Source of the DNA: Arthonia radiata
Lineage: Eukaryota > Ascomycota > Arthoniomycetes > Arthoniales > Arthoniaceae
Direction of reading: 5' to 3'
Length of the DNA: 64,000 nucleotides
Assembly (NCBI GenBank): GCA_002989075.1
Contig: PSQN01000011.1
Coordinates: 463,131-527,130 of the forward strand
Shown: one piece after another, positions 1-64,000 of the stretch
How the letters are laid out: each line of letters starts with the position of its first letter
Position numbering within the stretch: the first letter of the stretch is position 1
Notes under the pieces: model-generated
The model's database searches: none
Told to the model about the DNA's origin: nothing
Seen by the model: only the letters and a program-made list of their open reading frames with translations
Program-made: the position numbers and the translations under genes

Positions 1-463
1 GGCCCGGAGTATTGGACAGGTCCTACCAGCTGTCCCGGCCTAGAATAGAACAAGCCTTTTACCTAAAGGATCGGGCCTAGTAGCCCGGGCCTAGGACAAA
101 AAGGAGCATTGCACGACCCGTCTTAGACAGCTGGCCCGTAGTCTAAGACAACACGGGATAGACTGAGACTAACAGTTTTAGATAGACGGAATTACCGTCT
201 TGTGCGGTAAGTTACGGGTTATCTGGCCCCTATCAAAAGAACAGATATCTAGTAAGTCCTGCACGGGCCGCTAGACTTAGATATATAAGCTAGGATCCCT
301 CTAGAGGATTCTAGCTAACAAGACAGACAACACAACAACAGCTTCTCTTTGTTACTGAGTATTGTACCTGTAACAAGCCTAAGTATTGCACTAGTCCCAA
401 GCTAGTCTCGTCTTCCTACTCTTTGTAGTAGTATCCTTCTTCTTCCCTGCACCCTTTTTAACA
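1..463 (+). mobile_element. Copia-family LTR, truncated by window edge
   Basis: This is the same LTR as at 1154-1661 and 21491-21948, entered about 45 bp inside its 5' end and ending at TTAACA near 463. It is either a solo LTR or the 3' LTR of an element lying to the left. It keeps many CA and GC-rich stretches (for example CCCGGGCC near 78 and the CA-rich stretch at 320-340) that are TA-rich in the other copies. It is therefore the least RIP-altered copy and probably the youngest. Confidence 0.85.
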
Positions 464-1148
464 AGTTTAGACTATTAGTCTTCTTAGTTTACAATCTACT
501 CGGCGTCTGTTTGCCGGCTTATAAGCTCTCTTACTTATTATCGTTGCTAAATCCTATATAAGGGTCCTAGTCTTCTTTAGCGTTAGCTATATTTTACTAC
601 GCTCTGTATTCTACTTGTATAGCGGATATTAAGCGACTACCGTCGCATACTTAGTTTCTTACTCGTTCTCTTTAAATATAGTACTTACTAGTACCAGCCA
701 TCAATTAATTTTAATATTATTTATTTTAACATATATATAGAGTTTCAGCTATACTCGGTTATACTAAGTTAACCTCTAAGCGACGTTAATAAGGTACCTG
801 ACTGCCGGCCGCCTCTCTTGTAGGTTTAGAATAATTAGGATATAATTTAAGTATAGGGTAGAGAGCAGTTAGATAGCAAAAAGGGCCTAAATAGGCTCTA
901 CTAGTATTTAAGCTAATTATTGAGGAAAAAAGAAAGGAATGCGTCTACTAGACAGAAGATATCCTCTTAGAATCGCAGTCTTCCTAAATAGACAATATTT
1001 TGCTCTAATTCGCTATCGAGACGTTTATGCATTACATTAATCTATATAGTAAGAGCGACTCTTTAGACTTTAAGTGGGTTAGCTCTATATATTAAGTTAT
1101 TAAATAGAACTATCTTATTATCTATATTATTATTATAGTTATAATAGA
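464..1148. other. Unassigned AT-rich, RIP-like sequence
   Basis: There is no open frame of note and no recognisable domain. Composition is less extreme than in 21954-23493. The stretch is the left flank of the Copia insertion at 1154, so it was contiguous with the sequence beginning at 21949 before that insertion. Confidence 0.5.
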
Positions 1149-1153
1149 GTATA

Positions 1154-1661
1154 TGTTGGAAATTAACCAACTAGCTAGTTAGTCGGAACCCCAAGAGGCC
1201 TAGAGTATCGAGCAGGTTCTACCGGCTGTCTCGGTCTAGAATAGAACAAGCCTTTTACCTAAAGGGTCGGATCTAGTAGCCCGGGCCTAGAACAAAAAGA
1301 AACATTGTATAACCCGTTTTAAACAGCTAGCCCGTAGTTTAAGACAATATAGAATAGACTTAGAGACTAATAGTTCTAAATAGACAAAATTACTGTCTTA
1401 TACAGTAAATTATAGGTTATCTAGCCTCTATTAAAAAGAACAGATATTTAGTAAGTTCTATATAGGCTGCTAAACTTAGATATATAAGTTAAAATTTCTC
1501 TAGAGAATTTTAGCTAATAAGATAGATAATATAATAACAGCTTTTCCTTGTTACTAAGTATTGTATCTATACTAAGCTTAAGTATTGTACTAGTCTTAAG
1601 CTAGTCTTATCTTCTTACTCTTTATAGTAGTATTCTTCTTCTTCCCTGTACCTTTTAAATA
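1154..1661 (+). repeat. Copia 5' LTR
   Basis: It begins TGTTGGAAATTAACC and ends in a degenerate TTTTAAATA where sister copies have TTTTTAACA. It is followed immediately by GGTTA, the start of the primer-binding region. Its length of 508 bp equals the summed length of the split 3' LTR. Confidence 0.88.
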
Positions 1662-1666
1662 GGTTA

Positions 1667-2173
1667 TATTAAAGAGGTGCAGGGAAGAAGAAGAATACTA
1701 CTATAAAGAGTAGAAAGACGAGACCAGCTTAAGACTGGTACAATACTTAGGCTTGGTACAGGTACAATACTTAGTAGTAAGGAGAGGCTATTATTATATT
1801 GTTTGTCTTGTTAGCTAGAATCCTCTAAAGAGATCCTAGCTTATATATCTAAGTCGAGCGGCCTGTATAGAACTTACTAAATATCTATTCTTTTAATAGG
1901 GGCCAGATAACCTATAACTTACTGTACAAGACAGTAATTCTGTTTATCTAAAACTGTTAGTCTCTAAGTTTATTCTGTATTGTCTTAAACTACGGGCTAG
2001 CTGTCTAGAACGGGTCGTACAATGCTTCTTTTTATCTTAGGTCCGGGCTACTAGACTCGATTCTTTAGATAAAAGGCTTGTTCTATTCTAGATCAAGATA
2101 GCTGGTAGAACCTGTCCGATACTCTAGGCCTCTAGGGGTTCCGGCTAACCAGCTAGTTGGTTAATTTCCAACA
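1667..2173 (-). mobile_element. Inverted solo LTR of the same Copia family
   Basis: This is a 507-bp reverse-complement copy of the Copia LTR, ending TTTCCAACA. The 5-bp duplication GGTTA flanks it at 1662-1666 and 2174-2178. The insertion therefore lies exactly at the boundary between the 5' LTR and the primer-binding site of the host Copia element. Together with the 5' LTR it forms a near-palindrome of about 1 kb. Confidence 0.88.
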
Positions 2174-5100
2174 GGTTATAAGCCCGAGTCAATACTAATT
2201 TCTTTTGAATTTCCTTTTTAAGAAATATCTCTACTACGGCTCCTATCGGCATCTTCGGACAATTCTATTACCAATCGACTCTAAATTTTGAGCTTAATTT
2301 AACTATCTAAACAGAATTTCCTTTTTTAAAAATCTCTGACTATATATTCGGCTATAGACTCCTCTTATAAGATCTCTAAACTCAAGAGCTCGACTAATTA
2401 AGATATTTGATCGATTCGAATAGAGGCCCTTTTAACTAAAAAGAGCTATAGTAATATTATAATCCCCTTTTCCGGCTATTTAGCTAGAGATATTACCGAA
2501 GCTAGCCGTCAAAAACAGTTAATAAGAGCAGCAGCCCTTATTTAACTAACTTTAAAGGACGATCCTCTTATTTAAATAAAGAGGATTTATAACTCTCTAG
2601 ATCTTTAAAATAGCCTAAAAAGGTTATACAAATTAAAAGGTTTTAGTTTTAAGTTTCTAATTTGCAAGAAGCTCTTTAGCACTATACTTAGTAAGATAAA
2701 AAATCTTAAGCTTTATTTTACTAAAATTAGACAATTAACGGACAATTTAGCAACCTGAGGACTAGTACTACCTAACAAGGTAGTAGCTGCCTACGTCCTT
2801 TACAATCTGACCTCTAAATATAAGCATACGGTAGCTATTATTAGCTAAAGCTACCGGCAAACGACTAGCGATATAAGTCTACAGAACTTATTTAATTAAC
2901 TTATAGACAAGTCTCGCTAAATCCGCGGTAGTACTCTAGTAGAAAAGGTTTTTACTGCAATAGACAATAAATTAACGCAAAGGACCGGAAAAAAATTAAA
3001 ATCTCTAAGTAAAAACTAAGGAAAATGCCCCTTTTGTAACAAAAAGGGGCATAAGCCGGTAACTTATTAGAAAAAATACTCAAACCTCCAGCCAAATTCC
3101 AACAAAAGCTCTAAAAATACCAATTTTTTAATATTTTTTGTACACAGTTCCAACCTACAAGAAGAACAATGCTTTACAGTATTACTAAATAGAGTTAATT
3201 ACTCTACTAATTCTTAAATCCTTAATATAAGCTTAATAAGCTATATTTGCTTAAATATTAATCTTTTAACGGATATTCGGCCAACTAACTAGATTATTTG
3301 TTAAAGAGGAGAGAAGTTAATTCAAGCCTTACAGACAGGCAAACCAAAACTGTTCTTCAAGAACAAAATAATTGTTCTAGACGAAGTTTTATTTGTTTAG
3401 GAATTTAAAATTAATCTTCTAAGCTTCGATAAGCTTAGAAAGAGGGGAGATAAGGTAACTTTTAGCTAAAATAAGCTAAAAGTTAATTAGACCAGACAAC
3501 TAACTACTAAAGAGCGGTATATTAATAGCTTAATAGTAATAAAAGCTTAGACTATTAATACAGTCTAATCTCTCTATACTATTTCTTTGAAAACTGATCT
3601 TTAACATTAATAGATAGGATATATAGGCGAAAACGCCTTAAAATAGCTTAAAAAAGTTGCCCTAGGAACAGATTATTTGAACAAATTAAGAGATAATTGC
3701 TAAATTTGCTTTAAAGTAAAGACAACGACTAAAGTTAGTTAAGAAACTCTAAGTAAATTGGCTAATTATTTAGAAAAAGTCTACTTAAATATTTGCAGGC
3801 TAATTATACTGCAAACCCCTTCTAAAGATCGATTATTTACTAACTTTATAGATAATAAAACTCGGTATATAACTACCGAGGTACTATAGTTTAAAAACTA
3901 GATTTTTAACGCACTATCTATCTATATTACTTAAAAAGAAACGTAGTCCGAGCATTCTTTTAAAAGATTATATTTAGACAATATAAAAGAATACCAGAAA
4001 GGCCGGGTAAAACAGCTTCTAAAACAAAAAGGAGCTATTTTAACGATATCTATACTATATACCTTTCAGCAAAATAGACAAGCTAAACACTTTAACCGAA
4101 CAATTGTTAGTAAAGTTTGAGCAATACTTTATACCGCCGAGCTACTCTAGATATATTAGAGTAAAGCGCTAAAAGTAGCTACCTATATTTATAATAGAAC
4201 CTCTTATACTAGATTACCGGGGTTTATTACTTTGTATAAAGTAAAATACGGTAAAAAACTAGATGTTAGTACTATTAAAATCTGGAGCTTAGTTACTTAC
4301 CTTAAAGAATCTAAACTAAAGAAACTAGACGCTAGAGCAACTACTTATATTCTAATAGGCTACGGATTAAACTAATATAAGCTTTTAGACTCTAATAACT
4401 AGAAAGTTTACTAAGAGAAAGACGTCTACGTTCAGAAAGAAAAATTTGTTTGAGACCTACGGAGATCTACGGTTAATCGATTAACCGAGAGTATTTCTAA
4501 AGAGCTCGAAGAACAACTAAAAGTTAAGTTCAAAAACGAGCTAAATCCGATCGCTGGATCTTAAGATAATAGGAAGGTACCTCCTAATAAAGAAGAAAGT
4601 TCTCTGTACAAGAAACAGTATACCTTCTCTATATCTTAACAACTGGCGGACAAATTTAGACAAGAATTATACTAAACTAAAGCTCTAAACAAGTCTAACT
4701 TTTCTACCGAGTTAGATTATAGAAGTACTAAAGACCTCAGCCGGATAGATATTAATTGCGCCCAGAAAATAGATTTTATATACCAAAACGTCGATAAAAA
4801 TTAGTTTAACGAGTTCTATAATAACCTAGAACAATACGCCAAACAGGCCTTAGTTATAGTTACTAAAGAGCTTACTAATTTAAAAGAAAGAAGAGTATTT
4901 AAGAATTAGTCTTCTTAGCTAGACGCAATATAGTTGGAGCTCAAAGAGCTAGCTAACTAAGAAACTTAAATATTAACCGAGCTGCTGCTAAATAGAAAGG
5001 CGCTAAAAGAGCGTTAAATACCGAAGATTAAGTATTTCTTAAAGAGCGAGCCAATTTTTAAAGCCCGCTGGATAGCTAAGAGCTATCAGCAAAGATTTAA

Positions 5101-6321
5101 CCTCAATTTTATAGACACCTTTATAAATATAGTAAATCTAATTACTTACCGGCTTATACTAGCCTTAGTAGCAGAAAAAGACTAAGAAATAAAGCAATAA
5201 AACGTAAAATTAGCTTATTCTAACGCAAAGTTAGATAAGATTGTCTATATCGAGTAACTAACTGGCCTATTTAACGGAACTAATAAAGTTTATCGAATAA
5301 AGAAGGCCCTTTACAGTCTAAAATAGGTCGGCTAACAGTAAAAAGCCTATCTTCGAGAATTACTAAGGAGAATAGGTTTTAAACTCCTAGTATCTAATTA
5401 GTCGGTTTATATTTAAAGAACTAAAAAGCAGGCAATTTTAATTGCCTATGTAGACAATATATTAGCTATATCCAATTCTACCAAAACAATCCCTAGAATT
5501 TACTAAAAACTAAATAAAACTCTTACGGTTAAGAACTTAGAAGACGTTAGTAAGTTTCTAGAAATTAAAATTACTCGAGATCGCCCGGCAAAAACAATTT
5601 GCCTAGACTAGTCGACTTATTTAGCTAAAATTTTAATTAAATATTCGAAGAAAAACGGCCGAATGCCCGGGAAAATACTACAATCCGTCGGCTTAAAATT
5701 GACACTAAATCTTAATTAAGCTAGCAGTACCAATATTTCTAATTATTAGTAACAAATTAAGTCGATTTTGTACCTAATAACAAAGACAAGACCCGATATT
5801 ACCTTTATAACTAGCCTACTAGCTCAGTATATATCGAATTCTAGCGAGAAGTACTAAAGAATGCTCAGTAGCCTTTAGACTTACTTAGATAAAACTTTTA
5901 ACCTTAACTTTTACTATAAATCTCCCTTAATAGACAGTATAACCGGCTATTATAACGCAGATTAGGGGAGAGACTTCGGTACTAGGAGATTGACTACCGG
6001 CTATATCTTTCTACTTAAGAACGGAGCCCTTAGCTAGAATTCGAAGCTATAAAAAATAATCGCCTTAAGCTCTTATAAGGCCGAATATATAATCCTTAAA
6101 GAAGCTATAAAGAAATAGTTGTTTATTTAATTAATTGCTACCGAACTGTCTGGGATTTTTAAAGAAAATTCGATTACTACCGTTTTAGCGGGTACTTTTA
6201 AAAAGTCTGCGGATAAAAAGACTTGACGGGCTCTAACACACTAAGCAAGCATAAATTTGCTTAGATAAGCCGGTTAAATTAGACCGAAGACCCCAATTTT
6301 GCTAGTAAAACTGTTACTTAC

Positions 6322-6793
6322 TGTAACGCCGGTTGCTAGGAGAACCGAACTAAGGCTTACTTACCTTGTGTGCTTATCGACCTTAATGGTAGGTATCTTG
6401 TGTGCTAGAGACTAAAAGGTAGGAGAGGCGAGATAGATTACTAAAGGTAAGAGGGGCTTAACTAAAGTAGACAGAAGGTAAAGTACGTTACTTAAATATA
6501 GTTAAGAAACTTGTATTTAGATATTAAGTTAATAGACTAAAGTCTATCCTAAGGTCGGCTATTAGTCTAGCTATATAATCTAAGGTACATAGGGAAGTTC
6601 CTCTGTGTCCGTTAATCTTAACAATACTTATATCGGGTATATAAAGAACGTAGGCTCTTATAGCCGTTTTGTTCGATAATGCCTACGGCGGGTTTATAGG
6701 CTTAGTCGGAAATAATACTGGTAGAGCTAAGATAACTAGCGGTAGTTAATACTTAGGTATACGCTAGGCTGTCTGGGGCTGGTACCTATAATA
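6322..6793 (-). repeat. Gypsy 1 LTR, left copy
   Basis: It begins TGTAACGCCGG. Its end is degenerate, matching the CCCGTAACA end of the right copy after C-to-T and G-to-A changes. It is 472 bp, the same length as the other three full Gypsy LTRs in the window. Confidence 0.88.
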
Positions 6794-9700
6794 CAATCCC
6801 CCCTCTTCTAGTTAAATTGTCCTTAATTAACTCTTAGCCTTTTAAACACCTATAAGTTGCATTTCGTCTCTTCTCTTGTAACTAATCTGTAAGTCGCTAT
6901 ACCTCGTATAAAGTCCGTTGCTGTGGGTTCTAATAAAAAGTATAGCTAATACCTGTTAATTAAAGCCTACGGTATTAAAATGCCTTCTTGTTTTAAATAT
7001 ATGTCGACTAAGGAAAGGTGTGTAGTTTAGTTTAGGAAGGCGATATGTTTAGTATGTACTCGAGATAGAAAGAGTTGTAATTTACAGGTATTAATAGCAG
7101 ATAATATACCCTATTGTTGTCTTTCTATAATACCTAGAACTAACTTAGTTGCAGCGCGTTCGGTTTATTCTTAATATTCCTCTTAGTCGGCTGCCCTTTA
7201 GCGTACGAAACGTTAGTTACGCGCGTTAAAGTTCTAGGTAGCAGCGTTAATTACGGCTGTATAGCGTAACTAATCTAAGGTTCGGAAGTTAAAAGAGAAG
7301 GTTAAAAAGACTTGTACGCGGATAGCAGCAAAGTTAGCTCAAAATAAGTTATTAAAGCAAGAGAAGTTTGCTACGTTAATAGCTAGTAACGATATATTTA
7401 AATGTTTAAGCGGGTTATTTGTTAACTTTTAGGGTAACCCTTACCCGGAGTTGGGTAGTAGTTCTATAACGTGGTAGGCTGGTTTGTTTGTAGGTAACCT
7501 GGGTACCGGCAAGGCGCACTAGGTAGTAAATTAGGATATTAGTGCTACTATAACTAACTAATATTTTAATTCTAATATCGTCGGATAGTGTCTTTATAGT
7601 TAGTTAGGTTTCGTTTCGGTTTCTATTAATTTTTATGTTTAGAATATTCTCTCTATTTTATAAGATACTGTCGTTTGCCTCGATATTGTTTATAAGCTCG
7701 AATCGTTTTAACCTTATACTCGGGTTCTTAATTGTTAGAAAGGATTTCTAGGTTGAGTCGTTCTACCTCTCGGGAGTAAGCTGGTTTTAACAGCGCTACG
7801 TAGAATACAGAATGTATTTTTATTGTTTTTAGGAGTTTAAGTTTAAATGTTATGGGTCCTAATTGCTGTAAGATTTTAAACGGTTCTATCTTAGTATAGT
7901 TAAGTTTCTTGCTTAGTTTAATAGTTTTTATATTTCTTATAAGCAAGTAAGCTTTTCTCCCCTCTTTTATGCTTATATTTAGGGTAGTTCTTAACTTATT
8001 ATACTATTTTCTTGTTTGTTCGTTAATAAACTCGCTGTTAGCCTTTAACTGCTAGTATAGGGTCTTTATATTTGTTGCTATTCGTGTAGCAGTATCGTTT
8101 TCTGCAGTGTTTTGTAGTTGTCTGCCCTAAAGAGGGTAATAGCCGTATAAGGTATAGAACAGTATTATTTTGGTCGTATCGTTTTTTGTATCGTTGTGCG
8201 CTACTTACGCTACTAGTAGTAATTGTACCTAGTCGTTCTGCTAGTAGTTAATATATGCTTAAAGATACTATTCTAGTGTTTAATTTATTCGCTCTGTTTA
8301 TCCGTCTGTTTATAGATAGAATAACGTTAATATTTTTTATTTTGTCTCTAGCTATTATATTAGAGATATCTAAAATCGTAAGACGAATTTCTAGTCTCTG
8401 TCTAAGATAATTCTTTATAGTTAACTATAGTTTGCTAAAATAATCCGAAGGAAGGTATATACTAACTATTCTAAGTTACTAGCTTTCTTGTAAGGTACGA
8501 AGTACGCGTACTTTGTAAGTTTGTTGCATATAACTAGAATAGCGTCGTAAGCTACTTCTGTAAGTAGATCCTTAGAGGTTAGTAACTTAGTAATAAAGTT
8601 TAGTAAGACTGTATACTATAGTCTCTCGGGTATCTTTAGTAGTTATAGTGCACCGTATAGTAAATACCTTAGATACTTGGTTCTTGTATATATATCGTAT
8701 TCTTGGATATAATTTTCGACGTAATATTAAATTCTTGGGATATAGTAGGTTCGTATAATCTTTTTAATAGTATTATCGATACTCTTATGTCTCTTCGTTA
8801 GGTTATCGTAAAAGTTACTAATAATGTGTCGGATTAGATTCCTTAGAATATAGATTTTGCCTTAGAATTTATAATAGCTCTTATTGTTTTTAGTTAGTTT
8901 TAGATATCGTTTTTTGTTTTTCTAGTAGGTTTTAGGATCGTTTAGAATATCTAGAATTTAGCTGTTTAGTTTAATAATAAACTCTATTGTTATAGCTAAT
9001 TAATTGTATCTAATCTTATTGTTGTATTCTTAAAATATTATGTGTTCAACGTGTTCCTTGTTATTAAGGTAATTTAGTCGTTAGCTTAGAGTATCGGCTC
9101 TATCGTTCTTAAAACCCTTCTTGTAGATAATAATAAAGTTATATAGAGCTATAGTTTTTAACTATCTAACTTATCTACAGTTAAGTTTCTTTGTTGTCGT
9201 AAAATAAGTTAGGTTCTTATAGTTTATATATACTATAATCGTATAGTTCGCTTCTTCTAGATAAGCTCGCTATATTTTAAATGCTGCTATAATAGCTAAA
9301 AGCTCTTTATTATAAATATTGTAATTCTATTCTATAGGTAATATTTTTCTTAAGTAGAAAGCTACTAATCTAAGCTTTCTTTCTTTATTATTTTAACTTA
9401 TATATACTCCAATCGTATAGTCTAACGCGTCTATTTCTATAATAATTAGTAAGTTAAGGTCGAATATTGCTAGTACAGGCCTAATCTTAAAAGCTTCCTT
9501 AAGCTCTTTGAATACTAATTATTCTTTTTACGTTTAAAAAAATTCTATCGATTGTTTCGTCTGTTGAGACAGCGGTGCTATAATTCGGCTAAAGTTAAAT
9601 ATTTATCGCCTGTAGTAGTTAGCAAAACTAAGAAACTATTGCAATTGTTTTATATTCTTTAGTATAGGCTAGATTAGAACGAATTAGATCTTTAAATCTT

Positions 9701-12700
9701 CTATTTAAAGACTGTACTTAGTAATTATAAATCTAAGAAATTCGATAGATTGTTAATAAAACTAGGTTTTCTCGATGTTAATTTATAAATCGGTACGCGC
9801 TAATCTTTCTAATATCTTTTTAATATATTTTTTATATTCTTCTAGTATACGGCTGTATACTAGGATATTGTCTAAATAAGCAGTTATAAATATATCTAAG
9901 TAATCGCTAAGTATATTGTTAATTAGTTTCTAAAATAATACTAGTGCGTTTATTAGCCTAAAGGGTATAACGCAATACTCAAAAAGTCTGTGTCTGGTAT
10001 AAAAGGCTGTTTTCTATTCTTCGCCTTTCTATATATAAATTAGGTTATAAGCTCTTCGTAGGTTAAACTTAGTAAACTATTGTACGTTATACAATCGATC
10101 TGTTATTTCGTCGATACGTAGTAAAGGGTATCGGTTCTTAATAGTTACTCTATTTAATTGTCTATAATTTATATAAAGTCGTAGTTTACTATTCTTCTTT
10201 AGTACGAAGAGTATTAGGTATCCGGCTAGTAATGTTAATTTCTGAATAAATTCCTTTTTAAGATTTTTGTTAAGATAGTCGCGGAGCGCTTAATTTTCTG
10301 CTTTTAATAGAGAGTATATTAGACCGAATATTAGCGTTTTACCTTCTTATAAAGGTATTGTATAATCTTACGGTTTGTGTTCTGGGAGAGCTAAGTTTAG
10401 CTTAGCTTTCTCGAATAGGTGTTAGAATTGATCGTATTTCTCTAGTATCTTAGTAATTAACTGAGTACTTATTGTTGTATAGAATCGTTAGCGTACAGTT
10501 GTCTCTTATTTATACTTGCGCGTAGTTAGCTATAGACAAGATACTACGTTAGACTCTTTTTGTAGGATATTTGAATGTTGAAGTATAGTAATACTAACCC
10601 GCGTAAGTTCTTTATCGCGCTTCTTATCCTTACTACTAAAAATAGCTTATAGAGTATTTGTTCCGTAGAACGACTCTTGTTTAGAGTGCTTGTACCTAGT
10701 AAAGAGGAGTTTCTTAGTTCTCTAATTTACTTCTAGGTTATATTGTTATAACTAAGGTATACCTAGTACAGTATAGTGCTAGTTAATATCTACAATATTG
10801 TAAGTAATTTCTTTTTAATAGTCCCTAATTATTATATCTATTGGTAAAGTCTTGTAGTCGACTCTTTTCTCTGTCCCTTAAAATTTAGACAGTATATAGA
10901 GTAATTTCTTCTTTTATATTTATATCTAGTACTCTTTAACGTAGCGTATCGAGATAAAGTTGCCTATTGCGTCTAAATCGATTATAATTTTAATGCTTCT
11001 ATAGTTTATTGTTGTCTAAGTATATAGATATGTTCTGTAGATAGCTAAGCTTACGTAGAGCTAAACTCTTAGAGAGTCTAACCGTTGAACGGGTCGGTAC
11101 TACTATCCTTAAAGTAGTCGGTTTAGTCTTTTTCCTGTTAATTGTGTACGTTCTAGAGTATTTTAGATACCGGAACCTATTGTCGGTTAATTTACTATAA
11201 GAATGCCTATATAAGGTGTTCTAGTACCGCTTTTATTATAACGTCTAGTTTATTGTTTACGATCTCTACTTTAATTATATAACTATTACTAGTTAAAACT
11301 CGTTATATCTGTAGGTTGTATATTGTTAGTTAAAGATATTAGTACTAACTACGTAATTCTAGACTTCTAATAAGGTAGTCTACTAGTTATCGTAGGCGTA
11401 AGTAAATATATCCTAGAATGTTGTTAATTTCTCTATTAGTACTTAACTTTCTATTGTAGAAGGCTAACTAACAAAGTCTCTATATTATTCCTTCCTAACA
11501 GATTGGGGTTTACTCTTTTTAGTTAGTATCGTCCTTAAGAAAGAATTCTGTACTATTAGAATCTATATTTTTGTCTTTAAGTCGTTATCTTACTTATAAT
11601 GTATTATAGCCGCTATCTTGCTTAGCTTCTACGGTCTGTTCTTCCTTAAATTTCTCTTAGATTTCTAGGTAAGGTAACCTAGGTTGTTCTCGGGTAAGGC
11701 CTAGTTTTCGTTTTAAGCCTTGTTTTAGAGATATTAGTTTCTTTGGCTACTATTCTGATTCTAATTTATCGGATTTGTGGGTCGTATAATCGTTATCGTA
11801 GTACATAGTTTAAGATAGTATTTCGTGCGGTGTAACGGTATCTCGTACCTACTGCCTTAGAATAGTGCGGTAGATATTATTCTAGTTCTATAGGTATTGT
11901 TTCTGTTTTATTTGTCGTTCCTTTATTTCTTCTTATAACTCAATGTTTATATTCTAGTTTTTATATAAATTAAATAAATTCTACTTGTAGTGCTTTTCGT
12001 TGAATGAAACCTAGTAAGTGTTTTCCTGGTTATAGAAGGTATTTCAGTAGATATCCTTCTACTCCTTAGTTAGTCTAGTAACGTACTTATACTAGTTTTA
12101 GATAGTCTTTTATAGGAGACCTAATTCTTAAAGAAGACAACCCTCGGTTGGGTCCTTCTATTAGCGGTTAGAGAAGGCTACTAGTAGTTCTATTGCCTTA
12201 TTGCGACTGTTGTTCTCTTTTGTCTAGGTAGTTATATTGAACTGTTATTATAGAAGACAAGGTTTCTAAGATCGATCATTGTGCTCGTTTCTGCTGGTAC
12301 TATTGAACTATTGTTTCTTAGAACAGTATTCTTTAACTTAATGCCCTAGCTTTCTGTAATATAAGTATAGCTTGTTCTTTATTCTATATTCTCTTTCTTA
12401 ATTATTTAGTTTCTCTTAAGGCCTTGTAAAATTTAGCTCTATTGAATCGTCTTAGTCTTGTCGTAAGTTTACTCGATTCTTTATTTTATAGAATCTATTA
12501 GTAGGGTTACCCTTCTTTTTTATCTATCTTTCAAAGTTACTGTCGTCGATCTTCTTTGCTTGTTATATAAAGTTATTAAGATTATTAAACTTCTCTCTAC
12601 GAATATAGATTATTTTCTTAATATAATCGTTAAGTCCTTCGTAAAAGGTCTCGATAAGGGGTTTCTTGTTCTATCCTATTTAATTAGCATACTGTATAAA

Positions 12701-13189
12701 TTTAGCGGCGTACCTGCTTGCTGGTCCTATTTGTTTAAGGTTCCTAAGCTTTCTAGTAGCGACGCGTCCGGCGTCGGTCTGTTTAAAGATTTTGTGAAGC
12801 TTCTTCTAAAAGAAGGTAAAGCTAGTAAAGAACTTATCGGTATCCTCGCGCCTACTCTTTATTAGAGTAAATAAGAAATTATCGAGGTAATACTCAATCT
12901 ACTTGTAAGCATCTCTATCTATATAAGAGGTAGCGAATAGAACTATAGTAGTATCGTTCAGGAACTAGTCTTTATAAGTTTTAAAGTATACAGCTAGGTA
13001 TATTAAAAATAAAGTAACTTTAAAACATTTATCTAAGAAGCTTTTTCTTATCTTAGTGTTAACGTCCGATATCTTACTCGTACTAGCTATTCTGTTGGCT
13101 AACCTGTCCGTAGCGTTGCGGCTGTTGGGTACTAAAGTAGTAGATATAATTAATCTACTTTCTCTACTTTCGTAGCGAGTCTATTAAAG

Positions 13190-13661
13190 TATAACGCTAG
13201 TTGCTGGGAGAACCGAACTAAGGCTTACTTACCTTATATGCTTATCGACCTTAATAGTAGGTGTCTTGTGTACTAAAGACTAAAAGGTAGGAGAGGCGAG
13301 ACAGATTACTAAAGGTAAGAGAGGCTTAACTAAAGTAGACAGAAGGTAAAGTACGTTACTTAAATATAGTTAAGAAACTTGTATTTAAATATTAAGTTAA
13401 TAGACTAAAGTCTATCCTAAGGTCGGCTATTAGTCTAACTATATAATCTAAGGTATATAGAGAAGTTTCTCTGTGTCCGTTAATTTTAATAATGTCTATG
13501 TCGGGTGTATAGGGAATGTAGGCTCTTATAGCCGTCTTGTTCGATAATACCTACGGCGGGTTTATAGGTTTAGTCGGGAATAATGCTGGTAGAGCTGAGA
13601 TAACTAGCGGTGGTTGATGCTTAAGTGTACGCTAGGCCGTCTAGGGCTGGTGCCCGTAACA
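13190..13661 (-). repeat. Gypsy 1 LTR, right copy
   Basis: This is a 472-bp copy ending CCCGTAACA directly before the target duplication CTTAC. In the element's own sense this is the 5' LTR. Confidence 0.88.
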
Positions 13662-13913
13662 CTTACCGATAGCAATTTAGCAAAAGAACTTACAAAAAAT
13701 TCTACCTTCCAAGCTAAATCTAAGCATATTAATATATAGTATCATTATGTTAGAGAAAACGTTTAGGTAGGCTAAATAGAGCTTAAATACGTTTCTACAA
13801 AGGAATAATTAGTAGACCGTTTAATAAAACTAATCGACTAAGCTAAAATACTAACGTTTAGAACTTAAATTAGCTTATAATTTAGCTAAAACAACTAGTC
13901 GATTAAGGAAGTG

Positions 13914-13963
13914 TGTTAGAAATTAACTAATTAGCTAGTTAGTTAAAACCCCTAAAGGCCTAG
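13914..13963 (+). repeat. Copia 3' LTR, first fragment
   Basis: It begins TGTTAGAAATTAAC and matches the first 50 bp of the 5' LTR at 1154. It ends at CCTAG, the target duplicated by the solo Gypsy LTR that follows. The LTR resumes at 21491. Confidence 0.88.
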
Positions 13964-14337
13964 TATAACGCCGGTCGCTAGGAGAACCGAACTAAGGCTC
14001 ACTTACCTTGTATACTTATCGACCTTGGTAGTAGGTGTCCTATGTGCTAGAGACTAAAAGGTAGGAGAGGCGAGATAGATTATAAAAGGTAAGAGAGGCT
14101 TAACTAAAGTAGACAGAAGGTAAAGTACGTTATCTAAATATAGTTAAAGAACTTATATTTAAATATTAAGTTAATAGACTAAAGTCTATTCTAAGGTCGG
14201 TTATTAGTCTAGCTATATAGTCTAAGGTATATAGGTATATTCCTCTGTATTCAACGGTCTCAACAATCCCTTTGTTGCGTAGTCGGGATCCTATTGCGAT
14301 ATAGCGATATTACCGACGTCGCTATATCGAAGTCGTT

Positions 14338-14809
14338 TGTAACGCTGGTCGCTGGGAGAACCGAACTAAGGCTTACTTGCCTTGTATGCTTATCGACCTT
14401 GGTAGTAGGTATCTTGTGTACTAGAGACTAAAAGGCAGGAGAGGCGAGACAGATTATAGAAGGTAAGAGGAGCTTAACTAAAGTAGATAGAAGGTAAAGT
14501 ATGTTACCTAAATATAGTTAAGAAACTTGTATTTAAATGTTAAGTTAATAGATTAAAGTCTATTCTAAGGTTAGTTATTAGTCTAGCTATATAGTCTAAG
14601 ATATATAAAGAGAGTTCCTTTATGTTCGCTAACTCGATAATACTTATATCGAGTTTATAAGGAATATAGGCCTTTATAGCTGTCTTGTTCGATAATGCCT
14701 ACGGCGGGTTTATAAGCTTAGTCGGGAATAGTGCTGGTAGGGCTAAGATAACTGACGGTAGTTAATGCTTGGATGTACGCTAGGCCGTCTAGAGCTGGTG
14801 CTCGTAACA
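14338..14809 (-). repeat. Gypsy 2 LTR, left copy
   Basis: It is 472 bp, from TGTAACGCTGG to GCTCGTAACA, and is followed by the same internal start (CAATCCCCCCTC) as in Gypsy 1. Confidence 0.88.
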
Positions 14810-17800
14810 CAATCCCCCCTCTTCTAGTTAAATTGTCCTCGATTGACTCTTAGCCTTTCAAACACCTATAAGTTGCGTTTCGTCCTTCTTTTTCGTAACT
14901 AATCTGTAAGTCGCTATGCCTCGCATAAAGTCCGTTGCTGCGGGTTGGGTCTCAATGGCAGATAGTATGCCTTGTTAGTGTCCTTTTGTAGTAACTGGAA
15001 CTAACTTAATTGTAGCGCGTTCGGTTTATTCTCAATATTCCTCTCAGTCGGCTGCTCTTTAGCGTACAAAGAGCCAACTACGTGCGTTAAAGGCTTAGAC
15101 AGCAGCGTTGGTTGCGGCTATATAGCGTAACCGATCTAAGGTCCGGAAGTTAAAAGAGGAGGTTAAGAAGACTTATACGCGGGTAGCAGCGAAGTTAGCT
15201 TAAAATAAGTTGTTGAAGCAAGAGAAGCTTGCTGCGTCGATAGCTAATAGTAATATATTTAAATGTCTGAGTAGGTTATTCGTTAACTTTTAGAGTAACT
15301 TCTACCCGATATTAGGTAGTAGTCCTATAACGTAGTAAGCTAGTTTGTTTGTAGATAACCTAGGTACCGATAAAGCATACTAGATAATAAATTAGAGTAT
15401 TAGTGCTGCTACGACTAATTAATATTCTAGTTCTAATATCGTTGAATAGTATCTTTATAGTTAGTTAGGCTTTACTCTGGTTTCTATTAATTTTTGTGTT
15501 TGGAATATCCTTTCTATTTTATAAGATACTGTTATTTGCCTCGGTATTGTCTATAAGCTCGAATTATTTTAACTTTATACTCAGGTTCTTGGTTGTTAGA
15601 AAGGATTTCTAGGTTAGGTCGTTCCGCTTCTCGGAAGTAGGCTGGTTCTAACAGCGCTACGTAGAATATAGGATATATTTTTATTGTCTTTAGGAGTTTA
15701 AGTTTAAATATTATAGATCTTAATTGCTGTAGGATTTTAAACGGTTTTGTCTTAGTATAGTTAAGTTTTTTACTTAGTCTAATAGTTTTTAAGTTTCTTA
15801 TAAGCAAGTAAGCTCTTTCCTCTTCTTTTATGCCTGTGTTTAGGGTCATCCTTAACTTGTTATACTATTTTTTCGTTCGTTTTGTAATAAACTCGCTGTT
15901 AGCCTTTAACTGCTGGTATAGAATCTTTATATTCGTTGCTATTTGTGTAGCAGTGTCGGTTTCTATAGTGTTTTGTAGTTGTTTGCTCTAAAGAGGGTAA
16001 TAGCCGTATAAGATATAGAACGGTGTTATCTTAGTTATATCGTTTTTTGTATCGTTGTGCGCTGCTTACGCTACTAATAGTAATTGTATCTAGTCGTTCT
16101 ACTAGTAGTTAATGTATGCCTAGAGATACTGTTCTAGTGTTTAATTTATTCTCTCTGTTTATCTATCTGTTTGTAGATAGAATAACGTTAATATTTTTTG
16201 TTTTGTCCCTAGCTGTTGTATTAAAGATATCTAAAATTGTAAGACAAATTTTTAGTCTCTGTCTAAGATAATTCTTTGTAGTTAGCTATAGTTTGCTAAG
16301 ATAATTTAAAGGAAGGTATATACTAACTGTTCTAAGTTGCTAGCTTCCTTATAAGATACGAAGTATACGTACTTTATTAGTTTGTCGTATATAACTAGAA
16401 TAGCGTCGTATACTACTCTTATAAGTAGATCCTTGAATATTAGTAACTTAGTAATAAAGTCTAGTAAGACTGTATACTATAGTCTCTTAGGTATCTCGAG
16501 TAGTTGTAGTTTACTATATAGTAAATGCCTCGGATACTTAGTTCTCGCGCATACGTCGCATTCTCGAATATAATTCTCGACGTAATGTCGAATTCTTGAA
16601 ATATAGTAAGTTCGTATAATTTTTTTAATAGTATTATCGATACTCTTGTGTCCCTTCGTTGGGTTATTGTAGAAGTTACTAATAATGTGTCGGATTAGAT
16701 TTCTTGGAACATAGATCTTGCTTTAAAATTTGTAATAGCTCTTATTGTTTTTCGTTAGTTCTAGGTGTCGTTTCTCGTTTTTCTAGTAAGTTTTAAGATC
16801 GTTTAGAATATCTAAGATTTAGCTGTCTAGTTCGATAATAAACTCTATTGTTATAGCCAATTAATTGTATCTAATCTCGTTATTGTGTTCTTAAAATATT
16901 GTATGCTCGACGTGTTCCTTATTATTAAAGTAATTTAGTCGTCGGCTTAGAGCGTCGGTCCTATCGTTCTCGGAACCCTTCTTGTAGGTAATAATAAAGT
17001 TGTATAGAGCTATAGTTTCTAACTATCTAACTTGTCTGCAATTAAGCTTCTTTGTTGTTATAAAGTAAGTTAAGTTTTTATAGTTTGTGTATACTATAAT
17101 TATATAGTTTCCTTCTTCTAGGTAAGCTCGCTATATCTCGAATACTGCTATAATAGCTAAAAGCTCTTTATCGTAAATATTGTAGTTCTGTTCTATAGGT
17201 AACATTTTTCTTAAGTAGAAAGCTACTGGTCTAAGCTTTCTTTCCTTATTGTTTTAACTTATATATACTCTAATCGTATAGTCTAACGCGTCTATTTCTA
17301 TAATAATCGGTAAGTTAGAGTCAAATATTGCTAGTATAGGTTCGATCTTAAAAGCTTCTTTAAGCTCTTTAAATACTAATTGTTCTTTTTACGTTTAGAA
17401 GAATCCTATCGATTGTTTTGTCTGTTAAGACAGCGGTGCTGTAATTCGGCTAAAGTTAGATATCTATCGCCTGTAGTAGTTAGCAAAACTAAGAAACTAT
17501 TGCAACTATTTTACATTCTTTAGTATAGGCTAGGTTAAAACAAATTAAATCTTCGAATCTTTTATTTAAAGACCGTACTCGGTAATTATAAATCTAAGAA
17601 ATTTAACGGATTGTTAGTAAAACTAGGTTTTCTCGATATTAATTTATAAATCGGTACGTACTAATCTTTCTAATACCTTTTTAATATGTTCTTTATATTC
17701 TTTTAGTATACAGCTATACATTAGGATATCGTTTAGATAAGTAGTTATAAATATGTCTAGATAATCGCTAAGTGTATTATTAATTAGTTTCTAAAATAAT

Positions 17801-20800
17801 ACTAGTGCGTTTATTAGCTTAAAGAGTATAACGCAATACTTAAAAAGTCTATATTTAGTGCGGAAGGCTGTTTTCTATTCTTCGCCTTTCTGTATATAAA
17901 TTAGGTTATAAGCTTCTCGTAGGTTAAACTTAGTAAACTATTGCGCGTTATACAATCGGTCTATTATTTCGTTAATACGTAGTAAAGGGTATCGGTTCTT
18001 AATAGTTACCCCGTTTAGTTATTTATAATCTACGTAAAGTCGTAGTTTGCTATTCTTCTTTAGTATAAAGAGTATCGGGTATCCGGCTAGTAATGTTAAT
18101 TTTTAGATAAATTCTTTCTTAAGATTTTTGTTAAGATAGTCGCGGAGTGCTTAATTTTCTGCTTCTAATAGAAAGTATATTGAACCGAATATTGGTATTT
18201 TACCTTCTTATAAAGGTATTGTGTAATCCTACGGTTTATATTCTAGGAGAGCTGAGTCCGGCTTAGCTTCTTTAAACAGATATTAAAATTAATCGTATTC
18301 CTCGGGTATCTTAGTAATTAACTAAGTACTTGTCGTCGTATAGAATCGTTAGCGTATAGTTGTCTCTTGTTTATACTTACGTATAGCTAGCTATAGACGA
18401 GATACTACGTTAAACTTCTTTTGTAGAATATCTAAATGTTAGAGTATAGTAGTACTAACCCGTATAAGTTCTTTATCGCGCTTCTTATTCTTACTACTAA
18501 AATTAGCTTATAGAGTATAGTAGTACTAACCCGTATAAGTTCTTTATCGCGCTTCTTATTCTTACTACTAAAATTAGCTTATAGAGTATTTGTTCCATAG
18601 AACGACTCTTATTTAGAGTGCTTATACCTAGTAAAGAGGAGTTTCTTAGTTCTTTAATCTACTTTTAAATTATATTATTGCAACTAAGGTATACCTAGTA
18701 CAGCGTAGTACTGATTAATATTTACAATATTATAAGTAATTTCTTTCTAATAGTTCCTAATTATTATATCTATTGGCAAAGTCTTGTAGTCGACTCTTCC
18801 CTCTACCTCTTAAAATTTAGACAGTATGTAGGGTAATTTCTTCTTTTGTGTTTATATCTGGTACTCTTTAACGCAGCGTATTAAAATAAAGTTGCCTGTT
18901 GCGCCTAAATCGATTATAATTTTAATGTTTCTATAGTTTATTGTTGCTTAAGTGTGTAGATATGTTCTGTAGGCCGCTAAGCTTGCGTAGAGCTAGACTT
19001 TTAGAGAGTCTAACCGTTAAACGGGCCGGTACTACTACCCTTGAAGTAGTCGGTCTAGTCTTTTTCCTGTTAATCGTATACGTTCTAGAGTATTTTAGGT
19101 ACCGAAACCTATTATCGGTTAATTTGCTATAAGAATTTCTGTGTAAGGTGTTCTAATACTACTTTTATTATAACGTCTAGTTTATTGTTTACGATCTCTG
19201 CTTTAATTATACAACTATTACTAGTTAAAACTTGTCGTGTCTATAGGTTGTATATTGTTAGTTAAAGATATTAGTACTGACTACGTAATTCTAGACCCCT
19301 AATAAGGTGGTCTACTAGTCGTTGTAGGCGTAAGTAAATATATTCCGGAATATCGTTAATATCTCTATTAGTACTTAACTTCCCCTCGTAGAAGGCTAAC
19401 TAATAAAGTCTCTATATTATTTCTTCCCAACGAATTAGGGTTTACTCTTTCTAGTTAGTGTTGTCCTCGAGTAAGGATTCCGTACTATTAGAATCTATAT
19501 TTTTGTCTTTAAGTCGTTGTCTTACCTATAACGTATCGTAGCTACTATCTTGCTTAGCTTCTACGGTCTGTTCTTCCTTAGATTCCCCTTAGGTTTCTAG
19601 ATAAGATAACCTAGGTCGTCCTTAAGTAAGGCCTAGTTCTTTTATCGAACCTTGTTTCGGAGATATTAGTTTCTTCGGCCACTATTCTAATCCCAATTTG
19701 TCGGATTCGTGGGTCGTACAATTATTATCGTAGCACACAGTTTAGAATAGTGTTTCGTGTAGTGTAGCGGTATCTTGTACCTACTGTCTCGAAATAGTGT
19801 AGTTAATGTTGTTTCAGTCCTATAGGTTTTGTTGTTTCTGTTTTATTTGTCGTTCCTTTATTTCCTTCTATGACTTAGTGTCCGTATCTCAGTTCTTGTG
19901 TAGGTCAAACAAGTTTTATTTGTTGTGCTTTTTGTTGGAAGTAACCCGGTAGGTGTTCTCCTATGTCTAGGTAGTTATATTGAAATATTGTTGTAGGAAA
20001 CAGGGTTTCTAAAGTCGATCGTTGTACCTGTTTCTACTAGTACTGTTGAACTATTATTTCTTAGAATAGTATTCTTTAACCTAATGCCCTGGTTTTCTAC
20101 AATATAAGCATAGCTTATTCTTTATTCTATGTTCTTGTTCCTAATTATTTAGTTTTCTACGAAGCTTTATAAAGTCTAATTCTATTAAATTACCCCAGTC
20201 TTGTTGTAAGTTGTACTTACCCCGAATCTAGGCGAACTTACCTAAGTTAGTTCCTTTCTTTTCTAACTGTCGTTTAAAGTTGCTGTTGTCGATTTTTTTA
20301 GCTCGTTCTATAAACTTCTCTAGTTCAGTAAACTTTTCTCTACGAATATAGATAATTTCCTTGATATAGTCCTTTAAGCCTTTATAAAAGGTGTCGACTA
20401 GAGGTCCTTTATTCTATCCGGTTTGGTTAGCATACTGCAGAAACTTAGCGGCGTATCGGCTAGCTAGTTCTATCTAACGGAGTGTCTTAAGTTTACGTAC
20501 AGTAGTACGTCTGAAATCTGTATCTCTGTACACTTAGCGGAGCTTTTGCTAAAACGCAGCAAAGCTAGAGAAGAGCTCGTTAGTCTCTTCTTGTCGTTTG
20601 TTAGGTGCCTTGTAGAGATAGTCTTTAAAATAAAAGTTAAACTATTTGTATGCCTCGCTATCTATACAGAATGCGGCAAATAAAACTATAGTACTGTTAT
20701 TTAGGAACTAATCCTTATAAGTCTTAAAATATATAGCCAAGCGTATTAGAAATAAAGTAAGTTTAGAACGTTTATTAAAGAAGCTTTTACCTATCTTAGT

Positions 20801-20932
20801 GTTAACGTTTAATATCTTACCTGTAGTAGCTATTTTGCTAGCCAGCCTGTTTGCAGCGTTGCGGCTGTTAGGTACTAAAGTAGTAGATATAATTAATCTG
20901 CTTTCTCTACTTTCGTAGCGAGTCTATTAAAG

Positions 20933-21404
20933 TGTAACGCCGGTCGCTAGAAGAACCGAACTAAGGCTCACCTACCTTGTATACTTATCGACCTTAGTAA
21001 TAGGTATCTTGTATGCTAGAGACTAAAAGGCAGGAGAGGCGAAACAGATTATAGAAGGTAAGAGGGGCTTAACTAGAGTAAATAGAAGGTAAAGCACGTT
21101 ATCTAAATATAGTTAAGAAACTTGTATTCAGATGTTAAGTTAATAGACTAAAGTTTATCTTAAGGTCGGCCATTAGTCTAGCTATATAGTCTAAGGTATA
21201 TAAGGAGAGTTTCTTTATATTCGCTAACTCGACAATACCTATATCGGGTTTGTAGGGAATATAGGCCTTTATAGCCGTCTTGTCCGATAATGCCTACGAC
21301 GGGTTTATAGGCTTAGTCGGAAATAGTGCTGGTAGGGCTGAGATAACTGGCGGTGGTTGATACTTGGGTGTGCGCTAGGCCGTCTAGGGCTGGTGCCCGT
21401 AACA
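20933..21404 (-). repeat. Gypsy 2 LTR, right copy
   Basis: It is 472 bp, from TGTAACGCCGG to GCCCGTAACA. In the element's sense this is the 5' LTR. Confidence 0.88.
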
Positions 21405-21490
21405 TTGTTGGGTATACTATATAATGTTTCAATGAGGCTGGCTGCGCTCAGCCTTGTACTAGTCTAATGTAGTAAGATCGTAACACCTAG

Positions 21491-21948
21491 AGTATCGAAT
21501 AGATCTTATTAGCTATCTCGGTTTAAAATAGAATAAGCCTTTTATCTAAAGGATTGGGCCTAGTAGTCCAAGCTTAAGATAAAAAGAAGCATTATACGAC
21601 CTGTTTTAGACAGCTAGCCTATAGTTTAAGACAATATAGAATAAACTTAAAGACTAATAGTTTTAAATAGACAGAATTACTATCTTATATAGTAAGTTAT
21701 AGGTTATCTAGCTTCTATTAAAAAGAATAGATATTTAGTAAGTTTTATACGAGCCGCTAGACTTAGATATATAAGCTAGGATTTCTTTAAAGAATTTTAG
21801 CTAATAAAACAGACAATATAACAATAGCTTCTCTTTGTTACTAAGTATTGTATCTATACTAAGCTTAAGTATTGTATTAGTTCTAAGCTAGTCTCGTCTT
21901 TCTACTCTTTATAGTAGTATCCTTCTTCTTCCCTGTATCTTTTAAAAA
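21491..21948 (+). repeat. Copia 3' LTR, second fragment
   Basis: It continues the LTR begun at 13914 from AGTATCGAATAG to the end, followed by the duplication GTATA at 21949-21953. Together the two fragments give 508 bp, equal to the 5' LTR. Confidence 0.88.
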
Positions 21949-21953
21949 GTATA

Positions 21954-23493
21954 ATAATAGTATAAAGAGTTAGTCTACTAGATATAATCTTCTTAGTATC
22001 TTAATTATTTTTATCTACTAATAGATAATTACTAGACTCTTACTCTAGCTTATCTATTATAATCTTATTAATAATATAGTTATTAACTACCGTTAATATT
22101 AGTATCTTCTTTACCTTCTTTACTAAAGTTTATTAAAAGAAGGCGTTAAACGGCCTTATTCTTAGTAAGTAATAATAGCTAAGGTTATAATTCTAAACTA
22201 TATAGCGAGTAGTAATAATCTAGCTTATATTAGTATATATACTTATTACTTAGTAGATATTGGCCTTTATATTCTTATTAATAGACTTAATACTACTCTA
22301 AGACTATAGATAGTAAAGTAATCTATATAGAATTTTAATACTAAAAAGATAAAAGATCTTCTTAATAGTATACTTAAATTTACTACTATTATTTATTTAA
22401 GTAATTAAGGTAGCTCTATAAGATTCTATAAAGTTAACTATATATATTACTACTATCTCTAGTTTCTTATTTAAAATTATATACGCCCTAGTAAACCTAG
22501 TATAGTAATTCTTAATAATATAAAGCTACTTTATACTATTAATAGAGTTATTCTTATAGAAGATAAGGTTAATCTAGATATACTCTATTAGAGCCTAGCT
22601 TTTACTATAGATTATATACTTTAGAGTAGGCTCCTACTTACTATACTTTATATATAATTAGTAATAAATATATAAGTTAAACTAGTCCACCTATATAATA
22701 TTCTAGTAGTTATCTTTTATATTATTAAAGTTACTAGTAGGTAGCTAATATCTATACTAGTAATACTCTATTATTATTTATTTAAATATATTATTCTTTA
22801 GAATTACTTCTAGTAAGGTACTATCTTTCTTATAATATATCTTACTATTAGTATTAAGAGTATAGTTAACCTTAACTATATACTTTTTATTCTTGTTCTT
22901 TTAAATTATCTTACTATTACTATAGTATAGATAGATCTTATTAGAATTATTATAAAGCTAGAGGGTAATTATCTTATATCTACTATATAGTATATATATT
23001 ATATATAGGCTAGCTAAAGTAAAGTTTAGATAATTATTAAAGGTAATATATATAGTATTAGAAAAGGATTCTTAAGCTAATATACTAGTAGTACTATTTA
23101 TTACTAATAAGGGCCCTATAGAAGATATCTTAAATTAATAAGGTAAAAGTAAATTACTTAACCAATTAAATTATATTCTAATAAAAATTTAATAGTTTTA
23201 ATAGACTATTTTAATCTTAATAAGAAAGAGCCTTATAAGAAGAGAAAGAGAAGATAGAGAGATAAAAAGATAATAGCGGTAGTAGGGGTATAGTAGATAC
23301 TCTAAAACATTTACTAAATAGCTATTGAATAACGCTAGTAATAAGACTAATACTACTATAATAGGGGTATTCTACTATTTAATAATAATTAATATACCGT
23401 TTCTATTCTTATTATCTACTTATATTAGAAATTAGTAGATAATATACTACCCTAACTACCTTACTACCTTTACTAACTACTAGATAGTCGATA
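21954..23493. other. Extremely AT-rich RIP-degraded block, unclassified
   Basis: CA and TG dinucleotides are almost absent and TA dominates, the strongest RIP-like composition in the window. No frame is open over a useful length. A stretch near 22,480-22,600 on the plus strand vaguely recalls the DDE-transposase pattern, with a hydrophobic strand and Asn followed by a second strand, but this is far too eroded to classify. It was contiguous with 464-1148 before the Copia insertion. Confidence 0.5.
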
Positions 23494-23639
23494 CTATCTA
23501 TAAACTCTTAGAACGGCAGGCTTAGCGCCGGTAGCGTCGATATATTGCCGATCTAGGTAGGTAATTAGCAGATAGTAGCGACGATTTAGTAGTTGGGAGG
23601 AGTTGGTAGCTGGGAACCAACATTGGCCACACCGCTCCA

Positions 23640-25210
23640 GCGTCTGAAAGCCGGCATAGTACAAGTCAATTACAGATACAGGCTCTTCGACACCTCGTGC
23701 GGGCTGTGCAGTCTGCTGAGCGCTCTCTGCTCTCATCACCCACCGCTTAACCCAATTCATCAACGTGCTCAATAATCACGAGCCAATCTCCCCCCTCTTA
23801 AGTAATGCAACAGAGCGTCTGTCAACCCCAATCTACCTCTGAACATCTTGCGCTGGCGCTGAGAAACCGGCGTGACCGTACGCCAGCAAAATCAGAAGCT
23901 CATACGTATTGCGTGGGAGCTGCGAAGACCGCTCTCCGCTTCCATTACCCAACGCCAAAAACAGCTTCTCAACGTCCTCGACAATCACAAAGCTGCTTCC
24001 TTCTTGTGAGCGATGAGCAAACCACCGGAGCGTCGTATCGTTATCATTTTCCTTCCATAAACACTACGCCAGCGCCAGAAAATCGGCGTAACGATAAGCC
24101 CGCAATATCAGAGGCTCGTGTGTACTACGCAAACGCTATCAATCAGCTCATATCAAAATCAATTAAACGTACGTAGCTCCCCGGCCCTCACGGTCACCTA
24201 GGTCCTCCCGCAAGGCACCCCCGTCCTACGCTGCGGGACCCTCCTAGGTTCGCGCTCGACCCACGTTTTCACATTAACTGTCTTCTTCTTCTAGATCTTA
24301 TTGACGCGAAACATAGCTTTATTGTAGAGGAACTAGACGCCTGATTGAAGCTGCAGAGCATGTTCTGTATTTTCGAGGATATCCCTTGGTACCACAAAGG
24401 GTGACTGTCCGAACATTGCGCTTATCGTAGACATCAGTGCCTCGTACGCAGAAGGGACAGCGTAGCATGGTTGCGGGCTACGCCACGTTTTCTGGAGCTG
24501 CTTGCGGTGTACAGGCGTAATTTTTTTTGTAGAGGGTGTGGTGCCAGCAGGAAGGGGTTACGATGCTAGCAGGAAGGGGTTGCGGTGCTAGAAAGTCCGC
24601 TGTGAGGTGCTGTGAAGTTCGGTTACTGTGTGTTTAGACTGAACCTACATTTATAGCAAATATTACCAAGCGGTCGCATCCACACGAGCGGGTCAGTGGA
24701 GTGTTAGACATGAATTAACTCCCCTTAGCAACTGTTAGGGTCAATGACAGAGAGCTGGCGTCAGAGAAGTTGGTATGAATTATGTGGGTTGTGGTACCGC
24801 GTGCGGGCTGTAAAGATGAAGGTGTGGATTTCGCTTTCAGACAGTGCAAAGGATCCGCTGTTGACAGCAGATAAACGGAGCATTGGACAGAGAATGTTTC
24901 ACGTCTTGCACGGGTCGCTCCAGCACTGAAGACCTGGCGCGACAGAAACTTCACAAGATGACCTTGTCTTTGATACTATACATGGGCTAGAAAGTCGTGC
25001 TCGAGCCTATTACCAAGCGTCAGCACGTGTCTGGGACATGCTCTGAAACATCCTACTACAAGCAGAGCCATAGCGTGGAATGGTTCGCTTCTTCCATCGT
25101 TTGCACCAGTGCTGAAACCCTGGCGTCACAAGAATCATATCAATCTTGTGCGCTCCTCGATGCTCGGTGTGGGCTGCGCATGTTGTCCACTCCCTGTGAC
25201 CAGCGAATCA
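23640..25210. repeat. Diverged repeat of about 215 bp, at least five copies
   Basis: A shared core resembling GCTGAAAACCGGCG recurs near 23,644, 23,859, 24,075, 24,926 and 25,112. The spacings are 215, 216, 851 (about four periods) and 186 bp. Flanking sequence also aligns, for example the CTCAACGTCCTCGACAATC-like tails after copies 1 and 2 and a CAGAGGCTCGT-like segment after copies 2 and 3. Translating the minus strand gives related peptides in copies 2 and 3 (YELLILLAYGHAGFSAP versus HEPLILRAYRYADFLAL), so this may be a decayed coding repeat. I see no intact gene in 23.5-25.38 kb, and short open frames there carry no recognisable domain. Confidence 0.45.
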
Positions 25211-25383
25211 TGTGAGAGAAACAAAAAGTTCTCAGAGCCAAACAAACAAAGAGTGAAGTTGAGGCTATCAAAGCTCTTCATCTAACTCATGATATACGAA
25301 ACATTACCATCACAATACCCATCATTCTTGAACATGCTCAAAGGAACGTTTGTGAGGAGCTAAAAGGAAACGACCGAAGGCAT

Positions 25384-27168
25384 CTAATAGCTCTTAGGCG
25401 GGGCACCGTAGGAGCCTGGCGCAGAGGCACCCTTACCACCCGCAGACCCATAACCCGAAGCCCCAGCATTCGAACCCCCCTGTACACCACCGCTCACACC
25501 ACCAGATGCGTGGCCAGAAGTCGAGCCGTTTGCTCCACCAGACACACCGCCATTGGCACCGCCCTTCGCGCCGCCAGAAACACCTCCAGCCGCACCACCT
25601 TGCGCGCCACCTGCGGCACCTGTGCCATACCCGCCCGGCGCAGCAGATCCATGACCCGTGCTATCCTTGTCACCGCCGGCAGAGCCATAGGAGCCAGGCT
25701 TGGGGAATGGGAGGTCGGGCATAGAGCCGCCAATTGGGAATGTCCAGCCCTGGCCTTTGCTAGGCATGTAGGAGCCAGGTGCTGAGGGAGTTTTACCTGG
25801 GCCGTAGACTGGCGGGGACGAGGCGCCTGGAGCAGAGGGGGCGGGTGCCGAGCCGGCTGGAGCTGAAGGCTTCGAAGGCGAGCCGTAACCGCCTTGTGCG
25901 GCGGAAGAGGCTGCAGGTGCTGAAGGCACTGGAGCTGAGGGCTTGGAAGGCGAACCGTAACCGCCGGGTGCGGCGGAAGAGGCTGCAGGTGCTGAAGGCG
26001 CTGGAGCTTGGGGCACCGAAGCTGTGTATGCGGCGGGCACATTGTACGCAGAGACCGCTGCACTGCTGCTCATTGAGACCGTCACGCTGGCGGAGGAGGC
26101 GGGAACGAAAGTGGTGCCTGACGGGACGAAGCCGCTTGGGCATGGTGTTGAAATGGATGAGGCTGCCGGTGCAGATGGTGAAGGAGCGTATGGGCCTGGT
26201 GCGGCCGCAGAGGTTGCGAGAGTTGTTGCTGGTGCTGCGGGTGGGAGGTCAGCAGCTGGAGCACCGGGAGCGCCGGGAGCAGCTGGGGCACCTGAATCAA
26301 ACTTGTCAGGGAGCGTTCTCTGAGATGTTGGAAGATTTGGATACTCACCATAGCCACCAGGAGCAGCTCCTCCGCCAATGCCTGCACCGCCCTTGCCGCC
26401 ACCGTTCAAACCGCCTCCAACACCGCCATTCGCACCACCTTGTGCACCGCCTCCGATACCAGCGTTTGCTCCTCCATTGACGCCGCCGGCTGCACCACCA
26501 GCCACACCTCCTTGAGCGCCGCCGTTGAGGCCTCCATTGGCTCCTCCGTTGACACCACCACCAACTCCGCCGTTCACACCACCCTGAGCGCCTCCAGAGA
26601 CTCCACCGCCAACTCCTCCATTGGCGCCACCTTTCGCTCCACCGTTGACGCCTCCGTTGACACCACCTTGAGCGCCTCCGTTGACTCCTGCACCGACGCC
26701 ACCGTTGACGCCGCCATTGACACCGCCTTGCGCTCCACCATTGACACCTCCGTTGACACCTCCGTTGACACCACCTTGTGCACCTCCAGCAACGCCGCCA
26801 TTAACCCCGCCTTGCGCGCCGCCGTTGACACCACCTTGAGCTCCTCCATTCACGCCTCCACTGACTCCTCCATTGACGCCGCCGTTCACGCCGCCATTTG
26901 CTGAGCCTCCAGCACCGGCATTGGCGCCTCCATTCACGCCTCCGTTGGCAGCGCCGCCAGCACCGGCAGCAGCGCCGCCTTGAGCGCCACCAGAGACGCC
27001 ACCAGAGACACCTCCGCCGACACCAGCGTTGGCACCACCAGCTGCTGAGCCTCCGAGAGCACCAGAGTGCTTACCGAAGTTGGCAGCTTGGACGTCTTGA
27101 GGGAGGGCGCGAGCCGAGGCAAGGGCAGCCGTATAGGCGAGGACGACAGAGACCTTTGAGAAATGCAT
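25384..27168 (-). CDS. Secreted Gly/Ala/Asn-rich repeat protein
   Basis: The open frame is 594 codons. Residues 1-19 form a signal peptide ([19 protein letters not shown]). Residues of about 40-265 are near-continuous repeats of the [11 protein letters not shown] type. Residues of about 280-480 are a Pro/Ala/Ser-rich linker with repeated [10 protein letters not shown] and [10 protein letters not shown] blocks. The tail returns to GGAxGG repeats and ends GAPPKSY. It is probably an extracellular or cell-wall structural protein; I know of no enzyme signature in it. The region at 26292-26348 is the only non-repetitive patch (19 codons). It has a GTGAGT donor, a CTGAC branch site and a TTCAG acceptor, so it is a likely 57-nt in-frame intron. 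Splicing would join GGYG to APAAPGAPG and give 575 residues. Function is inferred only from composition and the signal peptide. Confidence 0.75.
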
Positions 27169-27429
27169 GATTGCTTGATGATGATGATGATGAAGTTGTA
27201 GACGTCGAGTGGACCGAGTAGATTGAGACTAAGAGTAGATCAAATGGGATAGAGTGTGCTGTAGATTGATAGCGATGACTCTTCGAACAGGCCGGCTGTG
27301 GTCCCAGATGAAGATGAGAATGTAATTAAGGTGTAGCGAGTGCGTCGAGAACGAGAGATATTAGGCTGTGAAGCGAGTGTAGACGAACGAGATGTGTTGA
27401 TCGAGTTGTTCTGCAGCGGGGTGAGGACG

Positions 27430-27441
27430 CCATATTTATGT
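27430..27441 (-). promoter_or_regulatory. TATA-like element upstream of the Gly-rich gene
   Basis: On the minus strand this reads CATAAATATGG, about 265 bp upstream of the ATG at 27168. The intervening leader holds a short GAT microsatellite at 27175-27192. It is a plausible core promoter for a strongly expressed secreted protein, judged by motif only. Confidence 0.3.
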
Positions 27442-28655
27442 TGTTTCTCCAGAGTGATCTTGGTGCTTGCACTCACCCTTCGACGGATCTTCGGGAGATT
27501 GCAGGCCAGAACCTCAACGCAGATGTTCATGGAAACTTTTCTCGAAGACATGCCTGTGGTGGAGGCATACTGAGCTTGTGTTCAACGCTAAGAAGAGCCA
27601 TTGGACTTAGCGAGTACAGATTAGGGAAGATGCCATGGTTGCTGTGCTGGGTCCGGTACGAGGGCGAGCGCCGCAAAGGCTCTTTGGTCAAGTTAGTGAT
27701 CCAGCCTTCTCAGGGGCGAGTTCACAACCATGTAGAACCCATGCTGATGTGAGTGAAGTCTAAAGAGATGAAACACCAAGGAGGTTTTAGAGATCGCCGC
27801 TATCCCAAGATTGCGCATGGCGTACCAAATCCAGGGGTTTTAGCGCATACACAAGTCTCCGACCGTACCGACTTGGCCGACCGTTTTCTGGGGAGATCGT
27901 ATTTCCTGCGCAAAGTTGTCCAAGCCATGTCGCAAACTTCACACGTTGGACTAGAACTGAAGTCTCTTGGTAAGTCACTGAGAAGCCACTCCAGCATGCG
28001 CATGACTGCAGGAGACATTGGGCGGGAGGATGGAAGCGTGGAGAATTGCGGATTTCTGTTGGCCTCTGCTCTCGCTCAAACGCGACGTTCGTCACTGTAG
28101 TTTTACCTGACACGGCACAGTCGCATCGGCTGCGGACCATCTTGTGGAAACCTGGGGATCGCCTAATCGCTTTGCTGGATCCGAGCGCATGAGCCTCGGG
28201 TGCGCTCTGGCACCATCAAGATGCGCTAGCTGGATGATCGCGCCTTCCAGAGATAGCGCGAGCCTCAAACAGGGACCGCCATTCATACCTGCAAACCTAG
28301 CTAGAGTGGTCTGGCTTGGTCTGCATCGTCGTTTCGAGTCGTTGTGACTTGAGCGATTTTGGTCCGGCAGTCGGACGCTGCAACTCAGGGGCTGGCGCTT
28401 TGATGCTCAGTCACTGTGACTGCGATGGAGACCATGCTGCGGCGGCGATGGATCCGGAGCCTGAGGTCAAAATCGTTCGAGAGCAAGATTAGCCTCAAGC
28501 TAACCTTGAGTGGCCATGCCCCTGTCAGGAATATCAGCAGTGAAAAAGAGCGATATAGTTGAACGGCAGGCACGGCGCAACATGTGTGAATCTGTGCTGA
28601 AGTTTTTCATTGTCGAACTTCTTGCTGCTGGTCTCTTGAATTTGTCTTGATTGTC
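27442..28655. other. Intergenic, no supported gene
   Basis: Several frames of 60-117 codons overlap on both strands, but none has a recognisable domain, a plausible splice structure or protein-like composition. The stretch is the promoter side of the Gly-rich gene and the 3' side of the membrane-protein gene. Confidence 0.4.
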
Positions 28656-30158
28656 CTATCTGAATCGTCTAGATCCCAACTCGATCTCTCTTCTTCGCTC
28701 TTCACGCGTCTTCCAGGCGTTTGGTGCGTATGCGGATGCAGGTGTCCCTTGCACGCTTGCGCCGCCAGGGCTGACCAAGTGCTTGACACTTATGAGCGAA
28801 GCCTTGGACTTCATGTATGCTCCCACACCCTTGACGTCTCTTACACTAGCTTGTGTACTCCCGCTCTTGTATAGGTTCCGACGGCTTGATCTTTCCCGTG
28901 GTCTTCCTCTGTAGTCCCTCTGGGCCGTCGCAGCGCGTCGGATGCTTTCATTGTCGGTAGACGCTCGCAGGAGGACCTCGCGCATGTGTTTGGGCACTTC
29001 TATTTGGAAGGTCTGATTGTTCGGGTTCTTGATGGCTTGCTCACTTGCACGGTTGACCAACAGCCGGAGCATCTGTTGACGTGTCTCTTCGTCTTCAGGC
29101 GTAGGCGATGGAGTACGCATGGTGGTGACTGCGGCTTCGCCATTGGCCTGAGGCAGCGCGACACCACTAGTCAGCGAAGAGCGTCGACGGAGCGAAGTAT
29201 CACGAGCGGCTTCGTCTGGGGTGGAAGGCAGTGGACGATCGGTTGAGCTCAGTGGAGGGCGGGCGGGCGACGCGGTGGGCGAGTAAGCGTACGGTGTCGC
29301 ATGAGGAGAGCTTCGACGACGAGCAGCGTGGGTGTCGTTAGCAGCCGTCCATCCACCATGCAGCTGGGTAGTGTCGATGCCCCAGCCAATTCCTGTGACG
29401 GGCGGAAGTGTAGGTTGCTGAGTGCTGGCGTAAGAAGGCGCTGGGCTTGGACCCCGATCGTGCGAAAGCAAAGGAGCTTCGTGCTCTGCTTCAGAACCTC
29501 CAGAGCGCCAGTTTCCTCGGCCGATCTTGATTTGCGTCCAGATCACAAGAGCAAGGTAGACGACCGTTGAACCGGCAGCTGCAGCCACACCGAGGTACGC
29601 TTGAAAGCCCCATTGATACCTCGTTGTGAAGACAAAGTTCAGTGTCAAGTTGGCCAGGCCGAGAAGAGACGATGAGAGACCCGGGATGAAGATGGCTTCA
29701 TTGCGGAAGCTCGGGGAATGGACGGCGAAGCAGAGCAAAGGAGTGAGAGACCAAGCGAGGGTCAAGCATGCTATTGAGAGCACGGTGAGAGCGGTCTTTG
29801 GGACGGTGAGCTGAGGATCGCGTTCGTAGAGAGGTTGTATGGCGAGGAAACTGGTCGAGGTTAGGAAGGTGCGACTCGTGGGGAAGGTGGAGATCCGAAC
29901 GTACCCAGCCAAAAGAATGCATGGCGTCCCGATGAATGCAACCACTCTCCAGTACCACTACATGAGTACTTTGTTAGAAATACGCAGACTCAATGAGTTC
30001 TTGTACTGATATCATACCGGAGGCGGAGTGTACTTGTGGTCGGCATCTCCCCAGTCCTCGTACTGTCCCGCCCACTGCATGCGTGGAGCACCAGCTTTGT
30101 CTGAATACGTGTACCCACGATCCCCGCCTAGCGACTGGTATGAAGCTGGCGTGATCAT
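28656..30158 (-). CDS. Four-TM membrane protein with long disordered tail, two exons
   Basis: Exon 1 is 30158-30018 (47 codons, MITPASYQSL to HKYTPPP) and exon 2 is 29957-28656, giving 480 residues. The 60-nt intron has a GTATGA donor, a TTCTAAC branch site and a TGTAG acceptor, and the frame is kept across it. An in-frame TAA three codons upstream fixes the start. Predicted membrane segments are about 50-69 (begins WRVVAFIGTPC), 101-125, 135-157 and 165-187. The remaining 290 residues are Ser/Pro/Arg-rich and end in a charged KTREERRREIELGSRRFR. I do not recognise a named family. It looks like one of the conserved but uncharacterised fungal integral membrane proteins with a cytosolic tail. 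Confidence 0.75.
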
Positions 30159-30841
30159 GATAGATTAGCTATGTATATACCCGTTGACCGGCGACGAGCA
30201 TCGCAAAATTGCAAAAGTGATAGGTGGCCAGATGTCACAGGTCGCAGAGACGACGACTGGTCACGTAATGAGCGTGGGACCGAATAGAATGAATGCACCT
30301 GAATCCAAAGGAGTGAAAAGGCAATGATTACAAGAATAGCAAGAAGGCAGTAGCGGCGCTGCGGTGCAAGAGATGACCAGGCGCCTTTTAGACATGTTTG
30401 TGCCTGTGTCGACACCACAGCTGGAGGAGGATGAGCAAAGAGGCGAGGATGCCAGGATGGAACGGCTACCCGCCCAGCACCTTGCCTAATGCAGCCAGAA
30501 AATAACAAACTGTGTGGCTGAGGTCGCCGGGAAGGGCAGAAATATGCAGAGCTAATGCACATCCGGGGCGAAGGATCGTGTATTGCTGCAGGGTTGTCAC
30601 AGCCGCGCGGGACGAGGTGCGCGTCACGCTAAAGCAGCCCTTCTAACAAGTCAGTCCTCGAGGCTCACACGAGTGATGACTTGCGTGCGCCTCCCCCGCG
30701 GTGAGGATCCTGCTCGTCGGCCCCGCGTCGATCTAATTGCAAGGCAAATGTCTCACTCGAGCAGGAACAGACAGAATGAGTTCACGTTCGTTGACGGTTG
30801 CAGTCGTCTTCCGCAGCTCGATTGTCCTTCACATAGAGGGG
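30159..30841. other. Intergenic between membrane protein and prp18
   Basis: This is the upstream region of the membrane-protein gene and the 3' side of prp18. A minus-strand frame of 135 codons (30155-30562) contains one hydrophobic run (LLAILVIIAFSLLWIQV). It overlaps exon 1 of the annotated gene out of frame and shows no other support, so I do not call it a gene. Confidence 0.4.
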
Positions 30842-31960
30842 TCATCCCATCAGCTGGTCCATATTCTCTGGCGGCCACTTGGTCTGCGCAAAGCTGAGAC
30901 ACCTCTTGATGCTTTGAAGAATCTTTCGAGTCTCCTCATTCGACAAAATGTGCGCCTTACTCTTATCCTCCGACAGCTTCTCCCGTGCCGAACGCTCGTG
31001 AATGCCCACCATTGTGACACCTATCGGCCAGGCTGCTTTGCCAATACTGAGCGTGAGGTACACGTCGTTTGCACTGACATAGCGACGCTGTTGAGCCTTG
31101 TACACGATGTCGGCCATGGGTTTGAGCAGGTCATCCGGTAGTGTGGTGGGGTCTGAGGACAACTTCTCGAATTTCCGAAACAGCGGCTTAAGGTGTTCGA
31201 GCGCCTGAATGTGGGAGTTCGTCGCAGCCCTCCCCGCAAATGAGGCCTTTTGATCTGAGTCGCGTCCAGCCAATGCTCTTCCCCATTCCAACAACACCAC
31301 GTTGAACCAAGTAGCCATCTGTCGTGCAAGCAGTAGACGTCCTCCAGCGTCCGAGGCTGGAGGAACTTTGTCACCCAGCATGCTCTCTTCACTTGGTATG
31401 GGTTCGAGTGTGGTCTGAATGGGCTGGTCTGGGTGATGTATCACACTCTTCATCCTGGCCTTCTGAACCCTGTGGTAACGCCTCAAACGCCGTCTGTGGT
31501 CCTCTCCGAAAAAGACGGTCGGCTCTCTCAAATCTCGGAGCTTTGCTCTGAGCAACTCATCGTCGAGGTCTTCCTCTCCACCGGTCGAGGCTGAATCTTT
31601 TGACGCCTCATTCTCAATCTCTTGCTTCGTGGGAAGCTCTGGCAAGCCCACTCGCCGCCGTCGCTCTCTCTCTGCTTGCTCATCCTCTTCTTGCTGCCGC
31701 TTCCGTGACACTTCTGCAAGCCTCTTCCTCTTCGCCAAGCGCTCCTCATTGCGCGAGCTTTCCTCTTCCGCTAGCTTACGCTTTCTGTCGGCCTTCTGTA
31801 AACGCTCATTTTCGCGTGCCGCTTGCTCCGCCTTGTATGCTGCTTCACGCGCCGCTTCGGCCTCTGCCCGCTTTTGATATTTGCTGGTTTGAGGCTCGTC
31901 TTTGACTGTTGAGGAGGAAGATTTCGCGATCTGCGCTTGCATCAACTTTGCGAAATCCAT
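30842..31960 (-). CDS. prp18: Pre-mRNA-splicing factor 18
   Basis: This is a 372-residue protein from one uninterrupted frame. Prp18 acts in the second transesterification step of splicing with Slu7 in the spliceosome. The N-terminus (MDFAKLMQAQI) is typical of fungal Prp18. Residues of about 28-110 are a Lys/Arg/Glu-rich coiled segment. Residues 145-160 (REPTVFFGEDHRRRLRRY) are the splicing-factor motif shared with Prp4. Residues of about 220-365 form the Prp18 helical domain, with the conserved block DVYLTLSIGKAAWPIGVTMV and the end CLSFAQTKWPPENMDQLMG. Length and motif order match the family, and nothing is missing. The gene is transcribed in the same direction as its neighbours on both sides. 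Confidence 0.96.
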   Translation of the reverse strand: MDFAKLMQAQIAKSSSSTVKDEPQTSKYQKRAEAEAAREAAYKAEQAARENERLQKADRKRKLAEEESSRNEERLAKRKRLAEVSRKRQQEEDEQAERERRRRVGLPELPTKQEIENEASKDSASTGGEEDLDDELLRAKLRDLREPTVFFGEDHRRRLRRYHRVQKARMKSVIHHPDQPIQTTLEPIPSEESMLGDKVPPASDAGGRLLLARQMATWFNVVLLEWGRALAGRDSDQKASFAGRAATNSHIQALEHLKPLFRKFEKLSSDPTTLPDDLLKPMADIVYKAQQRRYVSANDVYLTLSIGKAAWPIGVTMVGIHERSAREKLSEDKSKAHILSNEETRKILQSIKRCLSFAQTKWPPENMDQLMG

Positions 31961-32442
31961 TGTTGAGCGCAGGTGTTGAGTGCAGATGTTTGGTGTATAC
32001 GGTCAACTTGATGCAATTCAAAGGTGAAGAAGCCGCCCTGCCGAGCAAATATTGATGGTCCAAGGAACGAGTCAGGAACGCTTAGTAAGCAGGCCGGACA
32101 AGTTGTGAAATGTAGACGAAAGCAACGACGGACGTATACTTTTCATGGAAGCATACGCCATGAAGAGGGTGGGCATGAGTAGCCTGATTCTAAATAGGTA
32201 GGCGGATTTTCTATAAATCTGACATGTTGCGCTCTTGCTCCTGTTGCTCGCTCCCATGATACTTGAAACGCATGAAAACCTTCACAGCGCCCTTGTTCGA
32301 AGTCTGTCCCCAAGGACCACCGCGAAAGAGACAAAGACATTCTCCAAATTTTCGTGGAATCACTCGACACAAAACATTGCTCCCATCTTCGTCCTTTCGA
32401 TCATCTGCCGTGATCTTGCTGAGCCATCTGTACCCCTGAATG
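31961..32442. other. Intergenic, prp18 promoter
   Basis: This is 482 bp between two minus-strand genes. It holds the prp18 5' region and the 3' end of the upstream gene. No supported open frame. Confidence 0.4.
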
Positions 32443-33586
32443 CTACTTCTTCCTGGCTTTGGCCTGCTCGGCAACCTTCAAGCATTTCTGATGCCACACC
32501 CCACTGGTCTCATCATTGAATGGCAGGCGGTAGACCTCATTGACCGCGTGCTCTATCTCGTCCTCGGTCATGTCTGCCCAACGTAAAATGTCAGTGTGAC
32601 TTGGGGTGGACTTCGGACGGGGAGAACTTACCGTAGGAAGCAGCTTCCCTGATAGCCTTCGCACCAAGCTCCAAAATGGTCGCGGCAAGGACCAAAGTCG
32701 TCGCGCCGCGCACTGGGGCCTCCGACTCGAGGTTTTTGTCCTTGGATTTGCCTTTAGACACTGCTGTTGAAGCACGCGGCTGGGGAGTATCATCATCGCG
32801 ATCATCAGCACATTCAAGCATCCGGAAAGGTCCCGAGGCTGTCTTTTTGGAGCGAGTGCTCTGAGCTGGAGCTGGAGCTGACTTGGCTGTCGCAGGCTTG
32901 GCTGCTGACGGCTTGCGACGATCTGGTAAAGCACGGTGGGTACTGTAAGCAAGGTCATTGGGGTCACTGGCTCGGCGCGCCGCAGCTTTGGCAGTTGGCT
33001 TGCTGGGCTTTTCTTTCGGAGTTTCCTTCCGTATGAACGCTCCATGAGCGCCACGCACTCGCGTAGCACTGGCCTGTACCTCTGGTGGATCGTCAAAGGA
33101 AGCAATACTGCCGAAGTGGTCCGAAGCTAGAGGAGTCGACTTGCGAGACTTGCGAACGTTGACCTTTGCTGGCTCTGGGTCGGCACGCGTACGCTTAGCA
33201 ACTGGCTCTGGCGAATCGTCCGATTCGGACTCGGCGATCTCCTTGACCGCGTTTGACTTGGTCCTGCCGTACGCGTTGGAGCTGAAGCGCCCTGCTGAAC
33301 TCGAGGGGAAGCCATACGCAGCACGACCTGCTGCAACTTTCTCCTGATCGAGCGGCCAGCTGAACATGTCTCTCATTGCTTTGAATTGTTTGGCTGCGCT
33401 GCTCTCTTTCTCGCGCTCTGTCTCGGCAGCTCCGCGCTTGCGCTTTTCGGATGCTGGTTCGGGGCTGTCAAGCACCTCGACAACCTGACGCGTCTCTGGT
33501 GCGGCGGCGTCGGTGGGCTTGGGTGGGGCGGGGGTGGCTCTTTTCTCGCGAGCGATATTGATAGATACTGGTGGGTGATCCATCAT
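32443..33586 (-). CDS. Uncharacterised basic, disordered nuclear-type protein, two exons
   Basis: Exon 1 is 33586-32632 and exon 2 is 32573-32443, giving 361 residues. The 58-nt intron has a GTAAGT donor and a GGGCAG acceptor in phase 1, and splicing yields AASY-DMTEDEIEHAVNEVY. The start is the ATGATG pair at 33586, since the frame extends upstream without another ATG. The protein is Lys/Arg/Ser/Pro-rich, with NLS-like clusters (EKRKRG, AKRTR) and a SUMO-interaction-like RQVVEVLDS near residue 35. The last 60 residues are the only folded-looking part: a hydrophobic helix (TTLVLAATILELGAKAIREA) followed by an acidic helix and the end VAEQAKARKK. I do not recognise the family. A chromatin or DNA-associated role is only a guess from composition. 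Confidence 0.7.
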
Positions 33587-34156
33587 GTTGAAATGTAGGC
33601 TGAAAGATGAACGCGCGCGAGTTTGCAAGAGAAAAAAGTTGAAGAAGAGGTTGTTGGGAGGTCGAAGTTGCTAGGCGAGCGCAAAACAAACCACTAGCGC
33701 GAACATGTGACGTCGCCTCTGAAGGTGCCTTACGAATTCCCGCGTTGGCATTGCGGCACCGCGAAATCTTGGTGCGAAGGTATGTACAGGCTCGATTGAC
33801 CTTCAGCCCTGTCTCAGCGTTTCAAGACTGTCAATGATCACCGTCATCATGCTTTCTTGGATGGCAACCTTGTCCTCGCTTCTCGAGACAAGAGGCAGAT
33901 CAGGTCTACCCGCTGTACTTGAGCATGACCTCCTCTCAGCTTCTTCGTCATGTCTATGTCCTCTACTTACAGTCCATCCTCACCAGCGCCTCGAGTCCGG
34001 CTACTGTGCACACTATGGCGACCACATCTCCCATGCCCATCAACCACACATCCATCGCACAGTGCACACTACCGGCCTGTATCACCTCGCACGCAGCGAT
34101 GAGTCTCAGCGCCATCAATTCGAACCTCAAAACCACCTCTGAAGACCTCTGCAACC
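33587..34156. promoter_or_regulatory. Divergent promoter region
   Basis: This is 570 bp between a minus-strand gene starting at 33586 and a plus-strand gene starting at 34157, so it must hold both promoters. A plus-strand frame of 102 codons from 33834 shows no protein-like features and is taken as leader sequence. Confidence 0.4.
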
Positions 34157-34582
34157 ATGGCACCATACACTGATGATACCCCACCCCGCAACGGCAAGAA
34201 GGACTCGTCCTTCAATTACTACACAAAGCTCAAGCTAACCCGCGAGCCCTCACCCGAGGACAAAACCACCAAGCCCACGGTCAAGCAGACCAAATCAGCC
34301 ACCTCCAAGAACAAAGTCACCAAGCCAGCGGCCAAGAAGTCCAAGATCATCATTCTCAGGCTTCCAAATCCCTCGTATGTGCCCCGCACCAACGAGAATG
34401 AGGCTAAAGCGCAGAAAAAACAGGCTGTAACCCAGGACGAGTCGACCACAGGCCGAGACGAGGATGTTATGAAACAGCTCAACGCGTTCTCGTTCCCACC
34501 ACCTCGGCCGGCTCAGCCAACGCACACGCTTGAGGAGATCGAGGCTGCGAATGCGTTGGTGAAGATGAGCACGTGGGATTAA
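34157..34582 (+). CDS. Small basic hypothetical protein
   Basis: This is 141 residues with a strong start context (GCAACCATGGCACC). The first half is Lys/Thr/Pro-rich with AT-hook-poor, histone-tail-like runs (TKPAAKKSKI). The second half has SFPPPRPAQPTHTLEEIEAA and ends VKMSTWD. There is no signal peptide or membrane segment. I recognise no domain; a nuclear location is plausible from charge alone. A tandem repeat array begins about 20 bp after the stop codon. Confidence 0.5.
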   Translation: MAPYTDDTPPRNGKKDSSFNYYTKLKLTREPSPEDKTTKPTVKQTKSATSKNKVTKPAAKKSKIIILRLPNPSYVPRTNENEAKAQKKQAVTQDESTTGRDEDVMKQLNAFSFPPPRPAQPTHTLEEIEAANALVKMSTWD

Positions 34583-34599
34583 CTAGATGAGCAGAGAGT

Positions 34600-35450
34600 T
34601 TGTTGGACGCGAAGTATTGAAGAATAATATAAAGAGCGAATATATTGTGCATTAATTGCTTTTTGAAACCTCTATCTGAGCATCGCCGGGAAACTCTTAC
34701 TAAACTTAGTGGACCTAGAAAGGCAGTAGACAAGGGTATTTGCTGTAAGTATAATATTAGATATCTGAGACTCTCCTGGACGCAGAGTATTGCGTAACAA
34801 TATGAAGAGCAAATCGATTGGGCACGAAATAGTCTTTAAGATCTTATTTGAGTAACGCGGCGGAGCCGCTATTGAAATGGTGTAAAGAAGAAGGGAAGAC
34901 ACCTTTGGTATTCGCTGTGAGTGTAGTACTGGATATCTGCGAGGTTGTTGGACGCAAAGTATTGAGTAATAACATGAAGAGCAAATCCATTGTGCACGAA
35001 CTGGTCTTTGAAGCTGCTATATCAGCAACGCGAGGGAGCAATTTCTGAATTTGGTAGAACTGGAAAGGCAGAGGGGAAGGGTAGTTGCTGTGAGTGTAAT
35101 ATTGGGTATCCATGAGTTTACTGGACGCGAAGTATTGGGTAGTAATGTGAAGAGCAAATATACTGGGCTTGAATCAGTCTTTGAGATCTTTATTTGAGCA
35201 ACACGGCAGAAACGCTCCTAGAAAGTCGCGAAATAGAAAGAAAGATAACACTGCTAGTGGCTGTCACTGTAGTATTGAGAATATGCGAGTTTGGTGGACG
35301 CGAGTTTTACTCAACAGCAAGTCCATTGGATACAAATTAGGATTGAACATTTCGATTATAAGCAACGCCGCGGAATCGCTCGTGAATGGACGTGGATTGG
35401 AAACGAATATGACCATGGCAGTTGCTGTGAATGTGAATACGGAGTGTATG
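34600..35450. repeat. 173-bp tandem repeat, about five diverged units
   Basis: The phrase TGGACGC recurs at 34604, 34777, 34949, 35122 and 35295, spaced 173, 172, 173 and 173 bp. Each unit also carries a GAAGAGCAAAT..ATTG segment, a GAGCAACGCGGCGGA-like segment and a GCTGTGAGTGTA..ATTG segment in the same order. Units differ by many point changes, so the array is old, but the length is nearly invariant. The unit is not coding: frames change between units. Confidence 0.85.
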
Positions 35451-35752
35451 CTACCGTTCAGCTGTGAAACGGTATTGTATGAAGCTTTTGCACGCTTACT
35501 ATGCTCGCATCATTTGTAGACTAGCAAAAGCAATAGTATACTGCACACAGTTCTGCTGTTATAGACTCATGACACATCTCAGCAACTCCACACATCCGTA
35601 TACCACCGCCTCACATGTAATCACCCCCATTCTAACACACACCCCGGAACAAAACCCTACCTCCACCACCCCTCTGCTCTCACCCTGCCACCCACAACAC
35701 CAGCACTACCCCTCCTCCTCTCCACTCCCCTCCGCCTCCCCACCCCGCGGTC
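35451..35752. other. Low-complexity CT-rich 3' flank
   Basis: From about 35,580 the plus strand is rich in CACC and CCTCC runs, up to the stop codon of the next minus-strand gene. No gene seen. Confidence 0.4.
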
Positions 35753-37393
35753 TCAACACCCCCTCCCTCCCCCCCTCACCGAACTCTCCACCGGCGCTGC
35801 CCGCCCACTCCACGCCGCATCAGCAGCGTCCAACTCGTCCACCTCCAGCCTCACCACCCCACTCCCCCAGCGCTGCTCTCGAACCAGTCTTCGTCCACCC
35901 GCACGAACCCCCTGGTCCGCTCTCAGGCCGACCAACGCCGCAGCAGCACCGGCAACGTCAGGGTTCGCGCGTGCGCGCACCGGCAACCCCGCCACCACGC
36001 GCCGCAGCTCCTCCACGTCCACGTCATCGGGGACGCTGCTGTTAGCGACCTCGCGCGCTGTGGGAGCAGCGCCGTAACGCGCCAGTGTTGGCACGTCTGG
36101 CGCGTTTTGCGGGCGCGCTGGGGGGTGTGAGGGCAGGAGGGCGTCCCAGGGCATGTACCCCGGCTGTGGCGGGGCGACGCTGGGGAGGAGCGGGCGGGCG
36201 TATTGGAGGTTAGGCTGGGAACGGTGCGAGGGGATGAGTCGCCCGTCCATGCCTATTCGTTGACCCTCGTCCTCCTCCGAGAAGTGCTCTGAAACGGCAC
36301 GGGGACGCGAGAGCCGACGACGAGCTGCGGCGTTGAAGTTCGTCGGGGACGTGACCGCCAACTCCCCGTCCTCCTCCTCAGAAGTAGTGTCGAAGACACT
36401 ATCCCGCTCTGGCGACGCCTCCGGCCGCGCACCAGCAGCACCCGCACCACTCTTCTCCTTCAACGCCGCCTGCAGCCTCAACGTCTCCTCCTTGCGCCTA
36501 ATCTTGCGCTCCACCATCGTCTTGATCTCACCGAACCTCCGCTCCCACACCGCGGCCTCAATCCCCAGCTTGGGGAACAGCTCCTCGAACTGCTCGAACT
36601 GCCCCTGCTGCTTGATCCGCTCGCGGCGGATGTTGTCGCCGCTGCGATACAGACCTTGCTCGACTGCTGACTGGCGGCGGCAGCGGAGACAGCGCTTGGT
36701 GCCTTTGCCCTCGACTGTGAGCATCAGGAAGGCGGGCTGACCGATCTTGCACCCGTTGCAGGTGTGCAGGGCCTGGGCTGCGGCACCTTGTGGCATTGCT
36801 GCGGGCTGGGAGGTCGTGGGAGCAGCAGGGGCGGTGGGTGCGGGTGGGGGTTGAGGGACGCGAGAGGAGTGGCGGTGGGCGGGCGTGGGCGAGGACGGGG
36901 GGTCCCGAGGCTGGGGAGGTGCTGGCATACGGCTTGAGCCCGGAGCAGTATGGAAGGTGCCCATTCGAGGGACACGGGACGGCGTGAGCGTACTCTCGGG
37001 GCCTTGAGGAGGGATCATGCCTCGGCAGGCGCTCGAGTTTGGCGTGGTTCGGAAGAAGCCCATAGGCGGGAGACGCGATGGTGTGGTTGCTGCTGCGTTT
37101 GCTGGAGCAGCAGGACGAGCTGGGGCTGGGACCTCTTCGAGGTCAATGTGCTGGCTGCGATGTGGAGCAGCCAAAGAAGAGCCAGGGACAGGATCCGACA
37201 TGGTCAGATCTACGACCGGAGCTGGGACGCGCGGGGTTGGGACTGGTTCGGGTCCAACCTCGCATCCGACCTCCGCGCTGGTGCGTTCAGCTGCACCAGC
37301 AAAGCCCTCAGCATGGATGCTTGAAGGTTTATCGTGAGCCGGGGGAGGCGACGTCGGAGATTTTGTGTCACGTTGAGAGTTGTCAGGATCCAT
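35753..37393 (-). CDS. Pro-rich disordered protein with a CX2C-X19-CX2C zinc knuckle
   Basis: One frame of 546 residues starts at a clear ATG. Residues 1-205 are Pro/Ala/Ser-rich and include VVDLTMSD (61-67), a classic SUMO-interaction pattern. They also hold a duplicated motif, PSRLPPMGFFRTTPNSS (105-121) and PSRVPRMGTFHTAPGSS (138-154). Cys212, Cys215, Cys235 and Cys238 form two CX2C pairs, a likely zinc-binding ribbon. Residues of about 252-320 are a charged helical segment (RRERIKQQGQFEQFEELF). The C-terminal half is again disordered. I do not recognise the family. The combination suggests a nuclear regulatory or scaffold protein, but nothing in the sequence proves it. Confidence 0.65.
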   Translation of the reverse strand: MDPDNSQRDTKSPTSPPPAHDKPSSIHAEGFAGAAERTSAEVGCEVGPEPVPTPRVPAPVVDLTMSDPVPGSSLAAPHRSQHIDLEEVPAPARPAAPANAAATTPSRLPPMGFFRTTPNSSACRGMIPPQGPESTLTPSRVPRMGTFHTAPGSSRMPAPPQPRDPPSSPTPAHRHSSRVPQPPPAPTAPAAPTTSQPAAMPQGAAAQALHTCNGCKIGQPAFLMLTVEGKGTKRCLRCRRQSAVEQGLYRSGDNIRRERIKQQGQFEQFEELFPKLGIEAAVWERRFGEIKTMVERKIRRKEETLRLQAALKEKSGAGAAGARPEASPERDSVFDTTSEEEDGELAVTSPTNFNAAARRRLSRPRAVSEHFSEEDEGQRIGMDGRLIPSHRSQPNLQYARPLLPSVAPPQPGYMPWDALLPSHPPARPQNAPDVPTLARYGAAPTAREVANSSVPDDVDVEELRRVVAGLPVRARANPDVAGAAAALVGLRADQGVRAGGRRLVREQRWGSGVVRLEVDELDAADAAWSGRAAPVESSVRGGGRGC

Positions 37394-39266
37394 CTCTGCT
37401 GTGAGTCGGCGAGCTAGTGAAGAGCGTGTAGGTGGGTGTCTTGAGGGTGATTCGAGTTGAAATTGAGCGATGCCGGCGAATTGCTGTTGTAAATAGGAGT
37501 TTCAGACCAATTTGTGCTTGTTGTGGGCTGCTGTTGAAGATGGACGCGGACGCAACAAAATCTGAGCTGGTTTTGCAGGTTGAGGTAAGAGGTGCAATGT
37601 TTTGCCCGTGGACGTACTAGGCAACGCTAGTGAAGGCGTTTGCAAAGCACTAACCTCTTTAGTCGTCCCATGTCGACTGGAAGAACAGTGCAAAATGAGT
37701 GACTCGAGAAAAACAAATCAACGGCGCAGAGTCCGAACATCGTGCGACTTGTGCCAATTTGTCGTGCGACATTGCGCTGGTTTTCAGCCTCGAGCTTGTA
37801 CAGCTCTCTTGAGGACGTCGTTGCGTAGGTGAAAGCGATGCGTAGCCCACGATTCCCGCTGATCTTGTCATTGCTGTCAGGTCAAGACAGAACTAAGGAT
37901 CAGAGAAATCGTAGTAACAGCGGTTTCTTGGTCCAGCCGCAACATGAAACAGAGGAGATCTGTAGCGATGATCATCATCGTTGACTGCCATTATGATTAG
38001 CCGGAGCCGAGTCAACCACCCACTTGGAGTCTGGATATACCTTTGTGTCGATGATCTCCAGAGAGACCGTGGAAACTTGGTCGTCGGAGATGTCGATTGG
38101 AGTCAATGAACTCCGTTGCAGACCAGCACAGCGGAAAGAAAAGTCCTGGATGGTGCAAGCAGAACCAGTCATCGAAGACGGACATGGGCGGCGCTCTTCG
38201 TTATATATATACGACACAAGATTGTTTAGGGCCGATGTCTGTTGAAGTCAACATGTCGATGAGGGACAATGGAGGAAGATGAAGAATGAAGGAAGATGGT
38301 GGAGGAAGAGGAAGAGGAAGAGAAGAGGAGGGAGGGGAGGTATATAAATCAATACGCGGAGGAGAAGGCGAAGGGGTGACGGGCGGAGGGAGCAAGAGCG
38401 TAAGAGAGCGAGGCAGAGGGAACCGAGAGAAAGAGAGATGGAATAGCAAGAGGACACGACGTGTTTTCATGAGGCATTGGAAGGCTGCGAGTGAGCAAAC
38501 AAGATAATACAAACACAGTAAGCATATCCCTGTCTCTCAGCGATTGGCCACAGATCTCTGACATGAAACAGGCGGTCAGGCTATCGGGTGGCTGCAGATA
38601 CCCGAGACTTAAGTACTGGTGATCGAAAGAGTAGGATTAGCCGTTACTGTGCAAATCCAGCCCAAGACTCGAGCGATGTGTGAGCTATAGGTGTCGAAGC
38701 GAACTCCTGTTCGTCAAGTCATCAGGGTCTGTGGTGGAGAAGAGGAAACTCTACGTGTCCGGGTACACAGCGTCTATTACGTTGGAAGACGTTATGGATG
38801 TGAACGCAGCGTCGGATAAGCAGTGTGATGCTTAATGACCTTGCGTTTTAGCATTCAGGTGAGCGGCCTAATGGCCATAGACGGAGAGCTTTGTGAATAT
38901 CGAGACATGGCGTCAGCTGAAGCATTCTCGAGTCTTGCGTAGCAACGTACCTTGTCGAGTGAATCTCGATGAGCGCTGCCCGGACACGCGGTACCCGTTC
39001 TGATGTTAAATATACTTCGTTCTATGGTCACAGCAAGATCGCCGGCCCAGTGACTTTTCAGCAGACCGCCAGAAAAGAAGGGGGAACAAGATCGGGAGTT
39101 TGACAAGTTCCTAGAATGTGCTCTCGTATTGACCAGACTCTTACAAATTCCAATAATGCTATCAACACGAATCGAATGCTTCAGACTCTTACAAAACACC
39201 TCTAAAGCTGATATGATCTCTTAAAAGTCACTCGGTACTTTCAGTACTACAAAGAATGGGGTCATG
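37394..39266. other. Intergenic, no supported gene
   Basis: This 1.9 kb stretch has only short overlapping frames without domain or splice support. It contains a purine-rich tract at 38,278-38,440 interrupted by a TATA-like GTATATAAATC at 38,340. The rest is of ordinary composition. Confidence 0.4.
38278..38440 (+). repeat. Purine-rich (GA) low-complexity tract
   Basis: The plus strand is almost entirely G and A (GGAAGAGGAAGAGG-like) for about 160 bp. The TATA-like GGTATATAAATC lies in the middle, at about 38,339-38,350. Such tracts can act as nucleosome-poor promoter DNA, but no gene starts convincingly on either side. Confidence 0.5.
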
Positions 39267-41159
39267 CTACGACGACTCGCCGGTCGGAATCCTCATACCA
39301 TGATTACCTTTGTAAGAGCTCGGTTGTGGTGGTGTCCAGCCAAGCATGACTTTCTCCTTCTGACCCTCTGCAAGGCGATAGATCTCTACACCAAGGGGCC
39401 GGCAAGTCCCCTTCATAAGAGCGTCGTCATCCCAATTCCAGGAGCTCAGATCACCGCCTGGGCATGCAGACAGGGCGCAGAGAAGGTCAATCTCAGCGAA
39501 GAACTCGATGAAGTCTTCGCCGCTACCTGGTGGAACGCCTCCGACTGTGTGATTCTGGCCGGACGGTTGTGAGAAATTGCTGTTGTAGCCTTGGCTCTGG
39601 CTAAACGCTGGATTAATATTGGGGTTCATGTTCGCCTGCGCTGCTCCAAACTCGTAAGGGTTCTGTGCCATTGGATTGATGTTGGTGCTGCCTGCGGACT
39701 GGCCTTGAGCGCCAACGGCGGGACTTGGAGCCATGAAATATCGACCGTCGTTGTCCAGGCCAGTGACTTGGAAGACATTCAGTACGTCGTGAACATCTGA
39801 TTCAGACAGTCCGTGAGGGAGGACCGCTCGCACGAGGTTGGAGTGGCAGCTGTAATTATAATCCTCGCCATCGCCGGGCTCGTCGGCCTCCTCGTCGTTG
39901 TTGTCAGCATCTTCCTGGGCCCACTGATTGGCATTCGGAACTGGACGAGGCCTTCCACTTGTAAGCAACTTTCTGACATAGGGGTCGCAGCGCGTGCCAA
40001 GAAGATCATGACAGCGACCGCCACATCGATCAACGCCATAACCAGCAAGACTGTCCGCAGTCACTGTAACTAAAGGCCGCATGTACGGAAGACAAGACCA
40101 AAGTCGGTCGAAGACACGGACGTGGCTGGCATGCAGCTGGCGTGTGCGAGCTGCCCAGAAGCGCTCTCGCGGATTGTGCTGATTCCAAATGTTGAGGTCG
40201 CCAACCTGTGGACCTTGAGGCGTCGTAATGCGAACAACCTGGCCGGCTGAGACCTTGAAAGAGATTCCAGATCGTGACGGACAGGTGAAACTCTGTAGTT
40301 TCACTCGAGCTCCTGTTGTGTGTGCAGTAGCTGCAATGCGAGTATAGAGTATGCGATCGACGTGAAGGGGGGATTCAGCGGGTGCCGTGTAAGCTGGGTG
40401 AGGGTGATAGGGGTATGGGGGATGACGGACGGATTGAGGTGGCATGTAGGGCACAGTTGCGACACCATCCGGTGCTGCCAGGGACGGGCGTCCACTGTGG
40501 GGAGCATCGCTCTTGCGCTTTCTCCCAGCGTTTTGCCTTATCGGGATGGAATAGCGTGCCTTGTAACCAGCGAGCCATCCATTGCTGAAGACAGGAGCCG
40601 GCTTGCCCTTGTAGCACTCTAGCTGCGGCCAGATATTCTTGGCTGTGTCCCTGATCACGTCACCAGTCACGGTGACGCCTTGCTCTTCCAATCGCATATG
40701 CTCGGCATACAATGCCTCCTCAAGCGCGGGGAAGTCTGACGCGCGATGTTTGCGCGTGTTTTCGTTAGATAAAGAGACATCATCGAGATCGGGTCTATCG
40801 CTCGCGAGGATTAAGGAGATGGTGCTCTGGGACATGCGAACTCCATACTTGGCTTCAAACCAATCGATGAGGTGCTTCTGTGTCGGTCGCGGGTCACTGC
40901 GAGCTTGGGCTCGAAGTGCGGCGCGTTGAGCGTCGGTATAGGCATTGCGTTTCTTGGGAGTTTTGTCATTGATGCGATTTGGGGTATCTTGAGTGTTGTC
41001 TAGGTCGTTGTCGTGATCCTGCTCGGCGTCGTGCTGATCTTGGTCGGTGTCATCAATGATCTCGGGCTCAGCATCGTTGCCAGGGGCTTGCTGTTGGTGA
41101 TGGTGAGGTTGGACGCTGCCTGCGAGGGAGGCGAGAAGCGAGGACTCGGTGGTGTTCAT
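39267..41159 (-). CDS. CENP-B/Tc5-type HTH fused to DUF1989 domain
   Basis: One uninterrupted frame of 630 residues from the ATG at 41159. Residues 1-65 are acidic and Gln/His-rich. Residues of about 70-122 form an N-terminal CENP-B/Psq-like HTH (LIDWFEAKYG...SQSTISLIL). Residues of about 145-203 form a second, Tc5/CENP-B-type HTH (LEEQGVTVTGDVIRDTAK then VFSNGWLAGYKARY), the paired DNA-binding module of pogo/Tc5 transposases. Residues of about 300-596 match the DUF1989 (urea-carboxylase-associated) family: a VSAGQVVRI start, GDLNIWN, DRCGGRC and GTRCDPY cysteines, LNVFQVTGLDNDGRY, an insert rich in Asn/Gln, then FAEIDLLCALSACPGGD. No DDE nuclease domain is present, so this is a host gene, not a transposon. 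It may couple DNA binding to a metabolite-sensing or catalytic fold, which is my inference. It is divergent to atp12. Confidence 0.85.
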   Translation of the reverse strand: MNTTESSLLASLAGSVQPHHHQQQAPGNDAEPEIIDDTDQDQHDAEQDHDNDLDNTQDTPNRINDKTPKKRNAYTDAQRAALRAQARSDPRPTQKHLIDWFEAKYGVRMSQSTISLILASDRPDLDDVSLSNENTRKHRASDFPALEEALYAEHMRLEEQGVTVTGDVIRDTAKNIWPQLECYKGKPAPVFSNGWLAGYKARYSIPIRQNAGRKRKSDAPHSGRPSLAAPDGVATVPYMPPQSVRHPPYPYHPHPAYTAPAESPLHVDRILYTRIAATAHTTGARVKLQSFTCPSRSGISFKVSAGQVVRITTPQGPQVGDLNIWNQHNPRERFWAARTRQLHASHVRVFDRLWSCLPYMRPLVTVTADSLAGYGVDRCGGRCHDLLGTRCDPYVRKLLTSGRPRPVPNANQWAQEDADNNDEEADEPGDGEDYNYSCHSNLVRAVLPHGLSESDVHDVLNVFQVTGLDNDGRYFMAPSPAVGAQGQSAGSTNINPMAQNPYEFGAAQANMNPNINPAFSQSQGYNSNFSQPSGQNHTVGGVPPGSGEDFIEFFAEIDLLCALSACPGGDLSSWNWDDDALMKGTCRPLGVEIYRLAEGQKEKVMLGWTPPQPSSYKGNHGMRIPTGESS

Positions 41160-41347
41160 AGCTGTTGTGAGGTGGTGGATATGTATCGATGTCAGGGGTG
41201 AGCTAATCGAACGCGATGGTCGGAATGTTTTGGTGGGTGCGGATATTATTGCTCGCAGCCTCGTCGATGCCTTACTTAGGTAATACTGTCCGAAAATCGC
41301 CGTCCCTGGCAGATTGTTCAAAATAGGGGCTAGATACCGCTAACATG

Positions 41348-41394
41348 ACCCCCAATCTTGACCAATAGCGCCCCAAAATCGACCATTGGGGGGT
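41348..41394. promoter_or_regulatory. CCAAT-containing inverted repeat in a divergent promoter
   Basis: The arms are ACCCCCAAT (41348-41356) and ATTGGGGGGT (41385-41394), with a further ACCAAT at 41361-41366 between them. The element lies in the 376 bp separating the start codons of the HTH-DUF1989 gene (minus) and atp12 (plus). CCAAT boxes are bound by the fungal HAP complex, which regulates mitochondrial genes, so a role for atp12 is reasonable. The symmetry may serve both directions. Confidence 0.45.
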
Positions 41395-41535
41395 ACAAAG
41401 CCCCTAGCGCGCTGTTGCAGTGGGTGGTTTAATGTTTGCTTAGGTAGGCTTGTGTCGATGTCTCCATTGATGCATTGATCATTCTTACCTGTGAATCTCC
41501 TTCAGCTTGCTTGATTCACTGTATAAGTCCGCATC

Positions 41536-42685
41536 ATGTCTCTTACGCGTCCAACATATAGATGTCTTCGGTGTACTGCCAGACTCCTCCATACCTCCAC
41601 CGCAAGCGCAGCCAACCCTGTGCCACATCCACCTGCACCGGGGCCGCCTCCCAAACCACCCACTGCCGACCCTACCTTTCCCGATGATCGTCTCGCCCGC
41701 AAGCGCAAGCAAGCGGAAAAACTCAAGCTCGGGCAGCAACTGAGAGCTGATGCCACGAAACCGGCAGCAAGTCTACGAAAGCGTTTCTGGAGGAATGTCT
41801 CCATCCAAGACAGTGACGGTAGGTGTACAATCGACGGGCAAATCACGACCGATCAGGAGCTGATGTATCGTCGCAGAGGGTCTCAATGTCATGCTTGACT
41901 CTAAGCCTGTGCGGACGGCATCAAAGGCAGTGTTGGCTGTCCCTCATTCCAAACCACAGCTTGCGGTAGCCATCGCTCACGAATGGGAGTCACTGGTCTC
42001 AGCACATCAAGCGCTCAAACAACACTATATACCCCTCACGGCATTGACGTCGAGAGCGATCGATGTTGAGAACGCAGACCAAAACAATGACACATCAATC
42101 AGAGACTCGATCATGCAAATGCTCATGGGATATCTGCAAACAGATACACTATTATGCTGGGCGCCAGAGAAGAACCTGCACGATCCAAACCAGAGCGCAA
42201 ACGCCAACATGGACGAACGGGCGTCTGGCTTTGCACCTGCCACAGAGACTCTGCGATCTCGTCAAATAGAGATAGCCAAACCCATCATTTCGTACCTGAC
42301 AAGCCAAATCTGGCCTGGCGTGGAGCTCCAGCCTTCCCTCGAAGCCTCCAGTATCATGCCTTCCCCGCAGCCTGAGCTCACACAGCAGGTCGTTCAAGGC
42401 TGGGTCCAAGGTCTTCCTGCGTTTGAGCTCGCTGGCCTGGAGCGCGCTGTTATTGCAAGCAAGTCTTTGTGCATAGGCGCACGACTTCTCTATCAATGGA
42501 GTCCGCACTTCAACAACGACATCGAAACTGCTCCTTTCGATATTGAGCAGGCCGCGGAAGCGTCGAGCTTGGAGGTCTTGTGGCAGACTCGAATGTGGGG
42601 TGAAGTTGAAGACACTCATGATGTGGCCAAAGAAGACTTGAGAAGACAGCTGGGGAGTGTTATTATGCTCGTACACTCCCATTAA
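41536..42685 (+). CDS. atp12: Mitochondrial F1-ATPase assembly chaperone Atp12
   Basis: Exon 1 is 41536-41818 and exon 2 is 41877-42685, giving 363 residues. The 58-nt intron has a GTAGGT donor and a CGCAG acceptor in phase 1, and splicing gives IQDSD-E-GLNVMLDSKPVRT. Atp12 binds the free F1 alpha subunit in the matrix and hands it on for alpha3beta3 assembly. Residues 1-25 are Arg/Ser/Thr-rich (MSLTRPTYRCLRCTARLLHT), a mitochondrial presequence. A Pro-rich linker follows. The ATP12 domain starts at RFWRNV (about 84), has the conserved DSKPVRT block, AIAHEW, and the family's terminal signature MWGEVEDTHDVAKEDLRRQ. Length agrees with fungal orthologues. The gene is divergent to the HTH-DUF1989 gene. 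Confidence 0.95.
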
Positions 42686-43640
42686 CAAGTTGCAGATGTG
42701 TGGTCATGTAAGAGCCGTCACGTGGAATGAAACACCCACCTAAATGCCTGAGTCATTCTCAACTTCGCTCTTGTCATTACGTTGATCTTCTTGGGAACGC
42801 AGCTGCTCGACGTTGCAAGTAAGCTATGTCCGGCCCACACTGCGGCGAAGGCAGCTTGCCAATTGCGCCGAAGGATGCGAGGCATGCATCAGGAACCTTC
42901 AGTACTCCGAAATCCAGGTATCATGCAATATCATCTTCCGTTCATCTATGTCGAGCTATGAAGAGAAAGAAGCCAGCCAATCAATTACTACGTTTGGTGC
43001 TCAACACGATTAAGTTGACGCTTGGTTCGACACTTTCAGCTCCGCACACGAGTACAGACTTGATATCATGAGCTAACGGCCTCGCATGTTCAGAAGGACC
43101 GTCTTATACCCGGTGGTTGACAGCTCATACGGAGTAAGTGCTTAATAGCTCAAAAGTCCAAGCCTCGGCTGATACGCAAGCCTTTCTAACGCAAGCCTCA
43201 TCAGGCTGCGAAGCACAGCCAGGTGCTTGCCTCTTTTCGAAAAGACGATGGCTTCCGGTTAAATCTTAAGCACCACCAAATCCATTCAAGGAATAAGTGT
43301 TGTATACCGACAAGAAGCTTCTCACGACCAGCCAAGCTTTTATGTCGTCGAGAGATCGTTATGAGGCTTAAATGGTATATCCAAGCTCTCAATCTCGGAC
43401 GACTGCACATTGCTATGCAAGGCTCTCGGTCTCGCCTCATTCATTGATTGTAACCAGATCTGCTCCTACCAAGCAGCAAGGGAAGGGAACATTGATAATC
43501 TGAATTTTCGTGTCCAGCGCCAAGCAGGAAGTTGCAGATATTCCTGAGCCTGTCTGGGGAACCCATGGTTTCAGCAAGCCTCCGATGCATTGTTTCATAT
43601 TATCTATTTACGATTAATGCCGCCATCTTCGAAAACGACG
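42686..43640. other. Intergenic, no supported gene
   Basis: About 950 bp with only short unsupported frames on both strands. It ends where the peroxidase-like coding remnant begins. Confidence 0.4.
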
Positions 43641-43668
43641 TTGTAGAAACTTTGACCCCTGTTCACTG

Positions 43669-44018
43669 GTGTCGATCTCTCCGATCTGACGGGCGGTGTG
43701 AACAATGCTCAGATGCTGGCCGAGGGCAATAACTTTGCCTGTTTTGCTTTCCATCTTAACATTCAGTCAGGTCCGGATATCATGCAGAGTCTGAACCAGG
43801 ATCTGCAAAAGGGCTCGGATCTGCTGAACCAAGCGCTGGGCGGCGTGATCCCGAGTCTCGACTGCCCGCAGCTGGAGCACATTGACAATCGGAACTTGGC
43901 CAATAACTTCGGACAGTTCCCGGGCGTGGCGGAGCTGAACTCTGATGGAACGTACGGCAGTAGCGTAGGCTCGGTCGTGCTGAACAGCCTGGGGCAACTG
44001 ACCGGGTCGTTCTTGTAG
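43669..44018 (+). pseudogene. Remnant of a secreted, possibly Peroxidase_2-like, gene
   Basis: An open segment reads VDLSDLTGGVNNAQMLAEGN and continues to LGQLTGSFL before a stop at 44018. The block PSLDCPQLEHIDNRNLANNF followed by GQFPG resembles the C-terminal CPQL..ID...FPG pattern of fungal heme-haloperoxidase (Peroxidase_2) proteins. A preceding frame from 43564 could encode a signal-like start (MVSASLRCIVSYYLFTINAA) but is in another frame, and I found no convincing intron joining them. The N-terminal heme-binding Pro-Cys-Pro region is not seen. The best reading is a 3' remnant of a host gene, with the family assignment weak. Confidence 0.3.
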
Positions 44019-44083
44019 GGCGGAGCATAGACGTGACGACCGCTCATGTCATTACGAAAAAACATAAACTGTACAGAACATAA

Positions 44084-45451
44084 TCATGACTTGACCGCGA
44101 CCCAGTGGCTTGGCCGGTATTTATATTGCAGCATGCTCGTGCTATCCTGTATATACCCCGTCTCTCTATCCTCGCTCGGCTCTTCGTGCCTCACGATCTT
44201 GAACCCGGAGTCCGCGACCAGCGCTAAGATCTCGTCATCGCTGAGCTCGAAGCTGCCTTGTGAGCCGATCTTCTGGTTCTTTAGCTTCTCCTGTGTACTA
44301 CTGCGATTGTCTGTCTCACCCTCCTCACCAGCACGACCGTCTTCGCCAGCCCTCTTGCTCTGCTGCGGTCCACCATCGAAATGCCAAAGCAAAGGCCCGA
44401 CATTAATCCACAAGCCCCCCGCTCTCAGCACCTTTCGCACCGTCTCCACATACCTCAGAAAGTCCGGCGCGGTGTCAATGAAGAACACAGTCACCACCGC
44501 GTCGAACGCCCCTTCGCTCGTCTCACCGCCATATACTTCGCAAAAATTCCCACTGCTCATGCTCATACTTCCTGCATCCCTACTCACCCCCTCCCCAACA
44601 TCTTCACCCCCCGCATCCTCCCAACCCCGCCCCGCCCGAGCCTCCGCCAACACCTCACTAGCCACCACATCCGGCACCCCCACCCCCCTCAACTGATCCG
44701 CCCTCCTCACCCGATTCGAGAAATTTCCACACCACGGATACAACCCCCACTGCTCCCTCCGGGTACTATGATTTAAAACCAGATCCGACGCGAAGAGCTC
44801 ATGATAGCTCAGCTCATTGCCTTCAGCGTGATAGCCCCGCGCGGCCAGTTCCAGAACGAGCCGGCCGAGTCCGGCACCGGGAATGAGGATTTTGGCATTG
44901 AGGCGGGAGAAATCGGTGAGTGCTGTGAAGACTGGGAGGTAGCTGGCGGACCGCTCGGAGTGCCCGAGGATGGACCAGTCGCGTGTTAGTTGGGTGAGCG
45001 TGGAGTGGGCTTTGGAGCGGTCGAGGGGGGTGGGGGTGGTGAGCCAGTTAGCCTTCCCTTGGTGGACAGCTTCCGTTTCGGTACCGTCGGTGTCGTGGTT
45101 GTCAATGATAAGCGACGACTGAGACGTAGGGGCCGAAAGACCGAAGCTTTCAGCAGCCACCTCGCAGATACGCTCAGCGATCTCAGCGTTCGCGTCGATG
45201 CAGTCGTCGACGGCGGTGAGGGTGTCGAGGTAGTTTATCGGTGGGGCGGCGAGGCGCTGCCAGTGCGCTTGGGGGAGCGCGTAGAAGGCTTGACGGCGCG
45301 CGTGCGTGGTGGTGAGGTGGGTGTGGGTTCGGTAGTGGAAGAAGGACGAGAGGACGGAGTGGACGTGGGCGCGCTCGTGGGGGTCGGAGAGAGGGTCGAA
45401 CTGGTCGCTTGTGGGAGTTGAAGTGGTTTGATCACTGTTATCTAACGCCAT
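44084..45451 (-). CDS. Carnosine N-methyltransferase family protein
   Basis: This is 455 residues in one frame, matching the N2227-like/CARNMT1 family (yeast YNL092W). The family methylates the imidazole of carnosine or related His dipeptides using S-adenosylmethionine. Residues of about 26-100 are the N-terminal helical region (HSVLSSFFHYRTH). The SAM-binding motif is KILIPGAGLGRLVLELAARG (about 187-206), followed by EGNELSYHELFASDLVLN, a hallmark of this family. AVVTVFFIDTAPDFLRYVET and the GGLWINVGPLLWHF strand complete the fold. Two acidic or Ser/Gly-rich inserts (about 270-305 and 375-405) are longer than usual but lie in loops. The C-terminus keeps the expected YKYRPSHWVAVK. It is convergent with the peroxidase-like remnant. 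Confidence 0.92.
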   Translation of the reverse strand: MALDNSDQTTSTPTSDQFDPLSDPHERAHVHSVLSSFFHYRTHTHLTTTHARRQAFYALPQAHWQRLAAPPINYLDTLTAVDDCIDANAEIAERICEVAAESFGLSAPTSQSSLIIDNHDTDGTETEAVHQGKANWLTTPTPLDRSKAHSTLTQLTRDWSILGHSERSASYLPVFTALTDFSRLNAKILIPGAGLGRLVLELAARGYHAEGNELSYHELFASDLVLNHSTRREQWGLYPWCGNFSNRVRRADQLRGVGVPDVVASEVLAEARAGRGWEDAGGEDVGEGVSRDAGSMSMSSGNFCEVYGGETSEGAFDAVVTVFFIDTAPDFLRYVETVRKVLRAGGLWINVGPLLWHFDGGPQQSKRAGEDGRAGEEGETDNRSSTQEKLKNQKIGSQGSFELSDDEILALVADSGFKIVRHEEPSEDRETGYIQDSTSMLQYKYRPSHWVAVKS

Positions 45452-46061
45452 AGTTTTATGCTCATAGATTTTGCAATGCTGGAGTGTTTAGATGTGCTTG
45501 TAATGAAGTGGCTTTCTGTATACCAATTTGTATGGTGTGACATGTTTAGCATTTGAGGCGTATAATTTGAGCCGGTGTAAGATGGCATCGATTGCACTCA
45601 GTATGTAACGAGACGACTCCCTTTATTTAGTACATAGCATGATATTAGATGTCAAAAGCAGAGCATGTAAAGATTGGACGATGGCACGATTTCTTGACCA
45701 CGCTTGACGTCTCTTCTCTCGGCCAAAGTGACCAGCGTTTTGTCATCGCACCCCTGAGTAGCCTGAATTTCGAGGCGTCAAAGACCAGCTTTCTATGCTT
45801 GAGCGTTCTGCTGGCACGCGGCTGAAAGTAAAAGTGGCCCACCACCTTAATTTCTACCAGCTTTCAAGCCCGATATCTGAGCCAAATCTTGGTTAATTCG
45901 AATATAAATAAATTGTATTAGTGGCTGGGTACCTAACTGTCTTCGATCAACTCTCAAAGTGAGCTCTTCGTGGTTCTGGAAGCTACTTTTGCCATTCAAA
46001 AATATCAAGCAGAGCTAACAGGCCTACTACAAGCTGCCAATTGCGGTGCTCATACGGAATC
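45452..46061. promoter_or_regulatory. Divergent promoter region
   Basis: This is 610 bp between the methyltransferase start (minus) and the PAC4-like start (plus). Some AT-rich patches occur, for example TATAAATAAATTGTATTAG near 45,904. No gene seen. Confidence 0.35.
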
Positions 46062-46647
46062 ATGCCCGCCAAAGCAGCACAATCACAGCGCTCTCCAGCA
46101 CCCTCACAAGGCTCAGCACCAGCTATTCCACAGACAAGGACTGTCCAGCTCGCATTCCCGCTCAAAGCAAGCGACACAACACTTCACCTGCACCTAACCA
46201 TTTACTCCCATGCTTTAGTCCTATTCATCGCAACGAAAGCCGACTCAGCACTGCAAGCTGCTCTACTTCAAGCCGAAGACGCCAATGGCACCGTCCCAAA
46301 TGACAGTCAACAGGAACAGAAAAGCACCAGCTCCGACTCGGTATCTCTAGCCTCCTTCGTAGTCGGCATGCCAGATCTCTCCAACCCTGCGAAGCCCAAT
46401 CCAAGCACAACGCCGCTGTACACGGACGCACATTCGCTGGATTTGTGTACCCGCTTATGCCGTGTACTCACGACTAAGCTTCAGCGCACGGGCACTGCAA
46501 GGCAGACTTATGTGGGCGTTTGTGGCGGGACGAGGTTCTGGTAAGTCTCAGAGCGTCTACGCATTTGGTTCTCTATCTCTTTATGATCATTTCAGCGGCC
46601 CGTCTGCTGGCACTGCTCTGGATCACTCGGCTCGGATGCGATCGTGA
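46062..46647 (+). CDS. Proteasome assembly chaperone 4 candidate, two exons
   Basis: Exon 1 is 46062-46540 and exon 2 is 46596-46647, giving 176 residues. The start is MPAKAAQ, the first ATG in frame. The 55-nt intron has a GTAAGT donor and a TTTCAG acceptor in phase 2. Read-through without splicing stops immediately. The core VQLAFPLKASDTTLHLHLTI followed by VLFIATKADSALQ matches the beta-strand pattern of PAC4/Pba4, and SLASFVVGMPDL plus LCRVLTTKLQRT fits its C-terminal helix. PAC4 pairs with PAC3 to assemble the 20S alpha ring in the cytosol. The C-terminal exon is short and poorly conserved, so that junction is the least certain part. The family call is moderate. Confidence 0.6.
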
Positions 46648-47487
46648 CTGGTGTGATGCTGTACAGAAACATTCATGCTGACATTCGCTTAGGGGTGCGG
46701 AAGACGAGGCGGAGGCGGTGAGAGGGGTCGTAGAGGTCGTAATGGCACAAGTTCAGTCACAGTGCATATCAGGATAGCTTGCCGACCTAAATTTCGAGCC
46801 CTCGTGTAGGACGAGCAATCTCCTAATCTTGAGAGGAGCCAGCCACGCCAGCTCTTCGGCATCTATACGGTCATCCTTAGATGTGATAGCTCCTGCTCCT
46901 GGGCTCGACATCTACGCATTCAGATGTGATCGCCTGTCATCTCGGGCGTTCGGACTGGGGACGCGCGCTCTGCGGCCGAAACCCAATCCTGACATGCACA
47001 GTAGGAATCACCCGCGATCTGCCAGTATTTAGCAAAGCTAGAACGCTTTAAGTCTGGACTAACAAGCATCCATTTGCCCTGCGGTTGTTGCGGATAATGG
47101 ATATTAGTAAGCATAAGCATGGTCGGCGCGAGTCAGGCTGAAGGGGACCGCCAGAAAAGGTAAGCGTTGTCACATGATGCTCTGTGAAATGGCACCTGAT
47201 AATCAAGAGTGTCGACAACGGGGGAAGCTTGTTGGCGGAGGGAAGAGCAGCTGTTCAGAGTCACGCAATGGGCATATGTAAGAGCGCAGTCTCGAAAAGA
47301 CTGGCGAGGAGCTCGCAGGCGATCTGTGCAGATGGCGCGATCAAGTATACGAGCTCGGCCCTAGTCAGCATTGTTGATCAATGTCGGATCTCGCGTTGCT
47401 TACAACGAGCGATTTGTAATGCACTAGAACAATGGACAAGACATGCTTCTACAAAAGCTCGCTCGCGAGCCCAGCTAACCTTTGTAA
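46648..47487. other. Intergenic, no supported gene
   Basis: This is 840 bp of ordinary composition holding the 3' end of the PAC4-like gene and the promoter of the hydrolase gene. Short frames lack support. Confidence 0.4.
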
Positions 47488-48886
47488 ATGAAGCTCCTTG
47501 CGACTGAACCTAACATGTTGGCCCGCTTACTCATCCGCTTTGCGAGTTTTGCGAGTGTTACGTGTGTTGCCGCTGCTCTCTTTCAATATGGCGAGAACAG
47601 CACTTCCAGCTCACAGGTCGGGGGGTTCAAAGGCCTAAACGACGGACTCAACTATCAGTTCACGCCCTCCGAAACACCACAGCCCTTCCGCATAGATGTC
47701 GATCCAGACTTCATCGCCGCGACGCGATTGAAAGCTGAGCTTTTTCGACCCACAAGGGATATCGATCAACCCGACTGGACTGAGGGACCTCCGACTCATA
47801 ACGTCAGCAATGTGCAGCAGTATTGGGTCCAGAATTATTCTTGGTTCGATGTACAGGATCAGATCAACGGAAAGTACGATCAGTTCACAACGACCGTCGA
47901 TGCCGGCGAGAACTTCACCGACCCCGTCTATGTGCACTTCGCCCACCAGCGCTCCAATCGGACCGACGCGATCCCGCTGCTTTTGCTACACGGCTGGCCG
48001 AGCTCTTTTCTCGAATGGGACAGCGTGATAGACAGTCTCGCAGCACCGCCTAACGACTCTGTGCCTGCATTTCACGCAGTGGCGCCCGATACACCAGCCA
48101 CTGGTTTCTCACCTGCGCCTTTGAAGCCTGGGTTCGGTTCACGCGAAGCAGGCCACGCGATGCATGACCTTATGCAGCAACTCGGCTATGACAAGTATGC
48201 CATATACGTGACAGACTTGGGATCATTTACGGGCAACTGGATGGTGTACGACTACTCTGATGCGATCATCTCACGGTTGACAGACTTCTACATTGCCACT
48301 CCCACGGCGACCGACTTGCAACGCTACGCGGACAATGAGACTACGCCGGAAGAGAACACTTTTATCGAGAAAGTGAACGCGTTCGTGCAGGAGGATGAAG
48401 GCTACATCGCGATCCATACTACGCAGCCACTCCAACTCACCCACGCGTTGTCGGACAGCCCGCTTGGGTTTCTTGCATGGATGTGGCGGCTGCGACAGGT
48501 CGTGTCCGGTATCTACGACTACACACCTCAAGAGCTCATCACCGACGCGATGATGCTGTTCATCCCTGGTACATATGGAAATGTGAGATCGTATCTGGAA
48601 TATTGGAAAGAAGGTGCTCTGAACGACACGGCGTACCCAACGTCGGAGGTCCCAACAGGCGTCACACATTGGCCGTCGGGGCCTTTGGAGCTCAATGATC
48701 CCTTTCAGTACGCGGTAAGGGCTATTAGATCTCTGTTTGTTGTAGATGTCGCTGACAGATACTTAGCCCGACTCATATATTCGGCGGACCGCGAACCTTA
48801 CACTCAGCAGGCGTCACGATCTAGGGGGGCATTTTCCGGCTCAGGCCAACCCGCAACAGTGGCTTGAGGATGCGGTAAGTCTTTGA
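47488..48886 (+). CDS. Secreted epoxide-hydrolase-like alpha/beta hydrolase, two exons
   Basis: Exon 1 is 47488-48714 and exon 2 is 48767-48886, giving 448 residues. The 52-nt intron has a GTAAGG donor, a GCTGAC branch site and an ACTTAG acceptor in phase 0. Ignoring it gives a misleading 459-residue frame without the catalytic His. Residues of about 11-30 form a signal peptide, and MLARLLIRF at Met10 may be the true start. An EHN domain covers about 66-160 (PFRIDVDPDF...QQYWVQNYSWFD). The oxyanion motif HGWP is at 168-171. The nucleophile Asp is probably D243 in YVTDLGSF, where typical enzymes have GGDWG, so the elbow is unusual. Exon 2 gives HDLGGHFPAQANPQQWLED with His431, the catalytic base in this family. 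A second intron after GATGCG (GTAAGT) could alter the last residues. Confidence 0.82.
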
Positions 48887-49436
48887 GCATCCACACATCC
48901 CTTTCTGTCGCCTCAAAGCCACCGTTCGGTAGCTAGCGCGCTGGCGTTGTCTCAAATTACTTTGTTTGAAACCTGAACGACCTTCGGAAGAAACTGTGCT
49001 GACACTGTCTCCCTAGTGGGCCTTTTGGGGTGATGCGAGCGTCTCGGGGTTGGACCGTTTGAATTGAGAATGAGCTGGCGAATGTACAGAGAGCCGCAAG
49101 GCAATTGATCAGTGGCTAGAGCTGCAATGCGACTCAAAGGGGAGAAATAGATGATCGTAGTCACGGATGCCAACGAGATCTCGAAACCAAATCTTGGCAG
49201 CGCGCGAGTCATGCATCTCAAACTTAGCTCCGACCGTAAACAATGCTCGTCTCATCTTCTCCCACTTGCGCCCAGCTCTGTCGGCTTCCCACTGCATGCT
49301 TGACGCATCTTGATTCTCGCATTGGTGCATTCGCTCCTCTTCAGTCAGTCGTTACTGGGTCCTCGAGCGCTGTTCATCCTCTTCGCAACGCAACGTTCAC
49401 CCCAACAACTACTTCACTGTCTGATCGCCCCTGTCA
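48887..49436. other. Intergenic, DUF4045 gene promoter
   Basis: This is 550 bp. A minus-strand frame at 49109-49330 (72 codons) has no recognisable motif. No supported gene. Confidence 0.35.
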
Positions 49437-52329
49437 ATGGCTACCGCCGACGCACAAGATGGGTCGGAACACGTCACAGACTTCTTGAAGCGCATCAAGG
49501 AGCTTGGGCAGCAGCGCGACCAAGAGGATACAGAGCGAACGCGTAAGCTCGAAGAGCAAATCGCAGAAGCTCGCCGGCAACGGGAAGAGCGACGAAGAGG
49601 CGAGTTATCACGCGCTTTTGCGACTGACAATGGCAGCCTGCTAACATCAAAGTTCAGAGCGCGCAAGATCACTTTCGCCTGAGAAGCAAACGCCTGCGAC
49701 CCCACGCTCTCTTCGTTCGCCACGCAGTGAGATCGCTGGCTCTCCACTCAATCAGCCCAGACCTCTACAGTCGCTGAGCCAGGCACTCGATGACAAGCCT
49801 GATTTCAGCCCGCGTAAAGATGAGCCTTCCGGTGTTGACGCCACTTCAAGTACGCCACAAGCCGTCGAAGAGCAAGCGCAAAGGCCTGCGTCTCCCTCAA
49901 GAACGGATGCGCCAACAGCAACTTCGCTTGCGCGATCAGGAACTCTATCATGGCAACAGCGTCCAGCTGGCGGCTTGAAGGGGCCTCGAGCTCGACCAGC
50001 CGCTTTTTTACAGCGCCGAGAGCCTGCCAAGGTGACAGATGAAACGCCCACAGCTACAAGCCACGCTGAAGAGCCATCACGGGCTGACATCGCGAAATCC
50101 CTGTCTACAAGGAATCCAGACTGGTTCAAGCAGACAGCGGATCGAGGCGTTGGGTCTGCAGCATTCAGGCGCAATGAGTCCGAGAGCGCTGAGAGCACCC
50201 CATCGCAAAAGAGACAGCTGCATGGCCTTTCCAATGCGCGCAGCACCCCGGATCCGGATGAGAGCGTTGCGCGATCGTCAGCAACACCTACATCTCAGTC
50301 TCCATCTTTCATGGGATCGATGAGAGGCAAGCCATCAATGACTGAGCCTGACACGAGTATTATGTCTGAATCGCTGGAGAGTGTTGGTGACAGCACAGAG
50401 AATGTGCCTTATGGCAGTATGCGCGGGCACCACGGATCCGAATCCGAATCCACGATTGGCAGACGGAATGAAGGCTCGCTTCCTCGATCCGGCTCTCCAA
50501 CAAAAGGCATGGGCGGATTCGTATCCAGCGCAATGATGCGCCGAACAGACAGCGTCAGCAGGCGCTGGAATGTCCCTAACGGTCCAAGCTTGAGCAGACA
50601 GAACTCCTCAGCGGGTTATTCCGATCGCCCTGCGTCTCGAGATCGTGCTGCAGTTCCACCTGTTGGTATGCCGCGGCTTGAAGAATCCAACACATTCAAG
50701 CGGCCTGCATCACGTGGCCAATCTTCACGACCCAGCTCGTCGCATGGAAGTGTACAACAACCGTCACAAGAGAACGATGATTCATTTGCGAGACCGGCAT
50801 CGCCAGACCGAAGCCGTGCGAAGACGATTGCCGATCCGCGCATGGAGAGCGGGAATGGCGTGAAGTCACCAGACGAAGGCTTGCAGCCAAGTCCATCCAA
50901 GCGATGGAGTCCAACGAAGTCATCATGGCTTGAGAGCGCTCTCAGCAAGCCTGATCAGCAACGCGCGAAGCCTCCACCTCCAACACAGCCTGCATGGATG
51001 GCAAATCTGCAAAAGAACAAGCAGCAAAAGCAGAGTAGAGATATTGATCAAGAACTGAAAAATGATGCCGACAAAGATCTTGGACGCTCAGCGCCGCTCT
51101 GGGGTGCTAGTATCAAGACTCGACCCGTTGAGACGCCTGCATCTCAACCTATGAGTCCTAAACCGGAAGCTTCAACCTCAACCGCAGCCCCAGTGGCAAA
51201 GCCGAAGCCGCCGAGATTCTCAGATAGCCCTGAAACCGAAGAGAGCCAGGCGGACGAAACTGCGGCCTCACAGGTCACGAATCACAACATACCAGACAAA
51301 GACGAGACAAAACACCCTTTGAGACCCACCCAGTCTCTACCAGAAAGCCAGTCAACTCCAAACCCACCCCCACCAATGTCACACGACCGGCGCGACGACT
51401 CCCCCATCCAATACCCCAGTCAATTCGAAGCCAAGCTCCAGTCCAAATCCAAGCCCTCAACACCACCCAAGCCCGACTTCCGCTCCAACCTCAAGCCCCG
51501 CGCCGAGTCGCCTACGAAATCCGAATTCAGCCAACCAGAGTTTCTCAGCGCTGCTGGCAATCTCCGCAGATCCAACACGCAGAAATATGTCGCGCCTGAT
51601 CTCCTGGGTGATAATATCCGAAGGGGCAAGGCGGGCTTGAACTTGACCGGTGGTCCCAAGCCCACCCAACGGCGGGACGAATTCAAAGACAGTCTCGTCT
51701 CGCAGAAGCAGCGTATGCAGGAAAAGGCCATCGCACCGGGTGTGAAGCCTGCTGTACCTGAGAAGCGGCAAGCGAGCATCCCGGAAGCGCTGAGGAAGCG
51801 GGAGGCGCTGGGACGGAACGACAGCAACGCCAATCTGATGAGCAGACCGTCGCCTGAGAAGGCGCAAGCTGGTGCTTCAATGTCCCTGCAGAAGAAGCAG
51901 GTGGAACGAGAAGCCGACGCGCCGAGTCCTACGAAAAGCCCAGGCTTGGAGAACGGAGCAGCCAGATCGGCGCCCGCTATGAGCGCGAAGCTGGCTGGCT
52001 TCTACAACCCAGCCATCGCGAACGTGCTGGCGCGCGGGCCGCCGAAGTCGCCGTCATCAGAGCGGAATCAGACGAGCTTTCAGCCTTTGACGTCTGCAGC
52101 AAGGGTTCAGGGTAGTCAAGAAGCAGACGGGTCGCAGCCGCTCGAACACAAGACGAAAGGGCGCGCCCGAGGCCCGAAGAGGCGGTTACCAAAGGCGCTA
52201 GAAGGCAGTGAAGACGCGGTCAAGCCGTCTTCGCCGGCGCCGAACGTAGCGCCGATGCCTGCGATAGGAGCGAAGCCGGCTGTTCGGAGCAGCAGTCGGA
52301 AGGTGTCGCAGAATTTGGGAGCTGTGTGA
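49437..52329 (+). CDS. DUF4045 protein with a GC-AG intron
   Basis: Exon 1 is 49437-49599 and exon 2 is 49658-52329, giving 944 residues. The 58-nt intron starts GCGAGT, has a perfect GCTAAC branch site and ends TTCAG. Only the GC donor keeps frame, giving REERRR-E-RARSLSPEK as in the family. The nearest GT donor leads to a stop. Residues 1-60 are the conserved charged helix (HVTDFLKRIKELGQQRDQED). The rest is a long Ser/Pro/Arg-rich disordered region with recurring SLSRQNSSA, RPASRG and SPTKSSWLESALSKP motifs. In many fungi DUF4045 is followed by gelsolin/villin repeats. Here the protein stops at SSRKVSQNLGAV and I see no gelsolin segment before 53 kb. That points to an actin- or septum-related protein lacking its usual C-terminal half. 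The role is inferred from the family. Confidence 0.75.
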
Positions 52330-53113
52330 ACAGTAGATTCATGTGAGTTGGAAGTTGATATATAAACTCAGAAACTCTCAGTCCGAGAATGAGTTGACCT
52401 GCACTCTATCGCTTTCTTGAGATGTGCGGCCGCGCCCTCACGACCGCTTCTGATACCTCGGCGCAAGCGGGCAGATCAGCTGCATATGCGCTTTGTGCTT
52501 CTCGTACTCGTCGTACTCTGCCGGCGGGTGGTCGAATATGTCTGCACTCGAATGGGCGGGTTGCTTCATTCGCTTCGTCTCTGTGCAAGTTAGTTGCGCG
52601 TGCACGGGTTGTTCGTGGAGACATACGCATTTCGTTTGTGCTTGAGGCGTGCGAGCACGGATTTTGCCATGGTTTCTTGATATGACGGGGTCTCCAGGCA
52701 GTTCGGGATGAAGGGATGTACTTGCGCAGGATTCTAGATGTACGTGGAGAAGGTCGCGTGGGATGGTCATGGAGGGGTTTCAAACTCAAAGAAAGGAAAG
52801 AGGGAGGGAAGGGGAAGAGAAGAGATCGAGAGGGTGTTGATATGTGGCATCATGCAGGAGGACGATTGATGACAGAGCGGACGCTGCGTCAGTGATGACT
52901 CCCGTCTCTGACCTTGGTACGACGCGTGGAGCGTAGTACTGGAGCAGAGAGTGTTCAAGCTGATTAGAAGACCGGTGGCCTTGTTGAAAATCGACCGCAG
53001 TGAATTAGGGAGGCTTTGCTGGAAGACGGATCTGCGCCGTTAGCCTAGGGATCCAATTTATATCTAATACATCGTATGACTACACAACTGTTCTATAACG
53101 ATTCAAGACGAAT
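52330..53113. other. Intergenic with one weak small-gene candidate
   Basis: On the minus strand, MAKSVLARLKHKRN begins at about 52,673 in a good start context (GAAACCATGGC). It is followed by GTATGT, an ACTAAC branch site and a GCACAG acceptor 46 nt later. The spliced frame continues ADEANEATRPFE and ends HISRKR near 52,406. Another frame of the second exon reads DIFDHPPAEYDEYEKHKAHM and looks at least as protein-like but cannot be reached from that ATG. I therefore do not call a CDS. Confidence 0.3.
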
Positions 53114-53449
53114 TCAATTGCCTCTGCCCTCGAGCTCGCGTTTCGACCCGTCTGGTCTCAGACGTTGTTCTCTCCTGTCCAGGTCGGATGGAGGGTGCTT
53201 GTCTTTGCGGTCGAAACCCTCTGGGTAGCCATCGTTTAATGACGACTTTGCGTTGCTTTGCTGAATGAAAGCAGGCGCGTGTTTATTGTCAGTCTGCTGT
53301 GTCGTGTGACGTCCCCGGCCTGTTACTGTGATGTCAGAAGGAGGAGACGTTGGGATGAAAACGTGGTTGCCAGGGCAACGGTGCCAAGCGTACCGTTGAA
53401 GAGCCGGCGCACCGTGTCTATCAGCACATCCATCTATGTCTTCATTTGT
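53114..53449 (-). CDS. ATG-less open frame, candidate terminal exon
   Basis: On the minus strand 111 codons are open from just after a CTAG boundary (53450-53452) to a TGA at 53114-53116, with no Met at all. The peptide is hydrophilic and protein-like: GGNHVF-type start region (ALQRYAWHRCPGNHVFIPTS), then LNDGYPEGFDRKDKHPPSDL and an end KRELEGRGN. The upstream TGTACTAG could be a splice acceptor, which would make this the last exon of a gene whose first exon I could not place in 53.45-53.7 kb. No family recognised. Chance openness cannot be excluded in this GC-balanced stretch. Confidence 0.3.
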   Translation of the reverse strand, partial: TNEDIDGCADRHGAPALQRYAWHRCPGNHVFIPTSPPSDITVTGRGRHTTQQTDNKHAPAFIQQSNAKSSLNDGYPEGFDRKDKHPPSDLDRREQRLRPDGSKRELEGRGN

Positions 53450-55621
53450 CTAGTACAGTCCACTTGCGCCAGCGGTTTATATCAATCGTGTGGAGCTGGA
53501 TGCTAGATCCTTTTTACGTCTGAAGCGACACTGGCAGCCTGAAGTACCTGCGGACAACGACCCGAAATACGTGTCATACCGCGCAAAAACGGTGATTGCG
53601 GCCTTGATTCAAGGTTCTAGCACAAAAGCGGATCGCATAGCTTCGCGATGACAGGTGCTCATGACTTGAAACATTGAAGCCTAGCCGTGCAGGTCAGATG
53701 GACAGGGGCTGTTGGGGCGAGTGGCAGAACAGGTGGAAGTTCTTCTACCCGCCCTGAAGAATAAAGACCTCAATTGGGATGCAGCAGCAATTAGTAGAGA
53801 ATTACAGCTCTGACGCAGCGCGTTTACTTAGCACAAAGATTCGCAACTAATTGCCCGGCGGGCTTCAGGCGGGCTGGTGGCTAACCGCTGCGTTTTTCCT
53901 CAAGCATGTGAACCACGGCTCAAGTAGTATTTTTGGGCACTTGTAAACGCCTCTTTTCCATTCAATCGCTACAGCAACTCCAGTCAAGCTCGTTTGAGCT
54001 CATTCAAGACTTCGTAAAACGACCACGACTGACATGACAACGGGACTGCTCTCCCGAGACCTATTTCCTCATCGCATACCTGTCGGCCGTGGGTCATAAC
54101 CGGGATCCAGTGACCCATCCAGATCCGGTTGGAGACTGTGACGCGCAACGAAGTCGTCATGGATCTTGCGACGTCTCGCAAGCCGGGCTGTTACGGTCAG
54201 CGGATCGACAGTTTCCGAGAGAGAGATATTAGCGTGACTCTTCGTACCTTCGATCCTGGCCTTCATACTTTGGATGTAGCTGCGAAATGGGTACCACATT
54301 TCGAGGGTCAAGAGACTCTGATCCTGTAGCAGTTTGTTGTGAGGGATAGCGGATACTGTCGCTCGATTGCTACTACTACCGACCTTGATATTCTACAGTG
54401 TCTAGGAGACCCCTTATATATCCTACCTTTACTAATGCTGCTGCCTAGCACTGCCTCCTGATCGACGGCGATGAGACCCCTGATCCTAGTGTAGTATCGG
54501 CAGAACCAGGAATTCTGGTTTGCCACCGCAGCGTGGGAGGAGTACTTACAACACAGTTGATGAATGTTTGATTGTGAGTCGGCGGATTCGGACGAGGTCT
54601 GCAGTGCAAGAAACGAGCATTTCAAGGCTATATGATGGTGCTCTTCACGTCAAACAAAGACCGACACGTGTCTTACTTTGCTTGATATTTGTCATTGGGC
54701 CGACGAAGCAGCTTTGCCAGCTAATTGTCATCAGGTGGTCAGCATCTGACACAGTGATGCCTGCTTTGGCGAGGCTGACTAAGCGCTCGTGCTGCTGGTG
54801 CACTGGGTGTTTGGTGCGTTTAGTCTATGGAAAGGTCAGCAATAATCTAAGATGCAAGGAACTATGACGTTGATGGGCTGTGGGCTGGTGCGACGGGCGG
54901 CCCTTATCAAGCACCGTAGGCTCCCAGGACAAATAGCAAAAGCTCGGAGATGTGATCATATCATGCAACTCCCACAGCTCGGTATGAAAATGCAAGATGG
55001 GAATGATTAGACGAAGACCATCTTGATAGTGTTGGAGACTATTGACAGCCTCGCACACTTTTGACTCTCCTCTCCGACCGATGACCTTAAGCCGCTGGTT
55101 GATGAGGTACCGCGGCTGACTGATCGACATCAGCATTCTTCTCGACATTGTCGCCCTGCGGCCGCGCCCTCTTCGGTCGCTGAGCTGCAAGACGCCTATT
55201 CACAGGGCTCCCGACAAGTCAAGTCCAAGACGGGATGGATTGGATCGGTCGGCGTCAATTCTAACAAATCTAAAGCCAATCTTGCCAGGTAAAAGCTTAA
55301 AATGATAGGTCACAAGCCAATTCAACCTCTGCCATTGATTCCGTACCTATCCAACCGGGCACGCCAGCGGTATCTCCAAGCTATCCGAGTTAGTCAAGCA
55401 CTCTAACCGTCACATAAATGCTCTGAACACGTACGTTCTCGAGCAGTGAGGCTCTTGATAAAAGTTTTGAGAGTCCACAAATGCTCTCTGGGTGAGAAGC
55501 GCATTTTTGACGCGTGCGCGCTGAGCGATACTGCGTGGGGTCTGAGTGACGCCGTGTGAGTTCTGAGCGATGCCGTAAACAGATGATTTAATTTGTTATG
55601 ATGCCGATTTCCTGTGCCGTT

Positions 55622-55870
55622 GTACTAGAGGTTGTACACGAGTGCAGCGCGCATTAAATGCATCGCGTAACACCAGCAACGTGGCTGTTCGTGATACACT
55701 CCTGTATAACCACCCGGATGCGTGCTATTTGAGGCGCACCTGAGGTGCACTGGGAGCATTTTTCCAAAACAGAAAGTTGGGGCGTAGTGCGGAAAATTAG
55801 ATACGTCTGCGGCAAGCGAGCCATGTAGCACTATCGTGTCTCGACGCAGCACGCTACGGACCCTTGAAAT
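55622..55870 (-). repeat. Dispersed repeat of about 250 bp, copy A
   Basis: It shares AGTGCAGCGCGCATTAAAT and flanking similarity with the copy at 56,677-56,920, in the same orientation. On the minus strand both keep a GTxGAGACAC...TGCCGCAGAC-like segment and a common MRAA-type end. The copies are about 1.05 kb apart and strongly diverged. Confidence 0.5.
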
Positions 55871-56676
55871 GTAAGTTTGTTTGAGCTTGTAGAAGCTTAC
55901 ATAATACATTTGCGAGTCTGAAGCGCTATTGTTACTTTATATTCGCATTGTTGTATACGTTGTATCACACCACGCGATGCTGTCGCGCAAGGAAGCCTCT
56001 GACTCCTGACTTGAAAAGGGAGCCGGTTGGACGAGTAGTCAATGGAGAGTAGTCAAACCAAGCTGAATATCCTTTAGACTTCACTAATTTACGAGCTCCT
56101 GTTCCAGATCATGGATGTCTAACATGGTCCCTCTCAGTGTTAGGACTCTTTGTAAGTGCTCGCTCTGAATTTGGGATTGCGCTTCTCGGCGAGCATCCGC
56201 TTAGAGTCATGATGTTTGACCATGACTTTCTCGGGATTGTGATCTTCGACAGGTGTTTGCTCAGGGTGATTTTTGAGGCGACGTCGTTCAGATATCCCAT
56301 GCCCTTCCGGGGTATCTGGAGTCGCCAGAACCTCATCATCTGCTTGTAATTCACTCGGCTGTTGTATTTCTTGACGCGGATCCTCATGTGGCTGTCGTCG
56401 GGAACGCCAAGGGGGGCACCAGTCTGTGCGTGTCAGTAAACGAATGCAACATATATGAGATCTGTTTCCACCTACTACGTGGATGAAAGCTGGCTCTGGG
56501 CCGATGGAAGAAGGCATTGGGCCCGTGGAAGAAAGCGGTGCGTCGATGGAAGAAGGCGCCGCATTTTGCCCTGATTCTAAGGTGGTGGTTTCTGGGTGAG
56601 CAGCCCATGGTCTGATCGTTTATCTGGAATAAGCTGTAGGAAAGCTGTTGTTTGCGATGTTTGGAGTATTCTGTGC

Positions 56677-56920
56677 TGTTGTATTCGAGGTTCATGGTGA
56701 CTGCAGCGCGCATTAAATCTATCGTGCAACATCTGCAAGATGGCCGCTGTCGATGCCAGATCGTAAGGTCGCTCGCATGAAGGCTACTGTGAAAGTTTTG
56801 GAGGCGTGTCCTAGACCATACGTTGAGGCGTTGTGCGGCAAAGAGATAGGTCTACGGCAAACAGACCATGCGGCGCTGTTGTGTCTCAACGCCGCTTTCG
56901 GCGTACCCAAGCGATGACAG
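56677..56920 (-). repeat. Dispersed repeat of about 250 bp, copy B
   Basis: This is the partner of 55,622-55,870. On the minus strand the segment overlaps a possible exon join. With a 59-nt GTATGT...GATAG intron removed, the frame reads ADASQVLG-TCCNLSSLGYAE and continues to MVCLP before a stop. That reading is tentative. Confidence 0.45.
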
Positions 56921-57188
56921 ATTGCAACAAGTCCTATCGCGTACACCGCGTACGAAGTATCAACAGCTCCGGATTGACGGGTAGTAACATACCCCAGAAC
57001 TTGAGACGCATCTGCAAAGCCGCTGTTGGCCACGAGGTTCTGCACATATGACCTAGAGAAGAGCGGAGATCGACTCAAACGGACTCTATTACCATCAAGC
57101 TTCCGCCACAGGTAAGCTACGACGGACTTTTTTCTCTGGACCGCCATGCCATGAAAAAATGGAACTCCATTTAAACTTCTTTTCGTCT

Positions 57189-57400
57189 TTACGCCTCTTC
57201 AGTTCGATGTTAACGTCGCTCGCGTGGGGAGGAAGACCGTGCGTTTGACGTTCCTCTATACTTTTGCTGGAAGCCATCTCACGCTTCTCTACTGAGCGCC
57301 TCTTAAGCTCAACGTCAACGTCGCTCGCATCAGGAGGAAGACCGTACGTTTGGCGTTCCTTCGTGCTTGCATTGGTAGGGTCCTCACACTTATCTTGTGA
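57189..57400 (-). repeat. Two tandem 108-bp coding-type units
   Basis: On the minus strand one frame reads KERQTYGLPPDASDVDVELK and then, 36 codons later, EERQTHGLPPHASDVNIELK. The units differ mostly at third positions or by conservative changes, and the frame runs on to a stop near 57,097 (ends RSLPVAEA). This is good evidence that the unit was once, or still is, protein-coding, although no start codon or family is evident. Confidence 0.5.
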
Positions 57401-58867
57401 GGGTTGTTAGACGTGAAGATCGCCTCAGTAGATTTAAAGTGCGTACCGGGACTGTGCTGGCCCCAAAGGGTAGCCCACCACTGTGAGAAAGGCCCCTCTG
57501 GCATGGTGATAGCTGTAAGGGCGAAGTTTAGGTCCGAATGGGCTGCTATGGTGCTCAGTATCTTTTATCAAAGTGGCAGCGATCCCTGAGGCAGCAGTCA
57601 GATACAGGGTGTACGTTAGATGGCCGACTTTCTAGGTTGTATAACGAGTGGGGTGCGCCAAGATGCAGTCATTTCGGAAAAGCTAGCAGTCTCAGTAGAC
57701 AGAGCACGTGCGGTTCCTCCCTGAACAGATGTCGTGCAGTAGGCTAATCCAGAAGAGAGCCACATAAGTCTGATCGTTTCACATAAGCATGCCAACTGTC
57801 TTCGGGGGCTAACCAATATTGTGCTTCATCAGCAGGACTTTTGCTGCATAAACATACCGGTTGGACGTTTGGAAGAGACCACTCGCGATGAGTGCACACC
57901 AGAAACCCATCGGACGTAGCAGAGACGTGTGGGAAAGATCATGGTGTATTATCGAAGGTTGTTTTTAAGACAAGGATGGGGCGGCAATGCCATCGCCCGG
58001 AGCCATGACCGCCTCGTCCCGAACTCTTCCACTAATTCTTGACGTACGTCCATCTCAGCTTCCAAAAGTCTCAACACAGCCTTCGGCGTCATAAGCGTGT
58101 TCAGTCGACTCGTCAGAATTGATGGGGTTTCCGGTAAATCCACTCTACGGCTTCTACTCCACCTCTCCCTCCCTCTCAAGCTCCGTACATTTCACATCTG
58201 TCTTTTTGTCGAGCATTCCCATCCAATTCATTTAAACGGTGGGTCGCAGCGGCACACTGTCTGCCACACGATTTGTATACTCAGTATGCATCCGCACCAT
58301 ATGTTTTCGCAAGCCTGCATCAGCGATTCTCTGCAGTTGCCCATGATGGCTGCTCCGCTTAACCACGTTGTTTAGAGACTGCTTTTGCTGGGATTGGAAG
58401 TGAGCGTCTCTGTTGTTTGTCGGTGTCAAAGTGAGCTCACCGCGGGAGCGTGGTTCGTATGTGCGTGCGTTTAGCCGCAGTAGATGAGGTGGCACGTGGT
58501 CTATATACCACGACCGTCGCGCAAGATGTATGAGGCTGAAGAAGGCTTAGTTTGCTATACACTTTATAGTAATGTGCGGAGGACACGTTGGGACCATGAT
58601 GTCATCCAAAGGAGAGCAAATATCGTACACCTTTTGACGTGCAAGGTTCCGCATATCGCAAGGCATTTACGGCAAGGCACAAATCTAAGCGAGGCACAAC
58701 TCAAATCTAGGCGCAAAACAAGGCAAGCCGTGCAAAGTAAATGGAACTACAAAAGTGCCTTGCGTCAAAGGTCTCAGATCAAGGCGGCCCCATACACATC
58801 TGTTTCCATTCGTACAGTCGACGGGGCGCTTCTGTCCCTGGCAGACAAGCTTCGCAAGTCGTCAAGG

Positions 58868-60403
58868 CTAGCGAGCATGCTCAAGATTGTTCTCGTGTTG
58901 CGGCACATCCACCACCTTCATGGCCAACGCCTTCTCCCACGAACCCGCACCTTCATCATCCTTCGTCAACTGAGCCAGCCTGTTCTTCTCCTGAGTCGAC
59001 AGTTGAGCCTCGTTCCACGCTTTGGGTCTGCACGTCCTGTGATGCTGCTTACCATGCGCGAACAAGAGCTTCACGTATTGTTTCTCGAAGACATCTTTTG
59101 CGCTATATTGCATGTTGTTTGCGTCAGCTTCGTCAAAGAAAGCGCTCAGCAGGAAGTCCTCTAGTCCGGCTACGGTGCGCTGGTGTTTTTCTATGACAGC
59201 CTTGATGCTACCGGCATGGCGTGTGGCGAGGATAAAACACACGAATACGGATATCCACATGTGTGCATCTTTCAGTGATTGACCTTTACGGTAAAGTTAG
59301 CCATCAAACGGAGCTAACATGTCCCCACCTTGAAAATGCGTCGCTGTTCACGGCACCTCGCACCGCTAAGTTAGCAGGGGTCAGGTACTCACAATAAGTA
59401 CCGAACCGCAGCTCGACCGTCTTGCGAGGGTTGAGTATGTTCAAGTAATTGATGGCCCAGTAGTTCCTCAAGATAGCTTCTCTATCCTCTTTCGCAGAGG
59501 AGAGAGGTTGGGTGACATCCAGGAACTCTTTAATGTTCGCGCACTGCTCTATCGTCTCGATGGCGGCGTCGCGCGTCTTGCCAGCAGGGGCGAAGTTTTT
59601 GTTGTCTGCGAAGATACTCCGCACATGCAGGTTTCCATTGCGTTCATCGGGTAGCAAGGCCAGAAACGCAGGCTTCCAGTACACATAGGCTTGCGCAATG
59701 AGTTTCAGGTCGGTCAAGAGGTACGGTGGCTTGAAGGAGACGTGTGTTTGCGTGGAGCAGTTGCCATCGCCAGTGACGTGATAGCGACCATCGTTGAGCT
59801 GGAGAGTAGGGTCAAGGATTGACCGCCAGTTCCATGGGTCGAGTATAGGCGTTTGCGTCTCAAGACCAACTGTTTGTTGCCAAAGCGGCGGCATTAGTCT
59901 GCTCATCCTTCAGAAGGATACATCGTTGGCTAAGACTACAGCAACGATGATTCCAATGTTGGTACTGTGCCTCGGAGAAAGAAAGGGGAACGATCAGAAC
60001 ACTTACATGGCGGTGGCATGATGCTAACACACGTCTGGTCTGTTTCAACGGTCCAATGGTGGTCTTCGCTGAGTTCGAGGGAGCGTGCATCGCGCTTCCC
60101 GAGCTTGCTGAACATCTCTCTAGAACCTTCGGAAGACTTCAGTGAACGGTTGTGATGATCTGCCATGTTTCCTGCAAACTCAGTCTCATCCATCTCATCT
60201 CCCAAGGGAGGATGAGGGTGCCGAATACGGAGCTCCGCCTCTAGGCGTTCTTTCAGCGAGTCGGGACGATGCGCATAGTACTTCTCGAACTCGGCTCCAA
60301 ACCGGTAACACCGTTTGCCTTTCAAATGCGCAAGCGAGGGGGTATGGTGCGCACCAGCGCCGAGCTCGACTTTGCTCAAAGCCTCGCGTACTCTTTCGGT
60401 CAT
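58868..60403 (-). CDS. Amidoligase-like protein, three exons
   Basis: Exons are 60403-60033, 59898-59393 and 59268-58868, giving 425 residues. Intron 1 (134 nt) has a GTGTGT donor and a GAGCAG acceptor. Intron 2 (124 nt) has GTGAGT and GAAAG. With these joins the frame is intact and the Amidoligase_2 pattern appears in order: RFGAEFEKYY (about 34-43), WTVETDQ-TLMPP (about 117-128), GLETQTPIL (135-143), a CSTQTHVSF segment with His176, NYWAINYLNILNP, and VELRFGTYYAHMWISVF. This ATP-grasp-related GCS-like fold forms amide bonds between amines and carboxylates. The fungal members' substrates are, as far as I know, undefined. The C-terminal 70 residues are helical and charged. Both introns are about twice the length of others here, and a tempting GTAAGT at 60,004 cannot be used in frame. 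The exact junctions are therefore inferred. Confidence 0.68.
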
Positions 60404-61847
60404 AGTTCAGGTTATAGCCAGTCACGCACGTGTTTTAGATATTAGGATGATTTTGCTCCCAAGGCAGGTTCAGAAGGCAATAGAGTGATGATCTTTGTGA
60501 ACAGACTTCCTGTCAGTCGGAACGAGGTCCGGCACGTTTTATACGATCAACAACAGGCATGGCTTGCTACTCTGCTCTAACATCGGAAGAAGACAGGTGT
60601 CAATGTGGGATCTTTGCGAGCGACACGTGGCTGGTGGCTGACAATGGCGCCAATGTCTTACCCCAACCTGACTATGGTTTCACGTCGGCTACTCGTACGT
60701 GGTGCGTGGTTATGAAGGAAGGCGCTATGGTTCAAAAGCCATTCGCAGCGGGTGTCATTGGGACTTGCAAAGAGTCGATGCGCAGAGCTGAATCCGGCTC
60801 CGATATCATGTCTCTTGGGCTCTGTTTCTTTGGATACCGATGGCTGTCCGGCTGTAGCGCTAACGCTGGCACGAATCCACCATTGGCAACTGCGTCGGCA
60901 CGAAAATGCGTCGGCGCTGAGGGTTAAAAGTCATCGGTGTGCACAAGGGTATGTGCTTCTAACTCAGCTCTCGACGAGGCGTAGATGTTGGAAGGGTTGG
61001 AACCACTTCGACTGTTCATCGCTTGATGCCATCCTCGCAGCTCTCTTTATATTCGCACCCCGTCCCCTGGAGATTGGCTTGCATACTACGTTTCCTCGGT
61101 AGTATTGCTTGTAGGTACTTGTGAAGGCTTCTTCGACCTCGAAATCATCCGTTCTTTGTTACTCAAGTTCCAGGCAGCAGAGAGGCAATAGAAAACAAGG
61201 ATAGATTAGAGCCGTTCGGACGCATCGACGAAGGGCAATTTCCGCCTGAAATGTCGGGCAGGACTTGGCAGTGATGTCATCCGAGTGTCTGCCTGCTCAA
61301 GAAATCTTCCATCTAGATGTTCGACCGCAGCCTCTCTGATACCTCAGAATCTCGACCTCAATGATTACCGGATGTATTTTCTAGCAGCAGTCTCAACACA
61401 TCGATGGTACCAAGATGCGAGAGCCAGACGCTCTCTCAGACGCCAGCGTATATCACATATTTTGAAGCGCACTGAGGAGTAAACACGATTTACTACTTTA
61501 CTCAATACTAATGCAATCTGAAGACTAGTCGCGGTTAAAGCAACAGTGTGTACGCCACCTACATAAAGATTCAGCCACCTCTTGAGATCCAAGTGCACCT
61601 TAGTCGCAAGCTTGGAGAGAAGATGTCTTATTGTGGGCGCAGGGACGACGTTTAGCACACATGAAATCCAGATCAAGCAAGATAGAGGAACTCGAGACCA
61701 AACAGGCGCAAAGATAGACGGTACGCGTTCTTGCTACCCTCGGGCCGTTGCTGGCCTTCGCTTCGAATGCATAATGCAGTCCGTGCTACCGTCACCCAGT
61801 GACCCAGCTGTCCAGCAGCCTACTGCGGCAGCACGACCCAAAGACTC
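60404..61847. other. Intergenic, no supported gene
   Basis: A plus-strand frame at 60559-60927 (122 codons, MACYSALTSEEDRCQCGIFA) and a minus-strand frame at 61365-61676 have no domain, no signal peptide and no splice support. I leave both uncalled. Confidence 0.35.
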
Positions 61848-62228
61848 TCAGTGCTTCTTGAACTGTGAACGCTTCGACGTGCCAGCGGTGCTACATCAGT
61901 CAGAACAATGTTAAAAAACGAACATACTTTTTTCCACATACCCTCTAGTCTTACGCTTACAGGTCACCCATTTGCGACCCACGTATTTTGGGTTGTCGCA
62001 GCCGTCGTACAGCTTGGCGGGGATAGCGGTGCGTTTCCCAACCTTGGTCTTATCGCCATGAACCGCGTGCGATGGCGTGGAATTGTAATTCTTCAGATGA
62101 GGGAGATGGGGCCCGTTCGGCAGATGTTCTGAAATGTTGATGTGCGGGAGGTGTGGATGGGGTGACTCGTGCTGATGATGTTGCTCGCCCTTCGTTGAGA
62201 AGGGGTGAGGAGCGTGTATTTCATGCAT
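61848..62228 (-). CDS. Small His-rich basic protein, two exons
   Basis: Exon 1 is 62228-61942 and exon 2 is 61890-61848, giving 109 residues. The 51-nt intron has a GTATGT donor, a CTGAC branch site and a TGTAG acceptor in phase 2, giving KRKTRG-TAGTSKRSQFKKH. The first 45 residues are very His/Pro-rich (GEQHHQHESPHPHLPHINIS). The second half is Lys/Arg-rich with two Cys (DGCDNPKYVGRKWVTCKRK). There is no signal peptide or membrane segment. I recognise no family. His-rich stretches can bind metals, but that is speculation. The clean intron is the main argument that this is a real gene. Confidence 0.55.
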
Positions 62229-62845
62229 GTTGTCGTAGCGAGGTCGATTGCGAGCGAAGGTGTCAAGGCTGAGGACGTTTGTGCTTGGTGAATAGGTGTA
62301 GTGTTGCTGTTTAGCAGAGCTCAGCCGGTGGTATGTGGTTGCTTATAAGTAACTCTTGCTAGACAGCAACAGACCAGTGAGCATATTGACAAGCTGGCAC
62401 TTCTCTTCTCCGCAGCTTGAAACCGCCAGCTGTAAGGACGGCCGCTCCATGGGCCTAGGTATGACTATTTTCCAATCGAGGCGTACACTGTGCCTCATGA
62501 AATCTTGCGGCACCTTGTATCGATGTAACATGATGAAACATGCTCCGTAACAACAAGGATTCAAGGCGGCTTGACCCAACATTCTTCAGTCACCAAAGCT
62601 CACGAATCGCAAGCTGAAGTTGTTTCAAGACACGTGTGATGTCCGAGTGCCAATCGACTCGGAGCTGCACGCATCGTTGGGATCACCGGTCGTGTTGCTT
62701 TTGACAGGCCAGTTTTCCTTTGTCGAGCAATTTTCCAATTTGCGCCATTACTCGGGAGTGCCAGTGACACTGTGACAACTTGAGAGGGGCATAGATATGC
62801 GCAGTCTTTGCAACCAACTAAGGCGTGAATGGATTCAGAGCTATC
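62229..62845. other. Intergenic, no supported gene
   Basis: This is 617 bp between two minus-strand genes. Only short frames without support are present. Confidence 0.4.
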
Positions 62846-63998
62846 TCATATCTCCAAGCTCTTCACCCATGAATCCCCCAGAATCTGAGACACCGTCGGT
62901 CTGTCTTGCGGTAACCAAGTGAATATTTTTCTGAGCAAATGCAAGATGCGCTCCGTTTCATGATCCTCAATGTCGTGCCGTCGCTCCTTCAGAAAACGTT
63001 CCCTCAACTTAGGGAAACGCTTCATCTCCTCCGGCTTAGGTAGCTCGCAGAAGGGATCGGTGACGTCGTAGCGGATCTGGTTGCCATCGTGGTCATAGTA
63101 ACAGCTTCGGTGTCGCCATTTCTGCGCATATGTTTCCGGCATCGGTGCCTGAATAACGTCCGCAAAGGAACACATCGACTCATCGATAAGTTCTTGTTCG
63201 TTCTCTTCACACTGTGGACCGCCCGGCATCCACATGGTGAATAAGCGTTGGCTATTCAATCAGGTGTCAGACTAGGTCAAAGCTATAATGAACGACAAGC
63301 TTACCTGGTAAGCATTTCATAGATGAAGCACCCAATGCTCCAAACATCAAGGGCTTGACTCGCTGGCGCTCCCATTACCAGCTCTGGGGGCCGCAATGAA
63401 TCTGGAGTGTGGACTTTCTCTGGAGGCTTGTCGACTGGAAAAGCTGTGTCAAAAGTCAGCAGGTATCTCATTCTCAGATTGATGGTTGCTTGCCGGATCC
63501 GACGTCTGACAGCTTGACCGTCAAGCCCTGGTGACTAAAGTCCACGAACTCGACCAACGGTTTGGGTGTGAGCAGGTACTTCGGAGTCCACTTGTCTTTC
63601 TTGCCGTCCTTTCGTTCGATGAGTTCACATCCCCCAAAGCTCTTCGGCGGTGGCACCTTCTGCATCAGTGACTCCGCGGACACCGCGTCCATTGTCGTAG
63701 TCTTGAGCAGGATGTTTCCGCCATGCAGATCGCCATGAACAATCCCACAGAAGTGCACTCCTTGCACAGCGCAGATCATCTTCTGGATTATCGTCTTTGC
63801 CATCCACAGTGGGACCGTTGTTGACCCATTGGCTACTGGCAGCCCAGGAAACAACTTTGGGTCCCGGGCAAGCTTGCTACATGAGGGGCCCATGACCTCA
63901 AACACTAGGCATTTGTGCTTCCCGTTAGGACCGTGTACTTCAAAATGATCCAGAAGGCTGACAATAACATGCGCTGCAGCTTTGCTTTCATGGCGCAA
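62846..63998 (-). CDS. SRPK-like protein kinase, C-terminal part (runs off window)
   Basis: Exons visible are 63998-63494, 63443-63305 and 63251-62846, giving 349 residues with the N-terminus outside the window. Intron 1 (50 nt) begins GCAAGC and ends GACACAG, a GC-AG intron. It is the only join giving KLSDVGS-A-FPVDKPPEKVHT. Intron 2 (53 nt) is GTAAGC...AATAG. Kinase motifs seen are KCLVFEVMGPS (hinge), GIVHGDLHGGNILL (catalytic loop HGDLHGGN instead of the SRPK HTDIKPDN), a separated LSDVGSA in place of DFG, RPPELVMGAP (APE region), DVWSIGCFIYEML, and a C-lobe ending DRPTVSQILGDSWVKS. The long insert between catalytic loop and DVG is typical of SRPK-type kinases, which phosphorylate Ser/Arg-rich proteins. 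The fungal expanded families are poorly studied. An active kinase is plausible. Confidence 0.82.
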
Positions 63999-64000
63999 GC

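What the first reader, a model, noticed from the sequence alone, without database searches (positions are those of the whole stretch)
39267..41159. Transposase-type DNA-binding module fused to a DUF1989 domain in one continuous frame
The N-terminal half carries the paired HTH of Tc5/pogo/CENP-B proteins without a DDE nuclease. The C-terminal half carries a complete DUF1989 domain, interrupted only by an Asn/Gln-rich insert. DUF1989 proteins are otherwise known mainly as stand-alone proteins linked to urea-carboxylase loci. A single 630-codon frame with no plausible intron at the join argues against an annotation artefact. This could be a domesticated DNA-binding domain that acquired a small-molecule or catalytic domain, i.e. 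a metabolite-responsive regulator. I know of no description of such a protein.
Basis: partly seen in the sequence, partly recalled or inferred. Interest (0 to 1): 0.8.

Follow-up and report, generated by a model that had tools for sequence, protein, structure and literature searches.

The report
Transposase DNA-binder fused to metabolic enzyme
A fungal gene joins the DNA-gripping part of a jumping-gene enzyme to a complete domain that in bacteria is a separate, probably zinc-binding protein, so one protein may link a small metabolite to gene or chromosome control.

Summary
On the minus strand, window 41159-39267 is one 630-codon frame. It carries both halves of an Abp1/CENP-B/pogo-type DNA-binding region (residues 70-126 and 143-206) and a whole DUF1989 domain (~256-630); no DDE nuclease was found. 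No splice donor of the tested types lies at the join. The DUF1989 part is 59-62% identical to five aligned stand-alone proteobacterial proteins. It keeps 69 of 69 residues that are fixed in 18 close and at least 95% conserved in 20 further bacterial relatives, including three presumed zinc cysteines, so it is probably a working enzyme or ligand domain. It lies in a clade apart from the urea-carboxylase-associated type; close bacterial relatives often sit near amino-acid-type transporters and GntR or LysR regulators. It has two inserts, not one. Best reading: a transposase-capture protein in which a metabolite-handling zinc domain stands in place of the nuclease, giving a metabolite-coupled DNA-binding protein. 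DNA binding, activity and ligand are inferred. No fungal genomes could be searched, so age and spread are unknown. My paper searches found no description.

The parts
39267..41159 (-). Whole coding frame, 630 codons plus stop (69.4 kDa)
40953..41159 (-). Residues 1-69: acidic, Asn/Gln/Asp-rich, probably disordered N-terminal tail (16 D+E, charge -13.5)
40782..40952 (-). Residues 70-126: HTH_ABP1_N (PF18107), first helix-turn-helix
   Evidence: E 1.4e-15; three helices 76-88, 94-105, 111-119 in the model
40542..40733 (-). Residues 143-206: HTH_Tnp_Tc5 (PF03221), second helix-turn-helix
   Evidence: E 6.4e-12; helices 144-159, 166-179, 193-203; 45 of 133 residues identical to Abp1 1iuf over residues 70-203
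40395..40541 (-). Residues 207-255: Pro/Arg-rich linker with a basic run RKRK at 213-216 (possible nuclear localisation signal); contains Met239
   Evidence: no splice donor of the tested types between codons 164 and 366
39270..40394 (-). Residues 256-630: DUF1989 domain, homologous over nearly its whole length to ~280-290 aa stand-alone bacterial proteins
39987..39989 (-). C391 (GTRC): first presumed zinc cysteine
   Evidence: Fixed in 18/18 close and 4/4 remote and at least 95% of 20 intermediate bacterial homologues; three-Cys zinc site of DUF1989 from PMC12560246 (passages)
39846..39848 (-). C438 (SCHSN): second presumed zinc cysteine
39462..39464 (-). C566 (SACPGGD): third presumed zinc cysteine
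39870..39959 (-). Residues 401-430: acidic insert absent from the aligned bacterial homologues
39516..39716 (-). Residues 482-548: Asn/Gln/Gly/Ser-rich insert absent from the aligned bacterial homologues (18 N+Q of 67)
41162..41275 (-). Possible 5' UTR intron: donor GTAAGG at 41275, acceptor CAACAG just before the ATG, 114 nt
   Evidence: sequence pattern only, unproven

Best explanation
A single-gene transposase-capture protein. The paired helix-turn-helix DNA-binding region of a pogo (Lemi/Abp1-type) transposase is joined, in place of its DDE nuclease, to a bacterial-type zinc DUF1989 domain. Shown by sequence: one frame, the complete domains, and every one of the 69 conserved DUF1989 residues kept. 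Inferred: the protein enters the nucleus (RKRK motif) and binds specific DNA through the two HTHs, as Abp1 and CENP-B do. The DUF1989 part forms dimers or higher oligomers, as modelled for TMAO demethylase, and so pairs the DNA-binding arms. It also binds, and probably converts, a small amino-acid-like or amidine-type compound. Occupancy or turnover would then change DNA binding or partner recruitment through the acidic and Asn/Gln-rich segments. In effect it would be a 'trigger enzyme', a catalytic domain wired to a DNA-binding one.
For: Domains and lack of DDE. Foldseek on the model ranks Abp1 DBD 1iuf first (prob 0.99, E 1.4e-3) and CENP-B-DNA 1hlv second (prob 0.98, E 0.03). One frame, no splice donor of the tested types at the join. 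This frame has the highest codon score of the three forward frames in 25 of 30 forty-codon stretches over codons 1-620. 69 of 69 columns fixed in 18 close and at least 95% conserved in 20 further bacterial sequences are identical in the window. The domain groups with the close bacterial clade (98/89, 100/100), apart from two proteins that pass the UAAP2 cut-off. In bacteria the same protein is encoded within one gene of a GntR or LysR regulator in 9 of 16 close-clade loci for which at least one neighbour was annotated or scanned (GntR: L005, L008, L010, L023, L024, L027; LysR: L007, L029, L030) and near amino-acid-type ABC transporter genes in 7 of 16. The gene lies in non-RIP sequence although 1-24 kb of the window is heavily RIP-like, as expected of a host gene rather than a repeated element. 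DUF1989 as a metal domain that takes part in oligomerisation: PMC12560246 (passages).
Against: No DNA-binding, ligand, localisation or expression data. The second HTH segment is slightly acidic (charge -1.4), so DNA binding is not assured. The DUF1989 models were poor (mean pLDDT 36.4 and 35.5), so zinc-site geometry was not checked in this protein, and no Foldseek match reached E 0.001. The substrate is unknown. The fusion has been seen in one genome only. GntR neighbours L023, L024 and L027 are close kin, hence not independent, and for several loci only one neighbour was scanned. Codon scores: another forward frame is higher in 3 of 30 stretches (261-300, 381-420, 461-500) and ties in 2; an antisense frame is higher in 5 (341-380, 361-400, 381-420, 541-580, 561-600); GC3 dips to 0.35 at 261-300, where the DUF1989 part begins.
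Confidence: 0.45

Rival explanations
1. Primarily an enzyme. The DUF1989 domain does its ordinary chemistry and the captured HTH region only keeps it in the nucleus or on chromatin, without ligand-controlled regulation.
For: All 69 conserved residues kept; 59-62% identity to five bacterial stand-alone proteins.
Against: Both HTHs score well above cut-off and the linker has an NLS-like run; a full pair of DNA-binding domains is more than targeting needs. Neither argument is decisive.
Confidence: 0.22
2. A CENP-B/Abp1-like architectural chromatin protein in which DUF1989 serves only as a dimerisation or oligomerisation domain, as the C-terminal domain of CENP-B does.
For: Same DNA-binding architecture as Abp1; DUF1989 forms a significant part of the modelled dimer interface of TMAO demethylase (PMC12560246 passages).
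Against: A purely structural role does not readily explain retention of all 69 conserved positions, including the three cysteines, against ~40% divergence overall.
Confidence: 0.15
3. Two products: the DUF1989 protein is made separately from Met239 (internal promoter, alternative transcript or leaky start), and the long frame is mostly or wholly an annotation-type illusion.
For: Met239 lies just upstream of where homology to the bacterial proteins starts (residue ~256); codon score and GC3 dip at codons 261-300.
Against: No stop, and no splice donor of the tested types between codons 164 and 366; the only looser donor with acceptors inside this part (codon 366 to 407 or 413) would delete C391. 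HTH region and DUF1989 are in the same frame, and a 690-codon open frame is far beyond chance. A transcript starting at the HTH end must read into DUF1989 unless it ends inside the linker.
Confidence: 0.1
4. Recent, non-functional fusion or assembly join restricted to this genome.
For: Only one genome was available; no fungal collection could be searched.
Against: Both halves are intact with no stops or Ns; among the 25 longest of 236 inverted pairs in 37.5-43.5 kb none has one arm on each side of the gene. The DUF1989 half sits outside its bacterial sister clade with an end branch of 0.59-0.66, so its sequence has long diverged under constraint; this dates the domain, not the fusion.
Confidence: 0.08

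Closest known systems
S. pombe Abp1 / Cbh1 / Cbh2 (CENP-B homologues)
   Same: HTH_ABP1_N plus HTH_Tnp_Tc5 pair; 45 of 133 residues identical to the Abp1 DNA-binding structure 1iuf
   Different: PMC10799480 lists these with PF03184 (DDE_1) and PF18107 (section read); here no DDE region, DUF1989 instead
Lemi-type pogo transposases
   Same: HTH_ABP1_N + HTH_Tnp_Tc5 is a double DNA-binding motif reported for Lemi (PMC7386202 passages)
   Different: No DDE nuclease found; no flanking inverted repeats stood out
Vertebrate pogo-derived fusions POGK, POGZ, CENPB
   Same: Transposase DNA-binding domain joined to an unrelated domain
   Different: These retain the DDE domain, and the added parts are KRAB, zinc-finger or CENP-B dimerisation domains (PMC7386202 passages)
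F-box genes with a captured Tc1/Mariner HTH
   Same: A transposase HTH domain captured by a host gene family (PMC12062965, abstract start in the listing)
   Different: Different HTH family and F-box partner; DUF1989, CENP-B, Tc5 and ABP1 do not occur in that paper's main text
Stand-alone proteobacterial DUF1989 proteins (Caballeronia, Paraburkholderia, Brenneria, Azospirillum, Klebsiella plasmids)
   Same: 59-62% identity for five in the alignment; 53-57% and about 52-55% for the best 20 plasmid records by tblastn; same conserved residues
   Different: No DNA-binding domain, no acidic or Asn/Gln-rich inserts
Urea-amidolyase-associated UAAP1/UAAP2, i.e. carboxyguanidine deiminase type
   Same: DUF1989 family and the three universal cysteines (rows L012 and L013 pass the UAAP2 cut-off)
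   Different: Remote (25-35% identity for the remote rows); window far below both NCBIfam cut-offs; separate branch. That UAAP1/2 equal CgdA/B is recalled, apart from the common PF09347 tree described in PMC11410670 (passages)
TMAO demethylase (Tdm)
   Same: A multi-domain protein with a DUF1989 zinc domain that takes part in oligomerisation (PMC12560246 passages)
   Different: Fused to GCV_T, not to a DNA-binding domain

Membership tests
Pogo/CENP-B-type DNA-binding proteins (Abp1 group) | HTH_ABP1_N followed by HTH_Tnp_Tc5 at the N-terminus | tested here: met
   Both above Pfam cut-off; 1iuf E 1.6e-18
Pogo/CENP-B-type DNA-binding proteins (Abp1 group) | Binds DNA sequence-specifically | not testable with these tools
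   Needs EMSA, DAP-seq or ChIP
Active pogo transposase/transposon | DDE nuclease domain | tested here: not met
   No DDE family in the protein (limit E 10) nor in seven flanking or antisense frames (limit E 0.1)
Active pogo transposase/transposon | Terminal inverted repeats around the gene | tested here: inconclusive
   None of the 25 longest of 236 inverted pairs in 37.5-43.5 kb has one arm on each side of the gene; the other 211 were not shown, and short repeats would not stand out
DUF1989 family (PF09347) | Profile match above cut-off and the three zinc cysteines | tested here: met
   152.6 bits against 27; C391, C438, C566
DUF1989 family (PF09347) | Metal bound | not testable with these tools
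   Model too poor to check geometry; needs metal analysis or a structure
Urea-carboxylase-associated proteins UAAP1/UAAP2 (carboxyguanidine deiminase type) | Passing the UAAP1 or UAAP2 model cut-off, or grouping with such proteins | tested here: not met
   26.2 and 32.2 bits against cut-offs 205.95 and 284.7; grouped away from L012 and L013, which pass the UAAP2 cut-off with 338.4 and 332.3 bits
Host-transposase fusion (transposase capture) | Transposase-type DNA-binding domain in one frame with an unrelated domain | tested here: met
Host-transposase fusion (transposase capture) | Conserved across species (persisted fusion) | not testable with these tools
   No fungal genome collection; own genome not held
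Trigger enzyme / metabolite-responsive regulator | Enzyme or ligand state alters DNA binding or transcription | not testable with these tools
   Inference only

The most novel reading that the evidence does not exclude
A eukaryotic metabolite-gated DNA-binding protein built from a captured transposase DNA-binding region and a zinc enzyme domain of bacterial origin. The fungus would have fused into one chain what bacteria often keep as neighbours, a DUF1989 protein and a GntR or LysR regulator, so that turnover or binding of an amino-acid-like compound directly sets occupancy on DNA.
Probability: 0.3. Interest if true: 0.78.

Novelty: new variant of a known kind. Interest (0 to 1): 0.55.

Why it matters
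Transposase capture is a known route to new proteins. In the papers I looked at, the pogo-derived vertebrate genes keep the nuclease region, and three of them add repressor, zinc-finger or dimerisation parts (PMC7386202 passages); another HTH capture went to F-box genes (PMC12062965, listing). Here the nuclease is missing and a complete, tightly conserved metabolic-type domain stands in its place. If the inference holds, it would show how a eukaryote can make a metabolite-coupled regulator in one fusion step. It would also offer a handle on this uncharacterised DUF1989 clade, because regulated target genes would point to the ligand.

Tried and rejected
Intron or annotation artefact at the join: rejected as far as sequence allows. 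No donor of the tested types lies between codons 164 and 366, and the one looser donor with acceptors (366 to 407 or 413) would delete part of the conserved core including C391. Non-GT donors were not tested. One in-phase 54-nt candidate lies inside the first HTH (donor at codon 104, acceptor near 122); it failed the looser scan's criteria and would break that domain.

Insert regions as unspliced introns: no donor of the tested types starts at or just before 401-430 or 482-548.

Urea-carboxylase-associated filing: rejected.

Viral-contig relatives: the DUF1989 query found none. The HTH query gave one locus, L006, with 30% identity over a short stretch; the contig looks phage-like by eye (frames), and it was set aside as spurious.

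Structure prediction: the full-length model is usable only for the HTH part (mean pLDDT 36.4) and the DUF1989-only model is poor (35.5). Neither is used as evidence for the DUF1989 fold, which rests on 3di4. Foldseek on the full-length model gave no match with E at or below 0.001; the top two were still Abp1 and CENP-B.

Direction and age of a bacteria-to-fungus transfer: not settled. The window is sister to, not inside, the 18 close bacterial sequences, and no fungal or non-proteobacterial DUF1989 set was put in the trees. In 398 genomes of one phylum 71 had any match at E up to 0.001, and 10 had a match better than 1e-44, the centre genome among them. In 274 genomes of one class the only match at E up to 1e-40 was the centre genome itself.

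Rows dropped before counts: 48 loci gave a DUF1989 hit. Six that repeated an identical protein (L002, L005, L011, L014, L015, L016; duplicates confirmed) were left out of the conservation count, which used 18 close, 20 intermediate and 4 remote rows. The first tree drops identical sequences only (43 rows); the second also drops the remote rows (39 rows). No neighbour of L022 or L025 was scanned, hence 16 of 18 close-clade rows in the context counts; for L004, L023, L024 and L026-L030 only one neighbouring frame was scanned.

Full report
WHAT IS THERE. The minus strand of the window from 41159 to 39267 is a single frame of 630 codons plus stop; the stop-to-stop frame has 690 codons. First-order Markov sequences of 37501-45500 gave a longest open frame of 177 codons at the median and 340 at most in 300 trials. 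A codon model trained on six other long frames of the window (2882 codons, boundaries chosen by eye) scores this frame highest of the three forward frames in 25 of 30 forty-codon stretches over codons 1-620. It is lower in 3 (261-300, 381-420, 461-500) and tied in 2. An antisense frame scores higher in 5 stretches, and GC3 dips to 0.35 at 261-300. The codon evidence therefore supports one frame without being decisive at the join.

DOMAINS. Pfam finds HTH_ABP1_N at 70-126 (E 1.4e-15), HTH_Tnp_Tc5 at 143-206 (E 6.4e-12) and DUF1989 at 292-481 (E 1e-44), all above curated cut-offs, and lists no DDE nuclease (limit E 10). The PDB sequence search finds the DUF1989 structure 3di4 (6.5e-57; three collinear stretches within 259-621) and the DNA-binding domains of S. 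pombe Abp1, 1iuf (1.6e-18); 45 of 133 aligned residues are identical to Abp1. An AlphaFold model is usable only over the HTH part, where six helices appear, with ten-residue mean pLDDT of 57-79 over 71-120 and 141-200. Foldseek ranks 1iuf first (prob 0.99, E 1.4e-3) and the CENP-B-DNA complex 1hlv second (prob 0.98, E 0.03); no match reached E 0.001. HTH_ABP1_N plus HTH_Tnp_Tc5 is a double motif reported for Lemi-type pogo transposases (PMC7386202, passages).

ONE GENE. No splice donor of the strong classes exists between codons 150 and 620. With looser donors, the only one with a usable acceptor inside the frame downstream of the HTH region runs from codon 366 to 407 or 413 and would delete part of the conserved core with C391. 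Neither the linker nor the two inserts therefore looks like an ordinary unspliced intron; non-GT donors were not tested. A 54-nt in-phase candidate inside the first HTH (codons 104-122) did not pass the second scan. A plausible 5' UTR intron of 114 nt ends just before the ATG (pattern only). Met239 lies in the linker, so a shorter DUF1989 product cannot be excluded.

THE DUF1989 HALF. Homology to bacterial stand-alone proteins begins at about residue 256 and runs to about residue 621. Identity is 59-62% in the alignment to five proteins from Caballeronia, Paraburkholderia and Brenneria and 53-57% by tblastn. Two inserts are absent from these bacteria: 401-430 (acidic) and 482-548 (18 Asn/Gln of 67). 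In an alignment of 18 close, 20 intermediate and 4 remote bacterial sequences, 69 columns are fixed in the close set and at least 95% conserved in the intermediate set; the window is identical in 69 of 69. Of the 126 columns fixed in the close set alone it matches 109. C391, C438 and C566 are also fixed in all 4 remote sequences. PMC12560246 (passages) states that DUF1989 structures 3SIY, 3ORU and 3DI4 have zinc-binding cysteines, that in TMAO demethylase three cysteines form the zinc site, and that DUF1989 forms a significant part of the modelled dimer interface. That the window's cysteines are those three is my inference from the alignments.

WHERE IT BELONGS. In trees of 43 and 39 sequences the window groups with the 18 close proteobacterial proteins (98/89 and 100/100) as their sister, apart from the 20 intermediate ones. 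The first tree also holds four remote rows; two of them, L012 and L013, pass the UAAP2 cut-off (338.4 and 332.3 bits against 284.7), so the window's clade is separate from the urea-amidolyase-associated type. The window itself scores 26.2 (UAAP1) and 32.2 bits (UAAP2) against cut-offs of 205.95 and 284.7, and two close bacterial relatives score 43.7-43.9 and 55.6-56.0. The close clade is uncommon: 10 of 398 genomes in a phylum sample (match better than 1e-44, centre genome included), and in a class sample of 274 only the centre genome itself (E up to 1e-40). Among plasmids, 101 of 72,556 records match at E up to 1e-5, 41 of them Klebsiella. High identity with a patchy bacterial presence fits horizontal transfer, but no fungal set was available to test it.

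BACTERIAL CONTEXT. In 16 close-clade loci with at least one neighbour annotated or scanned, a GntR gene lies next to the DUF1989 gene in 6 (L005, L008, L010, L023, L024, L027; the last three are close kin) and a LysR gene within one gene in 3 (L007, L029, L030). Amino-acid-type ABC transporter genes are near it in 7 (L001, L002, L003, L005, L008, L009, L010; flanks of L023-L030 are too short to tell). Two Azospirillum plasmids, L007 and the extra locus L051, have a pyroglutamyl-peptidase gene next to it and a LysR gene beyond. L026 has a GGDEF gene and L028 a weak carboxyltransferase-domain frame. The Klebsiella plasmid L008 also carries PxpA, urea-amidolyase-type and biotin-carboxylase genes a few kilobases away. 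Of three plasmid examples of lower identity (38.8-43.1%), two have ectoine-type transporter and aminotransferase genes nearby and the third a PLP-dependent enzyme gene; record H6 had no annotation. The substrate is thus more likely an imported amino-acid-like compound than urea itself; this is guilt by association.

FUNGAL CONTEXT. No whole genome is held for the window, so that it is fungal is inferred from its genes and RIP-type block. Neighbours match Prp18, ATP12, carnosine N-methyltransferase, epoxide hydrolase and DUF4045. The first 24 kb have 28-36% GC with TpA/ApT 1.57-1.96 and a (CpA+TpG)/(ApC+GpT) ratio of 0.34-0.56, a strong RIP-type signature; the two 2-kb blocks holding the gene read 0.56-0.66 and 1.18-1.32. 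The gene is thus not a repeat-mutated element, and tblastn finds no second copy of either half in the window (next best E 1.4).

MECHANISM. Shown: architecture and intact domains. Inferred: nuclear entry (RKRK at 213-216), DNA binding by the two HTHs, oligomerisation and metal or ligand binding by DUF1989, and coupling of the two. The strongest clue is that a domain ~40% diverged overall has lost none of the 69 conserved residues, which argues for a kept chemical function. Enzyme-regulators ('trigger enzymes') are known; for filamentous fungi a PAPS reductase with transcription-activating ability, tested in yeast, has been reported (PMC4848566, abstract and start of the introduction). PutA is a recalled bacterial parallel.

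LITERATURE. Searches of 5.39 million open papers: DUF1989 with CENP-B 0; DUF1989 with words beginning 'fung' 0; DUF1989 alone 3; PF09347, carboxyguanidine deiminase or IPR018959 18, none about this fusion by title and abstract start; a six-term search on transposase domain fusions 0. The fungal host-TE fusion screen PMC10799480 names CENP-B/Abp1 but has no word beginning with 'DUF' in its main text (outline, passages and one section seen); its supplements could not be opened, so the fusion may be listed there. PMC12062965, a screen of eukaryotic TE-domain co-occurrence, has no mention of DUF1989, CENP-B, Tc5 or ABP1 in its main text (passages). Automated databases may well already hold this architecture; I could not look.

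VERDICT. A real, continuous domain combination that my searches did not find described, best filed as a new variant of transposase capture. It is moderately surprising and directly testable, with function inferred and taxonomic spread unknown.

Noticed in passing
window 1-24000: A block with 28-36% GC and a very strong RIP-type signature (TpA/ApT up to 1.96, CpA/TpG index down to 0.34), giving way near 24 kb to gene-rich sequence of about 50-60% GC; possibly heterochromatin next to genes.
   Followed up: partly
window 25384-27228 (-): Long repetitive Gly/Asn/Ala/Val-rich frame with tandem repeats of 12-84 bases, looks like a secreted or cell-wall-type protein close to the edge of the AT-rich block.
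   Followed up: no
window 34594-35159: Tandem array of 3.3 copies of a 173-base unit, 68% matches.
   Followed up: no
window 41340-41400: Upstream region between this gene and the divergent ATP12-like gene contains several CCAAT/ATTGG motifs (read directly); possibly a bidirectional promoter.
   Followed up: no
window 41417-41430 and 41653-41666: Perfect 14-nt inverted pair spanning the start region of the divergent ATP12-side frame.
   Followed up: no
window 35753-37501 (-): A 582-codon GC-rich frame (500-base windows up to 68% GC) with no Pfam match at E up to 0.01.
   Followed up: no
L008 4882-16771: A DUF1989 gene with amino-acid ABC transporter and GntR genes on a Klebsiella IncFIB plasmid, near PxpA, urea-amidolyase-type and biotin-carboxylase genes; 41 of the 101 matching plasmid records are Klebsiella. 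The one other enterobacterial plasmid opened (Enterobacter, L052) has a similar arrangement. Looks like an uncharacterised accessory catabolic cassette.
   Followed up: partly
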